A stretch of 64,000 nt of DNA from Alistipes sp. GTDB taxonomy: Bacteria > Bacteroidota > Bacteroidia > Bacteroidales > Rikenellaceae. Below the pieces are notes generated by a model. The model saw only the letters and a program-made list of their open reading frames with translations, did no database searches and was not told the DNA's origin. Both the position numbers and the translations under genes were made by a program. The stretch covers positions 1-64,000 of the forward strand of contig JAFSBY010000019.1 in NCBI GenBank assembly GCA_017437045.1. The letters are read 5' to 3'. Below are positions 1 through 64,000 of the stretch, one piece after another. The first letter of the stretch is position 1. Every line of letters starts with the position of its first letter.

Positions 1-198
1 AAGATTGAGTTCTCTTGCTTCCTTACTCTTACCTTTGGCTCGGTTGCCTTTTACATCCCAAAGCTCCTTTGCAATGGTACGCTTACAACTGAATTGGGCT
101 ACTGAGCCGTTGATTGTCACTCGTCCCATACTGTGAACAATACCGTTTTTCTCCTTGCTTCCGTTCACGTAGAACAGCACCTTAAATGTACTTCGCAT
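1..198 (-). CDS. Tyrosine integrase of a mobile element, N-terminal part (cut by window edge)
   Basis: The first 66 codons of a leftward gene run off the window. The protein begins MRSTFKVLFYVNG and continues with GRVTINGSVAQFSCK and ELWDVKGNRAKGKS. This is the N-terminal arm-DNA-binding domain (Arm-DNA-bind_5 type) of Bacteroidetes tyrosine recombinases that integrate conjugative transposons and mobilizable elements. The core-binding and catalytic domains lie outside the window, so whether the gene is intact is unknown. Because it starts close to chromosomal housekeeping genes and reads away from them, it probably marks one end of an integrated element extending to the left. Family assignment comes from residue pattern only; a lone integrase remnant is the alternative. 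Confidence 0.82.
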   Translation of the reverse strand, partial: MRSTFKVLFYVNGSKEKNGIVHSMGRVTINGSVAQFSCKRTIAKELWDVKGNRAKGKSKEARELNL

Positions 199-218
199 AA
201 CACAACTTTTTTTGGTTA

Positions 219-226
219 CAAAATTA
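219..226 (-). promoter_or_regulatory. Probable integrase promoter, -7 box
   Basis: On the minus strand this reads TAATTTTG, a match to the Bacteroidetes -7 consensus TAnnTTTG, 20 bases before the integrase start. No clear -33 element was found. Confidence 0.45.
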
Positions 227-350
227 TGTATCAGTGAGTTATACATTGCTACGCAATATGATGCAGAACTATGAAACGTGACGACACAAAGAAAAATCTT
301 ACTCCATTATCAGGTAATGATTAGGCAACCGTTCTGTTTCATTACCTTGC

Positions 351-360
351 GTTTCTTTGC
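351..360. other. Candidate attachment core of the mobile element
   Basis: GTTTCTTTGC matches the 10-bp CTnDOT-type attachment consensus GTANNTTTGC at all but one specified position. It lies about 150 bases outside the integrase start. A match this short can occur by chance, and the other element end is not in the window, so this is a pointer only. Confidence 0.25.
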
Positions 361-444
361 TAAATTGCCATTTCCCATATTTCCGATGTTTTCTGTGTAA
401 TGCATTTATAGTCAGTGAAAAATGCACTATTATTCCGATTTCAG

Positions 445-475
445 TTGATTATTCCAGCGTTTTTCAGTATATTTG
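445..475 (+). promoter_or_regulatory. Promoter of the first two-component operon
   Basis: A -33 TTG (445-447), a 20-base spacer and a -7 TATATTTG (468-475) lie just before the kinase. It decides the kinase start: an in-frame ATG at 415 lies upstream of this promoter, while the ATG at 499 lies about 20 bases after the expected transcription start. Confidence 0.75.
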
Positions 476-498
476 TGCGACATGTAACCTTACGAGCT

Positions 499-1488
499 AT
501 GTTGATTCAGATTCTTTTAGTCACCGCCATCGTGATTCAGACCATCGCCACGATCTACGCCTTGCGGCTGGTGCGTGCGACCAAATACAACTCGATATGG
601 ATCCTCTTTATCATCGGTTTCTCGATCCTCTCTGTCGAACGATTTGTGCAGCTGCTCATCGTTTCGGGGCAAGAGGTCTCGGGTGGACTGATGGCCGAGT
701 TGGGTATCGTGGTCTCGATCTGCCTGTCGATCGGTGTGATGTATGCCCACAAACTCTTCAAATATATCGATCGCCTCAACTACCAACGCCAACTCTGGAA
801 CCGCCGTATTCTGACAGCCGTGTTGCGTACCGAGGAGGATGCTCGCGCACGCTTCTCGAAGGAGTTGCACGATGGCCTCGGTCCGTTGCTCTCGTCGGCT
901 AAGATGTCGCTTTCGGCCCTCTCGATGGGGGAGCAGGATCCTGCACGGCGTCAGCTGATTGCCAATACGACGACGGTCATCGAGGAGGCGATCCGCTCGC
1001 TGCGGGAGATCTCGAATAACCTCTCGCCCCATGTTTTGAGTACTTTTGGTTTGGCGCGTGCCGTCCGCAATTTTATTGACAAGACGCTCTCGATGCATCC
1101 GGTGGAGATTGATTTCCAGACCAATCTGGATACCCAACGCTTTGAGAAAGACCCCGAAGTGATCCTCTATCGTGTGATCTGTGAGTTGATCCACAACTCG
1201 CTCAAACATGCCGCTTGCTCGCATATTGACCTCTCGTTGCATTACGAGGCCTCCTCCTTTACGCTCGAGTATCGTGATAACGGGCGCGGCTTCCAGCCCG
1301 AGGTGATGATGGATTGTGGTATGGGGCTCTCGAATATCGCCTCGCGCATCAACTCGCTTGGTGGTACGTTTGATCTGCAAGCTGCCCCCGGGAAGGGGAT
1401 GCGGGCCTTGATTCGCATCGACCTGCTCAGCGAACAGCCGCCCCAATCGTTACGTCCCGATGTACGAAAAACTAAAAAAGATAACTGA
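499..1488 (+). CDS. NarL/DegS-type sensor histidine kinase
   Basis: A 329-aa membrane sensor kinase that should autophosphorylate and pass the phosphate to the response regulator encoded next. Residues 1-26, 33-56 and about 66-85 are hydrophobic, giving two or three membrane segments with almost no extracellular sensor domain. A HisKA_3 dimerisation helix follows with KELHDGLGP (phospho-acceptor H124). The C-terminal HATPase has an N box near ELIHNSLKHA, DNGRGF and GMGLSNIASR. The small input region suggests it senses the membrane itself or a partner protein; the stimulus is unknown. The start at 499 is chosen from the promoter. The stop overlaps the start of the response regulator, so the two are translationally coupled. 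Confidence 0.9.
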   Translation: MLIQILLVTAIVIQTIATIYALRLVRATKYNSIWILFIIGFSILSVERFVQLLIVSGQEVSGGLMAELGIVVSICLSIGVMYAHKLFKYIDRLNYQRQLWNRRILTAVLRTEEDARARFSKELHDGLGPLLSSAKMSLSALSMGEQDPARRQLIANTTTVIEEAIRSLREISNNLSPHVLSTFGLARAVRNFIDKTLSMHPVEIDFQTNLDTQRFEKDPEVILYRVICELIHNSLKHAACSHIDLSLHYEASSFTLEYRDNGRGFQPEVMMDCGMGLSNIASRINSLGGTFDLQAAPGKGMRALIRIDLLSEQPPQSLRPDVRKTKKDN

Positions 1489-2123
1489 TGAACTATCGTA
1501 TTGCTCTGGTCGATGACCACACGCTGTTCCGCACCGGATTGCGTGGTCTGCTTGAAAATATGTTAGGCTGCCAGGTGGTAGCTGAGGCCTCCAGCGGTGA
1601 GGAGTTCCTTGCAATGCTCCAAGGGCTGGAGGTTGATGTCGTCTTCATGGACTTCTCGATGGGTGGGATGGATGGTGCCCAAACAACGGAGGAGGCCTTG
1701 GCGCGTCGTCCCGAACTGCGGATCATCACCCTCTCGATGTTTGGCGAGGAGAGCTATTATTCGCGCATGGTCAAAGCCGGTGCGAAGGGCTTTCTGCTGA
1801 AGGATTCGGCCATCGATGAGGTGGCCGAGGCGTTGCAATGTGTGATGGGGGGTGGCAGCTATTTCTCGGCGCAACTCTTGCAGTCGATTCGTCGCAACCT
1901 CCATTCGCCCCTGCAGGGGCAGGAAGATCCCATCTCCGAACGCGAAAAGGAGATCTTGGTCGCCATCTGCCAAGGTTTGTCGAATCAGGAGATTGCCGAC
2001 CAACTCTTCATCTCGAAACGTACGGTCGATAAACACCGGGCTAACATCTTGGAGAAGACGGGCTGTAAAAATACGGCCGCGCTGGTCGTCTATGCCCTGC
2101 GCAACGGTATCGTAGATCTTTGA
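1488..2123 (+). CDS. NarL/LuxR-family response regulator
   Basis: A 211-aa DNA-binding response regulator, the likely partner of the kinase just upstream (4-base ATGA overlap). The receiver domain spans residues 1-120 with the acidic pair D9-D10, phospho-acceptor D55 in VVFMDFSM, and conserved K105. A LuxR-type helix-turn-helix follows at about 145-205, with SEREKEILVAICQGLSNQEIA and ISKRTVDKHRANI as recognition motifs (the first counted as two overlapping parts). Its target genes are not visible, but xerC/D and hpf lie downstream in the same direction after 24 bases and could be co-transcribed with it. Confidence 0.93.
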   Translation: MNYRIALVDDHTLFRTGLRGLLENMLGCQVVAEASSGEEFLAMLQGLEVDVVFMDFSMGGMDGAQTTEEALARRPELRIITLSMFGEESYYSRMVKAGAKGFLLKDSAIDEVAEALQCVMGGGSYFSAQLLQSIRRNLHSPLQGQEDPISEREKEILVAICQGLSNQEIADQLFISKRTVDKHRANILEKTGCKNTAALVVYALRNGIVDL

Positions 2124-2147
2124 TCGCGGCCTCAACGAATAGGTCCT

Positions 2148-3092
2148 ATGGTCGAACGCTTCCTCCACCACATCGAAGCCGAACGTCGCTTCTCGCCCCT
2201 CACGGTGGCCAACTACCGCCGTGACATCGAGCGATTTGTGGCTTGGTGGACAGCGTTGATGCGCGAGGAGGAGCCCGCTGTCGAGGGGTTCGACCCGACA
2301 CGGGTCACTGCCGAACAGCTCGGCGAGTGGATTGTCTACCGCACGAAGCAAGGCAAACTCGCTACGGCTTCGGTCAATCGAGAACTTTCGTCGCTACGCT
2401 CGCTGTTTCGTTTTCTGCGACGTGAGAAGCTGCTCGACCGCGACCCCTTTGCGCAGGTCGGCACGCTCCGGGCCCCCAAGCGGCTGCCGGCGTTTGTGCC
2501 GGAGAGTCGCATGGAACCCCTTGTCGCCGAGTGTCAGGCGGAGGGTGTGGCGCAGGATGAGTTGGCCGCCTTTGAAGAGGAGCGTGATGCGCTGATTCTA
2601 CTGATGTTCTACGCCTGTGGCTTGCGCTTGGCGGAATTGATAGGCATCAATCGGGAGGATTTTTCGGCCGATTACACCTCCTTGCGTATCCGCGGAAAGG
2701 GGAATAAGGAGCGCATGGTTCCGATCCTGGACCCCCTGCGCGAGAAAATTTTTGCCCATCTATCGACAATTTCTCGGCAGCAAATTTGCATAAATCCCGA
2801 AAAAGCACTATTTTTAACCACCAAAGGTGTTCGAGTCTCTCGCTCGTTGGTCTATCGGCTGGTGCATCGGGTCTTGCGGGCCCATGGTGTCCAGGGTAAG
2901 TGTAGCCCCCACGTGCTGCGGCATACCTTTGCGACTCATCTGATGAACCGAGGTGCTGACATGCGAGCCATCCAGGAGTTGATGGGCCATGCCTCGTTGC
3001 GATCGACGCAGGTCTATACCCACAACTCGATTACCGGATTGCAGGCCGCCTATCAGGCTGCCCATCCGCGGAGTCGGTCGGACAAAGGGTGA
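2148..3092 (+). CDS. xerC: Site-specific tyrosine recombinase XerC/XerD
   Basis: A 314-aa chromosomal recombinase of the type that resolves chromosome dimers at dif with its Xer partner. The N-terminal SAM-like core-binding domain spans residues 1-110. The catalytic domain carries the full set of active-site residues: R160 (ACGLRLAEL), K184 (RGKGNKER), H255 and R258 (HVLRHTFATH), H281 (MGHASL) and nucleophile Y290. Length fits XerC/D (about 300 aa), unlike mobile-element integrases, which carry an extra arm-binding domain. Proximity to hpf is a common Bacteroidetes arrangement. XerC versus XerD cannot be settled without alignment. Confidence 0.88.
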   Translation: MVERFLHHIEAERRFSPLTVANYRRDIERFVAWWTALMREEEPAVEGFDPTRVTAEQLGEWIVYRTKQGKLATASVNRELSSLRSLFRFLRREKLLDRDPFAQVGTLRAPKRLPAFVPESRMEPLVAECQAEGVAQDELAAFEEERDALILLMFYACGLRLAELIGINREDFSADYTSLRIRGKGNKERMVPILDPLREKIFAHLSTISRQQICINPEKALFLTTKGVRVSRSLVYRLVHRVLRAHGVQGKCSPHVLRHTFATHLMNRGADMRAIQELMGHASLRSTQVYTHNSITGLQAAYQAAHPRSRSDKG

Positions 3093-3130
3093 TAAAAGAG
3101 GAGGACGAGGCCCTTGTTGCGGGGCGCGTC

Positions 3131-3174
3131 AAGAGGTGACAAGAGGTAGCAAGAGACAGGTTTTGGAAACCTGT
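3131..3174 (+). promoter_or_regulatory. Period-10 repeat and hairpin ahead of hpf
   Basis: Three imperfect 10-base units beginning AAGAG (3131-3160) run into a small hairpin, ACAGGTTT TGG AAACCTGT (3156-3174), 33 bases before the hpf start. It could be a leader structure or a weak terminator/processing site after xerC. The function is unknown. Confidence 0.35.
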
Positions 3175-3207
3175 AAAAAGAATATTAACCATTTAATAAT
3201 CAAGGCT

Positions 3208-3489
3208 ATGAACGTACAGATTCAATCCGTGAAATTCGATGCCGGCAAGCAGCTGGTCGAGTTCATCCAGTCAAAAATGGCTAAATTGGAACGATTTGCA
3301 GAGCCTACGAGCGCCGAGGTGGTGCTCAAGCTCGACAAAGATCCCGAGAAGGGAAATAAGATCGCAGTTATCACGCTTCACATTCCCGGAGGCGATATGC
3401 GGGCCGAGTCGCGTGCCCGCACCTTCGAGGAGGCTGTAGATGATGCCATTGACAGCATCAAACGCCAAATCGAGAAGCGCAAAGAGTAA
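3208..3489 (+). CDS. hpf: Ribosome hibernation-promoting factor, short form
   Basis: A 93-aa protein of the HPF/YfiA (RaiA) family, which binds the 30S decoding region and silences or dimerises ribosomes in slow growth. It shows the beta-alpha-beta-beta-beta-alpha pattern: MNVQIQSVKFDAGKQL, a first helix ending KLERF, strands through EVVLKLDKD and IAVITLHIPGG, and a final basic helix DDAIDSIKRQIEKRKE. It lacks the C-terminal dimerisation domain of long HPF, so it is the short form. The start at 3208 is the first ATG giving the canonical N-terminus; the open frame extends upstream without a plausible start. It ends at a bidirectional terminator. Confidence 0.92.
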   Translation: MNVQIQSVKFDAGKQLVEFIQSKMAKLERFAEPTSAEVVLKLDKDPEKGNKIAVITLHIPGGDMRAESRARTFEEAVDDAIDSIKRQIEKRKE

Positions 3490-3521
3490 CCGAGAATCTT
3501 AAAATTCCACTTCAACACCAA

Positions 3522-3552
3522 AAAGGGGCTGTCCATTGCGGACAGCCCCTTT
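3522..3552. terminator. Bidirectional terminator, GGGCTGTCC family
   Basis: A perfect 13-bp stem AAAGGGGCTGTCC / GGACAGCCCCTTT with loop ATTGC lies between convergent hpf and the plug protein. A/T tracts flank it on both sides. First of six similar hairpins in the window. Confidence 0.88.
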
Positions 3553-3555
3553 CGT

Positions 3556-4308
3556 TTACTCCTTTAATTCGATGTAGATCACACCGTTCGATGTGTCGCC
3601 ATATTGTTTGAATTGCTCTGTTTTCTCAGCGTTCTTATAAACCGCCACCGATTGGATCTTCTCGGGTTGGATATCATTGATGTTCTCCAGCACCTCTATC
3701 TTACCATCGGGATGCTTGACCAAATTCAGCGCCTTAACAACAGCAGGACTCTCCGACGCACGCACGTAAACCATCTTGCCTGCGAGCTCTTTGTTGATGG
3801 TGATCTTTCCCGAATCGCCTTTGTCGATGCGGATGGTCGTCAGTTCGCTCGATGAGCCGCGGCCGGCAGTTTCGGGTTGGGTGGTGATCAGCACGACACT
3901 CTCCACACCCCGCATCACATTCATGTTTTGAATCGATTCGGCCGGCAGCTGATCGACATCTGCCTTGGCCATCGGCTTGCCATCGACTACATAGAGGGTC
4001 TTTTCGCTATCGGCCTCGGAGGAGGCGTAGAGCGTTACATCAATTACAGCCTTGCTTGCCACCTGCACGCGCTGCGTCTCGTAACCTATATAGGCAAAGC
4101 ACAGGGTGGCATCTGGTGCTGTGGTCAGCTCGTAGCGGCCGTTGAGGTCCGTGACTACGCCCCGCGAACTATGCTGCTCTTGTACGATCGTACCAATCAT
4201 CGGGTTGCCATTCACATCCACGACCTTGCCTGTTACGCGATGTTGTGCCTGGGCACAAAGGGCTGCCAGGGTGAAGGTGATCATAAACACAATCTTTTTC
4301 ATCGTCAT
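3556..4308 (-). CDS. Secreted CarboxypepD_reg / TonB-plug-like protein without a barrel
   Basis: A 250-aa exported protein. A signal peptide (about residues 1-21, ending CAQAQ) is followed by a carboxypeptidase-regulatory-like beta domain (VTGKVVDVNGNPMIGTIV, then GVVTDLNGRYEL), as at the N-terminus of SusC/TonB-dependent receptors. After it come two short plug-like segments, each with a xxYVVDGKPM- or MVYVRAS-type opening and a V-x-V-hydrophobic ending (SVVLITTQ; NGVIYIELKE). No transmembrane beta-barrel follows, so it cannot be a transporter alone. Similar modules occur at the end of BlaR1-like sensor peptidases in this phylum. It is divergent from the two-component system at 4490, hinting at a link. 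Function unknown. Confidence 0.7.
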   Translation of the reverse strand: MTMKKIVFMITFTLAALCAQAQHRVTGKVVDVNGNPMIGTIVQEQHSSRGVVTDLNGRYELTTAPDATLCFAYIGYETQRVQVASKAVIDVTLYASSEADSEKTLYVVDGKPMAKADVDQLPAESIQNMNVMRGVESVVLITTQPETAGRGSSSELTTIRIDKGDSGKITINKELAGKMVYVRASESPAVVKALNLVKHPDGKIEVLENINDIQPEKIQSVAVYKNAEKTEQFKQYGDTSNGVIYIELKE

Positions 4309-4365
4309 ACCGTTTTTTAATTTGTTTTCAGGTTGTTTGTTGCGGAATTACCGGTTTTCCAAGGG

Positions 4366-4373
4366 CAAAGATA
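4366..4373 (-). promoter_or_regulatory. Promoter -7 box of the plug-like protein
   Basis: Minus-strand TATCTTTG, an exact TAnnTTTG match, lies 57 bases upstream of the gene ending at 3556. A -33 element at the right spacing was not clear. Confidence 0.6.
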
Positions 4374-4436
4374 GTGCAGTTGGCGAGCAAAAAGCGTGAA
4401 CGAAGTGTTAAGAAATGTTAAGTAATGTTAACTCGG

Positions 4437-4466
4437 TTGTTGCCTCCTCTTTTTTTGCTACCTTTG
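4437..4466 (+). promoter_or_regulatory. Promoter of the second two-component system
   Basis: TTG (4437-4439), a 19-base spacer and TACCTTTG (4459-4466) match both Bacteroidetes elements, 23 bases before the kinase ATG. Confidence 0.78.
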
Positions 4467-4489
4467 TCAAGTGCTCATGAGGAAATGAG

Positions 4490-5734
4490 ATGAAACGTAC
4501 CTATTTTAGAAATATATCGCTGGTCGTTATCGGCTCGCTGACCCTGTTGGCCGTTGTGCAGTGCCTTTGGGTGTGGCGGAGCTATCGCGATGCGGTTGCC
4601 GATTTTACGCGTCGATCCGAATCAGCCGCCTATAAGGCCATCTATAAGGCCTTCCGCATGGATGCTATTCCGGGTTTGGCCGTGGCCAATCAGGTGCGGA
4701 TCGACCTGGATGAATTTGCGTTGGAGTTTGAACCCGTGTTGCTCGAACAGGGGTTGTTGCAACCCTATGCCGTGGAGATTGTGGATCGCTCGGCCGGCTC
4801 GCGGGTGATCATGCGGCGACACGATATGGCCTCGTTGCAACGACCTCATTTAGCCGAGATTGAGATCGACGATGCCCATCAGTTTGCCCTTCGGTTGGCC
4901 ATTGAGGTGCCGTATGGGCAGTTCTGGGCGCAGATGCGGGGTGTAGTGCTTTCGTCGGTGGCCATTGTCCTCTTGTTAGGGATCGTGCTGGTCTATTTGG
5001 TCCGAACGATGTTCCGCCAACGGACGCTCGAGGAGATGCGCCGCGACTTTACGCACAACATCACCCACGAACTAAAGACCCCTATCTCGGTGGCTGTGGC
5101 GGCTACGGATGCGTTGCGTAACTTTGCTGCCGACGAGGACCCTGTGCGGCGAAAAACCTATTTGGAGATGATTGCCACCCAGCTCACGCAACTTTCGATG
5201 ATGGTCGAACGCATCCTTTCGGTCTCGGTCGAGGGGCGGAAGGAGCGGTTTAACCCCGAACGGCTGACCCTCAAACCGCTCTTTGAGGAGTTGGTACGGG
5301 AGACACGGTTGCAGGGACGCGATACCCGACAGATTCGGATCCTCTGCCCCGAGCAATTGACCCTCTCGGCCGATCGATTCCACCTGCGCAATTTGTTGGC
5401 GACGCTGCTGGATAATGCACTGAAATATGGTGGAGAGGAGGTGCAGGTGACCTTGTCTGCGACCATCGAGGGGACGTCGGTGGTCCTGCGCGTAGCGGAC
5501 AACGGCTGCGGCATTGCGCGCGAGCATCAGCCCTATCTGTTCGAGAAATTCTACCGTGTTCCGACAGGCGATCTGCAACCTACCCGCGGCTATGGGCTGG
5601 GGCTTTACTATGCACGACGCGTTGCCGAGATGCACGGCGGGACGATAGCCGTTGAGAGCCGTGTCGGCTGCGGAACAACCCTCATTGTTAAATTACCCGG
5701 AGATGGAGAGATCGATAAAACTATTGCTTGTTGA
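4490..5734 (+). CDS. Sensor histidine kinase, RprX-like
   Basis: A 414-aa membrane histidine kinase. It has a TM segment at about residues 9-28, a periplasmic sensor of roughly 120 residues, a second TM at about 152-172, then HisKA with DFTHNITHELKTP (phospho-acceptor H193). The HATPase shows LLDNALKYGG (N box), DNGCGI (G1), a phenylalanine box near EKFYR and GYGLGLYYAR (G2). Architecture and neighbour match the RprX/RprY and PorY-type envelope-stress systems of Bacteroidetes. The regulator gene overlaps its last 32 bases in another frame, so they are translationally coupled. The signal is unknown; the divergent plug-like protein is a candidate partner or target. Confidence 0.9.
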   Translation: MKRTYFRNISLVVIGSLTLLAVVQCLWVWRSYRDAVADFTRRSESAAYKAIYKAFRMDAIPGLAVANQVRIDLDEFALEFEPVLLEQGLLQPYAVEIVDRSAGSRVIMRRHDMASLQRPHLAEIEIDDAHQFALRLAIEVPYGQFWAQMRGVVLSSVAIVLLLGIVLVYLVRTMFRQRTLEEMRRDFTHNITHELKTPISVAVAATDALRNFAADEDPVRRKTYLEMIATQLTQLSMMVERILSVSVEGRKERFNPERLTLKPLFEELVRETRLQGRDTRQIRILCPEQLTLSADRFHLRNLLATLLDNALKYGGEEVQVTLSATIEGTSVVLRVADNGCGIAREHQPYLFEKFYRVPTGDLQPTRGYGLGLYYARRVAEMHGGTIAVESRVGCGTTLIVKLPGDGEIDKTIAC

Positions 5735-6392
5735 GGACGAGCGGATGCTGGCCGAGATCTTGAGCGACACGCTCGGCGATCGGGATTTCGAGGTCGAGAC
5801 GGCCTTTGATGGGCTGGAGGCTGTAGAGCAGGTGCGCAAGCACACCTTCGATGTGATCGTCACGGATGTGATGATGCCGCAGATGGACGGTTTTACGCTG
5901 GCCAAGCGATTGCGTAGTGAGGGGGTCACAACACCGATCCTCTTCCTGACGGCCCGCTCGGCGACCGAAGATGTGGTGCGGGGTTTTGAGGTCGGTGGCA
6001 ACGATTTTTTGCGAAAACCCTTTGCTATTGATGAGTTGATCGTGCGGGTCCGTGCATTGGTAGGGCGCGTGGCTCGTTCGGGGCAGGTCGAGACACACTT
6101 CTCGATTGGGAAGATCGACTTTTCGGTGGCCGAGAAACGGCTGCAATGTGGCGATCAACAGGTGCCTCTTTCGGCACGCGAGGCGGCCGTCTTGCTGCGA
6201 CTGTGCCGACGGATGGGTGAGACGGTCGATGCCTCGGGGCTGCTGCGTGAATTGTGGGGCGATGATAACTTCTTCAACCTGCGCAGTCTGAATGTCTATA
6301 TCTCACGCCTTCGTCGTCACCTGGCACTCGATCCCTCGGTGGAGATTGCCAGCGAGCGAGGTGTCGGGTATCGTCTGCAGGTGCGCGCGTAG
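5703..6392 (+). CDS. OmpR-family response regulator, RprY-like
   Basis: A 229-aa response regulator for the preceding kinase. The receiver is residues 1-120 with acidic E11-D12, phospho-acceptor D55 (IVTDVMMPQMDG), T83 and K105 (FLRKPF). The winged-helix output domain is residues about 130-227, with SAREAAVLLRL, LRELWGDDN, LNVYISRLRRHL and the wing ERGVGYRLQ. The start at 5703 is chosen because it gives the standard short lead into the first beta-strand (SIKLLLVEDE). The earlier in-frame start would add 17 residues inside the kinase gene. No target genes can be named. Confidence 0.92.
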   Translation: MERSIKLLLVEDERMLAEILSDTLGDRDFEVETAFDGLEAVEQVRKHTFDVIVTDVMMPQMDGFTLAKRLRSEGVTTPILFLTARSATEDVVRGFEVGGNDFLRKPFAIDELIVRVRALVGRVARSGQVETHFSIGKIDFSVAEKRLQCGDQQVPLSAREAAVLLRLCRRMGETVDASGLLRELWGDDNFFNLRSLNVYISRLRRHLALDPSVEIASERGVGYRLQVRA

Positions 6393-6415
6393 AGATAAGG
6401 CCTCTATATACCTAT

Positions 6416-6985
6416 TTATAATAGCCCGGCTTCGTAGTAGATGACGATCTGCTCCAGCACGCGATCCTCCTGCTCCTTGTCATAGCCGGTCTTGAGGTTG
6501 TGGCCAAACAATCGCCCTACCCCCTGCCAGAAGCCGGCAACAAAACCACCCCGAAACTCCCGAATCACTTCGTAGGCCGTGTAGTCGGTCTCGCGGGCAA
6601 TGAGTTTCAGAAAGACGCGCCCCTCGGTGCGGGTCATGCGCTTGGCTACGGGGGTATATTCGTTGAGGATCGACTTGTAACACTGCTTGGTGTAGCGACG
6701 GCGGTCGCTTTTGTCGAGCGTCAGGAGCGTATCCTCCATCTCGTGCATGGTCTCGCGGGCCAGCTTGGCCATGGGATAGACCTTCTTGACAGCCAACACC
6801 AATCGGCGGTAACGACGCAGATCGGCCGGACGGTTGAAGATGTAGACCGGCAGAATCTCCACCTGGGCGATCGAATCACCCCGCTCGACAATCCACTCCT
6901 GCCGCATCACGCCACGAATGCGTTGTGCCTGCAATTCGACCAACGAGCAGAGCACCAATGCCGCTATGAGGAGCCATTTTCGCAT
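6416..6985 (-). CDS. DUF4294 family protein
   Basis: A 189-aa exported protein with a signal peptide (residues 1-20, ending ELQAQ). The rest matches the DUF4294 pattern: LPVYIFNRP, then a tyrosine/lysine-rich helix LVLAVKKVYPMAKLA, a middle segment of charged helices, and LKLIARETDYTAYEVIREFRGG followed by FVAGFWQ near the end. This family is widespread in Bacteroidetes and lacks a known biochemical role. It is convergent with the response regulator 23 bases away, with no visible terminator between them. It has its own promoter. Confidence 0.82.
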   Translation of the reverse strand: MRKWLLIAALVLCSLVELQAQRIRGVMRQEWIVERGDSIAQVEILPVYIFNRPADLRRYRRLVLAVKKVYPMAKLARETMHEMEDTLLTLDKSDRRRYTKQCYKSILNEYTPVAKRMTRTEGRVFLKLIARETDYTAYEVIREFRGGFVAGFWQGVGRLFGHNLKTGYDKEQEDRVLEQIVIYYEAGLL

Positions 6986-7004
6986 TTTTTTCGTATCTTT
7001 ACCG

Positions 7005-7034
7005 CAAAGATAAGAAAATAACGGATTTTAACAA
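7005..7034 (-). promoter_or_regulatory. Promoter of the DUF4294 gene
   Basis: On the minus strand TTG (7034-7032), a 19-base spacer and TATCTTTG (7012-7005) precede the start by 19 bases. Confidence 0.7.
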
Positions 7035-7043
7035 CCAAAAAGT

Positions 7044-7421
7044 ATGCTCAAAGAAGGATTATCGGCCTCGGCTCATACAACCGTCACCGAGGCAAATACG
7101 GCACGCACGATGGGATCAGGTGATTTGGAGGTCTTTGCTACCCCCGCGCTGGTGGCACTCATGGAGCAGGCGGCGATGCAGGCCGTCGCTTCGGCCCTGC
7201 CCGAGGGGGCTACCACCGTCGGATCGCAGATCGACTGCGCCCACATCAAACCCTCTCCGCTCGGGGCTGCAATCACCGCTACGGCTGTGCTGACACAGGT
7301 CGAAGGGCGCAAACTGACCTTTACGGTCGGAGCAACCGATGCCGAAGGGATCATCGGCGAGGGAACACACATCCGCTTTGTGGTCGATCGCGTACGCTTT
7401 ATGGCCAAGATGCAGGGCTGA
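7044..7421 (+). CDS. Hotdog-fold thioesterase, FlK-like
   Basis: A 125-aa single-domain hotdog protein that resembles the fluoroacetyl-CoA thioesterase (FlK)-like subgroup. It carries the pattern FATPALVALMEQAAM, placing the family threonine and glutamate at T33 and E41. A second motif, HIKPSPLGA, supplies the active-site histidine H70 and the turn before the helix-facing strand. These match the Thr-Glu-His triad known for FlK. It probably hydrolyses a small acyl-CoA, a housekeeping detoxification role; the natural substrate cannot be read from sequence. It lies alone between a divergent DUF4294 gene and a strong terminator, so it is probably monocistronic. Confidence 0.82.
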   Translation: MLKEGLSASAHTTVTEANTARTMGSGDLEVFATPALVALMEQAAMQAVASALPEGATTVGSQIDCAHIKPSPLGAAITATAVLTQVEGRKLTFTVGATDAEGIIGEGTHIRFVVDRVRFMAKMQG

Positions 7422-7448
7422 TGCGCTGTGTGATACCCCTAAATGCAG

Positions 7449-7479
7449 GACCCGGAAACTTTTTTCGGGTCTTTTTTTT
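7449..7479 (+). terminator. Rho-independent terminator after the thioesterase
   Basis: Stem GACCCG / CGGGTC (extendable through A-T pairs) is followed by eight T residues (7472-7479). Confidence 0.85.
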
Positions 7480-7552
7480 GGTTTTCTCATTTTTTTTGTA
7501 ATTTTATAGTCCGTAATTGCACTATTGCGAAATAACCTTAAAACGAAACAAT

Positions 7553-9709
7553 ATGAAAAACTATTCAGCTAAAGAGATTAAGAACATCGTTCTGATTGGC
7601 GCGCCCGGCTCGGGAAAAACTACCCTTGCCGAAGCGATGGCTTATGAAGGGAAGGTCATCGACCGCAGGGGTAGTATCGAGACCAACAACACGCTCTCGG
7701 ACAACACCGACATCGAGCACGAATACAAACGCTCGATCTACTCGACGATTCTCTTCACCGAGTTTATGGATCGTAAACTCAACATCATTGACTGCCCGGG
7801 TTCGGACGACTTCTGTGGCTCGCTCTTCTCGGCCTTCAAGGTGGGTGACGTGGGTGTCTTCTGCTTCAATGCCGCCAACGGTTGGGAGGTAGGTAGCGAG
7901 ATTCAGGCCCGCTATGCCCGTCTGCTCAACAAGCCCGTGATCGGTGTGATCAACCAGCTCGATAACGACAAGGCTTCGTTCGAGAGTGCCTTCGAGTCGA
8001 TCAAGGCCGCTTCGCGCGTGAAGCCGGTAATCGTGCAGTATCCCGTCAATCAGGGTGGTGAGTTCAATGCCTTCATCGACGTGCTGCTGATGAAGATGTA
8101 CCGCTTCAAGGATGAGAATGGTACGCGCGAGGAGCTGGAGATTCCGGCCGAGGAGCTGGAGAAGGCTCAGGAGCTGAATCGTGAGTTGGTCGAGATGGCC
8201 GCCGAGCACGACGAGGCCCTCATGGAGCTCTACTTCGAGAAGGGTACCCTTACGCAGGACGATATCCGTGCCGGTCTGAAGATTGGTGTGGCGAACCGCG
8301 AGGTGATGCCGATCTTCTGCGCAAGTGGTAAGCGCGACATCGGTACGAAGCGTCTGATGGAGTTCATTATCAACGTGGCTCCGGGCCCGCTGAAGGCTCC
8401 CGCATTTGTGGCTACCGACGCTTCGGAGATCGTAGCCGACGAGGCCGCTCCCACTGTAGCTTTCGTATTCAAGAGCCAGGTAGAGCAGCACATTGGTGAG
8501 ATCACCTACTTCCGCGTGATCCGTGGTAAGGTGACTGAGGGTATGGAGTTGGTGAACACCCGTACGCAGAACAAGGAGAAGATCTCGCAGCTGTTTGCCG
8601 TAGCCGGTAAGAACCGCGTGAAGGTGACCGAGTTGTCGGCCGGTGACATTGGTTGCACGGTGAAGCTCAAGGGCACGAAGGCCAACGATACGCTCTCCGC
8701 GCCTGCCGAGGTGGTAACCATCGAGCCGATCGTCTTCCCCGAGCCGCGCTATCGCGCCGCCATCAAGTGCAAGGAACAGGGTGACGAGGAGAAGCTGGGT
8801 AAGATCCTGAACGATGCCAAGAATGAGGATCCCACGATTCTGGTGGACTACTCGAAGGAGCTCAAGCAGACGATTATCCAGGGTCAGGGTGAGCATCACC
8901 TGAACATCCTGCGTTCGCGCATTTTGGCCGAGAATAAGATCGACTTTGAGTATATCGCTCCGAAGATCCCCTATCGTGAGACCATCACGAAGGTGGCCCA
9001 GGCCGACTATCGCCACAAGAAGCAGTCGGGTGGTGCCGGTCAGTTTGGTGAGGTGCACATGATCATCGAGCCTTACTACGAGGGTATGCCCGAGCCGAAG
9101 AACTACAAGGTTCCCGGCAAGGGTGAGATGGTTGTCAATGTCAAGACGAAGGAGGAGTACGACCTGGCTTGGGGTGGTAAACTGCAATTCTACTCGGCCA
9201 TTGTCGGTGGTGCTATCGACGCTCGTTTCATGCCCGCCATCCTGAAGGGTGTGATGGAGAAGATGGATCAGGGCCCGCTGACGGGTTCGTATGCCCGCGA
9301 CATCCGCGTGGTGATCTACGATGGTAAGATGCACCCGGTAGACTCGAACGAGATCTCGTTTAAGCTGGCTGCCCGTAACGCCTTCAAGGATGCCTTCCGC
9401 ACGGCGGGTCCGAAGATCATGGAGCCGATCTACAATGTTGAGGTACTCGTGCCGAGCGACTATATGGGTGCCGTGATGAGCGACCTGCAGAACCGTCGCG
9501 CTATGATTCTGGGTATGGAGTCGGATAAGGGCTTCGACCGCTTGAGCGCATCGGTGCCTCTGGCCGAGTTGTATCGCTACTCGACGACGCTGTCGTCGCT
9601 GACCTCGGGTTCGGCTACCTATTCGATGAAGTTCGCTTCGTACGAGCAAGTTCCTGCCGATGTACAGGATAAGCTGCTGAAGGCTTACACCGATACGGAT
9701 GAGGATTAG
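7553..9709 (+). CDS. fusA2: Elongation factor G paralogue (EF-G2 type) lacking the catalytic histidine
   Basis: A 718-aa translational GTPase-like protein with all five EF-G domains. The P loop is intact (GAPGSGKTT, residues 16-24), but two nucleotide-site motifs are altered. Switch II reads DCPGSDDF (D80-F87) where canonical EF-G has DTPGHVDF, so the GTPase-activating histidine is serine S84. The base-recognition motif is NQLD (N134-D137) instead of NKxD. Domain IV (GGAGQFGEVHMIIEP) and domain V (PIYNVEVLVPSDYMGAVMSDL) look normal. This fits the Bacteroides EF-G2, reported to support translation without GTP hydrolysis during starvation. The start at 7553 is chosen over an upstream alternative inside the A/T-rich leader. 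Codon use is strongly biased, indicating high expression. Confidence 0.88.
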   Translation: MKNYSAKEIKNIVLIGAPGSGKTTLAEAMAYEGKVIDRRGSIETNNTLSDNTDIEHEYKRSIYSTILFTEFMDRKLNIIDCPGSDDFCGSLFSAFKVGDVGVFCFNAANGWEVGSEIQARYARLLNKPVIGVINQLDNDKASFESAFESIKAASRVKPVIVQYPVNQGGEFNAFIDVLLMKMYRFKDENGTREELEIPAEELEKAQELNRELVEMAAEHDEALMELYFEKGTLTQDDIRAGLKIGVANREVMPIFCASGKRDIGTKRLMEFIINVAPGPLKAPAFVATDASEIVADEAAPTVAFVFKSQVEQHIGEITYFRVIRGKVTEGMELVNTRTQNKEKISQLFAVAGKNRVKVTELSAGDIGCTVKLKGTKANDTLSAPAEVVTIEPIVFPEPRYRAAIKCKEQGDEEKLGKILNDAKNEDPTILVDYSKELKQTIIQGQGEHHLNILRSRILAENKIDFEYIAPKIPYRETITKVAQADYRHKKQSGGAGQFGEVHMIIEPYYEGMPEPKNYKVPGKGEMVVNVKTKEEYDLAWGGKLQFYSAIVGGAIDARFMPAILKGVMEKMDQGPLTGSYARDIRVVIYDGKMHPVDSNEISFKLAARNAFKDAFRTAGPKIMEPIYNVEVLVPSDYMGAVMSDLQNRRAMILGMESDKGFDRLSASVPLAELYRYSTTLSSLTSGSATYSMKFASYEQVPADVQDKLLKAYTDTDED

Positions 9710-9733
9710 TCGGTCGGCATGCTGACCATAGCA

Positions 9734-9767
9734 AAGGGGCTGTTCAACATTGGTTGAACAGCCCCTT
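9734..9767. terminator. Bidirectional terminator, GGGCTGTCC family
   Basis: Perfect 15-bp stem AAGGGGCTGTTCAAC / GTTGAACAGCCCCTT with loop ATTG, between the convergent EF-G2 and coiled-coil protein genes. Confidence 0.88.
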
Positions 9768-9833
9768 ATTTTGTCGGCAGAGGGACGATGGCGGCTTGGC
9801 TTGCCCCTTCCTCCGCGATGGCATTCTGTTTTA

Positions 9834-10763
9834 TTAACGCATCGCCTGCTCGGCAGTGCCAATCATGCGCCCCTCCATGTAGAGCTCTACCTGGTAGGTG
9901 CCGGCCATGAAGTTGGTTTGCTCGAAGAAGATGCTGACGGCCAGATCCTCGTTTTGGTACTCCACCTCACGAGCGGCCGAGTAACCGATCTTCTCCCCCT
10001 CAAACTCGAAGCTGGGAGCCGCCTCGGTCTGCATCAGGTAGCCCTCGGGTGAGGTGATGCGTACGTAGATCGCCTTGTTGCCCGGCGTAGCCAACTCGTT
10101 GGCAGCCAGCTCGAAATCGACACGCATGCGTTCTGCCTTCTTGATGCGCGAAACCTCCTTGCTCTTAGCGTTGAGGGCTACGAGGCGGATGTTGCGGGCG
10201 CGTACTACAGCACCGGCCTTCACCTTGTTCTCTAACTCCTCGCTGCGCTCCTCGGCCAGGTCTGCACGCAGGTTGGCCGACGAGATCTCCTTGCGATAGC
10301 CGACATTCTCGGTGATGAGCTTCTTGTTGAGCGTGTTGAGCGAGTCGATCTGTTTGATGTAGCCCATCATGACCGTGCGCAACGTACCCAGCTCCTTCTC
10401 ATACTGCTTGAGCTTGTTGTAGTTCCATCGACGCTCCTGCTTGAGCTGCTCGACCAGCGCGTTGGCACGCTCCAGATTGACGGCAATACTGTCGTTCTGA
10501 TACTTCAGATCGTCGTACTCGACAATCAGCTCGGTCAGATCTTGCTGCAACGAATCTCTATCGGCAGCCATCAGCTCGTTGTCGCGCATCTGCTGGCTGT
10601 GGATGTTGTAGTAGAGAATCGAGATAGCCACCAGGATCACCGACAGCAGGCCGATGACAATGCGGTAGCCGCGAATCGAGCGATTCTGTTCGGGTTGGGG
10701 CTCGTCGTAATAATCCTCCTCGTGCTCCTCGGCGGGATCGTAATCGTATTTTGTCTCTTCCAT
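9834..10763 (-). CDS. Membrane-anchored coiled-coil protein of unknown function
   Basis: A 309-aa protein. Residues 1-30 are very acidic with many Tyr/Glu/Asp. One transmembrane helix follows at about 33-52 (IVIGLLSVILVAISILYY). A long coiled coil (about 60-190) contains repeated charged heptads. A C-terminal beta-rich domain of roughly 100 residues begins near RVDFELAANELATPGNKAIY and ends LYMEGRMIGTAEQAMR. The topology suggests an inner-membrane protein with an acidic cytoplasmic tail and a periplasmic coiled coil carrying a beta domain. It resembles uncharacterised conserved Bacteroidales proteins; no enzymatic motif is visible. A role in envelope organisation would be inference only. Confidence 0.75.
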   Translation of the reverse strand: MEETKYDYDPAEEHEEDYYDEPQPEQNRSIRGYRIVIGLLSVILVAISILYYNIHSQQMRDNELMAADRDSLQQDLTELIVEYDDLKYQNDSIAVNLERANALVEQLKQERRWNYNKLKQYEKELGTLRTVMMGYIKQIDSLNTLNKKLITENVGYRKEISSANLRADLAEERSEELENKVKAGAVVRARNIRLVALNAKSKEVSRIKKAERMRVDFELAANELATPGNKAIYVRITSPEGYLMQTEAAPSFEFEGEKIGYSAAREVEYQNEDLAVSIFFEQTNFMAGTYQVELYMEGRMIGTAEQAMR

Positions 10764-10792
10764 AATTGGATGGTTTTTAGGTTAAGTTTGGG

Positions 10793-10800
10793 CAAAGATA
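10793..10800 (-). promoter_or_regulatory. Promoter -7 box of the coiled-coil protein
   Basis: Minus-strand TATCTTTG, exact TAnnTTTG match, 29 bases before the start. Confidence 0.6.
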
Positions 10801-10821
10801 GTGATTTTTATTCAATTGAGC

Positions 10822-11619
10822 CTATTTTATGCGACTCTCTAACGGATATTTCAACCCTTTGAAGCGGTAGATGTAGGCTTGGATGCTGCCGATACGCACG
10901 GGCGATTCGATCGAGAGGGGGATTTTGTTGCGATCGTCTGAGATCCACAGCGTGAAGATCGTCCCGTCGGTGAACGAATAGCCTTCGGTCGTACCTAATT
11001 GGCACTCGAAGCGCAAAGCCTTGAATTTCCCCTGGTTGCGGATGCGCTTCTCCTCACGGCCGATGTAGCGATAGTTGATGCGGCGCACGGTATCTTCGAG
11101 CACCATCTCGAGGGTGCCGATCTCCCCCTCCTTGAACTGATCGCCCTCCATCGAGCGCATGTTGAAGAAGAGCGAAATGGCATCCATGCTCTGCGCGGTG
11201 AGGGGTACGGTGCACTCCTGGAAGGGGCGTTTGCGGCTACTCCAGCGGGTGTGAACCTGCATGGCCTCCCAATCGTAGTCGTACTCGCTCTCGAACGTGT
11301 AGCTGCCCTCGAGCAGGTCGCTGCGGAAATGCTCCGTGCGCAGGGTCTGCGGGTCGATACGGATCGTGTAGGTGTCCTCCATGTTGAAGAACCAGCGGTA
11401 GGTGGGCAGCGTGCGCCCGACCCCTACGACCTGATAAAACGGCTGACCGTCGTGCTCAATCTGCGAGGTCTTTACCTCGACCGAACCGATCTCGGTGTTG
11501 GGGAAATATTTGGCGCGATAACTTACGCGATATTCCAGCTCCTCGCCCGGATGGTAGAGTTGCGCTTGTGCCGCGAAAGAGATCGTCACGGCCAGCAGGA
11601 GTAGAAGGAGTCGTTTCAT
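10822..11619 (-). CDS. DUF3108 domain protein
   Basis: A 265-aa exported protein. The signal peptide (residues 1-19, ending FAAQAQ) is followed by YHPGEELEYRVSYRAKYF, the characteristic opening of DUF3108. The body is beta-rich with alternating hydrophobic strands (YTIRIDPQTLRTEHF; YTFESEYDYDWEAMQV) typical of a periplasmic LolA-like lipid-handling fold, though lipid binding is not established for this family. It sits 56 bases downstream of recG on the same strand, with no promoter box seen between them, so it may be the second gene of a recG transcript. Confidence 0.82.
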   Translation of the reverse strand: MKRLLLLLLAVTISFAAQAQLYHPGEELEYRVSYRAKYFPNTEIGSVEVKTSQIEHDGQPFYQVVGVGRTLPTYRWFFNMEDTYTIRIDPQTLRTEHFRSDLLEGSYTFESEYDYDWEAMQVHTRWSSRKRPFQECTVPLTAQSMDAISLFFNMRSMEGDQFKEGEIGTLEMVLEDTVRRINYRYIGREEKRIRNQGKFKALRFECQLGTTEGYSFTDGTIFTLWISDDRNKIPLSIESPVRIGSIQAYIYRFKGLKYPLESRIK

Positions 11620-11675
11620 GGTGTATGATCGGTTGTATAGCTATAAAACGAATGGTTGTGTCTGTTTAGTATCTG

Positions 11676-13793
11676 TTACGAAATGCGGGAGAAGTCGATC
11701 TGCTCCTCTCCGGCATAGCGTCGTCGTAGTTCGGCCAATCCGTGGTGCTCGGCCCGACTGAGTGTCGGGTCGTGCTCGAGGATGGCGATGGCGGCGTCCC
11801 GCGTGAGGCTCAATACCTGCACATCGCGGGTCGGATTGGCAATCTTCAGATCAAAAGCCATACCGCTCTGTTGTGTGCCGTTTACATCGCCTGCCCCGCG
11901 TAGCTTGAGGTCCAATTCGGCCAGCCGGAAGCCGTCGGTCGTCTCACACATGGCATCGAGCCGCGCCTTCGACTCGCGCGATAGCTTCTCGCCCGACATC
12001 AGAATGCAGTAGGACTGCTCGCCTCCTCGGCCCACGCGTCCGCGCAACTGATGGAGCTGCGAAAGGCCGAATCGTTCAGCCGATTCGATCACCATGACCG
12101 TGGCATTGGGGACATCGACCCCCACCTCGATCACCGACGTGGCGACCAAAATGTGGGCTACGCCCTCCTTGAATTGGCGCATCGACTCCTCCTTGTCGGC
12201 CGGCTTCATCTTGCCGTGGCAGATGGCCGTGACGTAGTCCGGCAACGGAAAATCGCGCGATACAGCCTCGTAGCCGTCAGTCAGGTCTTTGTAGTCCATC
12301 GCCTCGGACTCTTGGATGAGCGGATAGACGATGTAGGCTTGTCGGCCCAGCTTGATCTGTTGTTTCAGAAAGCCCCATAAACGCAGGCGGGCCGAGTCGG
12401 TATAGTGGTAGGTTTGGATTGGACGACGCCCCGGGGGCAGTTCGTCGATGACCGAAACGTCCAGATCGCCATAGAGGGTCATGGCCAGCGTGCGCGGAAT
12501 GGGTGTGGCGGTCATCACCAAGATGTGGGGCGGTTGCAGATTCTTGGTCCAGAGCCTTGCGCGCTGCTCGACACCGAAGCGATGTTGCTCGTCGATGACC
12601 ACGAAGCCTAAATTGGCAAACTGCACCCGATCTTCGATCAAGGCATGTGTGCCGACTAAAATATCGACCTCACCCGAGGCGATCCCTTCGAGGGCGGCAC
12701 GACGCTCTTTGGCCTTCGAGGAGCCGGTCAGGATGGCTACGCGTACCGGCACGTCGCTCAACATACGGCAGAAGGAGGCATAGTGTTGGCGAGCCAAGAT
12801 CTCGGTCGGAGCCATGATGCAGGCCTGAAATCCGTTGTCCACGGCCAGCAACATCGAGATCAACGCCACGAGGGTCTTGCCGCTGCCGACATCGCCCTGC
12901 AGCAGCCGATTCATCTGGAATCCGGTGATCGTATCTTGTCGAATCTCCTTGATAACCCGTTTCTGGGCTCCGGTGAGCGGGAAGGGGAGCTTCTCGTTGT
13001 AGAAGGTATTGAAGACCTCACCGACCTTCGGGAAGAGGAATCCGTCCTGCTTGGCCATGCGCGCCGAGCGACGGCTCTGCACATTGAGCTGGATGCCGAG
13101 CAATTCGTCGAATTTGAGGCGGTATTGGGCCTGTCGCAGCTCCTCGGCCGACTGGGGAAAGTGGATGTTGTAGTAGGCTCGGTGTAGCTCCATGAGCCCA
13201 TATTGTTGCCGCATTGCGGCGGGTAGCGGGTCGGGTATCGGCTCGCGCAGGAGCCCCCAGGCGGCGGTGATGATGCGATACATGCCTTTGGTGCCGAGCG
13301 ACGAAGAGATCCGCTCGGTCGAGGGGTAGATGCCCTGCATGCCACTTTCGGCCTTGCGGGATTGAGCCTGCTCCATGGTCTCTAACTCGGGATGCGCGAT
13401 TTGCAATTGGCCCCGATAGCGCGAAGGACGTCCGAAAATGAGGTATTCACGCCCCACCTCGATCCGCTTCTCGATCCATTTGATCCCTTGAAACCAGACC
13501 AGCTCCATGCGTCCTGTCTGATCCTGGGCAATGACCGTAAAACGACGTTTGCGCCCCTCACCGGCATAACTTACCCCCATTAGGCGGGCACGCACCTGCA
13601 CGTAGGCCGTCTCGGAGGCGTTGGTTGCCTCGGCAATCGTGTAGATGCGCGTGCGGTCGATGTAGCGGAAGGGGAAATGGTTCAGCAGATCGCCTACCGT
13701 GCGAATCGAGAGCTCGCGCTCCAACAGACGGGCACGTGCCTCACCGACTCCCGGCACAAATTTTACGTCGCTATGTAATACCTGACCATTCAT
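11676..13793 (-). CDS. recG: ATP-dependent DNA helicase RecG
   Basis: A 705-aa RecG, which reverses stalled replication forks and migrates Holliday junctions. The N-terminal wedge/OB region (residues 1-230) precedes superfamily 2 helicase motifs: motif I GDVGSGKT (300-307), Ia APTEILARQH, motif II DEQHRFG (401-407), motif III MTATPIPRT (427-435), and later RGRVGRGGEQSYC (motif VI). The C-terminal TRG-type segment follows near LRLAELDLKLRGAGDVNGT (the usual ELDL-RGxGD hairpin). Length is normal for the family. The promoter -7 box ends only five bases before the ATG, so the transcript is probably leaderless or nearly so. Confidence 0.96.
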   Translation of the reverse strand: MNGQVLHSDVKFVPGVGEARARLLERELSIRTVGDLLNHFPFRYIDRTRIYTIAEATNASETAYVQVRARLMGVSYAGEGRKRRFTVIAQDQTGRMELVWFQGIKWIEKRIEVGREYLIFGRPSRYRGQLQIAHPELETMEQAQSRKAESGMQGIYPSTERISSSLGTKGMYRIITAAWGLLREPIPDPLPAAMRQQYGLMELHRAYYNIHFPQSAEELRQAQYRLKFDELLGIQLNVQSRRSARMAKQDGFLFPKVGEVFNTFYNEKLPFPLTGAQKRVIKEIRQDTITGFQMNRLLQGDVGSGKTLVALISMLLAVDNGFQACIMAPTEILARQHYASFCRMLSDVPVRVAILTGSSKAKERRAALEGIASGEVDILVGTHALIEDRVQFANLGFVVIDEQHRFGVEQRARLWTKNLQPPHILVMTATPIPRTLAMTLYGDLDVSVIDELPPGRRPIQTYHYTDSARLRLWGFLKQQIKLGRQAYIVYPLIQESEAMDYKDLTDGYEAVSRDFPLPDYVTAICHGKMKPADKEESMRQFKEGVAHILVATSVIEVGVDVPNATVMVIESAERFGLSQLHQLRGRVGRGGEQSYCILMSGEKLSRESKARLDAMCETTDGFRLAELDLKLRGAGDVNGTQQSGMAFDLKIANPTRDVQVLSLTRDAAIAILEHDPTLSRAEHHGLAELRRRYAGEEQIDFSRIS

Positions 13794-13798
13794 CCCTA

Positions 13799-13806
13799 CA
13801 AATATA
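13799..13806 (-). promoter_or_regulatory. Promoter -7 box of recG
   Basis: Minus-strand TATATTTG whose last base is five bases from the recG ATG. This implies a leader of almost zero length. Confidence 0.55.
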
Positions 13807-13838
13807 GGTAAAAATATGGTGATCCCGCTAAAAAAAAC

Positions 13839-13846
13839 TATCTTTG
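13839..13846 (+). promoter_or_regulatory. Promoter -7 box of ispG
   Basis: TATCTTTG lies 23 bases before the ATG at 13870. It excludes the earlier in-frame start at 13816, which lies upstream of the promoter. Confidence 0.65.
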
Positions 13847-13869
13847 TCGTATCGAAAATCTTTCCGATT

Positions 13870-15363
13870 ATGCTTTTAACTCATTATCAGCGTCGCCAAA
13901 GCACCCCTGTACGCATCGGTAAGGTGTGGATCGGGGGGCAATATCCGATTGCTGTTCAGTCGATGACCAATACCGATACGAACGATACGGAGGCCTCGGT
14001 CAGCCAGATCAAACGCATTGCGGCTGCTGGTTGCCCGATTGTGCGCCTGACGGCACAAGGGGCACGTGAAGGGGAGAATCTCAAGCCGATTGTCGCTACG
14101 CTGCGTGCCGAAGGGGTCGATACGGCCATCGTTGCTGATATCCATTTTCTGCCCGAGGTGGCCTCTATCGCGGCCGAGGCGGTCGATAAGGTGCGCATCA
14201 ATCCGGGCAACTATCGGCTCGATCGCGGCGATTTGGAGCGGCTTGTGGCGCAATGCCGTGAGCGAGGGGTCGCCCTGCGCATCGGTGTGAACCATGGGTC
14301 GTTGGCCAAGCGGATCTTTGACCGCTATGGCGATACGCCCGAGGGGATGGTAGCCTCGGCAATGGAGTTTTTGGAGCGTTGTCGGGCGTTGCAATTCGAT
14401 CAGGTGGTGGTCTCGATGAAATCGAGCAATACGCGCGTGATGGTAGCTGCCTATCGTCAGTTGGTGGCCGCCATGGAGCAGGCCGATATGCACTATCCGA
14501 TCCATCTGGGGGTGACGGAGGCCGGAGCGAGCCTGGAGGGTCGCATCAAGAGTGCCGTGGGCATTGGTGCGCTACTGGCCGATGGTATTGGCGATACGAT
14601 CCGTGTCTCGCTGACCGAGGCTCCCGAGCAGGAGATTCCCGTCGCGCAGTTGTTGGTGGACCATTTTAGCCACCGCGCCGGTTCGTTTGAGGTCTTGCAT
14701 CCCGAACGCTATTCGCCGTATGCCTACCGGCGACGTTCGCAGGTGCAGGTGCCGGTGGTGCATAGCGAATCGCTCGAGGGTTTCCGCATCTTGGAGGCCG
14801 TGTCGGAGAATCCGACGGCCGAGCTGCGGGCTGCGATTCTGAATCTGGAGCAGGCCGACGAACCGGTGGTCATCAAACGACGGTATGAGACCGACGATTT
14901 GGTGCGAATGGCCGTCTGTGCGGCGGCCGATTTGGGCCCGTTGTTGCTCGACGGATTGGCCGATGGTCTGTGGATTGAGGCTCCGGCCTTTAGTCAGGAG
15001 CAGATCCGCGAGGTGGAACTGATGATCCTGCAAGCGGCTCGCGTGCGCTTTTCGCATACGGAGTATATCGCTTGTCCCTCGTGTGGTCGCACGCTGTATG
15101 ATATCGAAAAGACCCTTGCCGAGATTCGCAGCCGCACCTCGCACCTGAAGAATCTGCGAATCGGGGTGATGGGGTGCATTGTCAATGGTCCGGGTGAGAT
15201 GGCCGATGCCGATTATGGCTATGTCGGAGCTGCTCCCGGCCGCATTACGCTCTATAAAGGGCGCGAGGTGATCGAGAAGAATATTCCGCAGGAGGAGGCC
15301 CTCGAACATCTGATCGCGCTTATTCAGGCACATGGTGATTGGACAGAACCCGAAACACGATGA
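13870..15363 (+). CDS. ispG: 4-hydroxy-3-methylbut-2-enyl diphosphate synthase (IspG/GcpE)
   Basis: A 497-aa iron-sulfur enzyme of the MEP isoprenoid pathway, reductively converting MEcPP to HMBPP. The N-terminal TIM barrel starts with PVRIGKVWIGGQYPIAVQSM and includes MTNTDTND and DIHFLPEVA. The C-terminal 4Fe-4S domain has two cysteines in CPSCGRT and the third in GCIVNGPGE. It is longer than the two-domain E. coli enzyme (372 aa) but shorter than the roughly 600-aa three-domain enzymes common in plants and Bacteroidetes. The extra segment lies between about residues 270 and 390. The start at 13870 is set by the promoter. The stop overlaps the next gene's ATG. Confidence 0.95.
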   Translation: MLLTHYQRRQSTPVRIGKVWIGGQYPIAVQSMTNTDTNDTEASVSQIKRIAAAGCPIVRLTAQGAREGENLKPIVATLRAEGVDTAIVADIHFLPEVASIAAEAVDKVRINPGNYRLDRGDLERLVAQCRERGVALRIGVNHGSLAKRIFDRYGDTPEGMVASAMEFLERCRALQFDQVVVSMKSSNTRVMVAAYRQLVAAMEQADMHYPIHLGVTEAGASLEGRIKSAVGIGALLADGIGDTIRVSLTEAPEQEIPVAQLLVDHFSHRAGSFEVLHPERYSPYAYRRRSQVQVPVVHSESLEGFRILEAVSENPTAELRAAILNLEQADEPVVIKRRYETDDLVRMAVCAAADLGPLLLDGLADGLWIEAPAFSQEQIREVELMILQAARVRFSHTEYIACPSCGRTLYDIEKTLAEIRSRTSHLKNLRIGVMGCIVNGPGEMADADYGYVGAAPGRITLYKGREVIEKNIPQEEALEHLIALIQAHGDWTEPETR

Positions 15364-15959
15364 CGATACTTCCCGCAGCCTATCTCCCCTCGATCGCCTA
15401 CTTCGCAGCTTTGCAGCGAGGTGATTGTCTGATCGACATCGGGGAGCACTTTATCAAACGTTCGGAGCGCAATCGCGCCCGTATCATGACCTCGGACGGG
15501 GTGATGGAGCTCTCCGTGCAGGTGGCACACGCCAACCGTCCGCGCCAGCCGATGAGCACGATGCAACTCGACTACTCGAAGCGGTGGCAACACCAGCATT
15601 GGGGGGCATTGGTCGCAGCCTACAAGGCGTCGCCCTTCTTTGACCACTATGCCCCGTTGCTCGAACCCTTCTATCGGCAGCCCTATGTCTCGTTGGTGGA
15701 GTTTAATCTGGCGATTATCCGTGTCTTGTGTCAGGCGGTACACCTGCCCGTTCCGCCGGTGAGTACGACCTACGTGACGGCCGACGAAGCAGATTGGGAT
15801 CTGCGACCGAAACAAAAAAGCTCGGTCTTTTACACCGAGCCTTATATTCAGGTCTTTGCCGATCGGCAACCCTTCGAGGGAAACCTCTCCTTTATTGATT
15901 TGTTGTTTGCGGAAGGCCCAAACGCCCTACAGGTCTTAAAAGGCTGCCGATTTGAATAA
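15360..15959 (+). CDS. WbqC-like family protein
   Basis: A 199-aa cytoplasmic protein of the WbqC family (PF08889 type). It opens with LPAAYLPSIAYFAALQRGD, where family members have a PYLPPLSYF-like motif. It continues with SERNRARIMTSDG, LSVQV and a conserved segment KRWQHQHWGALVAAYKASPFF, then DHYAPLL. WbqC proteins lie in surface-polysaccharide or nucleotide-sugar gene clusters, but no reaction has been proved; here the neighbour is ispG, with a 4-base ATGA overlap. Its last 68 bases overlap the convergent GH2-like gene, so both proteins use the same DNA for their C-termini. Confidence 0.85.
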   Translation: MTILPAAYLPSIAYFAALQRGDCLIDIGEHFIKRSERNRARIMTSDGVMELSVQVAHANRPRQPMSTMQLDYSKRWQHQHWGALVAAYKASPFFDHYAPLLEPFYRQPYVSLVEFNLAIIRVLCQAVHLPVPPVSTTYVTADEADWDLRPKQKSSVFYTEPYIQVFADRQPFEGNLSFIDLLFAEGPNALQVLKGCRFE

Positions 15960-17913
15960 TCGCGCCATCGCCTAATCCGCCCGCCGAAAGACGTACTTGT
16001 GCCGTCCCGTGTATGGAGATCGTGTCGGAACGGTATTGGCACGGAGCATAGGGGTGCAGACGTATGGTGTCGTCCTGTACCAGCAGCAGCGGGTTGGGCT
16101 CGGAGGTGTAGACCGTGAAGTGCTGCAACGTATCACTGCGCATGCGATAGCGTCGATCGGCCAGATGCAGCGTAGGTTGCTGTTTGTTCCAAAGTGCCCG
16201 ATAGAGGTAGTAGGCATCCTTCTTTTCGCGGCGATTGAGCGTTACCAACCCCTGTCCGTTGATGCTGTAAGGACGGCGTGCCGAACCATATTCAAACATG
16301 TTTTCGATCCACGTACCCCAGAAGAGGGAGTCGGCTTGCAATTCGCGGCAATAGTCCTCGTGGAAGAGTGCCTGACGGCGTTCCGAGGCCCACTCCTGCC
16401 CTTTGGTACGCTGTACACCCAGGCGCGTCATGCCCAGGAATCCCTCCCCGCCATACGAGATGGCCGAGTGCAGATGACCCCACGAGGTTCGCAGTTGGTC
16501 GCGCCACACCGAAAGGTCCTCTGTCAGACCGCGTTGCCATCCCAACTCCTGGTGCCAAACGATCAGGTCGGTCAGGAAGTTGATCGGTCCATCTTGATCG
16601 CTGCACGCCACGGTCAGACGATTCGGATCGAGGCGATGTGCCTCCTCGTTCATCCGACGCAGCAACTCGTGCAATCCTTGGCCACGCGGTGAGAGGCGGG
16701 AGAAGATGCCCCACAAAATGACCGAGGGGTGATTGATGTGTTGGGTGATGATCTCGCGCAGCTGGTCGAGTGCATTTTGCTCGAAGAGGGGGGTCGAGAA
16801 GTAGGCTTGGTCGGCCATGAAGGGGGCCCGCTGCAACGGCGAGTCAATCCAGACCAAAAGGCCGCGTTGATCGCACACTTGGTAGAAGTAGTCGCCATGC
16901 GGCATGACGGCCGAACGAATGGCGTTGGCGCCCAACTCTTCGATCAGGCGCAGATCTGTATCGTAATCCTCTTGTGTAGGCAGACCGCTGGTGGCGTTGT
17001 CGTGGTGTACGACTACACCCTTGAGTTGTTGGGGTGTGCCGTTGATGGCAATCCAACCCGTCTGCGGGTCGATCTCCACCTGACGGAATCCGGTATGGAT
17101 CTCCACAAGATCTCGTCCCGACTCGCTTTCGATCGTCGTGCGCAGGGTGTAGAGATTCGGCTCCTCGGGCGACCAGAGTTTCGGCCGCTCAAACCCAAAG
17201 GGGAGCAGAATGGGCTCTTTTTGCTCGCCACGAATACGCTGCGTGCGGGTCAGAACGACCTTTTTGCGATCGTTCAGCAACTCGATGCGCAGGGTCGCCT
17301 CGGTAGCGGCCGTCGTGAGCAGGTGGACCTCCACCTCGCCCTTCACGTGTCGTTCGTTGGCCTCGGTGGTGTGAATCAGCACACCGTCGGAACCCCAATA
17401 GAGGGGCGAGATGGCCGTTTGGTCGGTGACGATCAGCTCTACACCGCGGTGCAGTCCGCCATAGAGGTTGATGTCGGTCGAAACGGGCAGCACGTCGCTG
17501 CGGAAGTTGTTGCTGACGATCACCTGCACGGCATTGGTCGTACCCACGCGGATGCGATCCGTGATCTCGAAGCAAAAGGCCGTACCACCGCCACGATGCT
17601 CACCGACATGGTATCCGTTGATGAAGAGGTTGGCCACCGATTGCGCTCCGTAGAACTTCAGGAAGAGACGTTTGCCGCTCCATTCGTTCGGGATGTAGAG
17701 CTCTTGCAGGTAGTGGCCCGTCGCCTCATCGAAGCGGTAACCGGCCAGCGGGTTGTTGTTCCATGAGTGGGGGAGGGATACGATACGCGCATGTTCGCTA
17801 TCGTTTTCGGTACGGAAGAAGAATTGCCACCCGTCGTTGAGTGGATATATTTCGCGAGCCAGGGCCATCTGTGCCGAGGCAACGAGCGCGATGAGCAGGA
17901 TCCATCGTTTCAT
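15892..17913 (-). CDS. GH2-fold secreted protein, predicted catalytically dead
   Basis: A 673-aa exported protein with a signal peptide (1-19) and the glycoside hydrolase family 2 order: jelly-roll domain (YPLNDGWQFFFRTEN, LPHSWNNNP, FYGAQSVANLFINGYHVGEHRGG), Ig-like domain (about 165-285), then a TIM barrel (LKGVVVHHDN, GANAIRSAVMPHGDYFYQVCD). The acid/base motif, usually WGLYNE, reads WGIFSR (401-406), putting Arg at the glutamate. The nucleophile motif, usually SEYG, reads ISYG (485-488), with Ser at the glutamate. Substrate-side motifs such as WIENMFEYGSARR remain. It is therefore a probable pseudoenzyme or sugar-binding protein. The start at 17913 is chosen because it begins the signal peptide; upstream in-frame codons overlap the promoter. 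Confidence 0.85.
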   Translation of the reverse strand: MKRWILLIALVASAQMALAREIYPLNDGWQFFFRTENDSEHARIVSLPHSWNNNPLAGYRFDEATGHYLQELYIPNEWSGKRLFLKFYGAQSVANLFINGYHVGEHRGGGTAFCFEITDRIRVGTTNAVQVIVSNNFRSDVLPVSTDINLYGGLHRGVELIVTDQTAISPLYWGSDGVLIHTTEANERHVKGEVEVHLLTTAATEATLRIELLNDRKKVVLTRTQRIRGEQKEPILLPFGFERPKLWSPEEPNLYTLRTTIESESGRDLVEIHTGFRQVEIDPQTGWIAINGTPQQLKGVVVHHDNATSGLPTQEDYDTDLRLIEELGANAIRSAVMPHGDYFYQVCDQRGLLVWIDSPLQRAPFMADQAYFSTPLFEQNALDQLREIITQHINHPSVILWGIFSRLSPRGQGLHELLRRMNEEAHRLDPNRLTVACSDQDGPINFLTDLIVWHQELGWQRGLTEDLSVWRDQLRTSWGHLHSAISYGGEGFLGMTRLGVQRTKGQEWASERRQALFHEDYCRELQADSLFWGTWIENMFEYGSARRPYSINGQGLVTLNRREKKDAYYLYRALWNKQQPTLHLADRRYRMRSDTLQHFTVYTSEPNPLLLVQDDTIRLHPYAPCQYRSDTISIHGTAQVRLSAGGLGDGAIIQIGSLLRPVGRLGLPQTTNQ

Positions 17914-17956
17914 TGTCAATCGCTTTTTAGAAAACCAAAAATCACCTAACCGAGGG

Positions 17957-17964
17957 CAAAGGTA
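17957..17964 (-). promoter_or_regulatory. Promoter -7 box of the GH2-like gene
   Basis: Minus-strand TACCTTTG, exact consensus, 43 bases upstream of the signal-peptide ATG. Confidence 0.6.
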
Positions 17965-17982
17965 CGAATTTTTAGGATTGCA

Positions 17983-18013
17983 TTTGCCATTTGAGCCATT
18001 TTTTGTATCTTTG
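17983..18013 (+). promoter_or_regulatory. Promoter of the cvpA-rsgA-trmH cluster
   Basis: TTTG (17983-17986), 19-base spacer and TATCTTTG (18006-18013) match both elements exactly, 21 bases before the cvpA ATG. Confidence 0.8.
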
Positions 18014-18034
18014 AACACCTAAATTCTTATTACG

Positions 18035-18529
18035 ATGTTTTGGTTTGATATATTAGTGGCATTGGTGCTGGTCTTGGCCGTATGGAACGGCGTGCGCCGT
18101 GGGTTGATCATGCAGCTCTGCTCGCTGGTCGGCATTGTGGTTGCTCTTTGGCTGGCCTCGCACTTTGGTGAGGAGGTGGGCGAACTCTTTGGCGTGGCTG
18201 ACGAGTACGAATATCTGGTAGGCTTCGCGACAGTGATGGTCGCAGCGTTGATTCTGGTGACGCTGGTGGGGATGCTGTTGCGCAAATTCTTCCATTTTGT
18301 CGGATTCGGCATGTTGGATCGCATCCTGGGTATCGTGGTGGCCGTGGCTAAATATGTGCTGGTACTGAGTGCGCTGGTGGCTGTCTTTGATCACTTCAAT
18401 GCCGAGGAGAAGTTCCTGCCTCGAGAAAAGTTGGAGGGTTCCTATACCTACGGACCGCTCTGTGAGTTGGCTAACAAGATGTTACCGCTGGCCGAGGAGG
18501 TGCATGAGGAGCTTTTTGACAAGGATTAG
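18035..18529 (+). CDS. CvpA family membrane protein
   Basis: A 164-aa inner-membrane protein of the CvpA family (associated with colicin V export and, in other species, bile or envelope stress tolerance). It begins with the family signature FDILVALVLVLAVWNGVRRGLI. It has four hydrophobic segments at about 2-19, 23-43, 60-82 and 102-121, with a glycine-rich helix MLDRILGIVVAVAKYVLV. A short charged C-terminal tail follows. It is the first gene of a rightward group with rsgA 37 bases downstream. Confidence 0.86.
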   Translation: MFWFDILVALVLVLAVWNGVRRGLIMQLCSLVGIVVALWLASHFGEEVGELFGVADEYEYLVGFATVMVAALILVTLVGMLLRKFFHFVGFGMLDRILGIVVAVAKYVLVLSALVAVFDHFNAEEKFLPREKLEGSYTYGPLCELANKMLPLAEEVHEELFDKD

Positions 18530-18566
18530 TGCTGGAGTGGTCGAATCGTTTTTAATGGGAAAGTAG

Positions 18567-19490
18567 ATGATCGAACAGACCTTTTCGGGGGTGGTTGTCC
18601 GTGCAACCGGCAGTTGGTATGAGGTGCTCACCGAAGGTGAGCGTCTGCAATGCCGCATTCGGGGTAAACTGCGCCTCAAGGGGGTGCGTTCGACCAATCC
18701 GGTTGTCGTGGGCGATCGGGTGATGGGCATCACCGACGAACAGGGCAACCACCTGATCGTCGATATCGAGCCGCGCCGCAACTATGTGATTCGCCGCGCC
18801 TCGAACCTCTCGAAGGAGTCGCATATCATTGCAGCCAACATCGACCGTGCGCTGCTGATGGTGACCCTGCGGCAGCCTGAAACGGCTCTCGAATTTGTCG
18901 ATCGTTTCTTGGTCACCTGCGAGGCCTACAAGATTCCGGTCGTTTTGCTCCTCTCGAAGAGCGATTTGCAGGACCCGGAGGCGTTGGTGGCCTTCCGTGC
19001 CATCTACGAACCGATCGGTTACCGCGTGTTGGAGGTCTCGACTGCCACGGGTGAGGGCGTTGAGCAGGTGCGGGAGCTGCTGATTGGTGCTACCACGCTC
19101 CTTTCGGGCAATTCGGGAGTAGGAAAATCGACACTCGTGCAGGCGATCGACCCGACACTTGATATTCGCACGGGGGAGATATCAGACAGCCACCATAAGG
19201 GTCGCCACACGACCACCTTTTCGACCATCTATCCGTTGGTCGAGGGTGGCTATGTGATCGATACCCCCGGCATCAAGGGCTTTGGTCTGATCGATATCGA
19301 GGAGGAGGAGCTGTGGCACTATTTCCCCGAAATGATGCACTACGGGCAGGAGTGTCGCTTCTACAATTGCACCCACACGCATGAACCCGGTTGTGCGGTC
19401 ATTGCTGCGTTGGAAGAGGGGGCTATTGCCGAGCAACGCTATGAGAGCTATTTGAAAATGATGGATGACGATGACAAATATCGCAAATAA
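18567..19490 (+). CDS. rsgA: Ribosome small-subunit-dependent GTPase RsgA
   Basis: A 307-aa circularly permuted GTPase that matures the 30S subunit. The OB domain (about residues 1-65) is followed by G motifs in permuted order: G4 (LLSKSDL), G5, then G1 LLSGNSGVGKSTL, G2 at the HTTTF segment and G3 DTPGIKGFG. A C-terminal zinc-binding knuckle is seen in GQECRFYNCTHTHEPGCAV. Length and order match the family. The last 26 bases overlap the next gene's start. Confidence 0.95.
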   Translation: MIEQTFSGVVVRATGSWYEVLTEGERLQCRIRGKLRLKGVRSTNPVVVGDRVMGITDEQGNHLIVDIEPRRNYVIRRASNLSKESHIIAANIDRALLMVTLRQPETALEFVDRFLVTCEAYKIPVVLLLSKSDLQDPEALVAFRAIYEPIGYRVLEVSTATGEGVEQVRELLIGATTLLSGNSGVGKSTLVQAIDPTLDIRTGEISDSHHKGRHTTTFSTIYPLVEGGYVIDTPGIKGFGLIDIEEEELWHYFPEMMHYGQECRFYNCTHTHEPGCAVIAALEEGAIAEQRYESYLKMMDDDDKYRK

Positions 19491-20193
19491 TATACCTCAA
19501 TTGGTTGTCCCGGATCGGGATCACCCGCTCGCGTGGTATCAGGCGCGGATCGACTACCTGGCCACGTTCATGACCGAGGAGCGGTTCTCGCTCTTTAAGC
19601 GGACGCTGGCGCAGCGCACCAACTACATGACGATCCTGGCCGAGAACACCTTCCATCCCCACAATGCAGCCGCCTTGATGCGCCATTGTGAGGCCTTTGG
19701 TGTACAACGTATGCACACGATCGAAACCCGTTGCACGTTCGACCCGTCGCAGAATATCTCGCGCGGATCGGATCGGTGGCTTAATCTGGTGCGACACAGC
19801 TCTACGGCCGAAGCCCTTTCGGCCTTGAAGGCCGAGGGCTATCGGTTGGTGGCTACGACACCTCACCGCGAAAGTTGCACGCCCGAGACCTTCGATGTGA
19901 CGAAGGGAAAGTTTGCCCTGATCTTCGGTACGGAGCATGCCGGAATCTCGGACGAGGCGATGGCGGCTGCCGATGAGTATCTGCGTATCCCGATGTGTGG
20001 CATGGTCGAGAGTCTGAATGTCTCGGCCTCGGCGGCAATTCTGATCTACCAACTCACCCAGCGTCTGCGTGATCGGGTGGATGGATGGCAACTGACCCAA
20101 GAGGAGCAGACTCGCCTGCTCTATGATTGGACCCGCCTGTCGGTCAAGGATGCTGATCGCATCCTGCAACGCAAATTCGAGGAGGAGCGTTGA
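19465..20193 (+). CDS. SpoU/TrmH-family RNA 2'-O-methyltransferase
   Basis: A 242-aa SPOUT-class enzyme that transfers a methyl group from SAM to a ribose 2'-OH. The three knotted-fold motifs are visible: motif 1 near ENTFHPHNAAALMRHCEAFG, motif 2 ALIFGTEHAGISDEAM and motif 3 IPMCGMVESLNVSASAAIL. The extra N-terminal helical region and motif 1 histidine-rich sequence resemble tRNA (Gm18) TrmH more than 23S rRNA methylases, but the target cannot be fixed from sequence. It overlaps the end of rsgA by 26 bases and is probably translationally coupled. Confidence 0.88.
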   Translation: MTMTNIANNIPQLVVPDRDHPLAWYQARIDYLATFMTEERFSLFKRTLAQRTNYMTILAENTFHPHNAAALMRHCEAFGVQRMHTIETRCTFDPSQNISRGSDRWLNLVRHSSTAEALSALKAEGYRLVATTPHRESCTPETFDVTKGKFALIFGTEHAGISDEAMAAADEYLRIPMCGMVESLNVSASAAILIYQLTQRLRDRVDGWQLTQEEQTRLLYDWTRLSVKDADRILQRKFEEER

Positions 20194-20235
20194 GCCTACT
20201 CCCTGCATAGCATGAACCTTTAACCCAAATAGACC

Positions 20236-20904
20236 ATGAAACAATTTTTTGGAACCCTGCTTGCCCTGGTGGCATGTTGTGCTTGTGGCCCGACGACGAC
20301 GGCACCCGAGACGATTGATTGGCGGGTGGCTGATCTGCCGGCTGTGGATAGTGTGATGGGCGCACCGACCCGTTTTGCAACACCGCTGGGCGATGCCGTG
20401 CAATTTGATGGTGAAGACGATGCTTACTACCTGGGCGTGAATCCGTTGCAGGGGATGGAAGAGCTGACCATCGAGGTGATCTTCCGCCAGCGTAGCGGGG
20501 CGGCCTTCGAACAGCGTTTCCTGCACATGGGTACGATCAAAGGGGAGCGTATCCTCTTCGAGACCCGCGTGAATGCCGATTCGACCTGGTATCTGGATAC
20601 CTACATCCGTCTTGACAAAGAGACCGATCTGGTCTTGATCGACTCGTTGCAGACCCACCCCTGCGATCGTTGGTATAATCTGGCAATGGTGGTCGCTGGC
20701 GGGCAGGCCGTGAGCTACGTGGATGGCAAGCAACAATTGGTAGGCGAGATTCCGTATCGTGCCATCAATGAGGGTATTACCTCGGTTGGCGTGCGCCAGA
20801 ATAAGGTGTGCTGGTTTGAGGGTGATCTCTATCGCATCCGGATCACCCCGCGCGCCCTGGCACCCGAAGAGTTCTTGACCGATCAGCAGACGCTGAATCA
20901 GTAA
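20236..20904 (+). CDS. LamG-domain lipoprotein
   Basis: A 222-aa lipoprotein with a type II signal (lipobox LVAC, Cys14; several nearby cysteines). The mature part is a concanavalin A-like/LamG jelly roll: AVQFDGEDDAYYLG, LTIEVIFRQRSG, ETRVNADSTWYLDTYI, HPCDRWYNLAMVVAGG and a closing GDLYRIRITPRALAPEEF. Such domains bind carbohydrate or form accessory modules; no catalytic residue can be identified. It is the last gene of the rightward group and ends at a bidirectional terminator. Confidence 0.84.
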   Translation: MKQFFGTLLALVACCACGPTTTAPETIDWRVADLPAVDSVMGAPTRFATPLGDAVQFDGEDDAYYLGVNPLQGMEELTIEVIFRQRSGAAFEQRFLHMGTIKGERILFETRVNADSTWYLDTYIRLDKETDLVLIDSLQTHPCDRWYNLAMVVAGGQAVSYVDGKQQLVGEIPYRAINEGITSVGVRQNKVCWFEGDLYRIRITPRALAPEEFLTDQQTLNQ

Positions 20905-20925
20905 AAAAGCCCTTCATAAAAATAA

Positions 20926-20964
20926 AAAGAGGCTGTCGCAATGCACTTGTTGGACAGCCTCTTT
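20926..20964. terminator. Bidirectional terminator, GGGCTGTCC family variant
   Basis: Perfect 12-bp stem AAAGAGGCTGTC / GACAGCCTCTTT with a 15-base loop that retains the TTGTTG seen in sister copies. It separates the convergent LamG and nfo genes. Confidence 0.85.
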
Positions 20965-20969
20965 CGTTT

Positions 20970-21815
20970 TTACTCGCTAAAACGTTTGAGGGTGGCAATC
21001 TCCTCGGCCCATCGGCTCTCGTCGGGCGTTTCGAGAATGAGCGGAATGGACTGAAAACGCGGGTCGGAGGCGATGTAGCGGAAACAATCCCAGCCGATCA
21101 TGCCCTCGCCGAGCGGTGTGTGACGATCGACCCGGCTGCCGCGCATCTTCAGTGCATCGTTCAGGTGCATACCCTTGAGATATTGGAAACCTACGATGCG
21201 GTCGAACGTAGCAAAGGTCTCGTCGCACAACTCTCTGGAACGCAGATCATAACCGGCCGCAAAGGCGTGGCAGGTGTCGAGACAGACTCCGACACGCGAT
21301 TTATCCTCCACGCGGTCGATCAGGTAGCTCAAATGCTCAAACCGATAGCCGAGGTTTGACCCCTGGCCGGCGGTGTTTTCGATGACGGCCGTAACCCCTT
21401 CTGTGCGATCGAGTGCCCGATTGATGCTCTCGGCAATGCGATCGAGCGAGGCCTCCTCCGAGATCTCGCGTAGGTGGCTGCCCGGGTGGAAGTTGAGTCG
21501 ATCGAGCCCCAAGAGCTGGCAACGACGCATCTCTTCGTAGAACGACTCGCGCGACTTCTCGAGTGCCTCGTCATTTGGATTCCCGAGGTTGATCAGGTAG
21601 GAGTCGTGCGGCAAAATTTGGGCTGCCGTGTAGCCGTGTTCGGCACAAGCGGCCTTAAAACGCTCGATCTCGGCCTCGGTGAGAGGCTTGGCGAGCCATT
21701 GGCGTTGGTTTTTCGTGAAGAGGGCAAAGGCGGTAGCGCCGATAGCGGCTGCATTCTTGGGCGCATTCTCCAATCCGCCGCTTGCACTGACATGTGCTCC
21801 TATATAATATTGCAT
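20970..21815 (-). CDS. nfo: Endonuclease IV
   Basis: A 281-aa AP endonuclease of base-excision repair that cleaves abasic sites, with a trinuclear zinc TIM barrel. It begins with the family motif [15 protein letters not shown]. Other conserved signatures are [55 protein letters not shown] (metal ligands) and [22 protein letters not shown]. Normal length. It is the last gene of the leftward apbE operon, 43 bases after the AraC gene. Confidence 0.97.
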
Positions 21816-21858
21816 AGTCTTTCGCTGTTTTTTTGTGGGGCGAGGCCCCTGGTTATCC

Positions 21859-22764
21859 CTATTTGTGCTTGTAACGCGAAGGCGATTCGCCGGTGTGTTG
21901 CTTGAAATATTTTCCGAAGAAGGATTGGGTCGAGAAGTTCAACTCGTAGGCGATCTCCTGAATGCTCTTGCCGGAGTATTTGAGCAGTGTCTTGGCCTCC
22001 AAGATGACCGCCTCGTCGATCCAGCGGGCGGCCGTCTTGCCACTGACCTCCTTAATGGCTGTCGAGAAGTATTTCGGCGTGAGGTTTAGCTGCTCGGCGT
22101 AGAACCCGACATTGCGCTCGCGGCGACAATTGGCCTCCAAGAGGGCCATGAACTCATCGAAGATCACCTCGCAACGCCCCTGCTTGGGTTGCTGGGCCTT
22201 CTCGCGGAGGTTGATCTCGGCGATGATGTAGAAGGCGGTGGTGAAGAGCGAACGGACGATTTCGTGGCGGAAATCTTTCTTGTCGCTGTGCAACAACCGC
22301 TTCATGAGCTGAAAAACCTGCAAGATCTCCGTTACATCCTCCTGCGTGACATGCAGCACAGGCGACATGCGGAAATGCATGTAGATCGGCAGCGAGGTCG
22401 AGAGTCCCACTTGAATATCGTTCAGGAAACTCTTCGAGTAGGCCAAAAAGTAGCCCGAAGCGTTGGCCGAGACCTTCTCGGAGCGGATGGCCGTGTTGGG
22501 GTTGAAAAAGACGATCGTGTTGGGGCGGATCGTGTAGCTCTTCATGTTTACCTGGATCGTTGCCTCACCCGTGAGCATGATCAGCGCCGAGAAGCCGTCA
22601 ATGGCCTTCGGAGCACGCTCGGTCGGGTTTTTTGCAGCATTGATGGAGGTGAAAACCAGATCGTCCGAGAGGTAGGAGACGTCGCTCAATTCGCGGCGAA
22701 TGCGGGAGATGGGAATCTTGTCGAGACGACGCATCGTGAGCGGCTGTTGTTTGGTTGTCGTCAT
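21859..22764 (-). CDS. AraC-family transcriptional regulator
   Basis: A 301-aa regulator. The N-terminal portion (about 1-190) contains a cupin-like sensing fold ([20 protein letters not shown] and [13 protein letters not shown]). The C-terminal AraC helix-turn-helix pair lies at about 200-298, with [20 protein letters not shown] as the first helix pair and [20 protein letters not shown] as the second, ending TGESPSRY. The effector is unknown. It lies between the diacylglycerol-kinase-like gene and nfo on the same strand, an unusual position for a regulator; its targets are not evident. Confidence 0.92.
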
Positions 22765-22800
22765 GGTGGTGCGTGTGGTTTTTCGGTTATCGTACAGGGT

Positions 22801-23670
22801 TTATTGTTTGGCCTTGGGGCATTGAATCTGCAGGGCTCCCTTCAGACACTCAATCTCGAGCGGGAAATCGGCTCCGCGTTGTCCATCGACGTCGGTCAGC
22901 TCCTGATCGGGGGTCTCTAATCGTAGTTTTGCAGCTCGTAACTGCTTGACCGATCGGGGGTTCCCGCCCAAGAGGAAACGGATCATCGCCCAGCACGAGC
23001 GCAAGAAGTGGCGCTTCTCAAGGAGCAGGACATCGAACAGGCCATCCTTGACTGACGAGCGGCGGGCCAAGTGAAATCCTCCGGCCGTCTCGCCGTTGAA
23101 AATCAGTACGATGAGTGCGCCGATCGATAGCTTTTGACCGTCAGCCTCGACCTCCAGCGGGATGCGGTGCATGCGGCGTAACTCCTTCAGACCCTCGGCA
23201 ATGTAAGCCAACTTACCCCAACGGTGTTTGCGCTCATCGGAGGTGCGTTGTGAGGTGGTCGTGAAGAGTCCGAACGAGAGAATATTGACAAAGTAGAGGT
23301 CATTGACGCGTCCGCAGTCCAGGTGGTCGATTTCGCCCGTAGCAATCTGGCGGGCCGCCTCGATGGGATTCTTCGACATGCCGATGGCTCCGGCAAAGTC
23401 GTTGGCCGTGCCGGCCGGAATGATGCCGATGGGCAGATTCAGCCCCAACTCCATCATCCGATTGACCACGTAGTTTACCGTGCCATCGCCTCCGGCTACC
23501 ACCACCAGGTCGAGCTGTTCGTGCCCACGGAGTGGGTTTTCTTGGAAGTCGATCAGCTGCGGCTCGATTACATAGCCATTCGTGCGGAACGTGTTGACGA
23601 TCGCCTCTTTGCGCTCCTCGATGCGGCCACGGCCCGAGCGGGTGTTATAGAGAAAAAGTGCCTTTTTCAT
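22801..23670 (-). CDS. Diacylglycerol/lipid kinase family protein (YegS/DgkB-like)
   Basis: A 289-aa lipid kinase-like enzyme. The nucleotide-binding motif GGDGTVNYVVNRMME and the downstream PIGIIPAGTANDFAGAIG are diagnostic of the DAGK catalytic domain. The N-terminal opening LFLYNTRSGRG also fits. The C-terminal beta domain includes GLFDVLLLE and a closing ECLKGALQI. It probably phosphorylates diacylglycerol or a related lipid for phospholipid recycling. It lies six bases after apbE and is co-transcribed with it. Confidence 0.9.
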   Translation of the reverse strand: MKKALFLYNTRSGRGRIEERKEAIVNTFRTNGYVIEPQLIDFQENPLRGHEQLDLVVVAGGDGTVNYVVNRMMELGLNLPIGIIPAGTANDFAGAIGMSKNPIEAARQIATGEIDHLDCGRVNDLYFVNILSFGLFTTTSQRTSDERKHRWGKLAYIAEGLKELRRMHRIPLEVEADGQKLSIGALIVLIFNGETAGGFHLARRSSVKDGLFDVLLLEKRHFLRSCWAMIRFLLGGNPRSVKQLRAAKLRLETPDQELTDVDGQRGADFPLEIECLKGALQIQCPKAKQ

Positions 23671-23676
23671 GGTTGG

Positions 23677-24684
23677 TTAATCTTGCATAATGAGTTGTTG
23701 CATGGTCTCCGAGCAGTAGGTCGTATACTCCTCGCTCTGCTCGCCGGCAAGGATCAGGTAGAGGGCCAGCTCCGGATGGGCCTTGGAGAAGGCGATGGCC
23801 TGCTCGGCACCCAGGGCCATAAGCATCGTGCAGAGGGCATCGGCCTCGGTACACGTGGGAGCTACGACCGTCGCCGAAAGCAAGGACGAAAGCGCACTGT
23901 AGCCCGTACGCGGATTGATCGTGTGAGCAACCTTGTTGCCCTGCGCATCGAGGTAGAATCGGCGATAGTTGCCCGAGGTGGCTAAAGCACCCTGCGTCAG
24001 TGCGATGCGTCGTTGGATATAGGCCCCCTCCGAGTAGTTTCCGTCGAAGGGTGTCTCGATGCCGATGCGCCACGGATTGCCCTGCCGGTTTACCCCCTTG
24101 CAACGCACCTCGCCACCGATATCGACCAGGTAGTTTTCGATGCCGCGTTCCTCGAGCATGTCGGCCACCAAATCGACCGTGTACCCTTTGGCTATGGAGT
24201 TTAGGTCGATCTGTATGCGCGGGTCGGCCTTCACGAGCTGCCCATCTCGGATGGCGATCTTTTCGTAGCCGATGAAGGGGAGAATCGAGTCGATGTTGGG
24301 TGTCGCGACCGCCTTGTCGCTGCCGAATCCCCACGCCTTGATGAGCGGTCCTACGGTGATGTCGTACATACCATCCGAAAGGCGCGAGATGGAGTCGGCC
24401 AGCGTGATGTTGCGGATCAGATGCCGATCGAGCGAGTCGGTCTCGCCGCGGTTGAGGCGCGATAGCCGTGATTGCGGGTCGAAAATCGACATCGAACGCT
24501 TCGCCTCGGCATCGAGGGCCATGCAGGCGGCATACAGCTCCCCGGAGGGAGTCTGCGTCTGGGCGATGAGCGAGAGCGAGGTGCCGAGCATCGTCCCGCC
24601 CACCTCTTGATAGGGGTGGTTTGCGGTGCAGGCACAGCAGCCCCACAGAAGAGCTATGAAGACTATAAAACGAGGTTTTGACAT
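23677..24684 (-). CDS. apbE: FAD:protein FMN transferase (ApbE lipoprotein)
   Basis: A 335-aa lipoprotein with lipobox LWGC (Cys16), which covalently attaches FMN to threonine in partner proteins such as NqrB, NqrC and RnfG. Conserved features are VGGTMLGTSLSL, the flavin-contact region GMYDITVGPLIKAWGFG, LNSIAKGYTVD, YLVDIGGEVRCKG, NKVAHTINPRTGY and TCTEADALCTMLMALG, the last carrying metal-binding residues. No target flavoprotein lies in the window. It heads the operon apbE, lipid kinase, AraC regulator, nfo. Confidence 0.95.
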   Translation of the reverse strand: MSKPRFIVFIALLWGCCACTANHPYQEVGGTMLGTSLSLIAQTQTPSGELYAACMALDAEAKRSMSIFDPQSRLSRLNRGETDSLDRHLIRNITLADSISRLSDGMYDITVGPLIKAWGFGSDKAVATPNIDSILPFIGYEKIAIRDGQLVKADPRIQIDLNSIAKGYTVDLVADMLEERGIENYLVDIGGEVRCKGVNRQGNPWRIGIETPFDGNYSEGAYIQRRIALTQGALATSGNYRRFYLDAQGNKVAHTINPRTGYSALSSLLSATVVAPTCTEADALCTMLMALGAEQAIAFSKAHPELALYLILAGEQSEEYTTYCSETMQQLIMQD

Positions 24685-24704
24685 AAAATTCTACTATTCT
24701 TCGG

Positions 24705-24712
24705 CAAAATTA
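24705..24712 (-). promoter_or_regulatory. Promoter -7 box of the apbE operon
   Basis: Minus-strand TAATTTTG fits TAnnTTTG, 20 bases before apbE. Confidence 0.5.
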
Positions 24713-24798
24713 CAACAAAATAGTCGATCTTGTGCATTTTTCTGAAGAAAAAAAGCGAAAAAAGTTCCATTTACTTTCTTGATTCATAATTTAATTTG

Positions 24799-24806
24799 TA
24801 CCTTTG
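24799..24806 (+). promoter_or_regulatory. Promoter -7 box of rpsO
   Basis: TACCTTTG, with a TTG 17 bases upstream (24779-24781). It gives an mRNA leader of about 70 bases. Confidence 0.68.
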
Positions 24807-24810
24807 CGCG

Positions 24811-24856
24811 ACACTCTGGCGTTATTTCAGTAGTAAGGGGAATGCGTCGTAGAGTG
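24811..24856 (+). promoter_or_regulatory. Structured rpsO leader, candidate S15 autoregulatory element
   Basis: Two nested stems fill the leader: CACTCT (24812-24817) pairs with AGAGTG (24851-24856), and GCGTT (24819-24823) pairs with AATGC (24841-24845) including one G-U pair. S15 represses its own translation through leader structures in several phyla, with unrelated sequences, so this is a plausible but unproven regulatory site. Confidence 0.5.
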
Positions 24857-24881
24857 GAACTTAAATAATCATCAAACTATT

Positions 24882-25154
24882 ATGGCTTATTTAACAGCAG
24901 AGAAAAAGCAGGAGCTTTTCGGTCAGTACGGCAAGTCTAACACGGATACGGGTTCGCCCGAGAGCCAGATTGCCTTGTTTTCGTACCGTATTGCCCACCT
25001 TACCGAGCACCTCAAGAGCAACCGTCACGACTTCGGTACGCAGCGCGCTATGTTGCGTATGATCGGTAAGCGTCGCCAGTTGCTGGAGTACCTCAAGGAG
25101 GTGGACATCGAGCGTTATCGCGCTATCGTGAAGAAGCTCAACCTCCGCAAGTAA
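24882..25154 (+). CDS. rpsO: 30S ribosomal protein S15
   Basis: A 90-aa primary 16S rRNA-binding protein of the 30S platform. Conserved signatures are NTDTGSPESQIALFSYRI, LTEHLKSNRHDFGTQRAM and the C-terminal KRRQLLEYLKEVDIERYR. Length is exactly typical. It is followed 98 bases later by pnp, the classic rpsO-pnp pairing, with a long hairpin between them. Confidence 0.98.
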   Translation: MAYLTAEKKQELFGQYGKSNTDTGSPESQIALFSYRIAHLTEHLKSNRHDFGTQRAMLRMIGKRRQLLEYLKEVDIERYRAIVKKLNLRK

Positions 25155-25167
25155 TCCGCAGAGGGAG

Positions 25168-25205
25168 AAATGAGGGCAATTCCCGAAGTGGGGTTGCCTT
25201 CATTT
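25168..25205 (+). promoter_or_regulatory. rpsO-pnp intercistronic hairpin
   Basis: A 12-bp stem AAATGAGGGCAA / TTGCCTTCATTT with one G-U pair and a 14-base loop containing CCC/GGG that can pair further. It may be a terminator, attenuator or RNase III-type processing site; in E. coli a hairpin at this position is the site of pnp autoregulation. Confidence 0.6.
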
Positions 25206-25252
25206 TCGTAAAGAAATCAATGATTTACACATTATAAGAGGAAAAAACGAAA

Positions 25253-27457
25253 ATGGAAGAAAAGAAGCTGTACAATGCTGTCCGTAAGGAGATTACGCTG
25301 GCCGATGGTCGCGTGATCGAGATCGAAACGGGCAAGCTGGCCAAGCAGGCCGACGGTTCGGTTGTCGTCAAGATGGGCGGCACGATGCTGCTCGGTACGG
25401 TGGTGGCCGCCAAAGATGCCAAACCCGACACGGATTTCATGCCGTTGCAGGTTGAGTACAAAGAGAAGTATGCCTCCTGCGGTCGCTACCCGGGTGGCTT
25501 TATGAAGCGTGAGGGTAAGGCTAACGATGCCGAGGTGCTGACGGCCCGTCTGATCGACCGCGCCCTGCGCCCCCTGTTCCCGTCGGATTATCACGCCGAG
25601 GTTTATGTTACGGTGAACCTGATCTCGGCCGAGAAGGATATTCAGCCCGATGCGTTGGCCGGTTTGGCCGCTTCGGCTGCCCTGGCTGTATCGGACATTC
25701 CGTTCGGTGGCCCGATCTCGGAGGTGCGCGTCGTTCGTAAGAATGGCGAGTATGCCATCAACCCGGGCTTCTCGGAGATGGCCGAGTGCGATCTCGACAT
25801 CATGGTCGGTGGTACGATCGACAACATCCTGATGGTCGAGGGTGAGATGAAGGAGGTATCGGAGGAGGTTATGCTCGGTGCCATCAAGTTCGCTCACGAG
25901 GAGATCAAGAAGCACTGCGCCGTGCAGATCGAGCTGATGAAGGAGCTGGGTAAGGACGTGAAGCGTGAGTATTGCCACGAGGTTAATGACGAGGAGTTGC
26001 GTCAGACGATCATCACGGAGCTCTACGACAAGGCTTATGCCATTGCTACGAGCGGCACGATGAAGCACGAGCGCGAGGAGCTGTTCAACAACCTCGAGGC
26101 CGAGTTCGCTGCCCGTTATACGGAGGAGGAGCTCGAGGAGAAGGCTCCGCTGATCCACAAATATTTCCACGACGATGTACAGAAGAAGGCCATGCGCAAC
26201 ATGATCCTCGATGAGGGTAAGCGTCTCGATGGTCGTAAGACCGACGAGATCCGCCCGATCTGGTGCGAGGTGGGCTACCTGCCCTGCGCACACGGCTCGG
26301 CCATCTTTACGCGTGGTGAGACGCAGTCGCTGACGACCGTTACGCTCGGTACGAAGCTCGATGAGAAGGTCAAGGACGAGGTGCTCGTACAGGGTACCGA
26401 GCAGTTCGTGCTGCACTACAACTTCCCGCCCTTCTCGACCGGCGAGGCAAAGGCCGCACGTGGTCTGTCGCGTCGTGAGATCGGTCACGGCCACCTGGCA
26501 TGGCGTGCCCTGAAGCCGATGATTCCGCTGGGCGAGGAGAATCCCTACGCTGTACGCGTTGTGTCGGATATTCTGGAGTCGAACGGTTCGTCGTCGATGG
26601 CTACCGTATGTGCCGGTACGTTGGCACTGATGGATGCCGGTGTGAAGATCAAGAAGCCCGTTTCGGGTATCGCTATGGGTCTGATCTCGGATTCGGCTAC
26701 GGGCAAATGGGCCGTGTTGTCGGATATTCTGGGTGATGAGGACCACCTGGGTGACATGGACTTCAAGGTGACGGGTACGGCCGATGGTATCACGGCTACG
26801 CAGATGGATATCAAGGTCGATGGTCTGTCGTACGAGGTGCTGGCAGCAGCTTTGGAGCAGGCTCGCAAGGGTCGTCTGCACATCTTGGGCAAGATCACCG
26901 AGACGATTGCCGAGCCGCGTGAGGATTACCGTCCGTTCGTGCCGCGCATCGTACAGATTACGATCCCGCAGGATATGATCGGTGCTGTGATCGGCCCCGG
27001 TGGTAAGGTGATCCAGGATATTCAGAAGACGACCAACACGACCATCACCATTACGGAGGTGGACGAGAAGGGTATCGTGGATATCTTCGGTGTGGACAAG
27101 GAGGCGCTCGATGGCGCTCTGAACCGCATCAAGGCCATTGTTGCCATCCCCGAGGTGGGTGAGACCTACCACGGTAAGATCCGCTCGATTGTTGCCTTCG
27201 GTGCCTTCGTAGAGATCATGCCGGGCAAGGATGCCCTGCTGCACATCTCGGAGATCGACTACAAGCGTTTCGAGACGATGGAGGAGACGGGTCTGAAGGA
27301 GGGCGATGAGATCGACGTGAAGCTCATCGGCATCGACGAGAAGACCGGCAAGCTGCGTCTGTCGCGTAAAGTGCTGCTGCCGAAGCCCGAGGGCTATGTG
27401 GAGCGTGAGCGTCGTCCTCGTCCGGAGCGTCGTCCCCGCCCCGAGCGCAAGGAGTAA
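25253..27457 (+). CDS. pnp: Polynucleotide phosphorylase
   Basis: A 734-aa trimeric 3'-5' exoribonuclease that degrades RNA phosphorolytically. It has two RNase PH domains (residues about 5-220 and 315-545), with the active second domain marked by [15 protein letters not shown] and [17 protein letters not shown]. An all-helical linker separates them. A KH domain follows ([20 protein letters not shown]), then S1 ([20 protein letters not shown]). The end is an Arg/Pro/Glu tail ([12 protein letters not shown]), likely flexible and RNA- or protein-binding. Codon use is strongly biased towards that of highly expressed genes. Confidence 0.98.
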
Positions 27458-27513
27458 GACGCAGAAAGGTGCGAAAATTTAGACCAAAGAGAGAAAAATA
27501 TCGCAACTTTCAG

Positions 27514-27563
27514 GTCTCAATAGTGGCAAATGGTGAAAATTTAATTATATTTGCAATTGAGAC
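27514..27563 (+). promoter_or_regulatory. Promoter of the OmpA/TPR lipoprotein with flanking inverted repeat
   Basis: The -7 box TATATTTG is at 27546-27553. An 8-bp inverted repeat GTCTCAAT (27514-27521) and ATTGAGAC (27556-27563) brackets the promoter from about -33 to about +5, as an operator pair might. Confidence 0.5.
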
Positions 27564-27609
27564 TTATTAAAAACAGGAAAAACAAACAATATTTTTAATT
27601 TTAGCTGCT

Positions 27610-29337
27610 ATGAAAAACTTTATGAAACTGAGCTTCGTGCTCGTGGCTGCTGCGCTCCTCTCGAGCTGCAACTGCTTCAAGAAGATGGCAAAGAATCAGG
27701 ATGAGGTGAAGGTAACCGCTACGCCCGAGATTCTGGTGCTGAACAACGGTTCGATCGACGTTGACATCAACGTACAGTTCCCCGTTGAGTATTTCAACAA
27801 GAAGGCGATCCTGAAGGTTACGCCGGTGATCGTGTTCGAGGGTGGTGAGGTTGCTGCCGAGACGAAGTATTTCCAGGGCTCGAAGGTTGACGAGAACTAC
27901 ACGGTGGTAGATGCTACGATGGGTGGTAACTACTCGATGCAGGTATCGTTCCCCTATGATCCCCGCATGGATCAGTGCGAGCTTCAGCTGCGCGCCGAGA
28001 TCAAGTGCCCGAAGGGCCCGTGCAAGGAGTTTACGCTCGTAAACCTGAACAACGGTGCCGTTCCGACCAAGGAGCAGGCTGCTGTGCTGGCTGGCGAGGA
28101 TGCTGCTGCTAAGGCTGCCATCGCTAAGGAGTTCGGTCTGACGATCGCTTACGGTCTGAACACGCTGCAGAAGGATATCAAGTTCGGTGACCTGATGGAG
28201 GATAAGGCCAACAACTACAAGCGCGTAACGACGACGGTGAACAAGACCGATCTGCTCTACGCTATCAACTCGTCGCGCGTAACGAAGAAGAACGAGAAGG
28301 CTGCTAACCTGGGTGAGTTCAAGGCTGACGTTGACGGTAAGCTGAACAACGACCGTGCTACGCAGAACATCGCTGTGAAGGGTTATGCTTCGCCCGATGG
28401 TCCGGAGAAGTTCAACGATAAGCTCTCGAAGGCTCGTAGCGAGTCGTCGCAGAAGGTTGTTGCCAAGCTGCTGGCTGAGACCGGTCTGGAGATCGACGCT
28501 GCTGCTTACGGTGAGGACTGGGACGGCTTCAAGGAGTTGGTTGAGCAGTCGAACATCAAGGACAAGAACCTCATTCTCCAGGTGCTGAGCCTCTACAACT
28601 CGCCCGCAGAGCGTGAGGCTGAGATCAAGAACCTCTCGTCGGTTTACGGTGAGCTGAAGGAGGATATCCTTCCCGAGCTGCGTCGTGCACAGATCGTGAA
28701 CAGCACGGATCTGCAGGGTAAGACCGATGCCGAGATCCTGGCTGGTGTGAAGAGCGGTGATCTGACCGTTGAGGAGTATCTGTTTGCTGCCGAGTCGCTG
28801 GCAAAGAACGCTGAGGAGCAGGCTGCTATCCTGGCTGCTGCTGCCAAGAAGTACAACAACGACGCTCGCGTATGGAACAACCTGGGTGTTGCTCTGACCA
28901 AGTGTGGTGAGCCCGCTGCTGCGCTGAAGGCTTTCGAGCAGGCTGCAAAGCATGATTCGTCGAGCGAGCTGAACAAGAACCTGATGCTGGCTAACCTGGC
29001 TAACGGCAAGACGGCTGAGGCCAAGAAGTATGCTGCAGGTGCTGACGCTGAGGCTAAGGCTGCTCTGGCTGCTGCCGAGGGTAACTACAAGGCTGCTGCT
29101 GCCCAGATGGAGGGTTACAACGCCGCTATCGTTGCCTACATGAACAACGACCTGGCTGCTGCCAAGAAGGCTATCGCCAAGGAGACGACGGCTGATGCTG
29201 ACTACCTGCGTGCTGTAATCGCTGCCAAGGAGGGTGACGTTGCTACGGCAAAGGCACAGCTCAAGAGCGCAACGGCTAAGAATCCGGAGCTGGCCAAGAA
29301 GGCTGCTAAGGATGTCCTGCTGAAGAACATTCAGTAA
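27610..29337 (+). CDS. Abundant OmpA-like/TPR outer-membrane lipoprotein
   Basis: A 575-aa lipoprotein with lipobox LLSSC (Cys20). After a beta-rich N-terminal region (about 30-200), an OmpA-like segment is seen near residues 240-300: IAVKGYASPDGPEKFNDKL, then KARSESSQKVVAKLL, which in this group binds peptidoglycan or forms a related fold. From about 380 to the end are TPR-like helical repeats (DARVWNNLGVALTKCGEPAA, LKAFEQAAKHDSS) that become Ala/Lys-rich. Codon choice is extreme (AAG, CTG, GCT, GAG), indicating one of the most abundant proteins in the window. The function is probably envelope anchoring or scaffold; it has no close named homologue that I can assert. Confidence 0.75.
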   Translation: MKNFMKLSFVLVAAALLSSCNCFKKMAKNQDEVKVTATPEILVLNNGSIDVDINVQFPVEYFNKKAILKVTPVIVFEGGEVAAETKYFQGSKVDENYTVVDATMGGNYSMQVSFPYDPRMDQCELQLRAEIKCPKGPCKEFTLVNLNNGAVPTKEQAAVLAGEDAAAKAAIAKEFGLTIAYGLNTLQKDIKFGDLMEDKANNYKRVTTTVNKTDLLYAINSSRVTKKNEKAANLGEFKADVDGKLNNDRATQNIAVKGYASPDGPEKFNDKLSKARSESSQKVVAKLLAETGLEIDAAAYGEDWDGFKELVEQSNIKDKNLILQVLSLYNSPAEREAEIKNLSSVYGELKEDILPELRRAQIVNSTDLQGKTDAEILAGVKSGDLTVEEYLFAAESLAKNAEEQAAILAAAAKKYNNDARVWNNLGVALTKCGEPAAALKAFEQAAKHDSSSELNKNLMLANLANGKTAEAKKYAAGADAEAKAALAAAEGNYKAAAAQMEGYNAAIVAYMNNDLAAAKKAIAKETTADADYLRAVIAAKEGDVATAKAQLKSATAKNPELAKKAAKDVLLKNIQ

Positions 29338-29379
29338 TTGAATGCCGGCAAAGGGAGGGCGTGAAGCTCTCATCCACAA

Positions 29380-29407
29380 AAAGGGAGGTTTCGGCCTCCC
29401 TTTTTTT
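29380..29407 (+). terminator. Rho-independent terminator after the OmpA/TPR gene
   Basis: Stem AAAGGGAGG / CCTCCCTTT, loop TTTCGG, followed by a T7 tract (29401-29407). Confidence 0.9.
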
Positions 29408-29440
29408 GCTTTTAATGCATCAATATTGCAGAAAAATACC

Positions 29441-29448
29441 TATATTTG
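29441..29448 (+). promoter_or_regulatory. Promoter -7 box of deoC
   Basis: TATATTTG, exact consensus. Its position rules out the more upstream starts for deoC. Confidence 0.62.
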
Positions 29449-29471
29449 TGAAAATGCAAAATGTGTCTGGT

Positions 29472-30350
29472 ATGGAATACACCCAACAACTCAACGAATA
29501 CGCTCCGGCATGGACGCCCGAGCAGGTAGATCAAGAGGTGGCCCGCATCAAAGAGGTCGCTGCGAAGAATTGCACGACCGAGGTCTATAAGTTCTGCTTT
29601 TCGACCATCGATCTGACGACCCTCTCGTGTAACGACTCGGTGGAGTCGGTGACAGCCTTTGCCGAGAAGGCTGCAGCGTTCTACCATAAATTCCCCCACA
29701 TCCCGAATGTGGCTTCGATCTGTGTCTATCCCTCGTTTGTCGAGACGGTGGGTCTGGCCGTAGATGGCACGCCGATGCGTATTACGAGTGTGTCGGGCGG
29801 TTTCCCCGCATCGCAGACCTTCATGGAGGTCAAAGCCCTCGAGACGGCTATGGCGATCGAGAATGGTGCCGACGAGATCGACATTGTGCTCAATGTCGGC
29901 AAGATGCTCCAGGGTCACTATGACGAGGCGGCCAGTGAGGTGGCTATGTTGGTCGAGGAGTGTGGCGAGGATGTCGTGCTGAAGGTGATCATCGAGTCGG
30001 GAGCCTTGAAGAGCCCCGAGTTGATCCGTGCCGCATCGCTGATCTCGATGTTTGCTGGCGCTGACTTTGTGAAGACCTCGACGGGTAAGATCGACGTGGC
30101 AGCTACGCCCGAGGCGGCTGTAGTGATGTGCCAGGCGATCCGCGACTACTACGAGAAGACAGGCAAGAAGATCGGTTTCAAGGCGGCCGGTGGTGTACGC
30201 ACGGCCGAGGATGCTGCGCTCTACTACACGATCGTCGAGGAGACGCTGGGTAAGGAGTGGCTTACGCCCGATCTGTTCCGTATCGGAGCTTCGTCGGTTG
30301 CCAATAACCTGATCTCGGCCATCGAGGGCGCACCGGTGAAGTATTATTAA
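29472..30350 (+). CDS. deoC: Deoxyribose-phosphate aldolase
   Basis: A 292-aa class I aldolase that splits 2-deoxyribose 5-phosphate into glyceraldehyde 3-phosphate and acetaldehyde in deoxynucleoside salvage. Signatures are FCFSTIDLTTLSCND, VASICVYPSFV, GADEIDIVLNVGKM, VLKVIIESGAL, the Schiff-base lysine in DFVKTSTGK, and GFKAAGGVRT. It is longer than the 220-260-aa bacterial type because of an N-terminal extension. The start at 29472 gives a leader of about 20 bases; an ATG at 29454 is possible if the message is leaderless, and earlier ones lie within the preceding terminator. Confidence 0.95.
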   Translation: MEYTQQLNEYAPAWTPEQVDQEVARIKEVAAKNCTTEVYKFCFSTIDLTTLSCNDSVESVTAFAEKAAAFYHKFPHIPNVASICVYPSFVETVGLAVDGTPMRITSVSGGFPASQTFMEVKALETAMAIENGADEIDIVLNVGKMLQGHYDEAASEVAMLVEECGEDVVLKVIIESGALKSPELIRAASLISMFAGADFVKTSTGKIDVAATPEAAVVMCQAIRDYYEKTGKKIGFKAAGGVRTAEDAALYYTIVEETLGKEWLTPDLFRIGASSVANNLISAIEGAPVKYY

Positions 30351-30373
30351 CATATCGGTGACTTTCAACCAAA

Positions 30374-30412
30374 AAATGGGCTGCTCAACAAGCATTGTTG
30401 AACAGCCCATTT
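30374..30412. terminator. Bidirectional terminator, GGGCTGTCC family
   Basis: A 17-bp stem AAATGGGCTGCTCAACA / TGTTGAACAGCCCATTT with one mismatch and loop AGCAT, between convergent deoC and the S41 protease. Confidence 0.87.
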
Positions 30413-30434
30413 CTCTTTGCAGGGAGCAATCCTC

Positions 30435-32078
30435 TTACTCCTCTTTTTGGCTCTCTTGTAACACCTCGATGGCGCGTGTGGTGACATTGTCCACCGGGTG
30501 AATTTGGTCGTAGAAGGCATTGTCCTCGAGTTTCGTGTTACGCCCGATGTAGGCACGAAGTTGCGCCTCCATCAGCCGACGCGATCGGCGAATATCGCCC
30601 CATGCGGGGGCAACCCCCTGCCGTGCAGCATACTGCACAAAGTCGTTGAAGAGCGTCGTGTCGTTGTCGAGCAGACGGTGCAGATCGTCAAGGCTCTCCA
30701 CGGCATTGAGGGCCTCGCGGTGACGATCGGCATACTCGATCGTGTAGCGGTAGAGGATGTTACGCCCCGAAACCTCCAGGAAATAGGGTGTAAGATCGGT
30801 CGTGTCGGCCGGAATGAATTGGTCGGGCATGATGCCACCACCTCCATAGACTACCTTGCCTCCGGGAGTTACCCGTTTGAGTGAATCGGCAAAGTGGATC
30901 GAGTCGGCCGAGAAGAACTCGTTGTTTTGGTAACGATTCCACAGATCCAACTCATAGTTTTCGTCATCACCCACCGTATAGGGCTTTTGGATCGAACGTC
31001 CCGTCGGCGTGAAGTAGCGGGCGATGGTCAGCCGCAGGGCCGATCCGTCGGGGTAGGGGATTTGGCGTTGCACCAACCCCTTGCCGAACGAGCGGCGACC
31101 GATGATCGTGCCGCGGTCGTTGTCTTGAAGCGCACCGGCCAAAATCTCACTCGACGAGGCACTATACTCGTCAATGAGGACCACGACCTCCATATCCTGC
31201 GCCGTACCCGAGCCGTCGGCATAGTCGCGCAGCTGCTGCTTGTGGCGATCTTCGGTATAGACAATGAGTTGATTTTTGTGCAGGAACTCATTGGCGATCA
31301 GGATCGCCTGGTCGAGATAGCCTCCCGAATTGCCACGCAGGTCGAAGATGATGCGATCGACCCCGGCAGCACGCAGCTTGAGCAGGGCGAGGAGCAACTC
31401 TTGGTGGGAGGTGCGGGCAAACTGCCCCAATTTGATGTAGCCAATCCCCTCGGTAATCTCAAACGACGCCTCGATGCTCTTGATCGGAATCGCTCCGCGA
31501 ACCACTTCGACCTCGACCAACTCGTCGATGTGCTGTCGCTCCAGCCCCAGACGTACCGTCGTGCCGCGCGGACCACGCAACTGCTTGACGATGTTGTTTT
31601 GGGGAATCTTCTTGCCGGCCACAAGCGAGTCGTTGATCTCGATGATGCGGTCTCCGGCCTTGATGCCCGCCTTGTCGCTCGGCCCCTGGGGGATCACATT
31701 GAGGACAATGACCGTGTCGGTGGCCATGTTGAAGACCACGCCGATGCCGTCAAACTCCCCCTCGAGCGGTTCGTTCAGCTCGGCCATCTCGGCCGCCGGG
31801 ATATAGACCGAGTGGGGATCCAGCTCCTTCATCAGGTGCGGAAGAACCCGTTCGGCGAGCGTATCGACCGAGATCGAATCGACATATTCCCGCTGAATGA
31901 GGGTGAGCGTATAGCTCAACTTATTTTGGGTGCCGACCATCTGTTGCAGCAGGCCTTGCAGTTGCGAGGTGCTGTTGGTGCGACCCAGGTAGTTGCCAAA
32001 GAGGATACCGCCAACGATGCCTGCTGCAAGCAGCAACGGGAGCAGGATGGCGCGCATCCGATTGCGATAGTTTGCCAT
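30435..32078 (-). CDS. S41 carboxy-terminal processing protease (CtpA/Prc type)
   Basis: A 547-aa membrane-anchored periplasmic protease with an uncleaved N-terminal TM anchor (about 10-30). A PDZ domain spans about residues 95-180 (EFDGIGVVFNMAT, GIKAGDRIIEIND). The S41 core carries RIIFDLRGNSGGYLDQA, nucleophile S308 in EYSASSSEILAG, and the general-base lysine K333 in GRRSFGKGLVQ; the 25-residue spacing matches CtpA. A C-terminal helical region of about 150 residues follows. It should trim or degrade envelope proteins. It overlaps the stop of the upstream DUF3078 gene by one base (TAATG). Confidence 0.95.
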   Translation of the reverse strand: MANYRNRMRAILLPLLLAAGIVGGILFGNYLGRTNSTSQLQGLLQQMVGTQNKLSYTLTLIQREYVDSISVDTLAERVLPHLMKELDPHSVYIPAAEMAELNEPLEGEFDGIGVVFNMATDTVIVLNVIPQGPSDKAGIKAGDRIIEINDSLVAGKKIPQNNIVKQLRGPRGTTVRLGLERQHIDELVEVEVVRGAIPIKSIEASFEITEGIGYIKLGQFARTSHQELLLALLKLRAAGVDRIIFDLRGNSGGYLDQAILIANEFLHKNQLIVYTEDRHKQQLRDYADGSGTAQDMEVVVLIDEYSASSSEILAGALQDNDRGTIIGRRSFGKGLVQRQIPYPDGSALRLTIARYFTPTGRSIQKPYTVGDDENYELDLWNRYQNNEFFSADSIHFADSLKRVTPGGKVVYGGGGIMPDQFIPADTTDLTPYFLEVSGRNILYRYTIEYADRHREALNAVESLDDLHRLLDNDTTLFNDFVQYAARQGVAPAWGDIRRSRRLMEAQLRAYIGRNTKLEDNAFYDQIHPVDNVTTRAIEVLQESQKEE

Positions 32079-33274
32079 TACTTATTCTTAAAGGTATAGG
32101 CCACACCGACACTCAAGAAGGTCTTGGTCTGGATGTGGGTGCTTTGTGCACGGTTGTAGTAGAGCTGGAAGTTGATGGTCGTCGTCAGCAGCTTGGTAGC
32201 CTTGATCTCGACCGTGTTCTCCCAACGCACCGTGGGGTGAATCTGGGCATGGGGTTTATCCTTGATATTTCCGTTGTTAGCCTCCCACTCGCGCAGGGCA
32301 TCCCGATAATCGCCATAGTTGTTGATGCGGTTGTCGAGCGCGGCGTTGGTGATCCAGCCCCAGAACGAGTAGAGCGTAGTGCGGTAGCGCAGGTATTTCG
32401 TCGGTCCGAAGGTGCGGTCGTAGTCGATCTGGATCGACGAACCACCCTCGTATTTGGCACTCTTGTCGGGGTCTTCGATACCATAGGCGTAGGCCTTCTT
32501 GATGCGATTGCCCTCCGTGTCATACTGTTCGCAACGAATCCAGTCGTTCGTGGCGTAGGTGGCACTGAGCGCAATCGGCGAGAGCTCGACCTTGAAGGGC
32601 CACTTCTCGAAGGGGCTGTGGAACTTAACACCGACCGACAGATCGAGGTAACCCGGGGTCATGAAGGAGCTCTTGAGGTCTTTGTGCTCCTGCTCGGTAC
32701 GCGAAACGTAACCCTTGGCCAGCTGGCTGCGGAACTTGACACTACCACCATAGGCCCAGTTTTTGGCCATCTTCCACGACGGAGCGATGTAGAGATAGAA
32801 CTCATCCTGATTCTTGAACCAGATGCCTTCGCGGTCGATGACCTCTTGCCCGTTTTCGTCCACACCGCGCGTCTCGACCTTCATGCGGTTGTAGCCAAAC
32901 TTGCCCTCGAACTTGGTTTCGATCGAGAAGCGATCTTTGGTGAATACATGCTGGAAAAAGACGTTGGCCGTGGTGGCGATCGAGTTATCACCGCCCGACA
33001 CATCGACCCAGGGGTCGTTGTATTGGGTCAGCGTGGCCATCACACCGGTGGTCAGCTCGAGCGTGTTGCGCTCCTTGCGGATGGCGGCACGCTCAGCCTT
33101 GTAGCGGGCCAGACTGAAGTATTCGGTCGAGGTGTCGCTACGTTTCATCGTGTCTCGGAAGGAGATCGTCTCCTCTTTGGTTTCGACCTTGTCGATGGTG
33201 ATCTGTGCGGTTGCCGGAGTAGCCATACAGAGCCCTACCAAGGCAATTATCGCGCAAAAAAGTTGTCTCTTCAT
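32078..33274 (-). CDS. DUF3078 outer-membrane protein
   Basis: A 398-aa exported protein (signal peptide 1-23, ending ATPATAQ). The rest consists of alternating amphipathic beta strands with aromatic residues (FSIETKFEGKFGYNRM, EFYLYIAPSWKMAKNWAYGG, LSVGVKFHSPFEK, TVEIKATKLLTTTINFQLYY) and the final strand LSVGVAYTF, a classic outer-membrane barrel end. This matches the DUF3078 family of Bacteroidetes, whose role is unknown. It is transcribed from its own promoter and is translationally coupled to the S41 protease, which may process its partners. Confidence 0.84.
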   Translation of the reverse strand: MKRQLFCAIIALVGLCMATPATAQITIDKVETKEETISFRDTMKRSDTSTEYFSLARYKAERAAIRKERNTLELTTGVMATLTQYNDPWVDVSGGDNSIATTANVFFQHVFTKDRFSIETKFEGKFGYNRMKVETRGVDENGQEVIDREGIWFKNQDEFYLYIAPSWKMAKNWAYGGSVKFRSQLAKGYVSRTEQEHKDLKSSFMTPGYLDLSVGVKFHSPFEKWPFKVELSPIALSATYATNDWIRCEQYDTEGNRIKKAYAYGIEDPDKSAKYEGGSSIQIDYDRTFGPTKYLRYRTTLYSFWGWITNAALDNRINNYGDYRDALREWEANNGNIKDKPHAQIHPTVRWENTVEIKATKLLTTTINFQLYYNRAQSTHIQTKTFLSVGVAYTFKNK

Positions 33275-33308
33275 GAAAAAATCGGGTGTTTGGTATTCAA
33301 TTAAGATG

Positions 33309-33316
33309 CAAAGGTA
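33309..33316 (-). promoter_or_regulatory. Promoter -7 box of the DUF3078-protease operon
   Basis: Minus-strand TACCTTTG, exact consensus, 34 bases before the start. Confidence 0.65.
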
Positions 33317-33414
33317 CGAAAAGCGAATGAGAAAAGCGAACCGAATAGCAAAAAACGAACCGCCACACCTATTCGTGCAGCGGTTCTTCGGTTATTGTCT
33401 ACCCTCGGAGGGGA

Positions 33415-35169
33415 TTAGTAACGCAGCGTCAAGGTGCTGATCTTCGTGCAGCTCGATGCTGTACTTTTCGTGCTGGAGCATTTTACTGTAGCATTCGAGG
33501 CCGACATCGTTTTCGTGGCATTCAACGAATAACTTTTGGCTGTCGTACTGGTCGTCGAAGCGGTTTTGGCGGCGTCATTGCCGCTTACCGATATCGTAAA
33601 TGCAACAGATGTCCATAGACCGCTACTTACATAAGTACCTGTGCTGGCAATCGTGATGGCGGTATCGGCCGGCAAATAGAAGGATTTTTCGACCGAGGCT
33701 GTTTCGCTGGCAGTCCAATTACTCAAATTATAGCCTAAACGCAGCGTGCCACCCTCGTTCCACGATACATTGCCCGACTCGCTCCATGCTTTCCAGCTAT
33801 CGTTGGCTGCGGGGTTCAGGTCGTAGGGAATACCCGTGACGGCAATCGAGTGGCCCGTGCCGCCTAATTGCAGCGTCTTGCCGCTCGGGAAGGTGATCGT
33901 AGCCGTGCCGTAGCAGTTATACGACTTGAGAGCCAACTCCGAGAAACTCTTGTCGGCCGAGCCGTAAGCCACCTCTACCGTCTGATCAGCGCAGGTGAAT
34001 TTGGGCGTCGATGAGAGCGACGTGAAATAGGGATCGTTGAGCGAAACGTTCTTCAGGTAGATCGTGCGACCATCGTAGTTGTTGCTCTTCGAGATCGAAC
34101 CGTTACTGCTGTTGTACGACGAGTGGATCAGGTAGTTCAGCGCGGGAATCATCGTTACCGTGACCGGATACTCGGCCGTTGCGAGGTTCGAGCCGGCAAT
34201 GCGTACCTGGACCGTGTGAGCTCCCGAGGCAACGTTCTTAATCGTGTTACCCTCGAGTGCTACAACCTGACCATCGAGCAAGGCCTCTACCTTGCCACCG
34301 GCTGCCGAGAAGCCCTCCAGATAGATCGTGCTACCGGCCAGCGACGAGCTGCCGGCGGCGTTGTACTGCTCATACCACGACGTTACACCCGTCATCGTGA
34401 GGCTCTTCCACTCCACATTGAGCACCGTGCGCTTGCCGGCCGAGAGGGCCTGCTGCGAGGCGGGCACGATGAGCGTATTGCCCTCCGTGTCGGTCAGCGT
34501 CAGCGTGAAGTCGCACGTACCCTCACCGAGGTTGAAGACCACCGTCTCGCTCTCCTGCTCGACGATCAACTCCTTGCCCGAAAGCTGCTGCTGAACGCTC
34601 TGCGTCGTGAAATCGGTCTGCCACGAGGCTACAAAGTCGCTCTCGGACGACAGCACCGCCTTCGTGATCACCTTGCGTGCGCTACGGCCGGCTTCCCAAA
34701 CGCGTACCTCGTAGGCCGACGAGAGGTGCATCAGCTCGATCTGCTGCAGTTGCTCGACCGTCGTAGCCGGAGTCGTAGCACAGAGCACCGGGCTCCACGT
34801 GCCCGTCTGCGGGGCGGTGATCGTCAGCTGTGCCGGGTCGATCGACGCGGCCGGGTAGGCAAAGAAGAAGGGGGCAGCCTCTGTCGTGGCGAACTGATAC
34901 TGGTCCGTACCAAATTTGCCATTCTCCTTCAGCGTCAGCGTGTTCGGATATAGCTGATCGGCTACCTGGCAGCTGAAGAGAGCATCGTCAGCCTCCCAGC
35001 TCCAATTCAAATTCTCATCAAAGGCGCGGCTCGAATCCCCGGCTACGGCTACCTCCATCGAGGTCGTATAGGGAGCCTCAGGCGACCATGCGCCCTCCTC
35101 GATCGTCTCCTTCGAGCAGCTTGCTGCGCAGGCAAGCGTTATGAGTGCAAAAAATAATTTTTTCATCAT
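33415..35169 (-). CDS. Fimbrillin-like surface lipoprotein
   Basis: A 584-aa lipoprotein with lipobox CAASC (Cys18). The N-terminal half has the Bacteroidetes fimbrillin (Mfa-like/FimA superfamily) look: SSRAFDENLNWSWEADDALF, FFFAYPAASIDPAQL, and later TLIVPASQQALSAGKRTVL, followed by a linker. The C-terminal half consists of Ser/Thr-rich beta repeats and ends with a two-cysteine segment (TVKCSSTKSTASSCTKI). The start at 35169 is the first ATG; the frame upstream offers only a TTG two codons earlier. It probably forms or caps a surface fibre. It sits 24 bases after a 45-aa peptide gene. Confidence 0.78.
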   Translation of the reverse strand: MMKKLFFALITLACAASCSKETIEEGAWSPEAPYTTSMEVAVAGDSSRAFDENLNWSWEADDALFSCQVADQLYPNTLTLKENGKFGTDQYQFATTEAAPFFFAYPAASIDPAQLTITAPQTGTWSPVLCATTPATTVEQLQQIELMHLSSAYEVRVWEAGRSARKVITKAVLSSESDFVASWQTDFTTQSVQQQLSGKELIVEQESETVVFNLGEGTCDFTLTLTDTEGNTLIVPASQQALSAGKRTVLNVEWKSLTMTGVTSWYEQYNAAGSSSLAGSTIYLEGFSAAGGKVEALLDGQVVALEGNTIKNVASGAHTVQVRIAGSNLATAEYPVTVTMIPALNYLIHSSYNSSNGSISKSNNYDGRTIYLKNVSLNDPYFTSLSSTPKFTCADQTVEVAYGSADKSFSELALKSYNCYGTATITFPSGKTLQLGGTGHSIAVTGIPYDLNPAANDSWKAWSESGNVSWNEGGTLRLGYNLSNWTASETASVEKSFYLPADTAITIASTGTYVSSGLWTSVAFTISVSGNDAAKTASTTSTTAKSYSLNATKTMSASNATVKCSSTKSTASSCTKISTLTLRY

Positions 35170-35193
35170 CGTCAAATCTCTTTTGTCGGTTGC

Positions 35194-35331
35194 TTAGGCC
35201 CAGTTGTCCTCGCCGCCGTTGTTGTTTTCGCCACCATCGGGCACCGTTATCTCTCCACTGAGCGAGAATCCCTGCTCGCATGCGACGCTCAAAATCTCCA
35301 GCGTCGGCTTTTCATACTTCATCTTTTTCAT
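35194..35331 (-). CDS. Small acidic Gly/Asn-rich peptide, 45 aa
   Basis: A short open frame below usual calling limits. It encodes 45 residues: a basic opening MKKMKYEKPTLEI, then LSVACEQGFSLSGEI, and an acidic Gly/Asn tail GGENNNGGEDNWA. This layout (lysine-rich start, Y-x-x-P, a hydrophobic strand, a Glu-x-x-hydrophobic-x-x-SG turn, and a Gly/Asp/Asn tail ending in Trp) matches small peptides commonly found next to fimbrillin and surface-lipoprotein genes in Bacteroidales. It has no classical signal peptide. It lies between a good promoter and the fimbrillin gene, 24 bases from the latter, so it is co-transcribed. Function unknown. Confidence 0.7.
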   Translation of the reverse strand: MKKMKYEKPTLEILSVACEQGFSLSGEITVPDGGENNNGGEDNWA

Positions 35332-35409
35332 CGTCTTATCTATCTTGTAACATGTTGATTCCTGTGTTCATACGAACCCCTCCTGCGGGTCGCCCAAAAA
35401 CTTTGGGCG

Positions 35410-35440
35410 CAAAGGTACTGTAATTATTAAAATAAATCAA
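35410..35440 (-). promoter_or_regulatory. Promoter of the peptide-fimbrillin operon
   Basis: Minus-strand TTG (35440-35438), 20-base spacer and TACCTTTG (35417-35410). It gives a leader of about 70 bases before the small peptide. Confidence 0.72.
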
Positions 35441-35559
35441 TAATTCGATGGCGTGATTCAGTTAATCCGCCTCTTTTAATCATGAATCGGCTGATTTTCA
35501 TCACAGAAAGCGGGGCGCAGTTGTCTGCTTAATCGACAAAGTCACCCCTGCTACATACA

Positions 35560-35592
35560 AAAAAAGCGGCCTCCCCTACCGAGGGAAGCCGC
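35560..35592 (-). terminator. Terminator of the glycogen cluster
   Basis: Read on the minus strand, a GC-rich stem (GCGGC plus CCC/GGG) with a one-base bulge is followed by a T tract (the A-run before 35566 on the plus strand). It lies 28 bases after the GH57 stop. The 35418-35559 stretch upstream of the peptide promoter holds nothing recognisable. Confidence 0.75.
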
Positions 35593-35619
35593 CTTCGTTG
35601 TCAGGCGAATAGTGTGCCG

Positions 35620-36843
35620 TTAGGCCTTCTTCGTGCGCTTGCGTGCAGCAGCCTTGGCCTCCAGAGCCTTCTCGACCTCGATCTGGAAGTCCGACAACAC
35701 ATTCATGTAGTTGATGAATGCGTCGTAGGCCGAGTCGTAGGGGTTGAAGTAGGAGTGTACGTCACCATCCGAGAGCCACTTCGTGGCCATGTAGTAGAAG
35801 TGGTCCGATGTCTGCAGGAAGTTCCATACATAGTCGAAATCGGCACTCTTGAGCTTGGCAATCTTCTCCTTCATGGCATAGAGCTTCGAGAAGGCCTCGT
35901 TCTGCAACTCGTTACCGAGCCAAGCCGTAATATCGCGCTCCTCGTCGGCCCACGACATCACGTGCGGGCAGTGCAGTACCGATACGGGCTGGAACTTCTT
36001 GGCAGCCTCGCTCACCGTAGCGAACTCTACACCGGCACCCAAAGCCACCTTCGGCAGGGCCTTCATGAAGTCGAAGATACCCGTCTCGGCACCCTGGTGC
36101 TCACCAAAGGTCTCGTAGTCCATGAAGAGGTTTACAACCTCACCCGGAGTCTCCTCCGACGCGAGCCACGAAACATACTTATCAGCCGTGAGCGGATACT
36201 CGTCCCAACCCTGGTTCGAGAAGCGGAAGGCGATATCGTCCGAGAGTTTGTAGTTACGCAGCAAGAGGCGCATCTTCTGGTCGATGGCGTTGGCATAGAC
36301 GTAGTTGGGCGACTTCCAACCCAGGATGTGACGAGCACCCTCGGCCAGCATCGTCTTGAAGCCCAGCTCCGAAACCATGGCACCGATCTCGTCCGAGTAG
36401 ATCAACTCCGTGTTGCGGAAGGCGGTCGGCTTCTGGCCAAACTCCTTCTTGATCATGGCCGTGTGGAGCTTCACCTGCTCGGTGAAATCCTCCTTCGAGG
36501 CCAACGCAGCCAGCGAGTGCGAGTAGGTCTCGCCCAAGAACTCGACACAACCCGTAGCAGCCAGCGCCTTGAACGAATCGAGCACCTCGGGGCAGTAGGC
36601 CTTGAACTGCTCAACAGCGATACCCGTGATCGAGAACGAGCAACGGAATTTGCCCTTGTTCTCCTGGATGAGCTTGAGCAGCAGGGCATTCATCGGCAGG
36701 TAGCATTGACGAGCCACCTTCTGCATGATCGAGCGGTTCGAGAGGTCGTCCAGGTAGTTGTGGTCTTTGCCCATGTTGAAGAAACGGTACTTCTTCAGAC
36801 GCCAGGGCTGATGAACCTGAAAATAGAGACAAACGGTTTTCAT
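35620..36843 (-). CDS. GH57 family alpha-glucan enzyme
   Basis: A 407-aa cytoplasmic GH57 protein acting on alpha-1,4/1,6-glucan (amylase, branching or 4-alpha-glucanotransferase activity). Conserved GH57 motifs are VCLYFQVHQPWR (motif 1, residues 4-15), CVEFLGETYSHSL (motif 2), FRNTELIYSD with nucleophile candidate E146 (motif 3) and FMDYETFGEHQ with acid/base D242 (motif 4). It ends in a short basic tail (EAKAAARKRTKKA). It is the last gene of the glycogen cluster, 17 bases after the glycosyltransferase, so a glycogen role is well supported. The exact activity cannot be decided from motifs alone. Confidence 0.9.
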   Translation of the reverse strand: MKTVCLYFQVHQPWRLKKYRFFNMGKDHNYLDDLSNRSIMQKVARQCYLPMNALLLKLIQENKGKFRCSFSITGIAVEQFKAYCPEVLDSFKALAATGCVEFLGETYSHSLAALASKEDFTEQVKLHTAMIKKEFGQKPTAFRNTELIYSDEIGAMVSELGFKTMLAEGARHILGWKSPNYVYANAIDQKMRLLLRNYKLSDDIAFRFSNQGWDEYPLTADKYVSWLASEETPGEVVNLFMDYETFGEHQGAETGIFDFMKALPKVALGAGVEFATVSEAAKKFQPVSVLHCPHVMSWADEERDITAWLGNELQNEAFSKLYAMKEKIAKLKSADFDYVWNFLQTSDHFYYMATKWLSDGDVHSYFNPYDSAYDAFINYMNVLSDFQIEVEKALEAKAAARKRTKKA

Positions 36844-36860
36844 GTTATATGCTTCTTTTT

Positions 36861-38174
36861 TTATTTGTTTTTACTCTCTTCAACGATACGCTCATAGATG
36901 GTCTTCATCTTGGCTGCTACGTTGTTCCATTTGAGGTTGGTCACCTCCTCCAGACCCTTGGCCGAGAACATGTTGGCCAGGGCAGGGTACTGAATCAGAC
37001 CATACATGGCATCCGCCAATGCATCGACATCCCAGTAGTCTACCTTCACGGCGTAATCCAGCACCTCGGCTACACCACTCTGCTTGGAGATGATCACCGG
37101 CACGTTCGATCGCATAGCCTCCAGCGGCGAGATACCGAAAGGCTCCGATACCGACGGCATGACATAGACATCCGACAGCTGGAACATCTTGTGTACATCC
37201 TCACCACGCAGGAAGCCCGTGAAGTGGAAACGATCGGCAATACCGAGGCGTGCCACACGGCGAATCACGTGGTTCATCATATCACCCGAACCGGCCATTA
37301 CGAAACGAACATTCGGAACGCGCTTGAGCACCTTGGCGGCCGCCTCCACGAAGTAGTCGGGCCCCTTCTGGTAGGTGATACGACCCAGGAACGTGATGAT
37401 CTTATCGTCCACACCGCGCTCGGGGGCTGCCGACTGCTTCTCGGCAAAACGCACGGCGTTGTGTACCGTCACCACCTTCTCGGCCGGAATGCCGTAGCGG
37501 TTGATGACGATGTTACGCGTGAGGTTCGATACGGCCATCACACAATCGGCGGCCATCATACCGGTCTTCTCGATCGCGTGTACCTGCGTATTGACATTCT
37601 CACCCGAACGGTCATACTCCGTGGCGTGCATGTGCACCACCAGCGGCTTGCCCGATACACGCTTGGCAGCGATACCGGCATAGTAGGTAAGCCAGTCGTG
37701 GGCGTGAATCACATCAAACTGACCCTCCAGGTTCTTGGCCACCTGGGCAGCTACGACTGCATAGCGGGCAACCTCCTCCATTAGGTTTGCACCATACTTA
37801 CCCGAGAAGGTGTAACGCTGCTTCCAGCTGTCGGTCGTGGACCATACGCGCTTGCCCGTCTTGACAAACTCCTCGTGGTAGGATTCATACTCCTCGGGGG
37901 AGATGTAGGGCACCATGTTCGAGTCGATGTGAATGAACGAGATCTTGTCGAGGATGTCGTCGGCGCCACTCTCGGTCGAACCATATACGGCCTCCACGTC
38001 GCTTGCATTCACTACGCGGATAAAACGCTGATCCTCATCGCCATAAGCATGCGGAACGATGAACGTTACATCCACACCGTTTCGAGCCAGTCCTCGTGTC
38101 ATACCGTAGCATGCCGTTCCCAGACCGCCGGCAATGTGGGGTGGAAACTCCCAGCCGAACATTAAAACTCTCAT
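36861..38174 (-). CDS. GT4/GT5-like glycosyltransferase of the glycogen cluster
   Basis: A 437-aa GT-B transferase. The N-terminal domain opens FGWEFPPHIAGGLGTACYG, resembling the KxGGL acceptor loop of glycogen synthases. HAHDWLTYYAGI follows. The donor domain has FLGRITYQKGPDYFVEAA and the E-x7-E motif SEPFGISPLEAM. It resembles the glycogen-synthase-like GT4 enzymes paired with GH57 proteins in archaea and bacteria, which may build alpha-glucan or maltooligosaccharide primers. Gaps of 17 bases on each side place it between the debranching and GH57 genes in one transcript. Confidence 0.9.
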   Translation of the reverse strand: MRVLMFGWEFPPHIAGGLGTACYGMTRGLARNGVDVTFIVPHAYGDEDQRFIRVVNASDVEAVYGSTESGADDILDKISFIHIDSNMVPYISPEEYESYHEEFVKTGKRVWSTTDSWKQRYTFSGKYGANLMEEVARYAVVAAQVAKNLEGQFDVIHAHDWLTYYAGIAAKRVSGKPLVVHMHATEYDRSGENVNTQVHAIEKTGMMAADCVMAVSNLTRNIVINRYGIPAEKVVTVHNAVRFAEKQSAAPERGVDDKIITFLGRITYQKGPDYFVEAAAKVLKRVPNVRFVMAGSGDMMNHVIRRVARLGIADRFHFTGFLRGEDVHKMFQLSDVYVMPSVSEPFGISPLEAMRSNVPVIISKQSGVAEVLDYAVKVDYWDVDALADAMYGLIQYPALANMFSAKGLEEVTNLKWNNVAAKMKTIYERIVEESKNK

Positions 38175-38191
38175 AGTGTATTTCTTATTTA

Positions 38192-40198
38192 TTATTTATT
38201 ACTTACCTTCTTCGTGGCCTTCTTTGCGGGGGCCTTTTTTGTTGCCGTCTTCTTCGGGGCGGGTTTTGCCTCACCCTTACGCTCGCAGATCATCGAGTAG
38301 ATGTCGAGCACGGCACTTACCGACCAAGCCTGCGAGATTGCACCGCGCGAAGCATACGGAGGATCGGCGTCGTAGAGCTCGCAGATCGATCCGATGCCAT
38401 AGCTTTGGATATCCTCCTCGAAGTACTCCAGGATCTCCTCGGCCGTCGGCAGGTAGCGGTCGCCGTTGATGTCGAAGGCGGCAGCCACATAGAACGACAG
38501 CATCCAGGGCCATACCGAACCATTCTTGCCGGCAAAGTCACGCTCGGTGGGGGTACCCTCCTGCGAGCCGCGATAGAGCGGGTTGCGCGGCGAGAGCGTA
38601 CGCAGACCGCGCGGCGTCAAGAGGTGCTGGCGAATCGTGCGCAGCGTGTCGAGAATCACCTCCGACGCGAGCATCTTGTACGGAAGACCGCACGCGATGA
38701 CCATGTTCGGGCGGATGAACGTATTGATGCCATCCTCGCCAATGTAGTCGGCCAAATAGCCCTCCTTGAGGATGAACATGGCGTTGAACGAAGCCTTGGT
38801 CTTCTCGGGCAGAGCCTCCCAGCTCTTGACGAACTCCTTGTCCTTGTTCGTCTTGGCCAACTCCAGGGCGTAGCATACAGCGTTGTACCAGAGAGCCTGA
38901 ACCTCCACCTGGTAGCCGTTACGCGGCGTTACGGCCTTGCCGTCGATCACCGAGTCCATCCACGATACGGGGAAGTCGTTCGACGTGGCCCAGATCAGAC
39001 CATTCTCGTTGAGGATGATGCGACCATCGATACCCTTGCGATAGTTCTCCAGAATACCCTTCATGGCCTCACCGTAGCGCTTCCATACCTCCTTGGCACC
39101 GATGTGCTTCTCGAGGCGTTGCAGCGTCCAGAAGAACCACAGCGGAGCATCTACCGCCTCGCGTGCTGAAGCCGAGCCGGTGAACATGCCCTCCTGCATG
39201 TCGCCTACCAGCGTATCGAGGGCGGCAATGCAGTCCTCTTTATGGTTTTGCTGCAAGGTGATACCCGGCAACGAAACGAAGGTCTGACGACCCTGCGGAC
39301 CATGCCAGGGATAACCCTTGATCACCTCCGTGCGATCACCACGGCGGATGACAAACTGACGGGCGGCGTGCTCCAGGCAGCTGATGAAGTCCACCTTGTG
39401 CGTACGGCGGGCTATCGATTGCTCGAACATCTCCTCGATCTGCTGGGCCGACTGCATCTCGTCGAGCGAAGCCGAGAAGATGATGCTCTCACCCTTCTTG
39501 AGCTCGGTCTCGAAGTAACCGGTCGTGAGCAGGTCCTCATAACCGTCGTAGCCGCGAGCCAGATCCTGCAGGTACTCGAAGTTGTAGTACCAATCGGGAG
39601 CGGGGATGTATTCAGCCTCGGGTTTGTTGGTCTGCATGTAGAGCCAGGGGAAGTTGCCGTAGAGGCGGCACTTCACACCGTTGAGAGCCGGATACGAACG
39701 GCCGTCTGCCTCCATGTTGGCGTGCGTCAAGGCGTGCTTGTCGCGGAAGGCCAGGAAGGGGCGCAGGCGCAGTTTCGTTTCAGAGTGTGCATCGACGAGC
39801 GTGTAGCGGATCATCAGCTGCGTGCGCTTATGGATCCAAAGCATCTCCTTCTTGAGGATCACACCGCCGACGCGATAGGTAATGGTCGGGGTCGGCGTGT
39901 ACTCGAAGTCGGTGATGTACTTGTGACCGCGCGGCTCATAGACGCCCTTGAAACGGTGCAGAGCCAGGTTGAACGTCTGGTCATGCTGCACGATGGTTTC
40001 GTCGAGCGACGAAAGCAGCAGGTAGGTGCGGTCGGTCTCGTCGATGGGAGCTACAATCAGACCGTGGTATTTACGGGTGTTGCAGCAGACGATCGTCGTG
40101 CTCATGTAACCGCCGATACGGTCGGTTGCGAGCATCTCGCGCTGGAGCGAATACTCCAGGTTACCAAGCGAGGCTTTGTCGAATGTTAAGGCTGACAT
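38192..40198 (-). CDS. Archaeal-type glycogen debranching enzyme
   Basis: A 668-aa protein. The N-terminal beta-sandwich domain begins MSALTFDKASLGNLEYSL and includes GGYMSTTIVCCNTRKYHGL. The C-terminal (alpha/alpha)6 barrel of the amylo-alpha-1,6-glucosidase (GDE_C) type includes VIKGYPWHGPQGRQTFVSLPG, then GLIWATSNDFPVSWMDSVI and SFYVAAAFDINGDRY. It should remove branches left by phosphorylase. The final 24 residues are a Lys/Ala/Pro tail (KTATKKAPAKKATKK), unusual for the family. The start at 40198 is the only one that gives a normal N-terminus; the upstream frame runs through A/T-rich DNA. Confidence 0.92.
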   Translation of the reverse strand: MSALTFDKASLGNLEYSLQREMLATDRIGGYMSTTIVCCNTRKYHGLIVAPIDETDRTYLLLSSLDETIVQHDQTFNLALHRFKGVYEPRGHKYITDFEYTPTPTITYRVGGVILKKEMLWIHKRTQLMIRYTLVDAHSETKLRLRPFLAFRDKHALTHANMEADGRSYPALNGVKCRLYGNFPWLYMQTNKPEAEYIPAPDWYYNFEYLQDLARGYDGYEDLLTTGYFETELKKGESIIFSASLDEMQSAQQIEEMFEQSIARRTHKVDFISCLEHAARQFVIRRGDRTEVIKGYPWHGPQGRQTFVSLPGITLQQNHKEDCIAALDTLVGDMQEGMFTGSASAREAVDAPLWFFWTLQRLEKHIGAKEVWKRYGEAMKGILENYRKGIDGRIILNENGLIWATSNDFPVSWMDSVIDGKAVTPRNGYQVEVQALWYNAVCYALELAKTNKDKEFVKSWEALPEKTKASFNAMFILKEGYLADYIGEDGINTFIRPNMVIACGLPYKMLASEVILDTLRTIRQHLLTPRGLRTLSPRNPLYRGSQEGTPTERDFAGKNGSVWPWMLSFYVAAAFDINGDRYLPTAEEILEYFEEDIQSYGIGSICELYDADPPYASRGAISQAWSVSAVLDIYSMICERKGEAKPAPKKTATKKAPAKKATKKVSNK

Positions 40199-40460
40199 AT
40201 TTGTGTAAAATTCGGTTCGTTGGATAAAGTTAATAAAAAAAACGATTCGTTGTACCCTCTTTCTCAAAAAATTAACGTTTTCTTTCGTTTTTTTCTTTTT
40301 CCGGACGATCCTATTAGCTCTTTTGAACCCTTTTTATCTCTTTTTTCATTTTCTGAAGAGAATCAGGGCTATCGTTGCGGATCGTCGAGGGAATCTCGCA
40401 AAGAAGCCCGGGACGATTGCTCGTCCGGGCTTCTGCTCGTTTAGACGCCTAATCGTCGTC
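40199..40460. other. Gap inside the glycogen cluster
   Basis: 262 bases separate the fusion gene from the debranching gene. The right part holds a hairpin (40402-40434) that can end the upstream transcript. The left part is very A/T-rich and may hold an independent promoter, but no convincing TAnnTTTG was found on the minus strand. Confidence 0.5.
40402..40434 (-). terminator. Hairpin after the synthase-phosphorylase gene
   Basis: Stem AGAAGCCCGGGACG / CGTCCGGGCTTCT with one bulged G, 26 bases after the stop. The T tract is weak on the minus strand. Confidence 0.6.
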
Positions 40461-43400
40461 TTAAGCCCACTTCACGAGGGCAAAATCCATACGATAGGGC
40501 AACTGCTTGTTCTGCGGGAAGACACGCAGTGCATAGTCGAACGTACCGGCCTCGTCGGGCGTGTACTCCAGCGTGTAGGTTACCAGCGAACCCTCGACCT
40601 TCGTGCACTCCAGAGCGATCGTGCGCTTCACGTCGATCTGCTCCTTGCCCACGATCTGCTGTGCTACGACCATCTCAACACCGATATCCTCGGGCTGCAG
40701 GTTCTGTACGTCGAGCGTCACGGCAAAGCGATACTTCGCACCGACGAAGATAGCCTCCTGACCCAACTGTACACGCTCCGTATTGACTACGCGTACCGAA
40801 TCCCAGGCAGCCGAAACCTTGCGCTTCCAGGCGGCAATCTCACGAGCCAACTTGTAACCTCCGGCCGTGATCTCGCGCTTGCGGGCAGCCAGCTTGTTGT
40901 AGAAGCGATCCTCGTAGTCGATCAGCATGCGGTTAGTCGTGAAGTTCGAGGCGATGTCTGCCACGCAACTCTTGACCGATGCCACCCACTCGTGCGGAAT
41001 ACCATCCTCCGAACGGTTGTAGTATTTCGGGGCAATCTGCTCCTCGATCGTGTTGTAGATCATCTCGGCGTCGAGCTCGTCCTGGAAGTGTTGGTCGGTG
41101 AAGGTGCGCTCCATCGGAAGCATCCAACCGGCACCCTCCTTGTAACCCTCGACCCACCAGCCGTCGAGTACCGAGAACTGCATAACACCATTCATTACGC
41201 ACTTTTCGCCCGACGTACCCGAAGCCTCCAACGGACGGGTCGGCGTGTTGAGCCATACATCGACACCCTGCACCATGCGGCGAGCCAGCTCCATATCGTA
41301 GTTCTGCAGGAAGAGGATCTTGCCCACGAACTGCGGCATGGCCGAAACCTCGACGATGCGCTTGATCAGATCCTGACCCGGCTTATCGTGCGGGTGAGCC
41401 TTACCGGCAAAGATGAACTGCACGGGACGCTCCTTGTTGTTCACGATGGCAGCCAGACGCTCCAGGTTCGAGAACAGGAGGTAAGCACGCTTGTAGGTGG
41501 CAAAGCGACGGGCGAAACCGATCGTCAGCACCTCCGGCTTGATACCGTCGATGATCTGCAACATCTGACGCGGCGAGTCGAGGCGTACCTGACGCGGGTC
41601 GCTGTAACGACGACGGATGTGGTGGATCAGACGCTCCTTGAGCTTCATGCGCTCCGACCACAGCTCCTCGTCGGGAATCTGCTTCACCTTCTGCCATGCC
41701 GGAATGTCGTATACGTGACCCTCGAAGGCGTCACCGAAGTAGCGTGCGTAGAGACGACGCAGCGACGTGGCAATCCAGGTCGGGAAGTGTACACCATTCG
41801 TCACATAACCGATGTGCAACTCGTTCTTGAAGTAGCCCGGCCACATGTTGCCCAGGATCTCCTTCGATACCTCACCGTGCAACCACGACACACCATTGAC
41901 CTCCTGCGAGAGGTTGCAGGCCAATACCGACATCGAGAACTTCTCGTTCGGGTCGTTCGGGTTGGTCTTACCGAGGTTGATGAACTGCTCCCAAGTGATG
42001 CTCAGCACGTCGGGATAGTGCGACATGTACTGACGAATCATCGACTCGGGGAAGGCGTCGTGACCGGCCGGAACCGGCGTGTGGGTCGTGAAGAGCGACG
42101 ACGAGCGGATCACCTCCAGAGCCTCCGAGAAGGAGAGCTTCTTGTGGTTCACCAGGTCGCGGATGCGCTCCAGACCGATGAAGGCAGCGTGACCCTCGTT
42201 GCAGTGGTATACATCGTGCTTGATGCCCATCTGACGCAGGGCGCGGATACCACCGATACCGAGCAGGATCTCCTGCTTGAGGCGGTTCTCCCAGTCACCA
42301 CCATAGAGGTAGTGTGTGATCTGACGATCCTCCTCGAGGTTGGCCTCGTAATCCGTGTCGAGCAGGAAGAGGTCGGTGCGACCTACCTGGCATTTCCAAA
42401 CACGAGCCGAGAGCGTACGACCCGGCAGCGCGATCGTAACCGTTACCCAGCCGCCGGCGGCATCACGCACGGGCGAGATGGGCAGCTTGTAGAAGTTCTG
42501 AGCCTCGTAGGTTGCCTCCTGGGCTCCCTGGGCCGACAGACGCTGCGTGAAGTAACCGTAGCGGTACAACAGACCCACGGCAGCCATCGGAACGTTCTTG
42601 TCCGAGGCCTCCTTCAGGTAGTCACCGGCCAAAATACCCAGACCACCCGAGTAGATCTTCAGCGACGAGTGCAGACCATACTCCATCGAGAAGTAGGAGA
42701 TCGTCGTAGCACCCTTGGCGGGCTTCTCCTCCATGTAGGTGCGGAACTGACCATACACGGCATCGAGCTGTGCCAAGAAGGTGGCATCCTGCTCGAGCTG
42801 CTTGAGGCGCTCCATCGGCAGTTTGTCGAGGAAGGCAATCGGGTTCTGCTCACAGGCGAGCCACAGCTGCTGGTCGATACCCTCGAACAGGTCACGGGCG
42901 CTGGCGTTCCAGCACCACCAGAGGTTGCGCGACAGCTCCTCGAGTGCACGCAGACGTGTCGGCAGGGTCTTGTCGATCATCATGCGGTTCCAGCTGGGCT
43001 TTTCTACGAAGAGCTGCTGGCGCACGAAGTTGATCTGCTCGTTGCGGGCACCACCCTCGCCCAGCAGGGCGCGGTTCGTGCGGATCACCGAGCTCTCCAG
43101 TGCCTCGGCGTAAGCCTGCTCGTAGGCGGCGTAGAGGCTCTTCCAAAGAGCCGTCTTCGAGATCTCGAGGGCCGATTTGCGTACCTCGCTTACCTGCTCC
43201 TCGCTGAGCTGGCTGAAGCGCAGCAGAGCATCAGCAATCTTCATCGTCACCTCCATATCGTTGTAATCGTCGCGGCGGATCACCTCCACACCGGCGTGGT
43301 CGATCTTCTTATCCACCCAGATACCGAAGCCGGCCAACGTCGTTGTGATAGCCGGAACCGAGAAGGCTACCGACTCCAGCGGCGTGTAACCCCACGGCTC

Positions 43401-44711
43401 GTAGTACGACGGGAATACCGTTACGTCCATACCCACCAGCAACTCATAGTAGTGCTTGTTGAAGATGCCATCCTGGGCATTCAGGTAGGTCGGCACGAAG
43501 ATCACCTTGACCTTCGACTGCTCGGTCGTCAGAATCGAGCCATTCAAGGCATTGACAATCTGATCGGTCGATTGGTACTCCAGACGGTGGGTCGAATATT
43601 TGTATTGGCTCTGGTCGATCGGGTTGTTTGCATCGGCCAGGTGTGCTTGCAGATCCTGACGAGGACCGGCATTAGCAGCCGGCACGGTGATGTAAGCCAG
43701 CACCTCGCGGTCGAGCTTGTCCGATTGTGCCAGACGCTTCAGCGACTCGATGAATAGGTCCAAACCCTTGTTGCGGAACTCGTAGCGACCGCTCGTGCCG
43801 ATGATCAGCGGCTCGTTGGTGAATTTCTGACCCAGGCAAGCCTCTGCCACCTCAATCATCGCCTTGCGGGCCTCCTTGCGCTTCTTGTCGAACTCCTTAC
43901 CGCTCCACACGAAGTCGTTCTCGAAGCCGTTGGGCGTTACGCCATCGACCTCGCGGCCGAGCAGGTACTTACACTCGTTGGCCGTGATGTCGCTCACGGT
44001 CAGGAACGAGTCGGCGTAGGTAGCAGCCATCTTCTCGATCGAGTGCTTGGCCATAACATTGAACTGGCGAGCCAGGTCATCGGCGTTGAACTTCGTCAAA
44101 TCGTTGTACAGGGGCAGGTGATTACCTGCGATGCAGCGACCCATCACCGTGGCGTGGGTCGAGAAGAGCGTTGCCACATAGGGGGCATTCGAGCGCAGGT
44201 AGAGCGCACCGGCGGCCGTCATCCATTCGTGGAAGTGGGCAGCGACCTTGTCTTGTGCCGAGCAGAAGGTATCGACATACGAAGCGATCACCTGACCGGC
44301 AGCCCAACCGAAGAGCACCGGCTCAACATAGTCCCACTGACCCGAGATCGAGTCTACGTGGTACTCATCCCACAACGTCTTGAGAATCTCGTCCTTCTTG
44401 GCGAAGAGCGAGGTGAAGTCGATCAGAATAGCCACCGGGTTACCCTGAATCTTCCAACGGCCTACGCGGATACGGATACCCTCCTCATAGACACTCTGAC
44501 GCCAAGCGCGCAGCAGCGTGGCATCCTCCTCGAACTCGGGATTTGCACCCTCATATTGCAGATCGGGACCGATCAGCACATAGTGGTCATTGAATTTGCG
44601 CAGCGCGGTTTTGGCTTTGGTTGCAATGACGGTATGAATACCGCCAACTTTGTTGCATACCTCCCAACTTACCTCAAACAGATGGTCGGGAGTCATTTTC
44701 GTGTTGCTCAT
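40461..44711 (-). CDS. Glycogen synthase (GT3) - alpha-glucan phosphorylase (GT35) fusion
   Basis: A 1416-aa protein joining two opposite activities. Residues about 1-560 are a eukaryote-like GT3 glycogen synthase (LFEVSWEVCNKVGGIHTVI; HFHEWMTAAGALYLRS; YEPWGYTPLESVAFSVPAI), which normally uses UDP-glucose. From about 585 a DUF3417-like region (LRALEELSRNLWWCWNASA) leads into a Thermus/Actinobacteria-type phosphorylase (ISYFSMEYGLHSSLKIYSGG; GILAGDYLKEASD). The pyridoxal-phosphate lysine is K1170 in EASGTSGEKCVMNG. A beta-rich tail covers the last roughly 100 residues. It heads the cluster that also encodes the debranching, GT4 and GH57 enzymes, and has its own promoter. The fusion is contiguous with no internal stop or frameshift. 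Confidence 0.93.
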   Translation of the reverse strand: MSNTKMTPDHLFEVSWEVCNKVGGIHTVIATKAKTALRKFNDHYVLIGPDLQYEGANPEFEEDATLLRAWRQSVYEEGIRIRVGRWKIQGNPVAILIDFTSLFAKKDEILKTLWDEYHVDSISGQWDYVEPVLFGWAAGQVIASYVDTFCSAQDKVAAHFHEWMTAAGALYLRSNAPYVATLFSTHATVMGRCIAGNHLPLYNDLTKFNADDLARQFNVMAKHSIEKMAATYADSFLTVSDITANECKYLLGREVDGVTPNGFENDFVWSGKEFDKKRKEARKAMIEVAEACLGQKFTNEPLIIGTSGRYEFRNKGLDLFIESLKRLAQSDKLDREVLAYITVPAANAGPRQDLQAHLADANNPIDQSQYKYSTHRLEYQSTDQIVNALNGSILTTEQSKVKVIFVPTYLNAQDGIFNKHYYELLVGMDVTVFPSYYEPWGYTPLESVAFSVPAITTTLAGFGIWVDKKIDHAGVEVIRRDDYNDMEVTMKIADALLRFSQLSEEQVSEVRKSALEISKTALWKSLYAAYEQAYAEALESSVIRTNRALLGEGGARNEQINFVRQQLFVEKPSWNRMMIDKTLPTRLRALEELSRNLWWCWNASARDLFEGIDQQLWLACEQNPIAFLDKLPMERLKQLEQDATFLAQLDAVYGQFRTYMEEKPAKGATTISYFSMEYGLHSSLKIYSGGLGILAGDYLKEASDKNVPMAAVGLLYRYGYFTQRLSAQGAQEATYEAQNFYKLPISPVRDAAGGWVTVTIALPGRTLSARVWKCQVGRTDLFLLDTDYEANLEEDRQITHYLYGGDWENRLKQEILLGIGGIRALRQMGIKHDVYHCNEGHAAFIGLERIRDLVNHKKLSFSEALEVIRSSSLFTTHTPVPAGHDAFPESMIRQYMSHYPDVLSITWEQFINLGKTNPNDPNEKFSMSVLACNLSQEVNGVSWLHGEVSKEILGNMWPGYFKNELHIGYVTNGVHFPTWIATSLRRLYARYFGDAFEGHVYDIPAWQKVKQIPDEELWSERMKLKERLIHHIRRRYSDPRQVRLDSPRQMLQIIDGIKPEVLTIGFARRFATYKRAYLLFSNLERLAAIVNNKERPVQFIFAGKAHPHDKPGQDLIKRIVEVSAMPQFVGKILFLQNYDMELARRMVQGVDVWLNTPTRPLEASGTSGEKCVMNGVMQFSVLDGWWVEGYKEGAGWMLPMERTFTDQHFQDELDAEMIYNTIEEQIAPKYYNRSEDGIPHEWVASVKSCVADIASNFTTNRMLIDYEDRFYNKLAARKREITAGGYKLAREIAAWKRKVSAAWDSVRVVNTERVQLGQEAIFVGAKYRFAVTLDVQNLQPEDIGVEMVVAQQIVGKEQIDVKRTIALECTKVEGSLVTYTLEYTPDEAGTFDYALRVFPQNKQLPYRMDFALVKWA

Positions 44712-44765
44712 TATTTATTGGTTAATTGTTGATATTTCTATACTTTACGTATGTAAATCAGGGCG

Positions 44766-44796
44766 CAAAGGTAACACTTATATTTCTATATTCCAA
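44766..44796 (-). promoter_or_regulatory. Promoter of the synthase-phosphorylase gene
   Basis: Minus-strand TTG (44796-44794), 20-base spacer and TACCTTTG (44773-44766), 54 bases before the start. Confidence 0.75.
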
Positions 44797-44843
44797 CTTT
44801 TTCAATTTTTTTAAGAATATTTTTTTCGTTGCCTTTGTGTGGG

Positions 44844-45956
44844 TTACTCCTCAAACAAAGAGAAGATTATTGCATCCGAACGGAGAAACTCGCGTGCAGG
44901 TATCCACAGACGCCCTTCGTGGAGCTGCAGGCGACCCTGTTCGAGGAGCGGACGAGCCTCGCGCAGGATGCGTTCGCAGAGTTGTGGCCCGAATCGCTCC
45001 TGCATGGCTCGCAGGTCGAGCCCCTCGGCCGTGCGCAGGCGAGTCATTAGCAGCTCGTCGATCTGATTCTCGCGGGTCAGCTCCTCCCGTTCGGGGACTT
45101 GACCCTCAAGGTAGCGATCCACCGAGGAGGCGTTCCATTGGCGCGAAACCCCGTCGAAGGAGTGGGCTGCAGGGCCGATTCCGAGGTAGGGCGTGCTGTC
45201 CCAATAGCTGCTGTTGTGGCGTGCGCGGTAGCCCGGCAGAGCGTAGTTCGAGATTTCATAGTGCTCGTATCCGGCAGCCGTAAGTCGTTCGTGGAGAAGC
45301 ATATACTCTGCCTCGCAGGTCGCCTCGTCGCACTCCGTCAGCTCCCCTCGAGCGGCCATCACTCCAAAGCGCGTGCGTGGCTCGATGGTCAAAAGGTATG
45401 CCGAAATGTGTTGCACGCCGAGTGCGAGGGCCTTGTCGATCGAACGCTCGAAGCTCTCGCCCCCAAATCCGGGCACGCCAAAGATCAGGTCGATGGTCAG
45501 GTTCTTGAAGCCGACCTGTTGGGCACGGCGGATAGCCTGCTCGGCCTGGAGAGCCGTGTGGCGGCGATTCATCAGCTTCAGGCACCCGTCGTCGAAGGAT
45601 TGGATGCCGATCGAGAGACGGTCGATGCCGATCGAGAGCAACGCCTCGAGGTAGTCCTCATGCAGGTCGTCAGGGTTGGCCTCTAAGGTGGTCTCTACGA
45701 CCTGCGAGCAATCGAAAAGTTGGGCGGAGACGTCTATTAACTGCTTGATTTGCTGCGGTGTGCAGAGCGATGGCGTGCCCCCGCCGAAGTAACGCGTGTG
45801 GATCGGCTCCCCACCAAGGTATGCGCTGCGCCGATGCAACTCCTTGCACATCGCCTCGATGATGCGGGGGAGTCGGTCGATCTGTGCCGTGCGGTAGAAG
45901 TCGCAGTAGCTGCAGATGCGTTTGCAGAAGGGGATATGGTAGTATATTCCGGCCAT
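44844..45956 (-). CDS. hemW: Radical SAM heme chaperone HemW
   Basis: A 370-aa radical SAM protein. The cluster motif CKRICSYCD places the three cysteines at C11, C15 and C18. It continues with YFGGGTPSLC, LEANPDDLHEDYLEALLSIG, RLSIGIQSFDDGCLKLMNRR and LIFGVPGFG. The C-terminal HemN_C-like domain includes HYEISNYALPGYRARHNSSYW. HemW delivers heme to target proteins; older annotation calls this an oxygen-independent coproporphyrinogen oxidase, but the CxxxCxxC with no fourth cysteine favours HemW. The -7 box ends seven bases from the ATG, so the message is almost leaderless. Confidence 0.93.
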   Translation of the reverse strand: MAGIYYHIPFCKRICSYCDFYRTAQIDRLPRIIEAMCKELHRRSAYLGGEPIHTRYFGGGTPSLCTPQQIKQLIDVSAQLFDCSQVVETTLEANPDDLHEDYLEALLSIGIDRLSIGIQSFDDGCLKLMNRRHTALQAEQAIRRAQQVGFKNLTIDLIFGVPGFGGESFERSIDKALALGVQHISAYLLTIEPRTRFGVMAARGELTECDEATCEAEYMLLHERLTAAGYEHYEISNYALPGYRARHNSSYWDSTPYLGIGPAAHSFDGVSRQWNASSVDRYLEGQVPEREELTRENQIDELLMTRLRTAEGLDLRAMQERFGPQLCERILREARPLLEQGRLQLHEGRLWIPAREFLRSDAIIFSLFEE

Positions 45957-45963
45957 AAGTAGA

Positions 45964-45971
45964 CAAAGATA
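45964..45971 (-). promoter_or_regulatory. Promoter -7 box of hemW
   Basis: Minus-strand TATCTTTG, exact consensus, seven bases from the start codon. Confidence 0.55.
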
Positions 45972-46087
45972 ACAAGAAAAATCGAAAAAATTGCTTCAAA
46001 ATGCAAAATTTGGCGACGGGTCTGCTGGGGGTGTTCCCGATAAATGTTACCAAATTGTTAAATTTATTTATTTTATTCCTAAAATAT

Positions 46088-46118
46088 TTGCATAATATAA
46101 AAAGTCGCCTTATCTTTG
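46088..46118 (+). promoter_or_regulatory. Promoter of the small RNA candidate
   Basis: TTG (46088-46090), 20-base spacer and TATCTTTG (46111-46118) match both elements. No protein-coding frame follows before the T tract at 46253. Confidence 0.8.
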
Positions 46119-46122
46119 CACT

Positions 46123-46261
46123 TGAAGTTTTAAGGTTCATTTAGGTTAGTAGTTTTAGGTTGGTTGAGGAGATCGGCAGGTTGTAGTGCAAAGCACTACT
46201 AAGATTCTTCGGCGGTGCTCGTCGAGTGAATCGAATACCTCCGACCGACTCATTTTTTTTT
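46123..46261 (+). ncRNA. Structured small RNA of unknown class
   Basis: The transcript should start near 46123 and stop at nine T residues (46253-46261), about 139 nt. It folds into a three-helix junction. P1 pairs 46158-46169 with 46238-46250 (GTTGGTTGAGG against CCTCCGACCGAC, with G-U pairs and one bulge). P2 is GTAGTGC AAA GCACTAC (46183-46199). P3 pairs GATTC (46203-46207) with GAATC (46228-46232), then CGGCG with CGTCG, loop GTGCT. P1 and the T run form the terminator. The first 35 nt are unpaired and contain a repeated TTTAGGTT. No SRP, tmRNA or RNase P signature is present; a 6S-like RNA is not excluded. It lies between hemW and an unknown membrane protein, in an otherwise gene-free gap of 376 bases. 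Confidence 0.6.
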
Positions 46262-46277
46262 GCCCTGACTACCACAA

Positions 46278-46312
46278 AAAGACGCGATCCTCGCTGTGAG
46301 GGTCGCGTCTTT
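46278..46312. terminator. Terminator of the membrane protein gene
   Basis: A 15-bp stem AAAGACGCGATCCTC / GAGGGTCGCGTCTTT with one G-T pair and loop GCTGT, 21 bases after the stop of the leftward gene. It works in either direction. Confidence 0.85.
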
Positions 46313-46332
46313 GATTATTGCGGGTTGGCCGA

Positions 46333-46998
46333 CTACTCGATTTGGGTCGGCTCGTCGGTCGCCGCCACCGGCTGCTTGGGCTGGGCTATCAGCACAATCA
46401 GGGTCGTGGCAGCAAAGGCCATGAAATCGTTGATATTGGGGATGAGATTTTGTATTACAGCAACTTCTCCATAGTTGCAGTCAAACCACCCCACCAACAA
46501 TGTGAAGTCAAAGAAGATGATAAGGTAGGCGAAGAGTCGTTTGGCTGTGAGCACCACCTTTAAGGTCCAGTGGGCACAGATGCTCCAAACGAAGAGTAAC
46601 CAACTAAATAAGTTACTGATGGAAATACAGGTGCTGGCGATTTGCACAATCTCGAAGAAGTTTCTTTCTGGATCGAGCTCGAAAATGAAATAGATATCCC
46701 ATAAGAACCAGTTGATTGTGTAGCCTACTATATAGATTATCAGTCCGATGCATGCCGGGATATTCAGATGAATCTTCTTCATGAAGAGCGGCAGAAGCAG
46801 CAAGATAATCGTAGCGATTCCGAGGATTTCGTTGAGTATATTGATTGAACTCCACCCTCCCGACGAGTGGGTAATGTGAATACTCATCAACTCATTAACC
46901 TCGGGGATGAGGTTAAGAAATAATAATACGGGGAGTCCCGTCAAGGTAATCCACCACCAGGCGGGGAGGATCGAACGTCGTTTCAGTGTGTTTGACAT
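46333..46998 (-). CDS. Multi-pass membrane protein of unknown function
   Basis: A 221-aa protein with about five to six hydrophobic segments: residues 12-30, 52-72, 80-100, 118-140, 150-172 and 190-208. Aromatic residues cluster at WWWITLTG and INWFLWDIYFIFEL. There is no enzyme motif and no known family that I recognise. The base composition is more AT-rich and the codons more mixed than in neighbours, suggesting transfer. It has its own promoter and terminator, so it is a single-gene unit. It lies head-on next to the small RNA candidate; the two terminate towards each other. Confidence 0.7.
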   Translation of the reverse strand: MSNTLKRRSILPAWWWITLTGLPVLLFLNLIPEVNELMSIHITHSSGGWSSINILNEILGIATIILLLLPLFMKKIHLNIPACIGLIIYIVGYTINWFLWDIYFIFELDPERNFFEIVQIASTCISISNLFSWLLFVWSICAHWTLKVVLTAKRLFAYLIIFFDFTLLVGWFDCNYGEVAVIQNLIPNINDFMAFAATTLIVLIAQPKQPVAATDEPTQIE

Positions 46999-47027
46999 GT
47001 GAATGGTTGTTTTTGTGTTGCTATCAA

Positions 47028-47035
47028 CAAAGTTA
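47028..47035 (-). promoter_or_regulatory. Promoter -7 box of the membrane protein
   Basis: Minus-strand TAACTTTG, fits TAnnTTTG, 29 bases before the start. Confidence 0.55.
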
Positions 47036-47045
47036 GGTATAAAAT

Positions 47046-47076
47046 TTTGATTTTTACCTTTTTCGGGCTATTTTTG
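47046..47076 (+). promoter_or_regulatory. Promoter of the flavin reductase
   Basis: TTTTG (47046-47050), 18-base spacer and TATTTTTG (47069-47076); the ATG begins only seven bases later. Confidence 0.6.
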
Positions 47077-47083
47077 TCTCATT

Positions 47084-47764
47084 ATGCGCGAAGAATTCAA
47101 ACCCGGGACTCTGATCTATCCCTTGCCGGCTGTCTTGGTCACCTGTGGCAGCTCGCCCGAGGAGTGGAATATGCTGACCATCGCCTGGACGGGCACGGTC
47201 TGCACCGACCCGCCGATGTGCTATATCTCGGTGCGCAAGGAGCGACACTCGCATGCGCTGATCAGCCGCACGGGCGAGTTTGTCATCAACCTGACGACCG
47301 AACGGCTTGCTCGTGCCACCGATTGGTGTGGCGTGCGCAGTGGCCGCGATTACGACAAATTCCGCGAGATGGGGCTCACACCCCTGGCTGCCAAGCATGT
47401 CTCGGCACCCCTGATTGCCGAGTCGCCCGTAGCTATCGAGTGCCGCGTGAAGCAGTGCATCGAGCTGGGCTCGCACGATATGTTTCTGGCCGAGGTGGTG
47501 GGTGTGGAGGTCGATGCCGACTATATCGACTCCGAGACGGGCAAATTCCACCTCGACAAGACGGGCCTTTTGGCCTATTCGCACGGGGCCTACTACCGTT
47601 TAGGCGAACAATTAGGCACCTTTGGCTGGTCGGTCCGCAAACGCCCCGCGGCGAAACCCGCAGCACAACCTGCGGTGAAATCGGCCGCCAAAACCTCTGC
47701 CAAGCCCACGGCCAAACGCGCCCCCAAATCCGCCCCCAAACCTGTGGCCAAACGTCGCAAATAG
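47084..47764 (+). CDS. Flavin reductase-like FMN-binding protein with a basic tail
   Basis: A 226-aa protein. Residues 1-178 form the split-barrel flavin reductase-like domain (GTLIYPLPAVLVTCGSSPEE, NMLTIAWTGTVCTDPPMCYI, FVINLTTERL, ATDWCGVRSGRDYDKF, VAIECRVKQCIELGSHDMFL). The last 45 residues are a low-complexity Lys/Ala/Pro tail (KSAAKTSAKPTAKRAPK). Such histone-H1-like tails usually bind nucleic acid or other polyanions and are not part of the family. Function of the core: FMN binding and probable flavin or electron transfer. The convergent XRE gene is separated by a hairpin. Confidence 0.88.
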   Translation: MREEFKPGTLIYPLPAVLVTCGSSPEEWNMLTIAWTGTVCTDPPMCYISVRKERHSHALISRTGEFVINLTTERLARATDWCGVRSGRDYDKFREMGLTPLAAKHVSAPLIAESPVAIECRVKQCIELGSHDMFLAEVVGVEVDADYIDSETGKFHLDKTGLLAYSHGAYYRLGEQLGTFGWSVRKRPAAKPAAQPAVKSAAKTSAKPTAKRAPKSAPKPVAKRRK

Positions 47765-47779
47765 AAAACCCAATACCCC

Positions 47780-47806
47780 CCCCCTATCACCACGTGCGAT
47801 AGGGGG
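47780..47806. terminator. Hairpin between flavin reductase and XRE gene
   Basis: Stem CCCCCTATC / GATAGGGGG, loop ACCACGTGC, preceded by a run of nine C residues (47776-47784). It separates convergent genes. Confidence 0.65.
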
Positions 47807-47848
47807 CGTGGGGATCTATATATATAATATAAATATAGGTGTGCGGTG

Positions 47849-48061
47849 CTATTTGATTACATCGCTCAATCGAACTTCGAGTGCCGAGCAGATGGCACAG
47901 ATGGTTTTGATGGTCAGATTGGTTTTGCCGGCCTCGATACGACTTAAATTCGATCGCTCCATGTCACACCGATAGGCAACCTCCTGTACGGTCAATTTTC
48001 GCTCTTTGCGTAGAGCCTTTATGCGTTCTGCAATCGCTTTAATTTCTTTTTTATACTCCAT
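47849..48061 (-). CDS. Small XRE-family transcriptional regulator
   Basis: A 70-aa single-domain helix-turn-helix protein. The five-helix Cro/C1 fold is clear: IAERIKALRKERKLTVQEVA (helices 1-2), YRCDMERSNLSRIEAGK (recognition helix), then NLTIKTICAICSALEVRL and SDVIK. Such short regulators bind palindromic operators as dimers. The start at 48061 is the first ATG; a GTG five codons earlier is less likely. It is divergent from the giant lipoprotein gene, and a perfect palindrome lies between them, so it probably controls that promoter. Confidence 0.87.
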   Translation of the reverse strand: MEYKKEIKAIAERIKALRKERKLTVQEVAYRCDMERSNLSRIEAGKTNLTIKTICAICSALEVRLSDVIK

Positions 48062-48087
48062 ATCGAGAAAAAACACGCCAAAAAAAG

Positions 48088-48118
48088 TTTGTGATGCAAA
48101 TTTTATTTTTTATATTTG
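48088..48118 (+). promoter_or_regulatory. Promoter of the giant lipoprotein
   Basis: TTTG (48088-48091), 19-base spacer, TATATTTG (48111-48118): a full match to both elements. The leader is about 135 bases. Confidence 0.8.
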
Positions 48119-48126
48119 CACCGTGC

Positions 48127-48142
48127 GTATCATATATGATAC
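48127..48142. promoter_or_regulatory. Perfect 16-bp palindrome, candidate operator
   Basis: GTATCATATATGATAC lies within about 10 bases after the expected transcription start. A repressor bound here would block RNA polymerase. The divergent XRE protein is the obvious candidate ligand. Confidence 0.6.
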
Positions 48143-48256
48143 ATGCAAGAATATTCCGAGCGTGAAAATGACGCATTTCGGAGTTGTTGGATGTGGACTT
48201 AAACTAAAGCAATACAATTACTTACATTTTTAACTATTCACTTAATTCATTACTCT

Positions 48257-51200
48257 ATGAGGAAACTATTCAAAAAACTGTTGGCCGTAGTGCTCGTTGG
48301 TGCTATGGTGGGCAGCGTCGCTTGTAATGATTACGACGACGACATTAACGATTTGAATAATCGTTTGGACGAGATCGAGGGGAAAGTGGCCATGAAGGCC
48401 GACCTGGATGCACTTCAGGCCACGGTTAATCAGCTGGCTGCTATTGACTTCGACTCGTTTGCGACGAACGCCGAACTGAATGCGGCGATCGCCAAGTGCG
48501 CTTCGAAGGATGACATCAAGAACTTCCTGTCGAGCGATGCTATCAACACCCTGATCGCCCAGGCTGTTGCCGATATGCAGAAGCAGATCGAGGCTGCGAA
48601 GAGCGACCTGGAGGGTCAGATCGGCCAGACGAATCAGGCTTTGGATGGTCTGAAGGCTATGTTCGAGGCATTCGACGCTTGGGCCGAGGTTGAGGCCGAG
48701 GTGAAGGCTGCCATCGAGGAGGCTTTGAAGCCCTATCTGAAGGCTGAGGATGCCGTGACGATCGAGCAGGTGAACGCCGCTATTGCCGAGGCTGTGAAAG
48801 ATGCACTGACCGTTGAGGATGTCAATGCTACGATCAAGGCTTGGATGGGCGAGAACTTCGAGTCGCTGATGGCTCCCTACAAGGCCAATATGGAGCAGGC
48901 TCTGGCCGATGCCATCAAGGCTCGCGAAGAGGCTGATGCTGCGCTGAAGAGCGACCTGGAGAAGCAACTCGAGGAGGCTATTGCCGCCGTTGAGGAGGCC
49001 CAGAAGGGCAATGTCGAGGCTGCCGAGGAGGCTATCAAGGCCCTGAATGCCAAGATTGAGACGCTGACCGAGCAGTTGGCTGCTCTGCAGAAGAAGGCTG
49101 CCGAAGATGATGCCGCTTTGGAGGCTCGTCTGAACGAGCAGCTGGAGGCTGCCAAGAAGGCGCTGGAGGCTGTTCACGCTGCCGACAAGGCTGCTGCCGA
49201 GAAGGCTATTGCTGCCCTCGAGGAGCAGATCAAGGCTGCTGCCGAGCAGGCCGAGAAGGATCACGCCGCTTTGACGGACGAGCTGACCAAGCTGCAGGAG
49301 GCTGACGCTACGCTGAAGAGCGAGCTGACGCAGGCTTTGGAGGATGCTATTGCCGAGGTGAATAAGGATACCGACGCCATCTACGTGGAGCTGGCTGCCG
49401 TGAAGGAGACGCTGAAGGCCTATGGCGAGCGTATTGCTGCTGTTGAGGAGGCTGTGAAGAGCCTCGATCAGCGTGTAGGCGACCTGGAGGATAAGGTGAA
49501 CGCCCTGATCCAGAACATCGCATTCGTTGCCGAGTATTCGGACAACAAGGCTACGGCTCTGAAGCTGATCCCCGTTGAGACGGAGGATCCGACGACGCTG
49601 TCGGCTACCTTGCTGACGGCTCAGTTTGAGATTACGCCGGCCGAGTCGGCTGCCAAGATCGTTGAGATGATGGGCAGCGAGGCTCAGGAGGTTTCGATGA
49701 AGATTCAGCCGTTGCAGTCGCGTAGCGCCGAGCCGATCGTGCTCGGTGAGGGTCAGCTGACGATCGTGGCTGTTGAGGGTGTCGAGGGTCGCATTCAGGT
49801 GACGGCCAAGGTTCCCAACATGCCCGAGAACTACAACGACTATCAGTTTGCACTCTGCGTGAAGACCGATGCTTCGGAGGCTTCGAGCGACTACGAGCAG
49901 ATCGTCATCGAGGACGAGAAGGTCTTCTCCTATGTATGGGCCATGGCCGATGGCAAGCCGCTGACGGAGAGCGAGGCTTGGGTTGAGAACCCCTACGAGT
50001 CGTTCGTGGATACGTACAATAACAATGAGAAGATCCCCGGTTGGATCAACTACGACGTGAAGTTCACGAAGGCGTACGACTCGAAAGTCGTGCTGCTGGG
50101 CGATTATCAGCTGATGCTGGTCAATGAGGCCGGTGAGACCTTCACTACGGCCGAGGTCGAGAAGCAGTATGGTGCTACCGAGGGTTCGCTGACCCCGAAG
50201 GAGTTCGAGGTAAACTTTATGAGAAATAGTGACTGTCCGGCAGAGGATCGTGCTATCAATAAGCGAGGCAACAACCAGCGTGTTTATGCTGTTGTTGAGG
50301 AGGGTGGTAGTGCCTGCCCGAATTATAATGTAAAGAGTGGCAAGGTTATGTCCACTCGTGAGGTGGCTATGTACCAATGGAAGCCGAGCAGTATGCTCTC
50401 GTCTGTGAACAACTACAATGTCTTCCGTATTGCGACCAAGGATGCGATTGCCCCGGTAGCGTATGCTTGCTACACGATTACGGGTCCGCAGGTGGAGGAG
50501 ACGGCCGAGGCTACGATCGTCCACATCGAGGAGGCCGGTGACCTGGCTTGGTTGGCTCATACTGGTCAAACCCAGCAGCGTTTTAAGAATAACAATGTAG
50601 TTGTTGAGTTTGCCAAGGATGCAGTCATCGATTTTGCTCCGATAACGTTTGGTGAGACATTCAGTGATAACTTCAACTCGCGTATGAATAACTCGATCAA
50701 CGTGGGTCAGTTTGGTAGCGAGTGGTACAACAACAAGATCAACGGTAACGGTGCTACGATCAAGAACCTGATCAAGCAGCGTCCTACCATGGAGAATGTT
50801 GGTATCTTTGGTCGCGTGATCGGTGATATCGAGAACCTGAAGGTGGCAGATTCGCAGATTGAAGGTCTCCACTGGGTAGGTGCCATTGCCGGTACGGTCT
50901 ATGGTAACATTACCAACTGCGACGTGGAGAATACCACGGTAACTGCTAAGCCTTGTCAGACCTCCGGTGTATTTGACGACGGTGACAAGGTGGGTGCTGT
51001 AGTCGGCTATCTGCCTTGCGATGATGAGGCCGGTGCTGTTTGCTTCGCTGTAGAGGGTTGCGACGTGAAGAACGTAACCGTGAAGGGCTTCCGTGACGTA
51101 GGTGCCGTAGTCGGTGCTGCCAACGTAAACGGTGAGGAGCTGATCAAGAACAACACGGTGGCTGATGCTACGATCGTGGCCGACCAGCGTGCTTATGTAT

Positions 51201-52921
51201 GGCCGGGCTGCGAGGGTAAGCCCAATGTGGACTACATCGTAGGTCGTCAGATCGCAGGCGACGGCATCGAGCCCAAGTTAGGTCAGAACAGCCACTCGAA
51301 CTCGACCATTACGGTGCTCGTAGCCGATGGTGCCGAGATCAACATGGCCAAGGAGAACCAGCCGCTCGAGATCTCGAAGCCCTTCGGTTTGGCTTGGTGG
51401 TCGAACAATGTCCTCGACGAGCGTTTCGATAACGTGACGATCGTTGCCGACATCGACTTTAACAAGAGTCTGACCTTTGCCGATGCCGAGTACGGCTACG
51501 AGGAGACCTTCCAGCCGATCAACAACTGGAATGCACAGCTCCCGCGTCTGGTGAACTTCGACGGTGGTAACAAGACGATCAGCAACCTGGTGATCAACGA
51601 TCCTTCGGCGAAGAACCTGGCACTCTTTGGCTCGTATGTAGGTACGATCAAGAATGTGAAGATCGACGCTGCCGAGATCACGGGTCTGGGTCGCGTAGCC
51701 GGTGTGGCTGCACAGGCTTGGGGCGCGATCGAGAACTGCCACGTAACGAACTCGACCTTCAAGGCTGCAGTTGCCAATGGCGACGACGGCGACAAGGTGG
51801 GTGCTATCGTAGCCCAGATGCAGGCTGACGATGCTGCCGGTGAGGCTGCTGTTAGCGAGATCGTGAACTGCTCGGTGCAGAACGTTCAGATCGAGGGCTT
51901 CCGCGACCTGGGTGCCTTTGCCGGTCACGCTGCCCTGAAGAACTTCAGCGGTAACACGGCGAAGGATGTAACGATCTGGGTTGATCAGGTGACGGCTCAC
52001 TACGGTTCGTACAAGCCGTTCGACACGGCCAGCGACTATGTAGGTCGTCAGGAGGGTATCGAGGTAGCCAAGGAGGCTCCCGAGGCTGACAACGTGAACG
52101 TTTACGCCCTGGTTCAGAGCGGCAACTACGACCTGGTAACCATCGCTGATGGCAGCCTGGGTATTGCCAACGAGGCCGCTATGCAGTACTTTGCTCAGAA
52201 CTACAAGAGCTACAACAGCGCATTCCTCTTCAATGATATCACGCTGACGAGCGAGTGGACGCCGATCGGCGAGGATTCTACGGCGAACTTCTTCGAGGGT
52301 ACCTTCGATGGTAAGGGCCACAAGATCGAGGGTCTGAAGGTGCTTGGTAATACGACGGCTTCGGGTCTCTTCGGTTATGCTCGTGGTACGATCAAGAATC
52401 TGACGATCGAGAGCCCCGAGATCTATGGTAACCACTGGGCTGCTGCTATTGCTGCTCACCTGTTTGGTGCCGTTGAGGGTTGCGTGGTGAACGGTGGTAA
52501 GATCATCGTAACGCCGCAGCAGGTAAATGGCAAGTGGGATGACGGTGACAAGGCCGGTGCGCTGGTTGGTTACCTGGCTGACCACACGGGCGAGGGCGGT
52601 GACCGCATCGTGAACAACACGGTGAAGGGTGTAACCGTGAAGGCATTCCGTGATGTAGCTGCTCTGGTAGGTTGCGCCTACACGATCGCTGACATGTCGG
52701 GCAACGTAGCCGAGAACAACACCGTGATTATCGACGTTGTAACGGGTTACTACGCCGGCGAGCAGGAGACGATCGGTAAGCTGATCGGCCGCCTGAACAC
52801 CCCCACCGAGGCAAACGTGAAGAACAACAACTCGGCCACCACGACGCTCTATCGTCTGACCACGGCCGGTACGGAGAAGTTGGCTGACAACGAGCAGGTG
52901 GATGTCGATAAAGAGGAGTAA
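48257..52921 (+). CDS. Giant coiled-coil and beta-helix surface lipoprotein, 1554 aa
   Basis: A lipoprotein with lipobox GSVAC (Cys23), followed by the acidic NDYDDD expected of the Bacteroidetes surface-export signal. Residues about 25-440 are a continuous Ala/Glu/Lys coiled coil of roughly 400 residues. A beta-rich domain follows (about 440-750). The rest consists of three divergent copies of a 250-270-residue GLUG/beta-helix-like unit (about 755-1020, 1040-1290, 1300-1528), each with GDKxGAxV, FRDvxAxxG and a closing GRQ/GRL motif. The protein looks like a stalk carrying a solenoid head: an adhesin or surface scaffold. Codons are highly biased except in the middle segment 50215-50720. No enzymatic motif seen. 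Expression is probably controlled by the adjacent XRE regulator. Confidence 0.82.
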   Translation: MRKLFKKLLAVVLVGAMVGSVACNDYDDDINDLNNRLDEIEGKVAMKADLDALQATVNQLAAIDFDSFATNAELNAAIAKCASKDDIKNFLSSDAINTLIAQAVADMQKQIEAAKSDLEGQIGQTNQALDGLKAMFEAFDAWAEVEAEVKAAIEEALKPYLKAEDAVTIEQVNAAIAEAVKDALTVEDVNATIKAWMGENFESLMAPYKANMEQALADAIKAREEADAALKSDLEKQLEEAIAAVEEAQKGNVEAAEEAIKALNAKIETLTEQLAALQKKAAEDDAALEARLNEQLEAAKKALEAVHAADKAAAEKAIAALEEQIKAAAEQAEKDHAALTDELTKLQEADATLKSELTQALEDAIAEVNKDTDAIYVELAAVKETLKAYGERIAAVEEAVKSLDQRVGDLEDKVNALIQNIAFVAEYSDNKATALKLIPVETEDPTTLSATLLTAQFEITPAESAAKIVEMMGSEAQEVSMKIQPLQSRSAEPIVLGEGQLTIVAVEGVEGRIQVTAKVPNMPENYNDYQFALCVKTDASEASSDYEQIVIEDEKVFSYVWAMADGKPLTESEAWVENPYESFVDTYNNNEKIPGWINYDVKFTKAYDSKVVLLGDYQLMLVNEAGETFTTAEVEKQYGATEGSLTPKEFEVNFMRNSDCPAEDRAINKRGNNQRVYAVVEEGGSACPNYNVKSGKVMSTREVAMYQWKPSSMLSSVNNYNVFRIATKDAIAPVAYACYTITGPQVEETAEATIVHIEEAGDLAWLAHTGQTQQRFKNNNVVVEFAKDAVIDFAPITFGETFSDNFNSRMNNSINVGQFGSEWYNNKINGNGATIKNLIKQRPTMENVGIFGRVIGDIENLKVADSQIEGLHWVGAIAGTVYGNITNCDVENTTVTAKPCQTSGVFDDGDKVGAVVGYLPCDDEAGAVCFAVEGCDVKNVTVKGFRDVGAVVGAANVNGEELIKNNTVADATIVADQRAYVWPGCEGKPNVDYIVGRQIAGDGIEPKLGQNSHSNSTITVLVADGAEINMAKENQPLEISKPFGLAWWSNNVLDERFDNVTIVADIDFNKSLTFADAEYGYEETFQPINNWNAQLPRLVNFDGGNKTISNLVINDPSAKNLALFGSYVGTIKNVKIDAAEITGLGRVAGVAAQAWGAIENCHVTNSTFKAAVANGDDGDKVGAIVAQMQADDAAGEAAVSEIVNCSVQNVQIEGFRDLGAFAGHAALKNFSGNTAKDVTIWVDQVTAHYGSYKPFDTASDYVGRQEGIEVAKEAPEADNVNVYALVQSGNYDLVTIADGSLGIANEAAMQYFAQNYKSYNSAFLFNDITLTSEWTPIGEDSTANFFEGTFDGKGHKIEGLKVLGNTTASGLFGYARGTIKNLTIESPEIYGNHWAAAIAAHLFGAVEGCVVNGGKIIVTPQQVNGKWDDGDKAGALVGYLADHTGEGGDRIVNNTVKGVTVKAFRDVAALVGCAYTIADMSGNVAENNTVIIDVVTGYYAGEQETIGKLIGRLNTPTEANVKNNNSATTTLYRLTTAGTEKLADNEQVDVDKEE
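50521..52840 (+). repeat. Three tandem beta-helix units
   Basis: Within the giant lipoprotein, matching landmarks recur at about 806 and 756 bases: DDGDKVGAVV, DDGDKVGAIV and DDGDKAGALV (near 50975, 51781 and 52538), each followed by FRDVGAVVG, FRDLGAFAG or FRDVAALVG. Units are divergent at DNA level, so duplication is old. Confidence 0.75.
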
Positions 52922-52957
52922 TCCATTTCTCTGACAAAATCCGTATGTGATCAACAT

Positions 52958-52986
52958 GGAGGGGTATCCGTCGATGGATACCCCTC
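52958..52986 (+). terminator. First hairpin after the giant lipoprotein
   Basis: Stem GGAGGGGTATCC / GGATACCCCTC, loop GTCGAT, 37 bases after the stop. No strong T tract, so it may protect the 3' end rather than terminate. Confidence 0.6.
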
Positions 52987-53060
52987 TGTTAAAGAGCGTG
53001 CATAGTCATAGGATAGATAAGGGTGGAAACAATAGAAGATGTTTTTCAGACTATGCATGC

Positions 53061-53096
53061 GTGGGAGGGGGAGGCACAATCCTCCCACTTTTTTTT
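53061..53096 (+). terminator. Second hairpin with T tract
   Basis: Stem GTGGGAGG / CCTCCCAC followed by eight T residues (53089-53096): a typical Rho-independent terminator. Confidence 0.85.
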
Positions 53097-53120
53097 GATT
53101 TGAAGCCCTCTGACAAGGAA

Positions 53121-53152
53121 AAGGGGCTGTCCATTGTGTTGGACAGCCCCTT
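53121..53152. terminator. Bidirectional terminator, GGGCTGTCC family
   Basis: Perfect 12-bp stem AAGGGGCTGTCC / GGACAGCCCCTT, loop ATTGTGTT, 20 bases from the end of folC. Confidence 0.87.
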
Positions 53153-53171
53153 CTCGTGTGGTTAGCGTCGG

Positions 53172-54461
53172 TTACATCGCCTCGGCGACGACATAGGTGC
53201 TGCCTCCGATGAAGATCATATCCTCCTCGGCCGCTAAGGCCTGGGCGCGGGCTACGGCCTCCTTGACATCGGCTACCACCTCGCCTTGCAGCTCAAAGCG
53301 GGCAGCCGTGGCGGCCAACTCCTCGGCAGGAATGGCACGATCGCTCTTGGCAGCCGTGAAGATGTAGTGTGCCTGACGGGGCAGGAGGGGCAGAATGTGC
53401 TCCAAATCCTTGTCGCGCACGAAACCTACGACGCAGAACAATCGCTCGTGGGGCGTGGCGGCAATCTGCTCGGCTACATACCGAATGCCGTGGGCATTGT
53501 GGCCCGTGTCGCAGATCGTCAGCGGACGGTCGGCCAACTTCTGCCAGCGACCGAAGAGCGACGTATCCTTGGCGGCCCAGCGCACACCCTCGACAAAGGC
53601 GCGACGCGAGATGGTCAGCGGGGTCCATTCGTGCAAGTAGTCGGCCACGGCAGCCGCGGTGACCAAGTTGCGACGTTGGTAGATGCCCATCAGGTCGATA
53701 TCGAGTTCGTAGTGATAGCCGTCACGCGTGCGGCAGAGCGAGAAACACTGCGTGCAGGCCTCCTGCGATTGACTCTCGCATGAGAACTCCTGCTCGGCAT
53801 AGATCACCTTCGAGCGGGTCGCTGCGGCCATCTCTTCGAGGGTGCCGTTGTAGCGGGGATCGCTCTCGCCGATGACCACCGGAATCGACTTCTTGATGAT
53901 GCCGCCCTTCTCGCGGGCAATCTCGGGCAACGTGTGGCCCAGCAGTGCCGTATGCTCCAGACCGATGTTCGTGATCACGCTTACGACGGGCAGGATTAGG
54001 TTCGTGGCGTCGAGGCGTCCACCCAGACCGGTCTCGATCACCGCCACCTCGACATCGCTCTGTGCGAAATAGTCGAAGGCCATGGCGGCCGTCATCTCGA
54101 AGAAGGAGAGCTTCAGGTCTACCATCTTGGCTTGGTGCTTATCGACGAAGTTCACCACCTTCTGCTTCGGGATCATCTCGCCATCGACCCGAATACGCTC
54201 GCGGAAATCGTGCAGGTGGGGCGAGGTGAAGAGTCCTGTGCGGTAGCCGGCTTGTTGCAGAATCGAGGCCAGCAGGTGCGATACCGACCCTTTGCCGTTC
54301 GTGCCGGCTACGTGGATCGTGAAGAAGTTGCGCTGCGGATTGCCCAGCACGCGACAAAATTCGCTGATGCGCTCCAGTCCCGGTTTGTAGGCCGAGGCCC
54401 CCTTCCTTTCGAAGGCCGGTAGCGAGTTAAATAGAAAATCGAGGGTTTGGGTATAATTCAT
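53172..54461 (-). CDS. folC: Folylpolyglutamate/dihydrofolate synthase
   Basis: A 429-aa Mur-ligase-like enzyme that adds glutamate to folate and probably makes dihydrofolate from dihydropteroate. Signatures are the ATP loop IHVAGTNGKGSVSHLLAS, TSPHLHDFRERIRVDG, FFEMTAAMAFDYFA, AVIETGLGGRLDATN, ITNIGLEHTALLG and IYQRRNLVTAAAV. The C-terminal domain includes ICDTGHNAHGIRYV. It lies 21 bases after lnt on the same strand and is probably co-transcribed. Confidence 0.95.
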   Translation of the reverse strand: MNYTQTLDFLFNSLPAFERKGASAYKPGLERISEFCRVLGNPQRNFFTIHVAGTNGKGSVSHLLASILQQAGYRTGLFTSPHLHDFRERIRVDGEMIPKQKVVNFVDKHQAKMVDLKLSFFEMTAAMAFDYFAQSDVEVAVIETGLGGRLDATNLILPVVSVITNIGLEHTALLGHTLPEIAREKGGIIKKSIPVVIGESDPRYNGTLEEMAAATRSKVIYAEQEFSCESQSQEACTQCFSLCRTRDGYHYELDIDLMGIYQRRNLVTAAAVADYLHEWTPLTISRRAFVEGVRWAAKDTSLFGRWQKLADRPLTICDTGHNAHGIRYVAEQIAATPHERLFCVVGFVRDKDLEHILPLLPRQAHYIFTAAKSDRAIPAEELAATAARFELQGEVVADVKEAVARAQALAAEEDMIFIGGSTYVVAEAM

Positions 54462-54482
54462 ATGGTACGGGAAAATTGTATT

Positions 54483-56063
54483 TTATACAAGGTGGTTACG
54501 TCGCCGTGCGCGGTAGGCGATGTAGTAGAGTGCCGAGAGCAACGTAATGTAGCAGGCGATGCGCCCCAAATAGTCCCCATAGCGGGTGTAGAGGGTTAGT
54601 TCGCTGTGCAGGTGTATCTGTTGGCTGCGCACGCCGCGCTCCTCCCAGAAGAGTTGATTGGAGACATCACCCCGAGCTGTGATGAAGCCCGACTCACCGG
54701 TGTTTGCCGCACGTGCAATGGCGCGACGATGCTCAATCGCCCGCAAGCGAGAGAGCGAGAAGAGCATCCTGTGGCCGGGCGTATCGCCCCACCAACCGTC
54801 GTTCGAGAGGATGGCCATGAATTGGGCTCCACGACGCACGTGGTCGCCAAAGAAGTTGCCATAGACCCCCTCGTAGCAGATCGCGGGACCCATCTTCGTC
54901 CCTCGATGCTCGAAGGCTGTGCCGTGTGTCCCTTGGCCGATCTGTCCCACCACACCGCCTAAATCAATGACCAGGAAATCCATCAGGTCGAAGATCCATC
55001 CGGGGGTCTTCTCCACGCCAATGACCAGACAACCCTTGTGGTGGAGCTGTGTGCGCCCGGTAGAGTCGATGGCTACGGCCGAATTGAAAATATCGCCATA
55101 GAGCCCTCCTCCAAAGTGGCGTGCTGTCCACGTACGGCTGGTCGGCGGGTAGAAAAGGCGGGTGTTGGCGCCTGTTACCAGCAAGGCCGACGGATGATCG
55201 GCCGCGAGCGTGTCGCGCAGTTGTTGCCAGATGGGGGCCGGCGTGTTACTCGGGTAGTAGAGCGAAAGGTGCGGCTCGTTGTAATAGCCCGGTACGGCCG
55301 TCTCGGGCAGCAGGATGAAGTCTGCCGAGGCCGGAACCTCGTCGAGGAGTGCAAAGAGGTTGTCGATCTGGTAGTTGGCGTCGCCGTGGAATTTGTCGTA
55401 GCAGTCTATATTGGGTTGGATGACAGCTACTTCTGTTGTACCCTCCTGGGGCTCCTCGTAGCTCCACCACAAACCGAGTGAAATGCCGATCGGAAGCAAC
55501 CATGCCACAGCGGCAGCTACCCAACGGCGCGTGGTACGTTGCTGCCAAGCCTCGAAGAGCAGGATATTGACCACCAGCACCCAAATGGAGCCACCCCAAA
55601 TGCCGCACCACTCATACCACTGCACGGCCCATACATCGTGCGAGAATCCGTTGCCGAGCAGCAGCCAGGGCCACGAGAGATCTCCTACCGTGTACCAATA
55701 TTCGGTGGCGACCCAAGCGGCGATGAGCATCGTATAAGCGAGGGGTTTGGTGGCCTTTTTAGAGACCGTATGAAAGGCCATGAAGGCCATCAGATTCAGG
55801 GCCGTGGAGACGATCGTGGCGGCAATAGGCCCGACAGGCGTTGCGTTCCAGATCCACCAGACGGTGGCTACGTTCCAGAGCATGAAGGTCAGCGTAGCCC
55901 ATCCGAACATCGACCACCACCCGCGCCGCGAGTTCTCCATCGTGTGGCTCATCCACAGCAGGGGCACCAACGCCACGAAGAGTCCCATGCCGGACAGACC
56001 GAGCCACCCTGCCGAAAGCAGGACAACCGAAAGGAGCATGGCCATAAGTCGCTTTGTGCGCAT
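54483..56063 (-). CDS. lnt: Apolipoprotein N-acyltransferase
   Basis: A 526-aa inner-membrane enzyme that adds the third acyl chain to lipoproteins. The N-terminal half has six to seven TM helices. The nitrilase-like domain carries the Glu-Lys-Cys triad: FILLPETAVPGYYN (Glu), the lysine in LHHKGCLVIGVEKTP, and Cys in AICYEGVYGNFF. Fits the many lipoproteins in the window. The start at 56063 is chosen because the only longer alternative is a TTG at 56093 that lies inside the promoter box. Confidence 0.93.
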   Translation of the reverse strand: MRTKRLMAMLLSVVLLSAGWLGLSGMGLFVALVPLLWMSHTMENSRRGWWSMFGWATLTFMLWNVATVWWIWNATPVGPIAATIVSTALNLMAFMAFHTVSKKATKPLAYTMLIAAWVATEYWYTVGDLSWPWLLLGNGFSHDVWAVQWYEWCGIWGGSIWVLVVNILLFEAWQQRTTRRWVAAAVAWLLPIGISLGLWWSYEEPQEGTTEVAVIQPNIDCYDKFHGDANYQIDNLFALLDEVPASADFILLPETAVPGYYNEPHLSLYYPSNTPAPIWQQLRDTLAADHPSALLVTGANTRLFYPPTSRTWTARHFGGGLYGDIFNSAVAIDSTGRTQLHHKGCLVIGVEKTPGWIFDLMDFLVIDLGGVVGQIGQGTHGTAFEHRGTKMGPAICYEGVYGNFFGDHVRRGAQFMAILSNDGWWGDTPGHRMLFSLSRLRAIEHRRAIARAANTGESGFITARGDVSNQLFWEERGVRSQQIHLHSELTLYTRYGDYLGRIACYITLLSALYYIAYRARRRNHLV

Positions 56064-56090
56064 CGCGTGGGGCGGTTTAGTTGTTTCGGA

Positions 56091-56098
56091 CAAAAGTA
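56091..56098 (-). promoter_or_regulatory. Promoter -7 box of lnt-folC
   Basis: Minus-strand TACTTTTG fits TAnnTTTG, 27 bases before the ATG at 56063. Confidence 0.55.
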
Positions 56099-56236
56099 GT
56101 CAAAGTTCGGCGGAAAGAAAAGCAATTGACCGAAATTTGTTGGATAAATTCCATCGGGCAGCATGTTTCCGACAAAAAGGGTGAGATTTTGCAAAAAAAA
56201 TTGTAAATTAGCACCAATTTGTAGCAACGACCGCCT

Positions 56237-57298
56237 ATGAAACCACTTACCTCTACGCTGCTGCCCGTCGATGTGGTCTTCCACACCTCGTGGTGGCACC
56301 ACCATGCGGGGATCACCTTCGATCCCGATTTCTTCTACGATCCGCGTCGTCGCGTGAGCGATGAACAGCTCATGGAGCGCACGCTCTACGATCGTTTTGG
56401 CGATTTGGGACTCGGTGCTCACCATGCCGAGGAGCGTCCCGAGATTGGCGCGGTGCATCTGGCGGCCGGTTATCTGCTCTCCGAGATGTTGGGTTGTGAG
56501 ATCGTCTATGGCGACGATACGCCTCCCCAGGTGCTTTGTGCGCATCGCGAGGAGCTGACCATCGACGAAGAGGCCCCCTTCCGTAGCGAGGCCTTCAAAC
56601 GCCTGCAACACCTCATCGAGAGCCTGAAGGCCAAATATGGCTATGTGACGGGCGATGTGAATTGGGGCGGTGTGCTCAATCTGGCCCTCGACCTGAAGGG
56701 GGAGAGCGTGTTGATGGATATGATGCTTGATCCGGAGGGGGTTGCGGCCTATTTCCAACAGATCGGTCGCGTCGTAGAACGGTTCTTTAGCTACATCCAG
56801 AGCCAGACCGGCTCGTCGTCGATCTCCGTAAACCGCATAGCCCGATACATGGATTCGCCGCTCTATATCCATTCGGAGTGCTCGCACACGATGATCTCGG
56901 AGCAGGATTATGAGGCCCTGCTGCTCCCGATCGACCTGGCCTGGAGTGCCAAATATCAGCCCTATGGCATCCACTACTGCGGCCGCGATCCGCATCGTCA
57001 TGCCGCTCAATTTGCCCAAATCCCGAATTTGGCCTTTTTGGACTTAGGATGGGGTGGCGATGTGGCTCTCTTGCGCGAGGCTCTGCCGGAGGTATTCTTC
57101 TCGTTGCGTCTGAATCCGGTCGAGATCGAGGGGTATACGTCGGCCGAGCTGGAGCAGATCATTCGTGAACGGGTGGCCGCTTCGGGCGACCTGCAACGGA
57201 CGGGTATCTGCTGCGTCAATATGGATCAGCATGTACGCGACGAGCGTGTCCGCGAACTCTTTACGATTGCCGAACAAATTAAAAACGAACAACGATAA
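56237..57298 (+). CDS. UroD-fold protein with zinc-thiol methyltransferase motif (first copy)
   Basis: A 353-aa TIM-barrel protein of the uroporphyrinogen decarboxylase superfamily. The N-terminal WWHHHAGITFDPDFF is unlike true UroD. The sequence carries H246-x-C248 in HYCGRD and later cysteines C325/C326 in GICCVN, matching the H-x-C...C zinc site of the MtaA/MtbA/CmuA corrinoid methyltransferases. Heme biosynthesis is therefore unlikely. No corrinoid protein gene is nearby. It is first in a tight six-gene run, five bases before its paralogue. Substrate unknown. Confidence 0.8.
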   Translation: MKPLTSTLLPVDVVFHTSWWHHHAGITFDPDFFYDPRRRVSDEQLMERTLYDRFGDLGLGAHHAEERPEIGAVHLAAGYLLSEMLGCEIVYGDDTPPQVLCAHREELTIDEEAPFRSEAFKRLQHLIESLKAKYGYVTGDVNWGGVLNLALDLKGESVLMDMMLDPEGVAAYFQQIGRVVERFFSYIQSQTGSSSISVNRIARYMDSPLYIHSECSHTMISEQDYEALLLPIDLAWSAKYQPYGIHYCGRDPHRHAAQFAQIPNLAFLDLGWGGDVALLREALPEVFFSLRLNPVEIEGYTSAELEQIIRERVAASGDLQRTGICCVNMDQHVRDERVRELFTIAEQIKNEQR

Positions 57299-57303
57299 AT
57301 CCC

Positions 57304-58434
57304 ATGGCAAAAGATGTCTTTAATACCGCGCTGGCCGATTCGCAGGCCACGCATGTAACCCCGATTTCGCCCGAACGCTTCGATCGGGCCCGCTATGCGG
57401 ACTATGCAGCACAACTCGACGAGCGTTGTGCCCGTTTTTGGCAGGCCGAAGAAGGGGTACTGGTCTATCGCCGTATGCGCGTCAAGGAGGTTTTTGCTGA
57501 GGATTGCCGCGATCGGGAGCGTTCGCTGGCTTGGCAGCTGGGTGCACTCGATGCCAGCATGGCCTATAAGGCCGATGTGGCTAACTTCCTCGAACCGTGG
57601 TATGGCCTGGGCACGGTGGCTGCTGCCTATGGTTTCGACTATCGCTGGGAGGCGGGACAAGCTCCGGCCGTGGATGGTAAGTTCGCGACGACGGCCGAAT
57701 TGGTCGCTGCACCCTTCCGTCCGGTGGCCGAGACGCCGATTGGCCGCCATACGCTCGATATGGTCTCCTATTTCTTGGATAAAACGCGGGGTGAACTGCC
57801 CGTTTCGTTTTGCGATGTGCAGTCACCGCTCAATACGTTGAGCAATATCATCGACTCGAACTCCTTCTACCTCGATTTGATGCTCGACCCCGAGTCGATC
57901 GAGGTGGCCATGGATCGCACGGCCGATCTGCTGATCGACTTCACCGAGGAGCAGCGTAAACTGGTCGGTTCAGCACTGGCCAAACCGGGGCACGGCTTCG
58001 CCTCGAGCCGCCGATTCGATGGCCTGGGTATGAGCGACGATACGGTGACGATGCTCTCGCCCGACCTCTACTTCCCGCTCTGCGTGCCGGCCATGACCAA
58101 GGTGGGCGACCGTTTTGGAGGTGCCGTCTTCCATTCGTGTGGCTGCTGGAGCGATAAGAAGGAGGAGATTGCCCGCATTGCCGGGCTGCGGATGGCCGAT
58201 GGTGCCTTCTCATTAGCTACCGATCCGGGTGCAAATCCCACCGATGGCTTTGCCGAGGCCTTTGCCGGTACGGGTGTGGTGCTCAATGCCCGCATCGTAG
58301 GCGATGCCGATCTGGTCTGCGAGAAGGTGCGTTCGTTGTGGCGACCGGGCATGAAACTCATCGTGGTGACCTATTGCGAAACACCGGCCGAGCAGGCTGC
58401 CCTCTACGACCGTATTCACGAGATCTGCCAATAA
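57304..58434 (+). CDS. UroD-fold protein with zinc-thiol methyltransferase motif (second copy)
   Basis: A 376-aa paralogue of the preceding protein, only distantly similar. It has H277-x-C279 in HSCGCW and C358 in VTYCETP, again the H-x-C...C arrangement, plus SLATDPGANPTDGFAEAF and VVLNARIVGDADLV typical of the barrel. Two different UroD-fold proteins side by side suggests a heterodimer or two sequential methyl-transfer steps. Separated from ybaK by seven bases. Confidence 0.8.
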   Translation: MAKDVFNTALADSQATHVTPISPERFDRARYADYAAQLDERCARFWQAEEGVLVYRRMRVKEVFAEDCRDRERSLAWQLGALDASMAYKADVANFLEPWYGLGTVAAAYGFDYRWEAGQAPAVDGKFATTAELVAAPFRPVAETPIGRHTLDMVSYFLDKTRGELPVSFCDVQSPLNTLSNIIDSNSFYLDLMLDPESIEVAMDRTADLLIDFTEEQRKLVGSALAKPGHGFASSRRFDGLGMSDDTVTMLSPDLYFPLCVPAMTKVGDRFGGAVFHSCGCWSDKKEEIARIAGLRMADGAFSLATDPGANPTDGFAEAFAGTGVVLNARIVGDADLVCEKVRSLWRPGMKLIVVTYCETPAEQAALYDRIHEICQ

Positions 58435-58441
58435 AACACCT

Positions 58442-58924
58442 ATGGCCAAGAAGATCGAAAAGACCAATGCAGCCCGCCTGCTGGATCGTGCCAAGATCGA
58501 CTATGAGTTGGTGCCCTACACGGTCGATGAGAACGATTTGGCGGCTACACACGTGGCCGAGGAGTTGGGCGAGCCGATCGAGCAGGTCTTTAAGACGCTG
58601 ATCCTCAAGGGTGATCGAAATGGTTTCCTGGTCTGTGTCATCCCGGGCGATCGGGAGGTCGATCTGAAGAAGGCGGCCAAGATCTCGGGCAATAAGAGTG
58701 TGCAGATGTTACCGATGAAGGAGTTGCTGCCCACGACGGGCTATATTCGTGGTGGTTGCTCACCGATCGGGATGAAGAAGCGTTTCCCGACCTTCCTTCA
58801 TGCGACCTGTCTGGACTTTACCCATATTTATATCAGTGCCGGGGTGCGAGGGCTTCAGCTCAAGATCGACCCGCAGGCATTGATCGGCTACACCGAGGCG
58901 GTAGTGGCCGACCTAACCGAATAG
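58442..58924 (+). CDS. ybaK: Cys-tRNA(Pro)/Cys-tRNA(Cys) deacylase YbaK
   Basis: A 160-aa YbaK/EbsC protein that hydrolyses cysteine mischarged on tRNA(Pro). Conserved features are ARLLDRAKIDYELVPYTVDE, EELGEPIEQVFKTLIL, VCVIPGDREVDLKKAAK and the C-terminal RGGCSPIGMKKRFPTFL. Normal length. Its presence in this cluster, between UroD-fold genes and a secreted beta-helix protein, has no obvious metabolic logic. Confidence 0.93.
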   Translation: MAKKIEKTNAARLLDRAKIDYELVPYTVDENDLAATHVAEELGEPIEQVFKTLILKGDRNGFLVCVIPGDREVDLKKAAKISGNKSVQMLPMKELLPTTGYIRGGCSPIGMKKRFPTFLHATCLDFTHIYISAGVRGLQLKIDPQALIGYTEAVVADLTE

Positions 58925-58938
58925 ATGAACCAAGAACT

Positions 58939-61545
58939 ATGAAACGGCTGCTCATCCTTACCATTGCGTTGCTGGCCACCGTTGCCGTGTCGGCACAACG
59001 GCCGGCGAATGCCATCTGCGCGCTCGATCCCAAACATCCGATCGAATTGCTCGACGGAGCCTTCCGTTATGAGCATCAAGTCATCCAGCTCGACAAACAT
59101 ACGATTCTGATCGACGGCTCACTCAGCGATGCCGAGGCAGCCGCCCTCCCACACGTTTACAACACCTTCCAAGCTGCCGCGGCACATTTCGTAGCCGGCA
59201 GCGAGGAGCAACCGATGCGGGTCTATATTGCTCCGTGGGTCTATTGGATCGATGATCCGGACGATCCCTACATCCGTGGCTCGAAGGGCGAATATCCCTT
59301 TGGCATGGTGGTTAAATGCCCCTATTTGCACCTGATCGGCCTGCACACCAACCCCCGAGCCGTCGTGTTGGCCTCACAACGCGGACAGACGCAGGGTGCT
59401 GTGGGTAACTTCACGATGTTCGATTTCTGGGGCGACGGTATGCGCTTCGAGAATCTGACGATGGGCAATTTCTGCAACATCGACCTCGAATATCCCCTGA
59501 AACCCGAATTGGGTCGTCCGAAACGCAACTCGGCCATCACGCAGGCGCACGTGGCCTATTGTCACGGTGATCGGATCGTGGCGCGCAATGTCCACTTCTT
59601 GAGCCGACTGAATATGAGCCCGTTGGCCGGAGCAAAACGCGTGCTGTTTCAAAAGTGCCACATGGAATCGACCGACGATGCCCTCTGCTCGACGGGTGTT
59701 TATCTGAATTGTACGCTCGATTTTTACGGCCAAAAGCCCTTCTACAACACCGATCGCGGAGGTGTAATCTTCCTCGGATGTCGCTTTCGTGTCTGCCACG
59801 AAGAGCCGCGCCAATACTTCTGCAAGGCGCAGAATCCGCTCTCGATCATCAACTGCCGGTTTGAAGGCCCCACGCTGGACTATGTCGGGTGGACCCATAC
59901 GCCGGCCGAGTGGCTGCGCTGCTATCAGTACAGGGTCAAGATGAATGGGCAGCCCTACATCATCGGAGCCGATCAGCCGACGAATACGATTACGCTCGAT
60001 GATAAATTGTTGTTGTCGGCCTACTATGTGAAGTATCGTCTGCGCGATGATACCTATCTGGATTGTTATAATATCTATAACCTGCTTTGCGGGGATGATG
60101 GGTGGGATCCGCTTGGGCAACGTGCAGAGATCGAATACGCGGGTCGTCTGAGCAATCGCGACTATACGCAGATTGCCACTTCGCTCCAGCTCGACCGCCG
60201 ACAGGCCGAGCTTCGCACGGGCGAGGAGCCGCTGACGGTGACAGCCACCCTCTTCCGTCACTGTAACTATCCGCTCAACAACCGCCCGATCCGCTGGCGC
60301 GTGGAGTCGGGCTATGAGCGTTACGTGCAACTTTCGACCACCGAGGGACAGACCTGCACCGTTACGCCGACCAACGACGAAGATTATCCCGAACACTTCA
60401 CCCTCATTGCCTCGACCGACGAGGGACACGAGGCGGCCCTCGAACTGACGATCCATCCCAACCTGATAGCCCCGCCGACCTTCACCAAACAGCCCGAAAT
60501 TCTCCTTTCGCGGCCGGGAAGAGCCGACGTGGTGTATGCGCTCGATTTGGGCCAGCGCGAGGATCTCTCGATCGTTACGTGGTACCGTGCCAAGCGTAAG
60601 GATGGCAAGGATGCTGTGCCGGTAGCCGTATCTCCGGCCTACACATTCTCGCCCAATTACAAAGCGACGGGCGACATCGTGACGCGATTGGATGCTCCGA
60701 CTCTTGCTTATGGGCTGACACAGGATGATATTGGCTACTACCTTGTGGCCGGTGTTGCACCGAAACATATCCGCTCCGAGGCAGGCGAAGAGGTGCGCGT
60801 GGTAACCTCACGTCCCATCCGCAAGGAGGATGTAAAACAGATCCGCTCCATGGATCGCACGTTCGCCACCTTCCCGCCGATGAATCAACCGAAGATCGCT
60901 GCCGGCTGGTGGACGGTCGATAGTTTCAAGCCGGCCGACACGAAGGCCTACGGCTGGCAACCCAACCCCGAGAAACCCGCTTGGCGTTTCGGTGAGGGCA
61001 TCAACGGTGCACGAGGTACGGGTCTGTATCAGATCCAGAAGGGAGCACGCCTGCTCTATACCCCGACAGCCGAGCGCAAAGGCGATATGGAGGTAAGGCT
61101 CTATTGCGACCCCGCCAAGACGGCCGGCCAGGGCTTTGGCAGTGCTACGGGGCAATATATGGACCTCTACATCCAATTCGATACGAAGACTTTGACGGGT
61201 TATGCCCTGCGCGTGGAGCGTACGACAAAATATAGCAATGCGGTTGATTTTAGTTTGGTGCGCTACGATCGAGGCGAGGTGACACCCCTCACCAAGCCGA
61301 TCTCTTCGCCCTGCTTCCGCACGGGGTGTACCTTGACGATCAAGATCGACGGCAAGCAGCTCACGGCCCATGTTGAGAGTCAGACACTCTTGCCGCTCGA
61401 AACACGCCATCTGCCGCAGCAGGTCGATCTGAAGACGACCGTAGAGCCGCTTCCCTATGGTGGTACGGGGCTGCTCTACACGGGGTCGTGTGGTGAGAGT
61501 ATCGTGCTGTTGCACTGCTTGCAGGTCGAGTGGAATGGCCAATAA
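58939..61545 (+). CDS. Secreted right-handed beta-helix protein, carbohydrate-active-looking
   Basis: An 868-aa exported protein (signal peptide 1-20, ending VSAQ). Residues about 70-420 have the spacing of a parallel beta-helix (MVVKCPYLHLIGLHT, FRNLTMG-like RFENLTMGNFCNIDLEY, RIVARNVHFLSRLN, VLFQKCHMESTDDALCSTGV, VIFLGCRFRVCHEE), as in pectin-active lyases and methylesterases. An Ig-like region (about 440-560) and a C-terminal jelly-roll domain (about 680-868) follow, the latter resembling LamG/DUF1080 modules. Substrate and catalytic residues could not be assigned. The start at 58939 is set by the signal peptide. Lies 14 bases after ybaK. Confidence 0.75.
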   Translation: MKRLLILTIALLATVAVSAQRPANAICALDPKHPIELLDGAFRYEHQVIQLDKHTILIDGSLSDAEAAALPHVYNTFQAAAAHFVAGSEEQPMRVYIAPWVYWIDDPDDPYIRGSKGEYPFGMVVKCPYLHLIGLHTNPRAVVLASQRGQTQGAVGNFTMFDFWGDGMRFENLTMGNFCNIDLEYPLKPELGRPKRNSAITQAHVAYCHGDRIVARNVHFLSRLNMSPLAGAKRVLFQKCHMESTDDALCSTGVYLNCTLDFYGQKPFYNTDRGGVIFLGCRFRVCHEEPRQYFCKAQNPLSIINCRFEGPTLDYVGWTHTPAEWLRCYQYRVKMNGQPYIIGADQPTNTITLDDKLLLSAYYVKYRLRDDTYLDCYNIYNLLCGDDGWDPLGQRAEIEYAGRLSNRDYTQIATSLQLDRRQAELRTGEEPLTVTATLFRHCNYPLNNRPIRWRVESGYERYVQLSTTEGQTCTVTPTNDEDYPEHFTLIASTDEGHEAALELTIHPNLIAPPTFTKQPEILLSRPGRADVVYALDLGQREDLSIVTWYRAKRKDGKDAVPVAVSPAYTFSPNYKATGDIVTRLDAPTLAYGLTQDDIGYYLVAGVAPKHIRSEAGEEVRVVTSRPIRKEDVKQIRSMDRTFATFPPMNQPKIAAGWWTVDSFKPADTKAYGWQPNPEKPAWRFGEGINGARGTGLYQIQKGARLLYTPTAERKGDMEVRLYCDPAKTAGQGFGSATGQYMDLYIQFDTKTLTGYALRVERTTKYSNAVDFSLVRYDRGEVTPLTKPISSPCFRTGCTLTIKIDGKQLTAHVESQTLLPLETRHLPQQVDLKTTVEPLPYGGTGLLYTGSCGESIVLLHCLQVEWNGQ

Positions 61546-61590
61546 TCGTTGAATGCGATAAAGAGAAACATAAAAACAAACTAATCTGTT

Positions 61591-62910
61591 ATGAACAAAA
61601 TCAAACAATCCATTCTCAAGTACAACGGCGTAAACTATCTTGTGCCGTTCATCCTGATCACCTCCTGCTTTGCGTTGTGGGGCTTCGCCAACGATATTAC
61701 GAACCCGATGGTGAAGGCCTTCTCGAAGATCTTTAACATGAGTGTGACCGAGGGTGCTCTGGTGCAGGTGGCCTTCTATGGCGGTTACTTCGCCATGGCC
61801 TTCCCGGCAGCCATGTTTATCCGTCGCTTCTCCTACAAAGCGGGTATTTTGATGGGCTTGGGACTCTATGCCATGGGTGCGCTGCTCTTCTTCCCGGCCA
61901 AGATGACGGGCAACTACTATCCCTTCCTGCTGGCCTACTTCATCCTTACGTGCGGCCTGTCGTTCCTCGAGACGAGTGCCAACCCCTACATCCTGGCTAT
62001 GGGATCGCCCGAAACCGCCACGCGCCGTCTGAATATGGCTCAGGCCTTCAATCCGATGGGCTCGCTGCTGGGTATGTATGTGGCGATGAACTTTATCCAG
62101 GCTAAACTCAATCCGGCAGATTCGGTCGAGCGTGCGCAGTTGAGCGAGGTGGCGTTTGAGGAGATGAAGCAATCGGACCTTTCGGTGCTGATCGGCCCCT
62201 ATCTGATCATTGGTCTGGTCATCGTCGCCATGTTCCTCTTGATCTGGTGGATGAAGATGCCCAAGGTGCAGGAGAACTCCAAGCAGGATGGTCTGCTGCC
62301 GACCCTGCGTCGCATCTTCGCGCAGAAACGCTACCGCAACGGTGTGATTGCCCAGTTTGCCTATGTTGGCGCACAGATCATGTGCTGGACCTTCATTATC
62401 CAGTATGGTACGCGTGTCTTGACGGGTGAGGGAATGGCCGAGCAGGCTGCCGAGGTGCTCTCGCAACGTTATAACATCATCGCCATGGTGATCTTCTGCT
62501 CGTCGCGTTTCATTTGTACCTTCCTGCTGAAATACATCAATGCCGGTCGTCTGCTGGCTATTTTGGCCATTGCTGCCTCCTGCTTTACGGCCTGCGTGAT
62601 CGGTATTGACGGCCGTTGGGGTCTCTATGCGCTGGTAGCTGTTTCGGCCTGCATGTCGCTGATGTTCCCCACGATCTACGGTATTGCCCTCGAGGGCATG
62701 GGCGAGGATGCCAAGTTTGGTGCTGCGGGTCTGATTATGGCCATCCTGGGTGGCTCGGTGTTGCCGCCCGTGCAGGCGATGATCATCGACCAGAAAGAGA
62801 TTCTGGGCTGGCCGGCGGTCAATTGGTCGTTCATTCTGCCGCTTATGTGCTTCTTAGTGGTGATGTACTACGGCTTCTCGACCGCCCGCGAGGATAAGCA
62901 ACGCGCCTAA
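61591..62910 (+). CDS. fucP: FucP-type sugar:proton symporter (MFS)
   Basis: A 439-aa major facilitator transporter with 12 predicted TM helices. The opening FILITSCFALWGFANDITNP is the signature of the FHS (fucose-galactose-glucose symporter) family, and continues with QVAFYGGYFAMAFPAAMF and LSFLETSANPYILAMG, FucP-type motifs with the conserved Glu. L-fucose is the family archetype, but related Bacteroidetes members transport other hexoses, so the substrate is uncertain. It follows the beta-helix gene by 45 bases, which links uptake to the secreted protein. Confidence 0.87.
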   Translation: MNKIKQSILKYNGVNYLVPFILITSCFALWGFANDITNPMVKAFSKIFNMSVTEGALVQVAFYGGYFAMAFPAAMFIRRFSYKAGILMGLGLYAMGALLFFPAKMTGNYYPFLLAYFILTCGLSFLETSANPYILAMGSPETATRRLNMAQAFNPMGSLLGMYVAMNFIQAKLNPADSVERAQLSEVAFEEMKQSDLSVLIGPYLIIGLVIVAMFLLIWWMKMPKVQENSKQDGLLPTLRRIFAQKRYRNGVIAQFAYVGAQIMCWTFIIQYGTRVLTGEGMAEQAAEVLSQRYNIIAMVIFCSSRFICTFLLKYINAGRLLAILAIAASCFTACVIGIDGRWGLYALVAVSACMSLMFPTIYGIALEGMGEDAKFGAAGLIMAILGGSVLPPVQAMIIDQKEILGWPAVNWSFILPLMCFLVVMYYGFSTAREDKQRA

Positions 62911-62929
62911 TCTTAAAACCAATATAACC

Positions 62930-63610
62930 ATGAAACGACTCCTATTAGGAGCCATTGGGTTACTCTTTGGAGTGGCTGCTGTGGCCCAAGAACCGGCAAT
63001 CCCCTTCAATGGGGAGTTGCTCGACGGAACGGGTGTTCCGATCCGTTCGGCCCGCATCTATGTGCGCTCGGAGCGCGACTATGCCTTGACCGATCGGCAG
63101 GGACACTTCGGCCTGACGAATGTGCAGGCGCAGGATACGCTCTTCATCCTGATTAAGAAACGGCTCTACACGGTGCCGGTCGAGGGGCGCAAGAGTATTC
63201 GCATCTTCCTGCCCAATGAGCGAGATGCGATCCATGCCGAGGAGGCTCCCGAGTTTATGTCGATCGGCTATGGTTTCGTGGCTCGCCGTGAGCGCACGAG
63301 TGCCTCGAACTATATCTCGGGCGAGGAGCTGCGCCGCACCGGTCAGCACGACATCTTGCAGGCACTGCAGGGGCGTGTCCCGGGGTTGAATATCGTTGGT
63401 CAAGGGGAGAATACCTTTGTCAATATGCGCGGTATGCGTAGTTTCCGAGGAACTTCGGCACCGCTCTTTGTGATCGACGGGGTGATTGTCCCCTCGTTAG
63501 ACGGCTACTCGGTGAGCGATGTGGACTATATCGAGGTGATGAAAGAGGGTTCGATTTACGGCTCACAAGGAGCTAATGGCGCAATTCTGATCCATACGAA
63601 ACGTCAGTGA
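62930..63610 (+). CDS. Secreted CarboxypepD_reg plus TonB plug domain, no barrel
   Basis: A 226-aa exported protein. Signal peptide (1-19, ending AVAQ), a carboxypeptidase-regulatory-like domain (GVPIRSARIYVRSERDYAL, DRQGHFGLTNVQ) and then a full TonB-receptor plug (ISGEELRRTGQHDILQALQG, VPGLNIVGQGENTFVNMRGM, FVIDGVIVPS, DVDYIEVMKEGSIYGSQGAN). It stops where the transmembrane barrel should begin. The tail NGAILIHTK is the normal end of a plug. It is intact in length for its ORF and not obviously truncated. Last gene of the cluster, 19 bases after the permease. Confidence 0.84.
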   Translation: MKRLLLGAIGLLFGVAAVAQEPAIPFNGELLDGTGVPIRSARIYVRSERDYALTDRQGHFGLTNVQAQDTLFILIKKRLYTVPVEGRKSIRIFLPNERDAIHAEEAPEFMSIGYGFVARRERTSASNYISGEELRRTGQHDILQALQGRVPGLNIVGQGENTFVNMRGMRSFRGTSAPLFVIDGVIVPSLDGYSVSDVDYIEVMKEGSIYGSQGANGAILIHTKRQ

Positions 63611-63639
63611 TCTTCCGGCCTTATAACACTTCAAATCAA

Positions 63640-63677
63640 AAGGGACTGTCTCAACGGGTTTGGTTGGACAGTCCCTT
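63640..63677. terminator. Bidirectional terminator, GGGCTGTCC family
   Basis: AAGGGACTGTCTCAAC / GTTGGACAGTCCCTT with one bulge and loop GGGTTTG, between convergent genes. Confidence 0.86.
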
Positions 63678-63680
63678 GTT

Positions 63681-64000
63681 TTATTCTACGATGGTTGCCC
63701 CCATCAGACCGATCACCACATCGTTCGAGAGCGTTTCGAGGGTGAGCTGCCGTAGCTCCTTCTCGGGGTCAATCGCCATTTCGACGATTGTGGCTGCACC
63801 GCCTTCGATCATCGGATTGACCCCTTCGAGGTGCAACTCTTTGGCAAGGTGGCGACTGCAACGGCCATTTTTGAGCCATACGCGCGGTAGTGCTGGAGCA
63901 CGGAAGGCGTAGCCGTCCGCATAGCCGATCTGCTCGATGGAGGGCCAATTGTCGGGATTGACGAGTGCCAACGTTTCGCTCGTTCCATCCGTATAACAGA
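63681..64000 (-). CDS. Unidentified protein, C-terminal part (cut by window edge)
   Basis: The final 105 or so residues of a leftward gene whose start lies beyond 64000. The visible part reads TLALVNPDNWPSIEQIGYADG near the edge and ends TLETLSNDVVIGLMGATIVE. It contains short beta strands and a C-terminal hydrophobic strand, resembling the end of a secreted beta-domain or carbohydrate-active enzyme, but I cannot assign a family. It converges on the plug protein. The in-frame TTG at 63971 is not a real start because the frame continues to the edge. Confidence 0.6.
   Translation of the reverse strand, partial: CYTDGTSETLALVNPDNWPSIEQIGYADGYAFRAPALPRVWLKNGRCSRHLAKELHLEGVNPMIEGGAATIVEMAIDPEKELRQLTLETLSNDVVIGLMGATIVE

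Follow-up and report, generated by a model that had tools for sequence, protein, structure and literature searches.

A three-way-junction small RNA of Alistipes as a probable new form of the Bacteroides sugar-use regulators

According to PMC11697453, Bacteroides thetaiotaomicron carries 14 FopS small RNAs (sRNAs), in each of which a terminator hairpin follows a single-stranded 5′ stretch; they bind the RRM protein RbpB via their arms and, in Bacteroides, repress SusC-like mRNAs at their start codons. GibS, from B. thetaiotaomicron as well, is a longer sRNA that, as described in PMC7366714, shares its 5′ pairing region with short FopS paralogues and pairs at start codons. A 2021 survey (PMC8040213) further lists HMP2_1881, a 108-nt candidate structured RNA that occurs mostly in Bacteroidetes, often lies near radical SAM domains and was expressed in all 13 of the places where it was found in fecal samples; the description there gives it no function.

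The RNA analyzed here lies in a 64,000-nt stretch of an Alistipes sp. contig, referred to as the window, and is probably a new form of these Bacteroides regulators of sugar use. GibS is alike, by description, in its greater length, in a 5′ pairing region held in common with short paralogues and, if our proposal below holds, in pairing at start codons. Our RNA may also be HMP2_1881 itself; a radical SAM neighborhood is common to both, HemW being one such protein. A literature search found no description of an Alistipes sRNA like this one.

Promoter, ends and fold of the RNA gene

We placed the RNA gene at positions 46124–46261 of the window, on the plus strand. As the sequence-only reading had claimed, a Bacteroidetes promoter can be read directly upstream (46087–46118), with TTTG at 46087–46090, a 20-nt spacer and TATCTTTG at 46111–46118. 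All 41 copies that we collected carry the −7 box, TA[TC]CTTTG, 4–5 nt upstream of the arm, and 39 also have the 20-nt spacer. The gene itself consists of a conserved 5′ arm, GAAGUUUUAAGGUUCAUUUAGGUUAGUAGUUUUAGGUUGG (46124–46163), which we propose as the pairing region; a three-way junction body delimited by pair counts (46166–46251); and the run of nine T residues noted earlier (46253–46261), at which the RNA ends. The feature had previously been drawn as far as 46312; it stops at about 46261, and the hairpin at 46276–46312 is the likely terminator of a convergent gene on the opposite strand (46333–46998), which encodes a 221-aa protein with no Pfam match. A simple terminator scan found no terminator at the 3′ end of the RNA because the stem is interrupted. 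Across the collected copies (long and short forms, defined below), helix P1 is directly followed by at least five T residues in 23 of 32 long forms, and all 9 short forms have such a run after their hairpin; the remaining 9/32 long forms have no T run after P1, and the body is therefore not merely a terminator.

On the upstream side, the nearest neighbor is a hemW-like gene on the opposite strand (44844–45956) with Radical_SAM and HemN_C domains. The next plausible gene on the plus strand, a flavin-reductase-like gene starting at 47084, lies 823 nt downstream, in keeping with the distance of some 800 bases given before, with shorter mechanical open reading frames (ORFs) in between. A scan of the window for tRNA and tmRNA found none. 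Likeness to the gibS locus through a glycogen gene near the RNA was considered and rejected, the gene being found at few loci; in the window, a single 1416-aa frame at 40461–44711 (minus strand) joins a glycogen-synthase part to a DUF3417/phosphorylase part.

The single-sequence fold of the RNA stretch was more stable than that of 195 of 200 shuffles (z = −2.40), and comparison among copies resolved three helices. P1 pairs GAG (46166–46168) with CUC (46249–46251), UCGG (46173–46176) with CCGA (46241–46244) and AGG (46178–46180) with CCU (46238–46240), according to pair counts and, for the outer GAG/CUC part, judgment by eye only. P2 is the perfect 7-bp hairpin with an AAA loop that had been described, GUAGUGC-AAA-GCACUAC, at 46183–46199 by pair counts. 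P3 (46203–46232), defined by pair counts and the fold, has the two parts claimed for it, GAUUC (46203–46207) with GAAUC (46228–46232) and 46208–46214 with 46220–46226, closed by the loop GUGCU. The long P1 proposed earlier fared less well: a helix exists there, in the comparative form UCGG.AGG/CCU.CCGA plus GAG(G)/C(C)UC, but the version with GGUUGG in the 5′ strand is not supported, since those bases belong to the arm, which is invariant in the 20 aligned copies.

To assess covariation, we took 20 of the 32 long forms and aligned them by sequence only; several of the 12 omitted have a much longer P2. Across these 20 Alistipes sequences, 94.2% of cells in the named structure are paired, and the covariation score was 0.475 compared to 0.221 in shuffled alignments, none of 500 of which scored as high; sliding the partners by one to three columns gave at most 0.109. 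Both sides changed in 11 of 21 pairs, which is the weakest of these measures, being reached by 12/500 shuffles. By helix, P2 had 100% of cells paired with five of six counted pairs changed on both sides, and the two parts of P3 had 91.3% and 93.8% of cells paired with four of eight counted pairs so changed. In a larger set of 54 distinct full-length copies, 96.4% of cells pair and 159 cells changed on both sides, compared to 44.5 in shuffles (maximum 65), counts that lean towards the model because the copies were aligned to it. Unguided RNAalifold recovered P2 along with some of P3 and P1. It paired stretches of the arm as well, which covariation cannot test because the arm columns are invariant. 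Unpaired junction bases are conserved as well, with CUAA between P2 and P3 and GAA after P3 in the 54 copies. The three-way junction is real and supported by covariation: compensatory changes among relatives, named beforehand as a check, are present in all three helices. Together with the promoter and the terminator, they give good support to the sequence-only reading of a standalone structured RNA.

Long and short forms in the Rikenellaceae

A DNA search matched 34 of 61 genomes, all of the window's own genus. The 41 distinct copies collected comprise 32 long forms, in which the arm is followed by the three-way body, and 9 short forms, in which the same 5′ arm is followed by a terminator hairpin. 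An RNA model built from 20 long forms, R1, extended this range to 200 of 250 family genomes in 13 of 22 genera (145 genomes of the window's genus, 55 of others), with one to three matches per genome; these include short forms, because R1 contains the arm. Fifty of the 250 family genomes were missed, some of them more than 95% complete; at least 17 misses belong to Alistipes itself, and the 30 beyond those listed probably belong to other genera, since the list was ordered by kinship. Among the R1 matches listed, each one above 70.5 bits came from the window's genus, and the copies seen in nine genomes of other genera (loci L076–L081, L083–L086) are short forms; the three-way body has therefore been seen only in Alistipes. 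All 35 named contigs with an exact match to the four-T variant of the arm were titled Alistipes or Rikenellaceae, a set from which the window's own record was possibly omitted.

The genome that holds the window has two copies, one long and one short. In 14 of 55 sources scanned, a short and a long form share a strand with their starts 220–617 nt apart, while six short-form loci that are not in tandem (L031, L032, L033, L037, L038, L039) have the same FAD-dependent dehydrogenase gene nearby, a gene present in whole or in part in 10 of 89 loci searched. The simplest account would have the long form arise through tandem duplication and a later change in the 3′ body. As for a mobile origin, we rejected it: searches returned seven weak chance matches in phages (E of 0.7 or more) and one in plasmids (E = 3), and viral contigs contained no exact match. 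In four genomes (G029, G030, G243, G260), an armless second copy of the body lies near the long form, at L089 2047–2138, L088 1622–1710 (minus strand), L043 about 3141–3204 (minus) and L052 122–213 (minus). These armless copies lie about 300–400 nt from the full long form, and the sequence that follows both body copies is repeated too, which looks like the recent duplication of a short unit.

Throughout this spread the arm hardly changes. Among the 20 aligned long forms it differs in nothing but the length of one U run; 17 short forms from several genera show one variable A/G position, and elsewhere the departures are one substitution in L041 and a C inside the U run of two short copies. Being nearly fixed across two unrelated 3′ bodies, the arm shows which part of the RNA is under the strongest constraint. 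It contains three AGGUU units and is modeled as more open than the body, with mean unpaired values of 0.52 compared to 0.30 in the 32 long forms and 0.56 compared to 0.22 in the 9 short forms, with part of it paired by the fold models. Read as its reverse complement, the arm resembles a Bacteroidota translation start (CAACCUAAAACUACUAACCUAAAUGAACC; CAACCUAAAACUACUAACCUAA-AUG-AACC), and on our reading the same holds for the FopS consensus.

Relation to FopS and to its partner RbpB

No Rfam family matched anywhere in the window at gathering scores, and permissive searches of the RNA stretch gave only chance matches. This is consistent with the earlier remark that no known housekeeping RNA signature was found, and identification as a known Rfam family, named beforehand as a refuting outcome, did not occur. 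The label of unknown class that followed from this stands insofar as the RNA falls below the cut-off for FopS (RF04319, BTncRNA_FopS, an sRNA family of Bacteroides and other Bacteroidales), but not in other respects, since its layout, arm, paralogues and distribution are like those of FopS. Both have a conserved single-stranded 5′ arm behind a promoter of the sigma-ABfr type (TTTG/TAnnTTTG), an arm whose reverse complement resembles a translation start, and paralogous copies within a genome, some in tandem; the Alistipes short form also shares the arrangement of an arm followed by a single Rho-independent terminator hairpin (9/9 short forms). Unlike FopS, the long form in the window has a three-way body and no single terminator hairpin, there are one to three copies per genome rather than up to 15, RbpB is mostly missing from the hosts, and the arm sequence differs. 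The FopS model gave short form L077 14.2 bits (E = 3.8, cut-off 56), did not match the long form and found nothing in the genome of the window at E ≤ 0.01, and direct alignment of the two arms was not significant, being equalled by 20% of shuffles. Of 237 genomes of the order, 42 had FopS matches above the cut-off, as many as 15 in a single genome, whereas the three family genomes among those 237 had none.

Loci of intermediate character suggest a connection. In 18 loci scanned against Rfam, which had been picked by likeness to the Alistipes arm, FopS was the best match at two places, though below the cut-off: L113/L124, where two copies scored 33.0 bits (E = 0.4) and 32.1 bits (E = 0.61), and L111 (30.1 bits, E = 1.5); these E-values cover 4,227 families and would thus be roughly a thousandth as large for FopS alone. 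The intermediates have an arm, UUUCAUAGGUUAGGUUUUAGGUUAGU, that aligns both with FopS (0.1% of shuffles as good) and with the Alistipes arm (0.2%), the latter being the likeness for which it was chosen. A model of six intermediates recovered the Alistipes copies, a circular result because the intermediates were selected for that similarity, and found a sole FopS locus, L129, weakly (E = 0.073); a model of the short forms found none of 12 FopS loci. On our reading, the RNA and FopS probably share an ancestor, and we do not file the RNA as a FopS member. Separately, we observed that L113 (genome G333) holds three FopS-like units in a row at about 854–1530 on the minus strand, two of which are preceded by a TATCTTTG box, with about 50 nt of further 5′ sequence between it and the arm.

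When the short-form model was run on 292 genomes at E up to 0.1, 37 of those matched lay outside the family, where about 29 would be expected by chance, which by itself is no evidence of the arm there. The pattern AGGTTAG-N(0-5)-TTTTAGGTTAG occurred in 5 of 295 genomes, 4 of them outside the family, and at all four of these places a hairpin lies within about 45 nt, with a clear T run at three as judged by eye. We also noticed an arm-like motif, UUCAUAGGUUAGGUUUUAGGUUAGU, whole or partial, directly 5′ of a terminator-like hairpin in other Bacteroidales families: L122 1496–1560 (plus strand), L123 1450–1530 (minus) and L120 1400–1530 (minus). With no obvious promoter at these three places, it is perhaps a 3′ UTR element.

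The RRM_1 domain of RbpB was not found in the genome of the window, which is 92.8% complete. Of 120 family genomes, 14 had the domain, including two of the window's genus, and it was missing from the other 106; the same search was positive in Bacteroides ihuae. Six genera with R1 matches (g27, g34, g41, g42, g43, g44) gave no RRM_1 match in the 120-genome sample. In most Alistipes, therefore, the RNA would have to work without RbpB. That the three-way body compensates for this is a guess; short forms, too, occur in genomes without RRM_1.

Proposed function, alternatives and candidate targets

On balance, sequence comparison leads us to favor a reading in which the RNA is the long form of a trans-acting sRNA family in Alistipes and its relatives that works like FopS, most likely as a blocker of start codons built on a new scaffold. 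The sequence shows a promoter and a terminator belonging to the RNA itself, a strongly conserved arm and a covarying junction. On the proposed reading, the arm would pair across the start codons of its target mRNAs, including those of glycan-use genes, and so keep ribosomes off. More tentatively, the three-way junction may have taken the place of the short form's plain terminator hairpin as a stabilizing or protein-docking scaffold, a swap that would fall in a lineage mostly missing the FopS partner RbpB.

Predicted pairing at translation starts is consistent with this proposal. Counting 14-nt stretches with at least 12 matches, and excluding loci chosen by arm or FopS similarity, we found the complement of the arm at 18 of 448 translation starts, whereas shuffled arms averaged 8.4; at the best of four settings 3 of 150 shuffles were as high, and the other three settings gave 5, 6 and 6 of 150. 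Further upstream, it occurred 3 times among 440 stretches. A common leader motif may account for part of the signal at starts, and orthologous starts were merged only when identical. In the genome of the window plus 29 loci of the genus, 51 TonB-plug (SusC-like) starts paired better than 220 others (P = 0.006, Mann–Whitney test), with a difference as large in 5 of 100 shuffled arms; in the genome of the window alone, the difference between 22 plug-domain starts and 76 others was not significant (P = 0.07 to 0.30). An initial test with singly shuffled arms showed no overall preference (mean z = +0.44, 99 starts).

A protein-binding RNA, whose AGGUU/UUAG arm units would bind, and thereby store or titrate, an RNA-binding protein, with mRNA pairing being secondary, strikes us as rather unlikely. 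Three AGGUU units and 40 nt of nearly full conservation, more than a pairing region usually needs, speak for such a role, as does the binding of RbpB to FopS arms reported in PMC11697453; the enrichment of the arm complement at translation starts argues against it, as does RRM_1, which is absent from the genome of the window and found in only 14/120 family genomes.

We regard as improbable a sensor sRNA in which the junction binds a small molecule or protein and thereby controls the arm, making the RNA a trans-acting regulator with a built-in switch. The covarying junction with its conserved unpaired CUAA and GAA would suit this, as would the 9/32 long forms without a T run after P1, in which the body is not only a terminator. 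However, the junction bases fit a purely architectural role too, the short forms do without the three-way body, and the comparison yielded no alternative fold that would sequester the arm and vary in concert. Its corollary, that Alistipes fused a start-codon-blocking arm of the FopS type to a sensing junction in an RNA that needs no RbpB, we hold to be every bit as improbable.

A cis-acting leader or riboswitch of the downstream gene was already disfavored and is very improbable: although 4 of 41 copies lie 30–200 nt upstream of a same-strand ORF of at least 100 aa, such an ORF was found for only 20 of 41 copies in the DNA examined, a terminator directly follows the body in 23/32 long and 9/9 short forms, the next gene in the window is 823 nt away, and the neighbors change from copy to copy, with HemW beside those of only five genomes (89 loci searched). 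6S RNA is a long hairpin with a bubble. A 6S role, which had been suggested for this RNA, or that of another Rikenellaceae housekeeping RNA, is the least credible, since one to three copies per genome and a wide spread in the family are set against a three-way junction, no Rfam match to 6S or any other family, and the 50 of 250 family genomes left unmatched, some of them more than 95% complete.

If the FopS-like start-codon blocker is the correct reading, post-transcriptional control of glycan use of the FopS type extends to Alistipes and can run without RbpB. Moreover, if arms of this type are taken to be the reverse complement of a generic Bacteroidota translation start, their target sets become predictable and testable.

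Among individual sites, the best prediction was the start codon of a GH43 glycosidase lipoprotein in a relative, G008 (locus L037, −31.7 kcal/mol), 2.3 kb from a short-form gene; SusC-like starts with a predicted site lie at L148, L152 and L154. Within the window, the best predicted arm-pairing site (−26.8 kcal/mol) is the start region of a gene at 58939–61542 (plus strand) for an 868-aa predicted secreted protein with no Pfam match. A single strong target in the genome of the window was considered and rejected, as a 21-nt wobble pattern occurred at eight places, two of them sRNA genes, compared to seven for the reversed control. The complement of 15 nt of the arm with at most one mismatch occurred at 19 places compared to none for the reversed arm; the 18 of these that were listed include 4 sRNA genes and 11 places in loci chosen for arm similarity, leaving L037, L162 and L188 as the only unbiased ones, each with an ATG within about 40 nt. 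Finally, we observed the arm complement before the starts of two recurring genes, each in three loci, at L021 2561 (minus strand), L202 6783 and L207 6423 for the first and at L187 724 (minus), L192 1767 and L204 547 (minus) for the second. Their proteins begin MKVQTIMADLERKHPG and MGEIYYVMVAILALLAVSGL, respectively, the former of which we take to be glutamate-dehydrogenase-like, and from their sequences the two genes are possible conserved targets.
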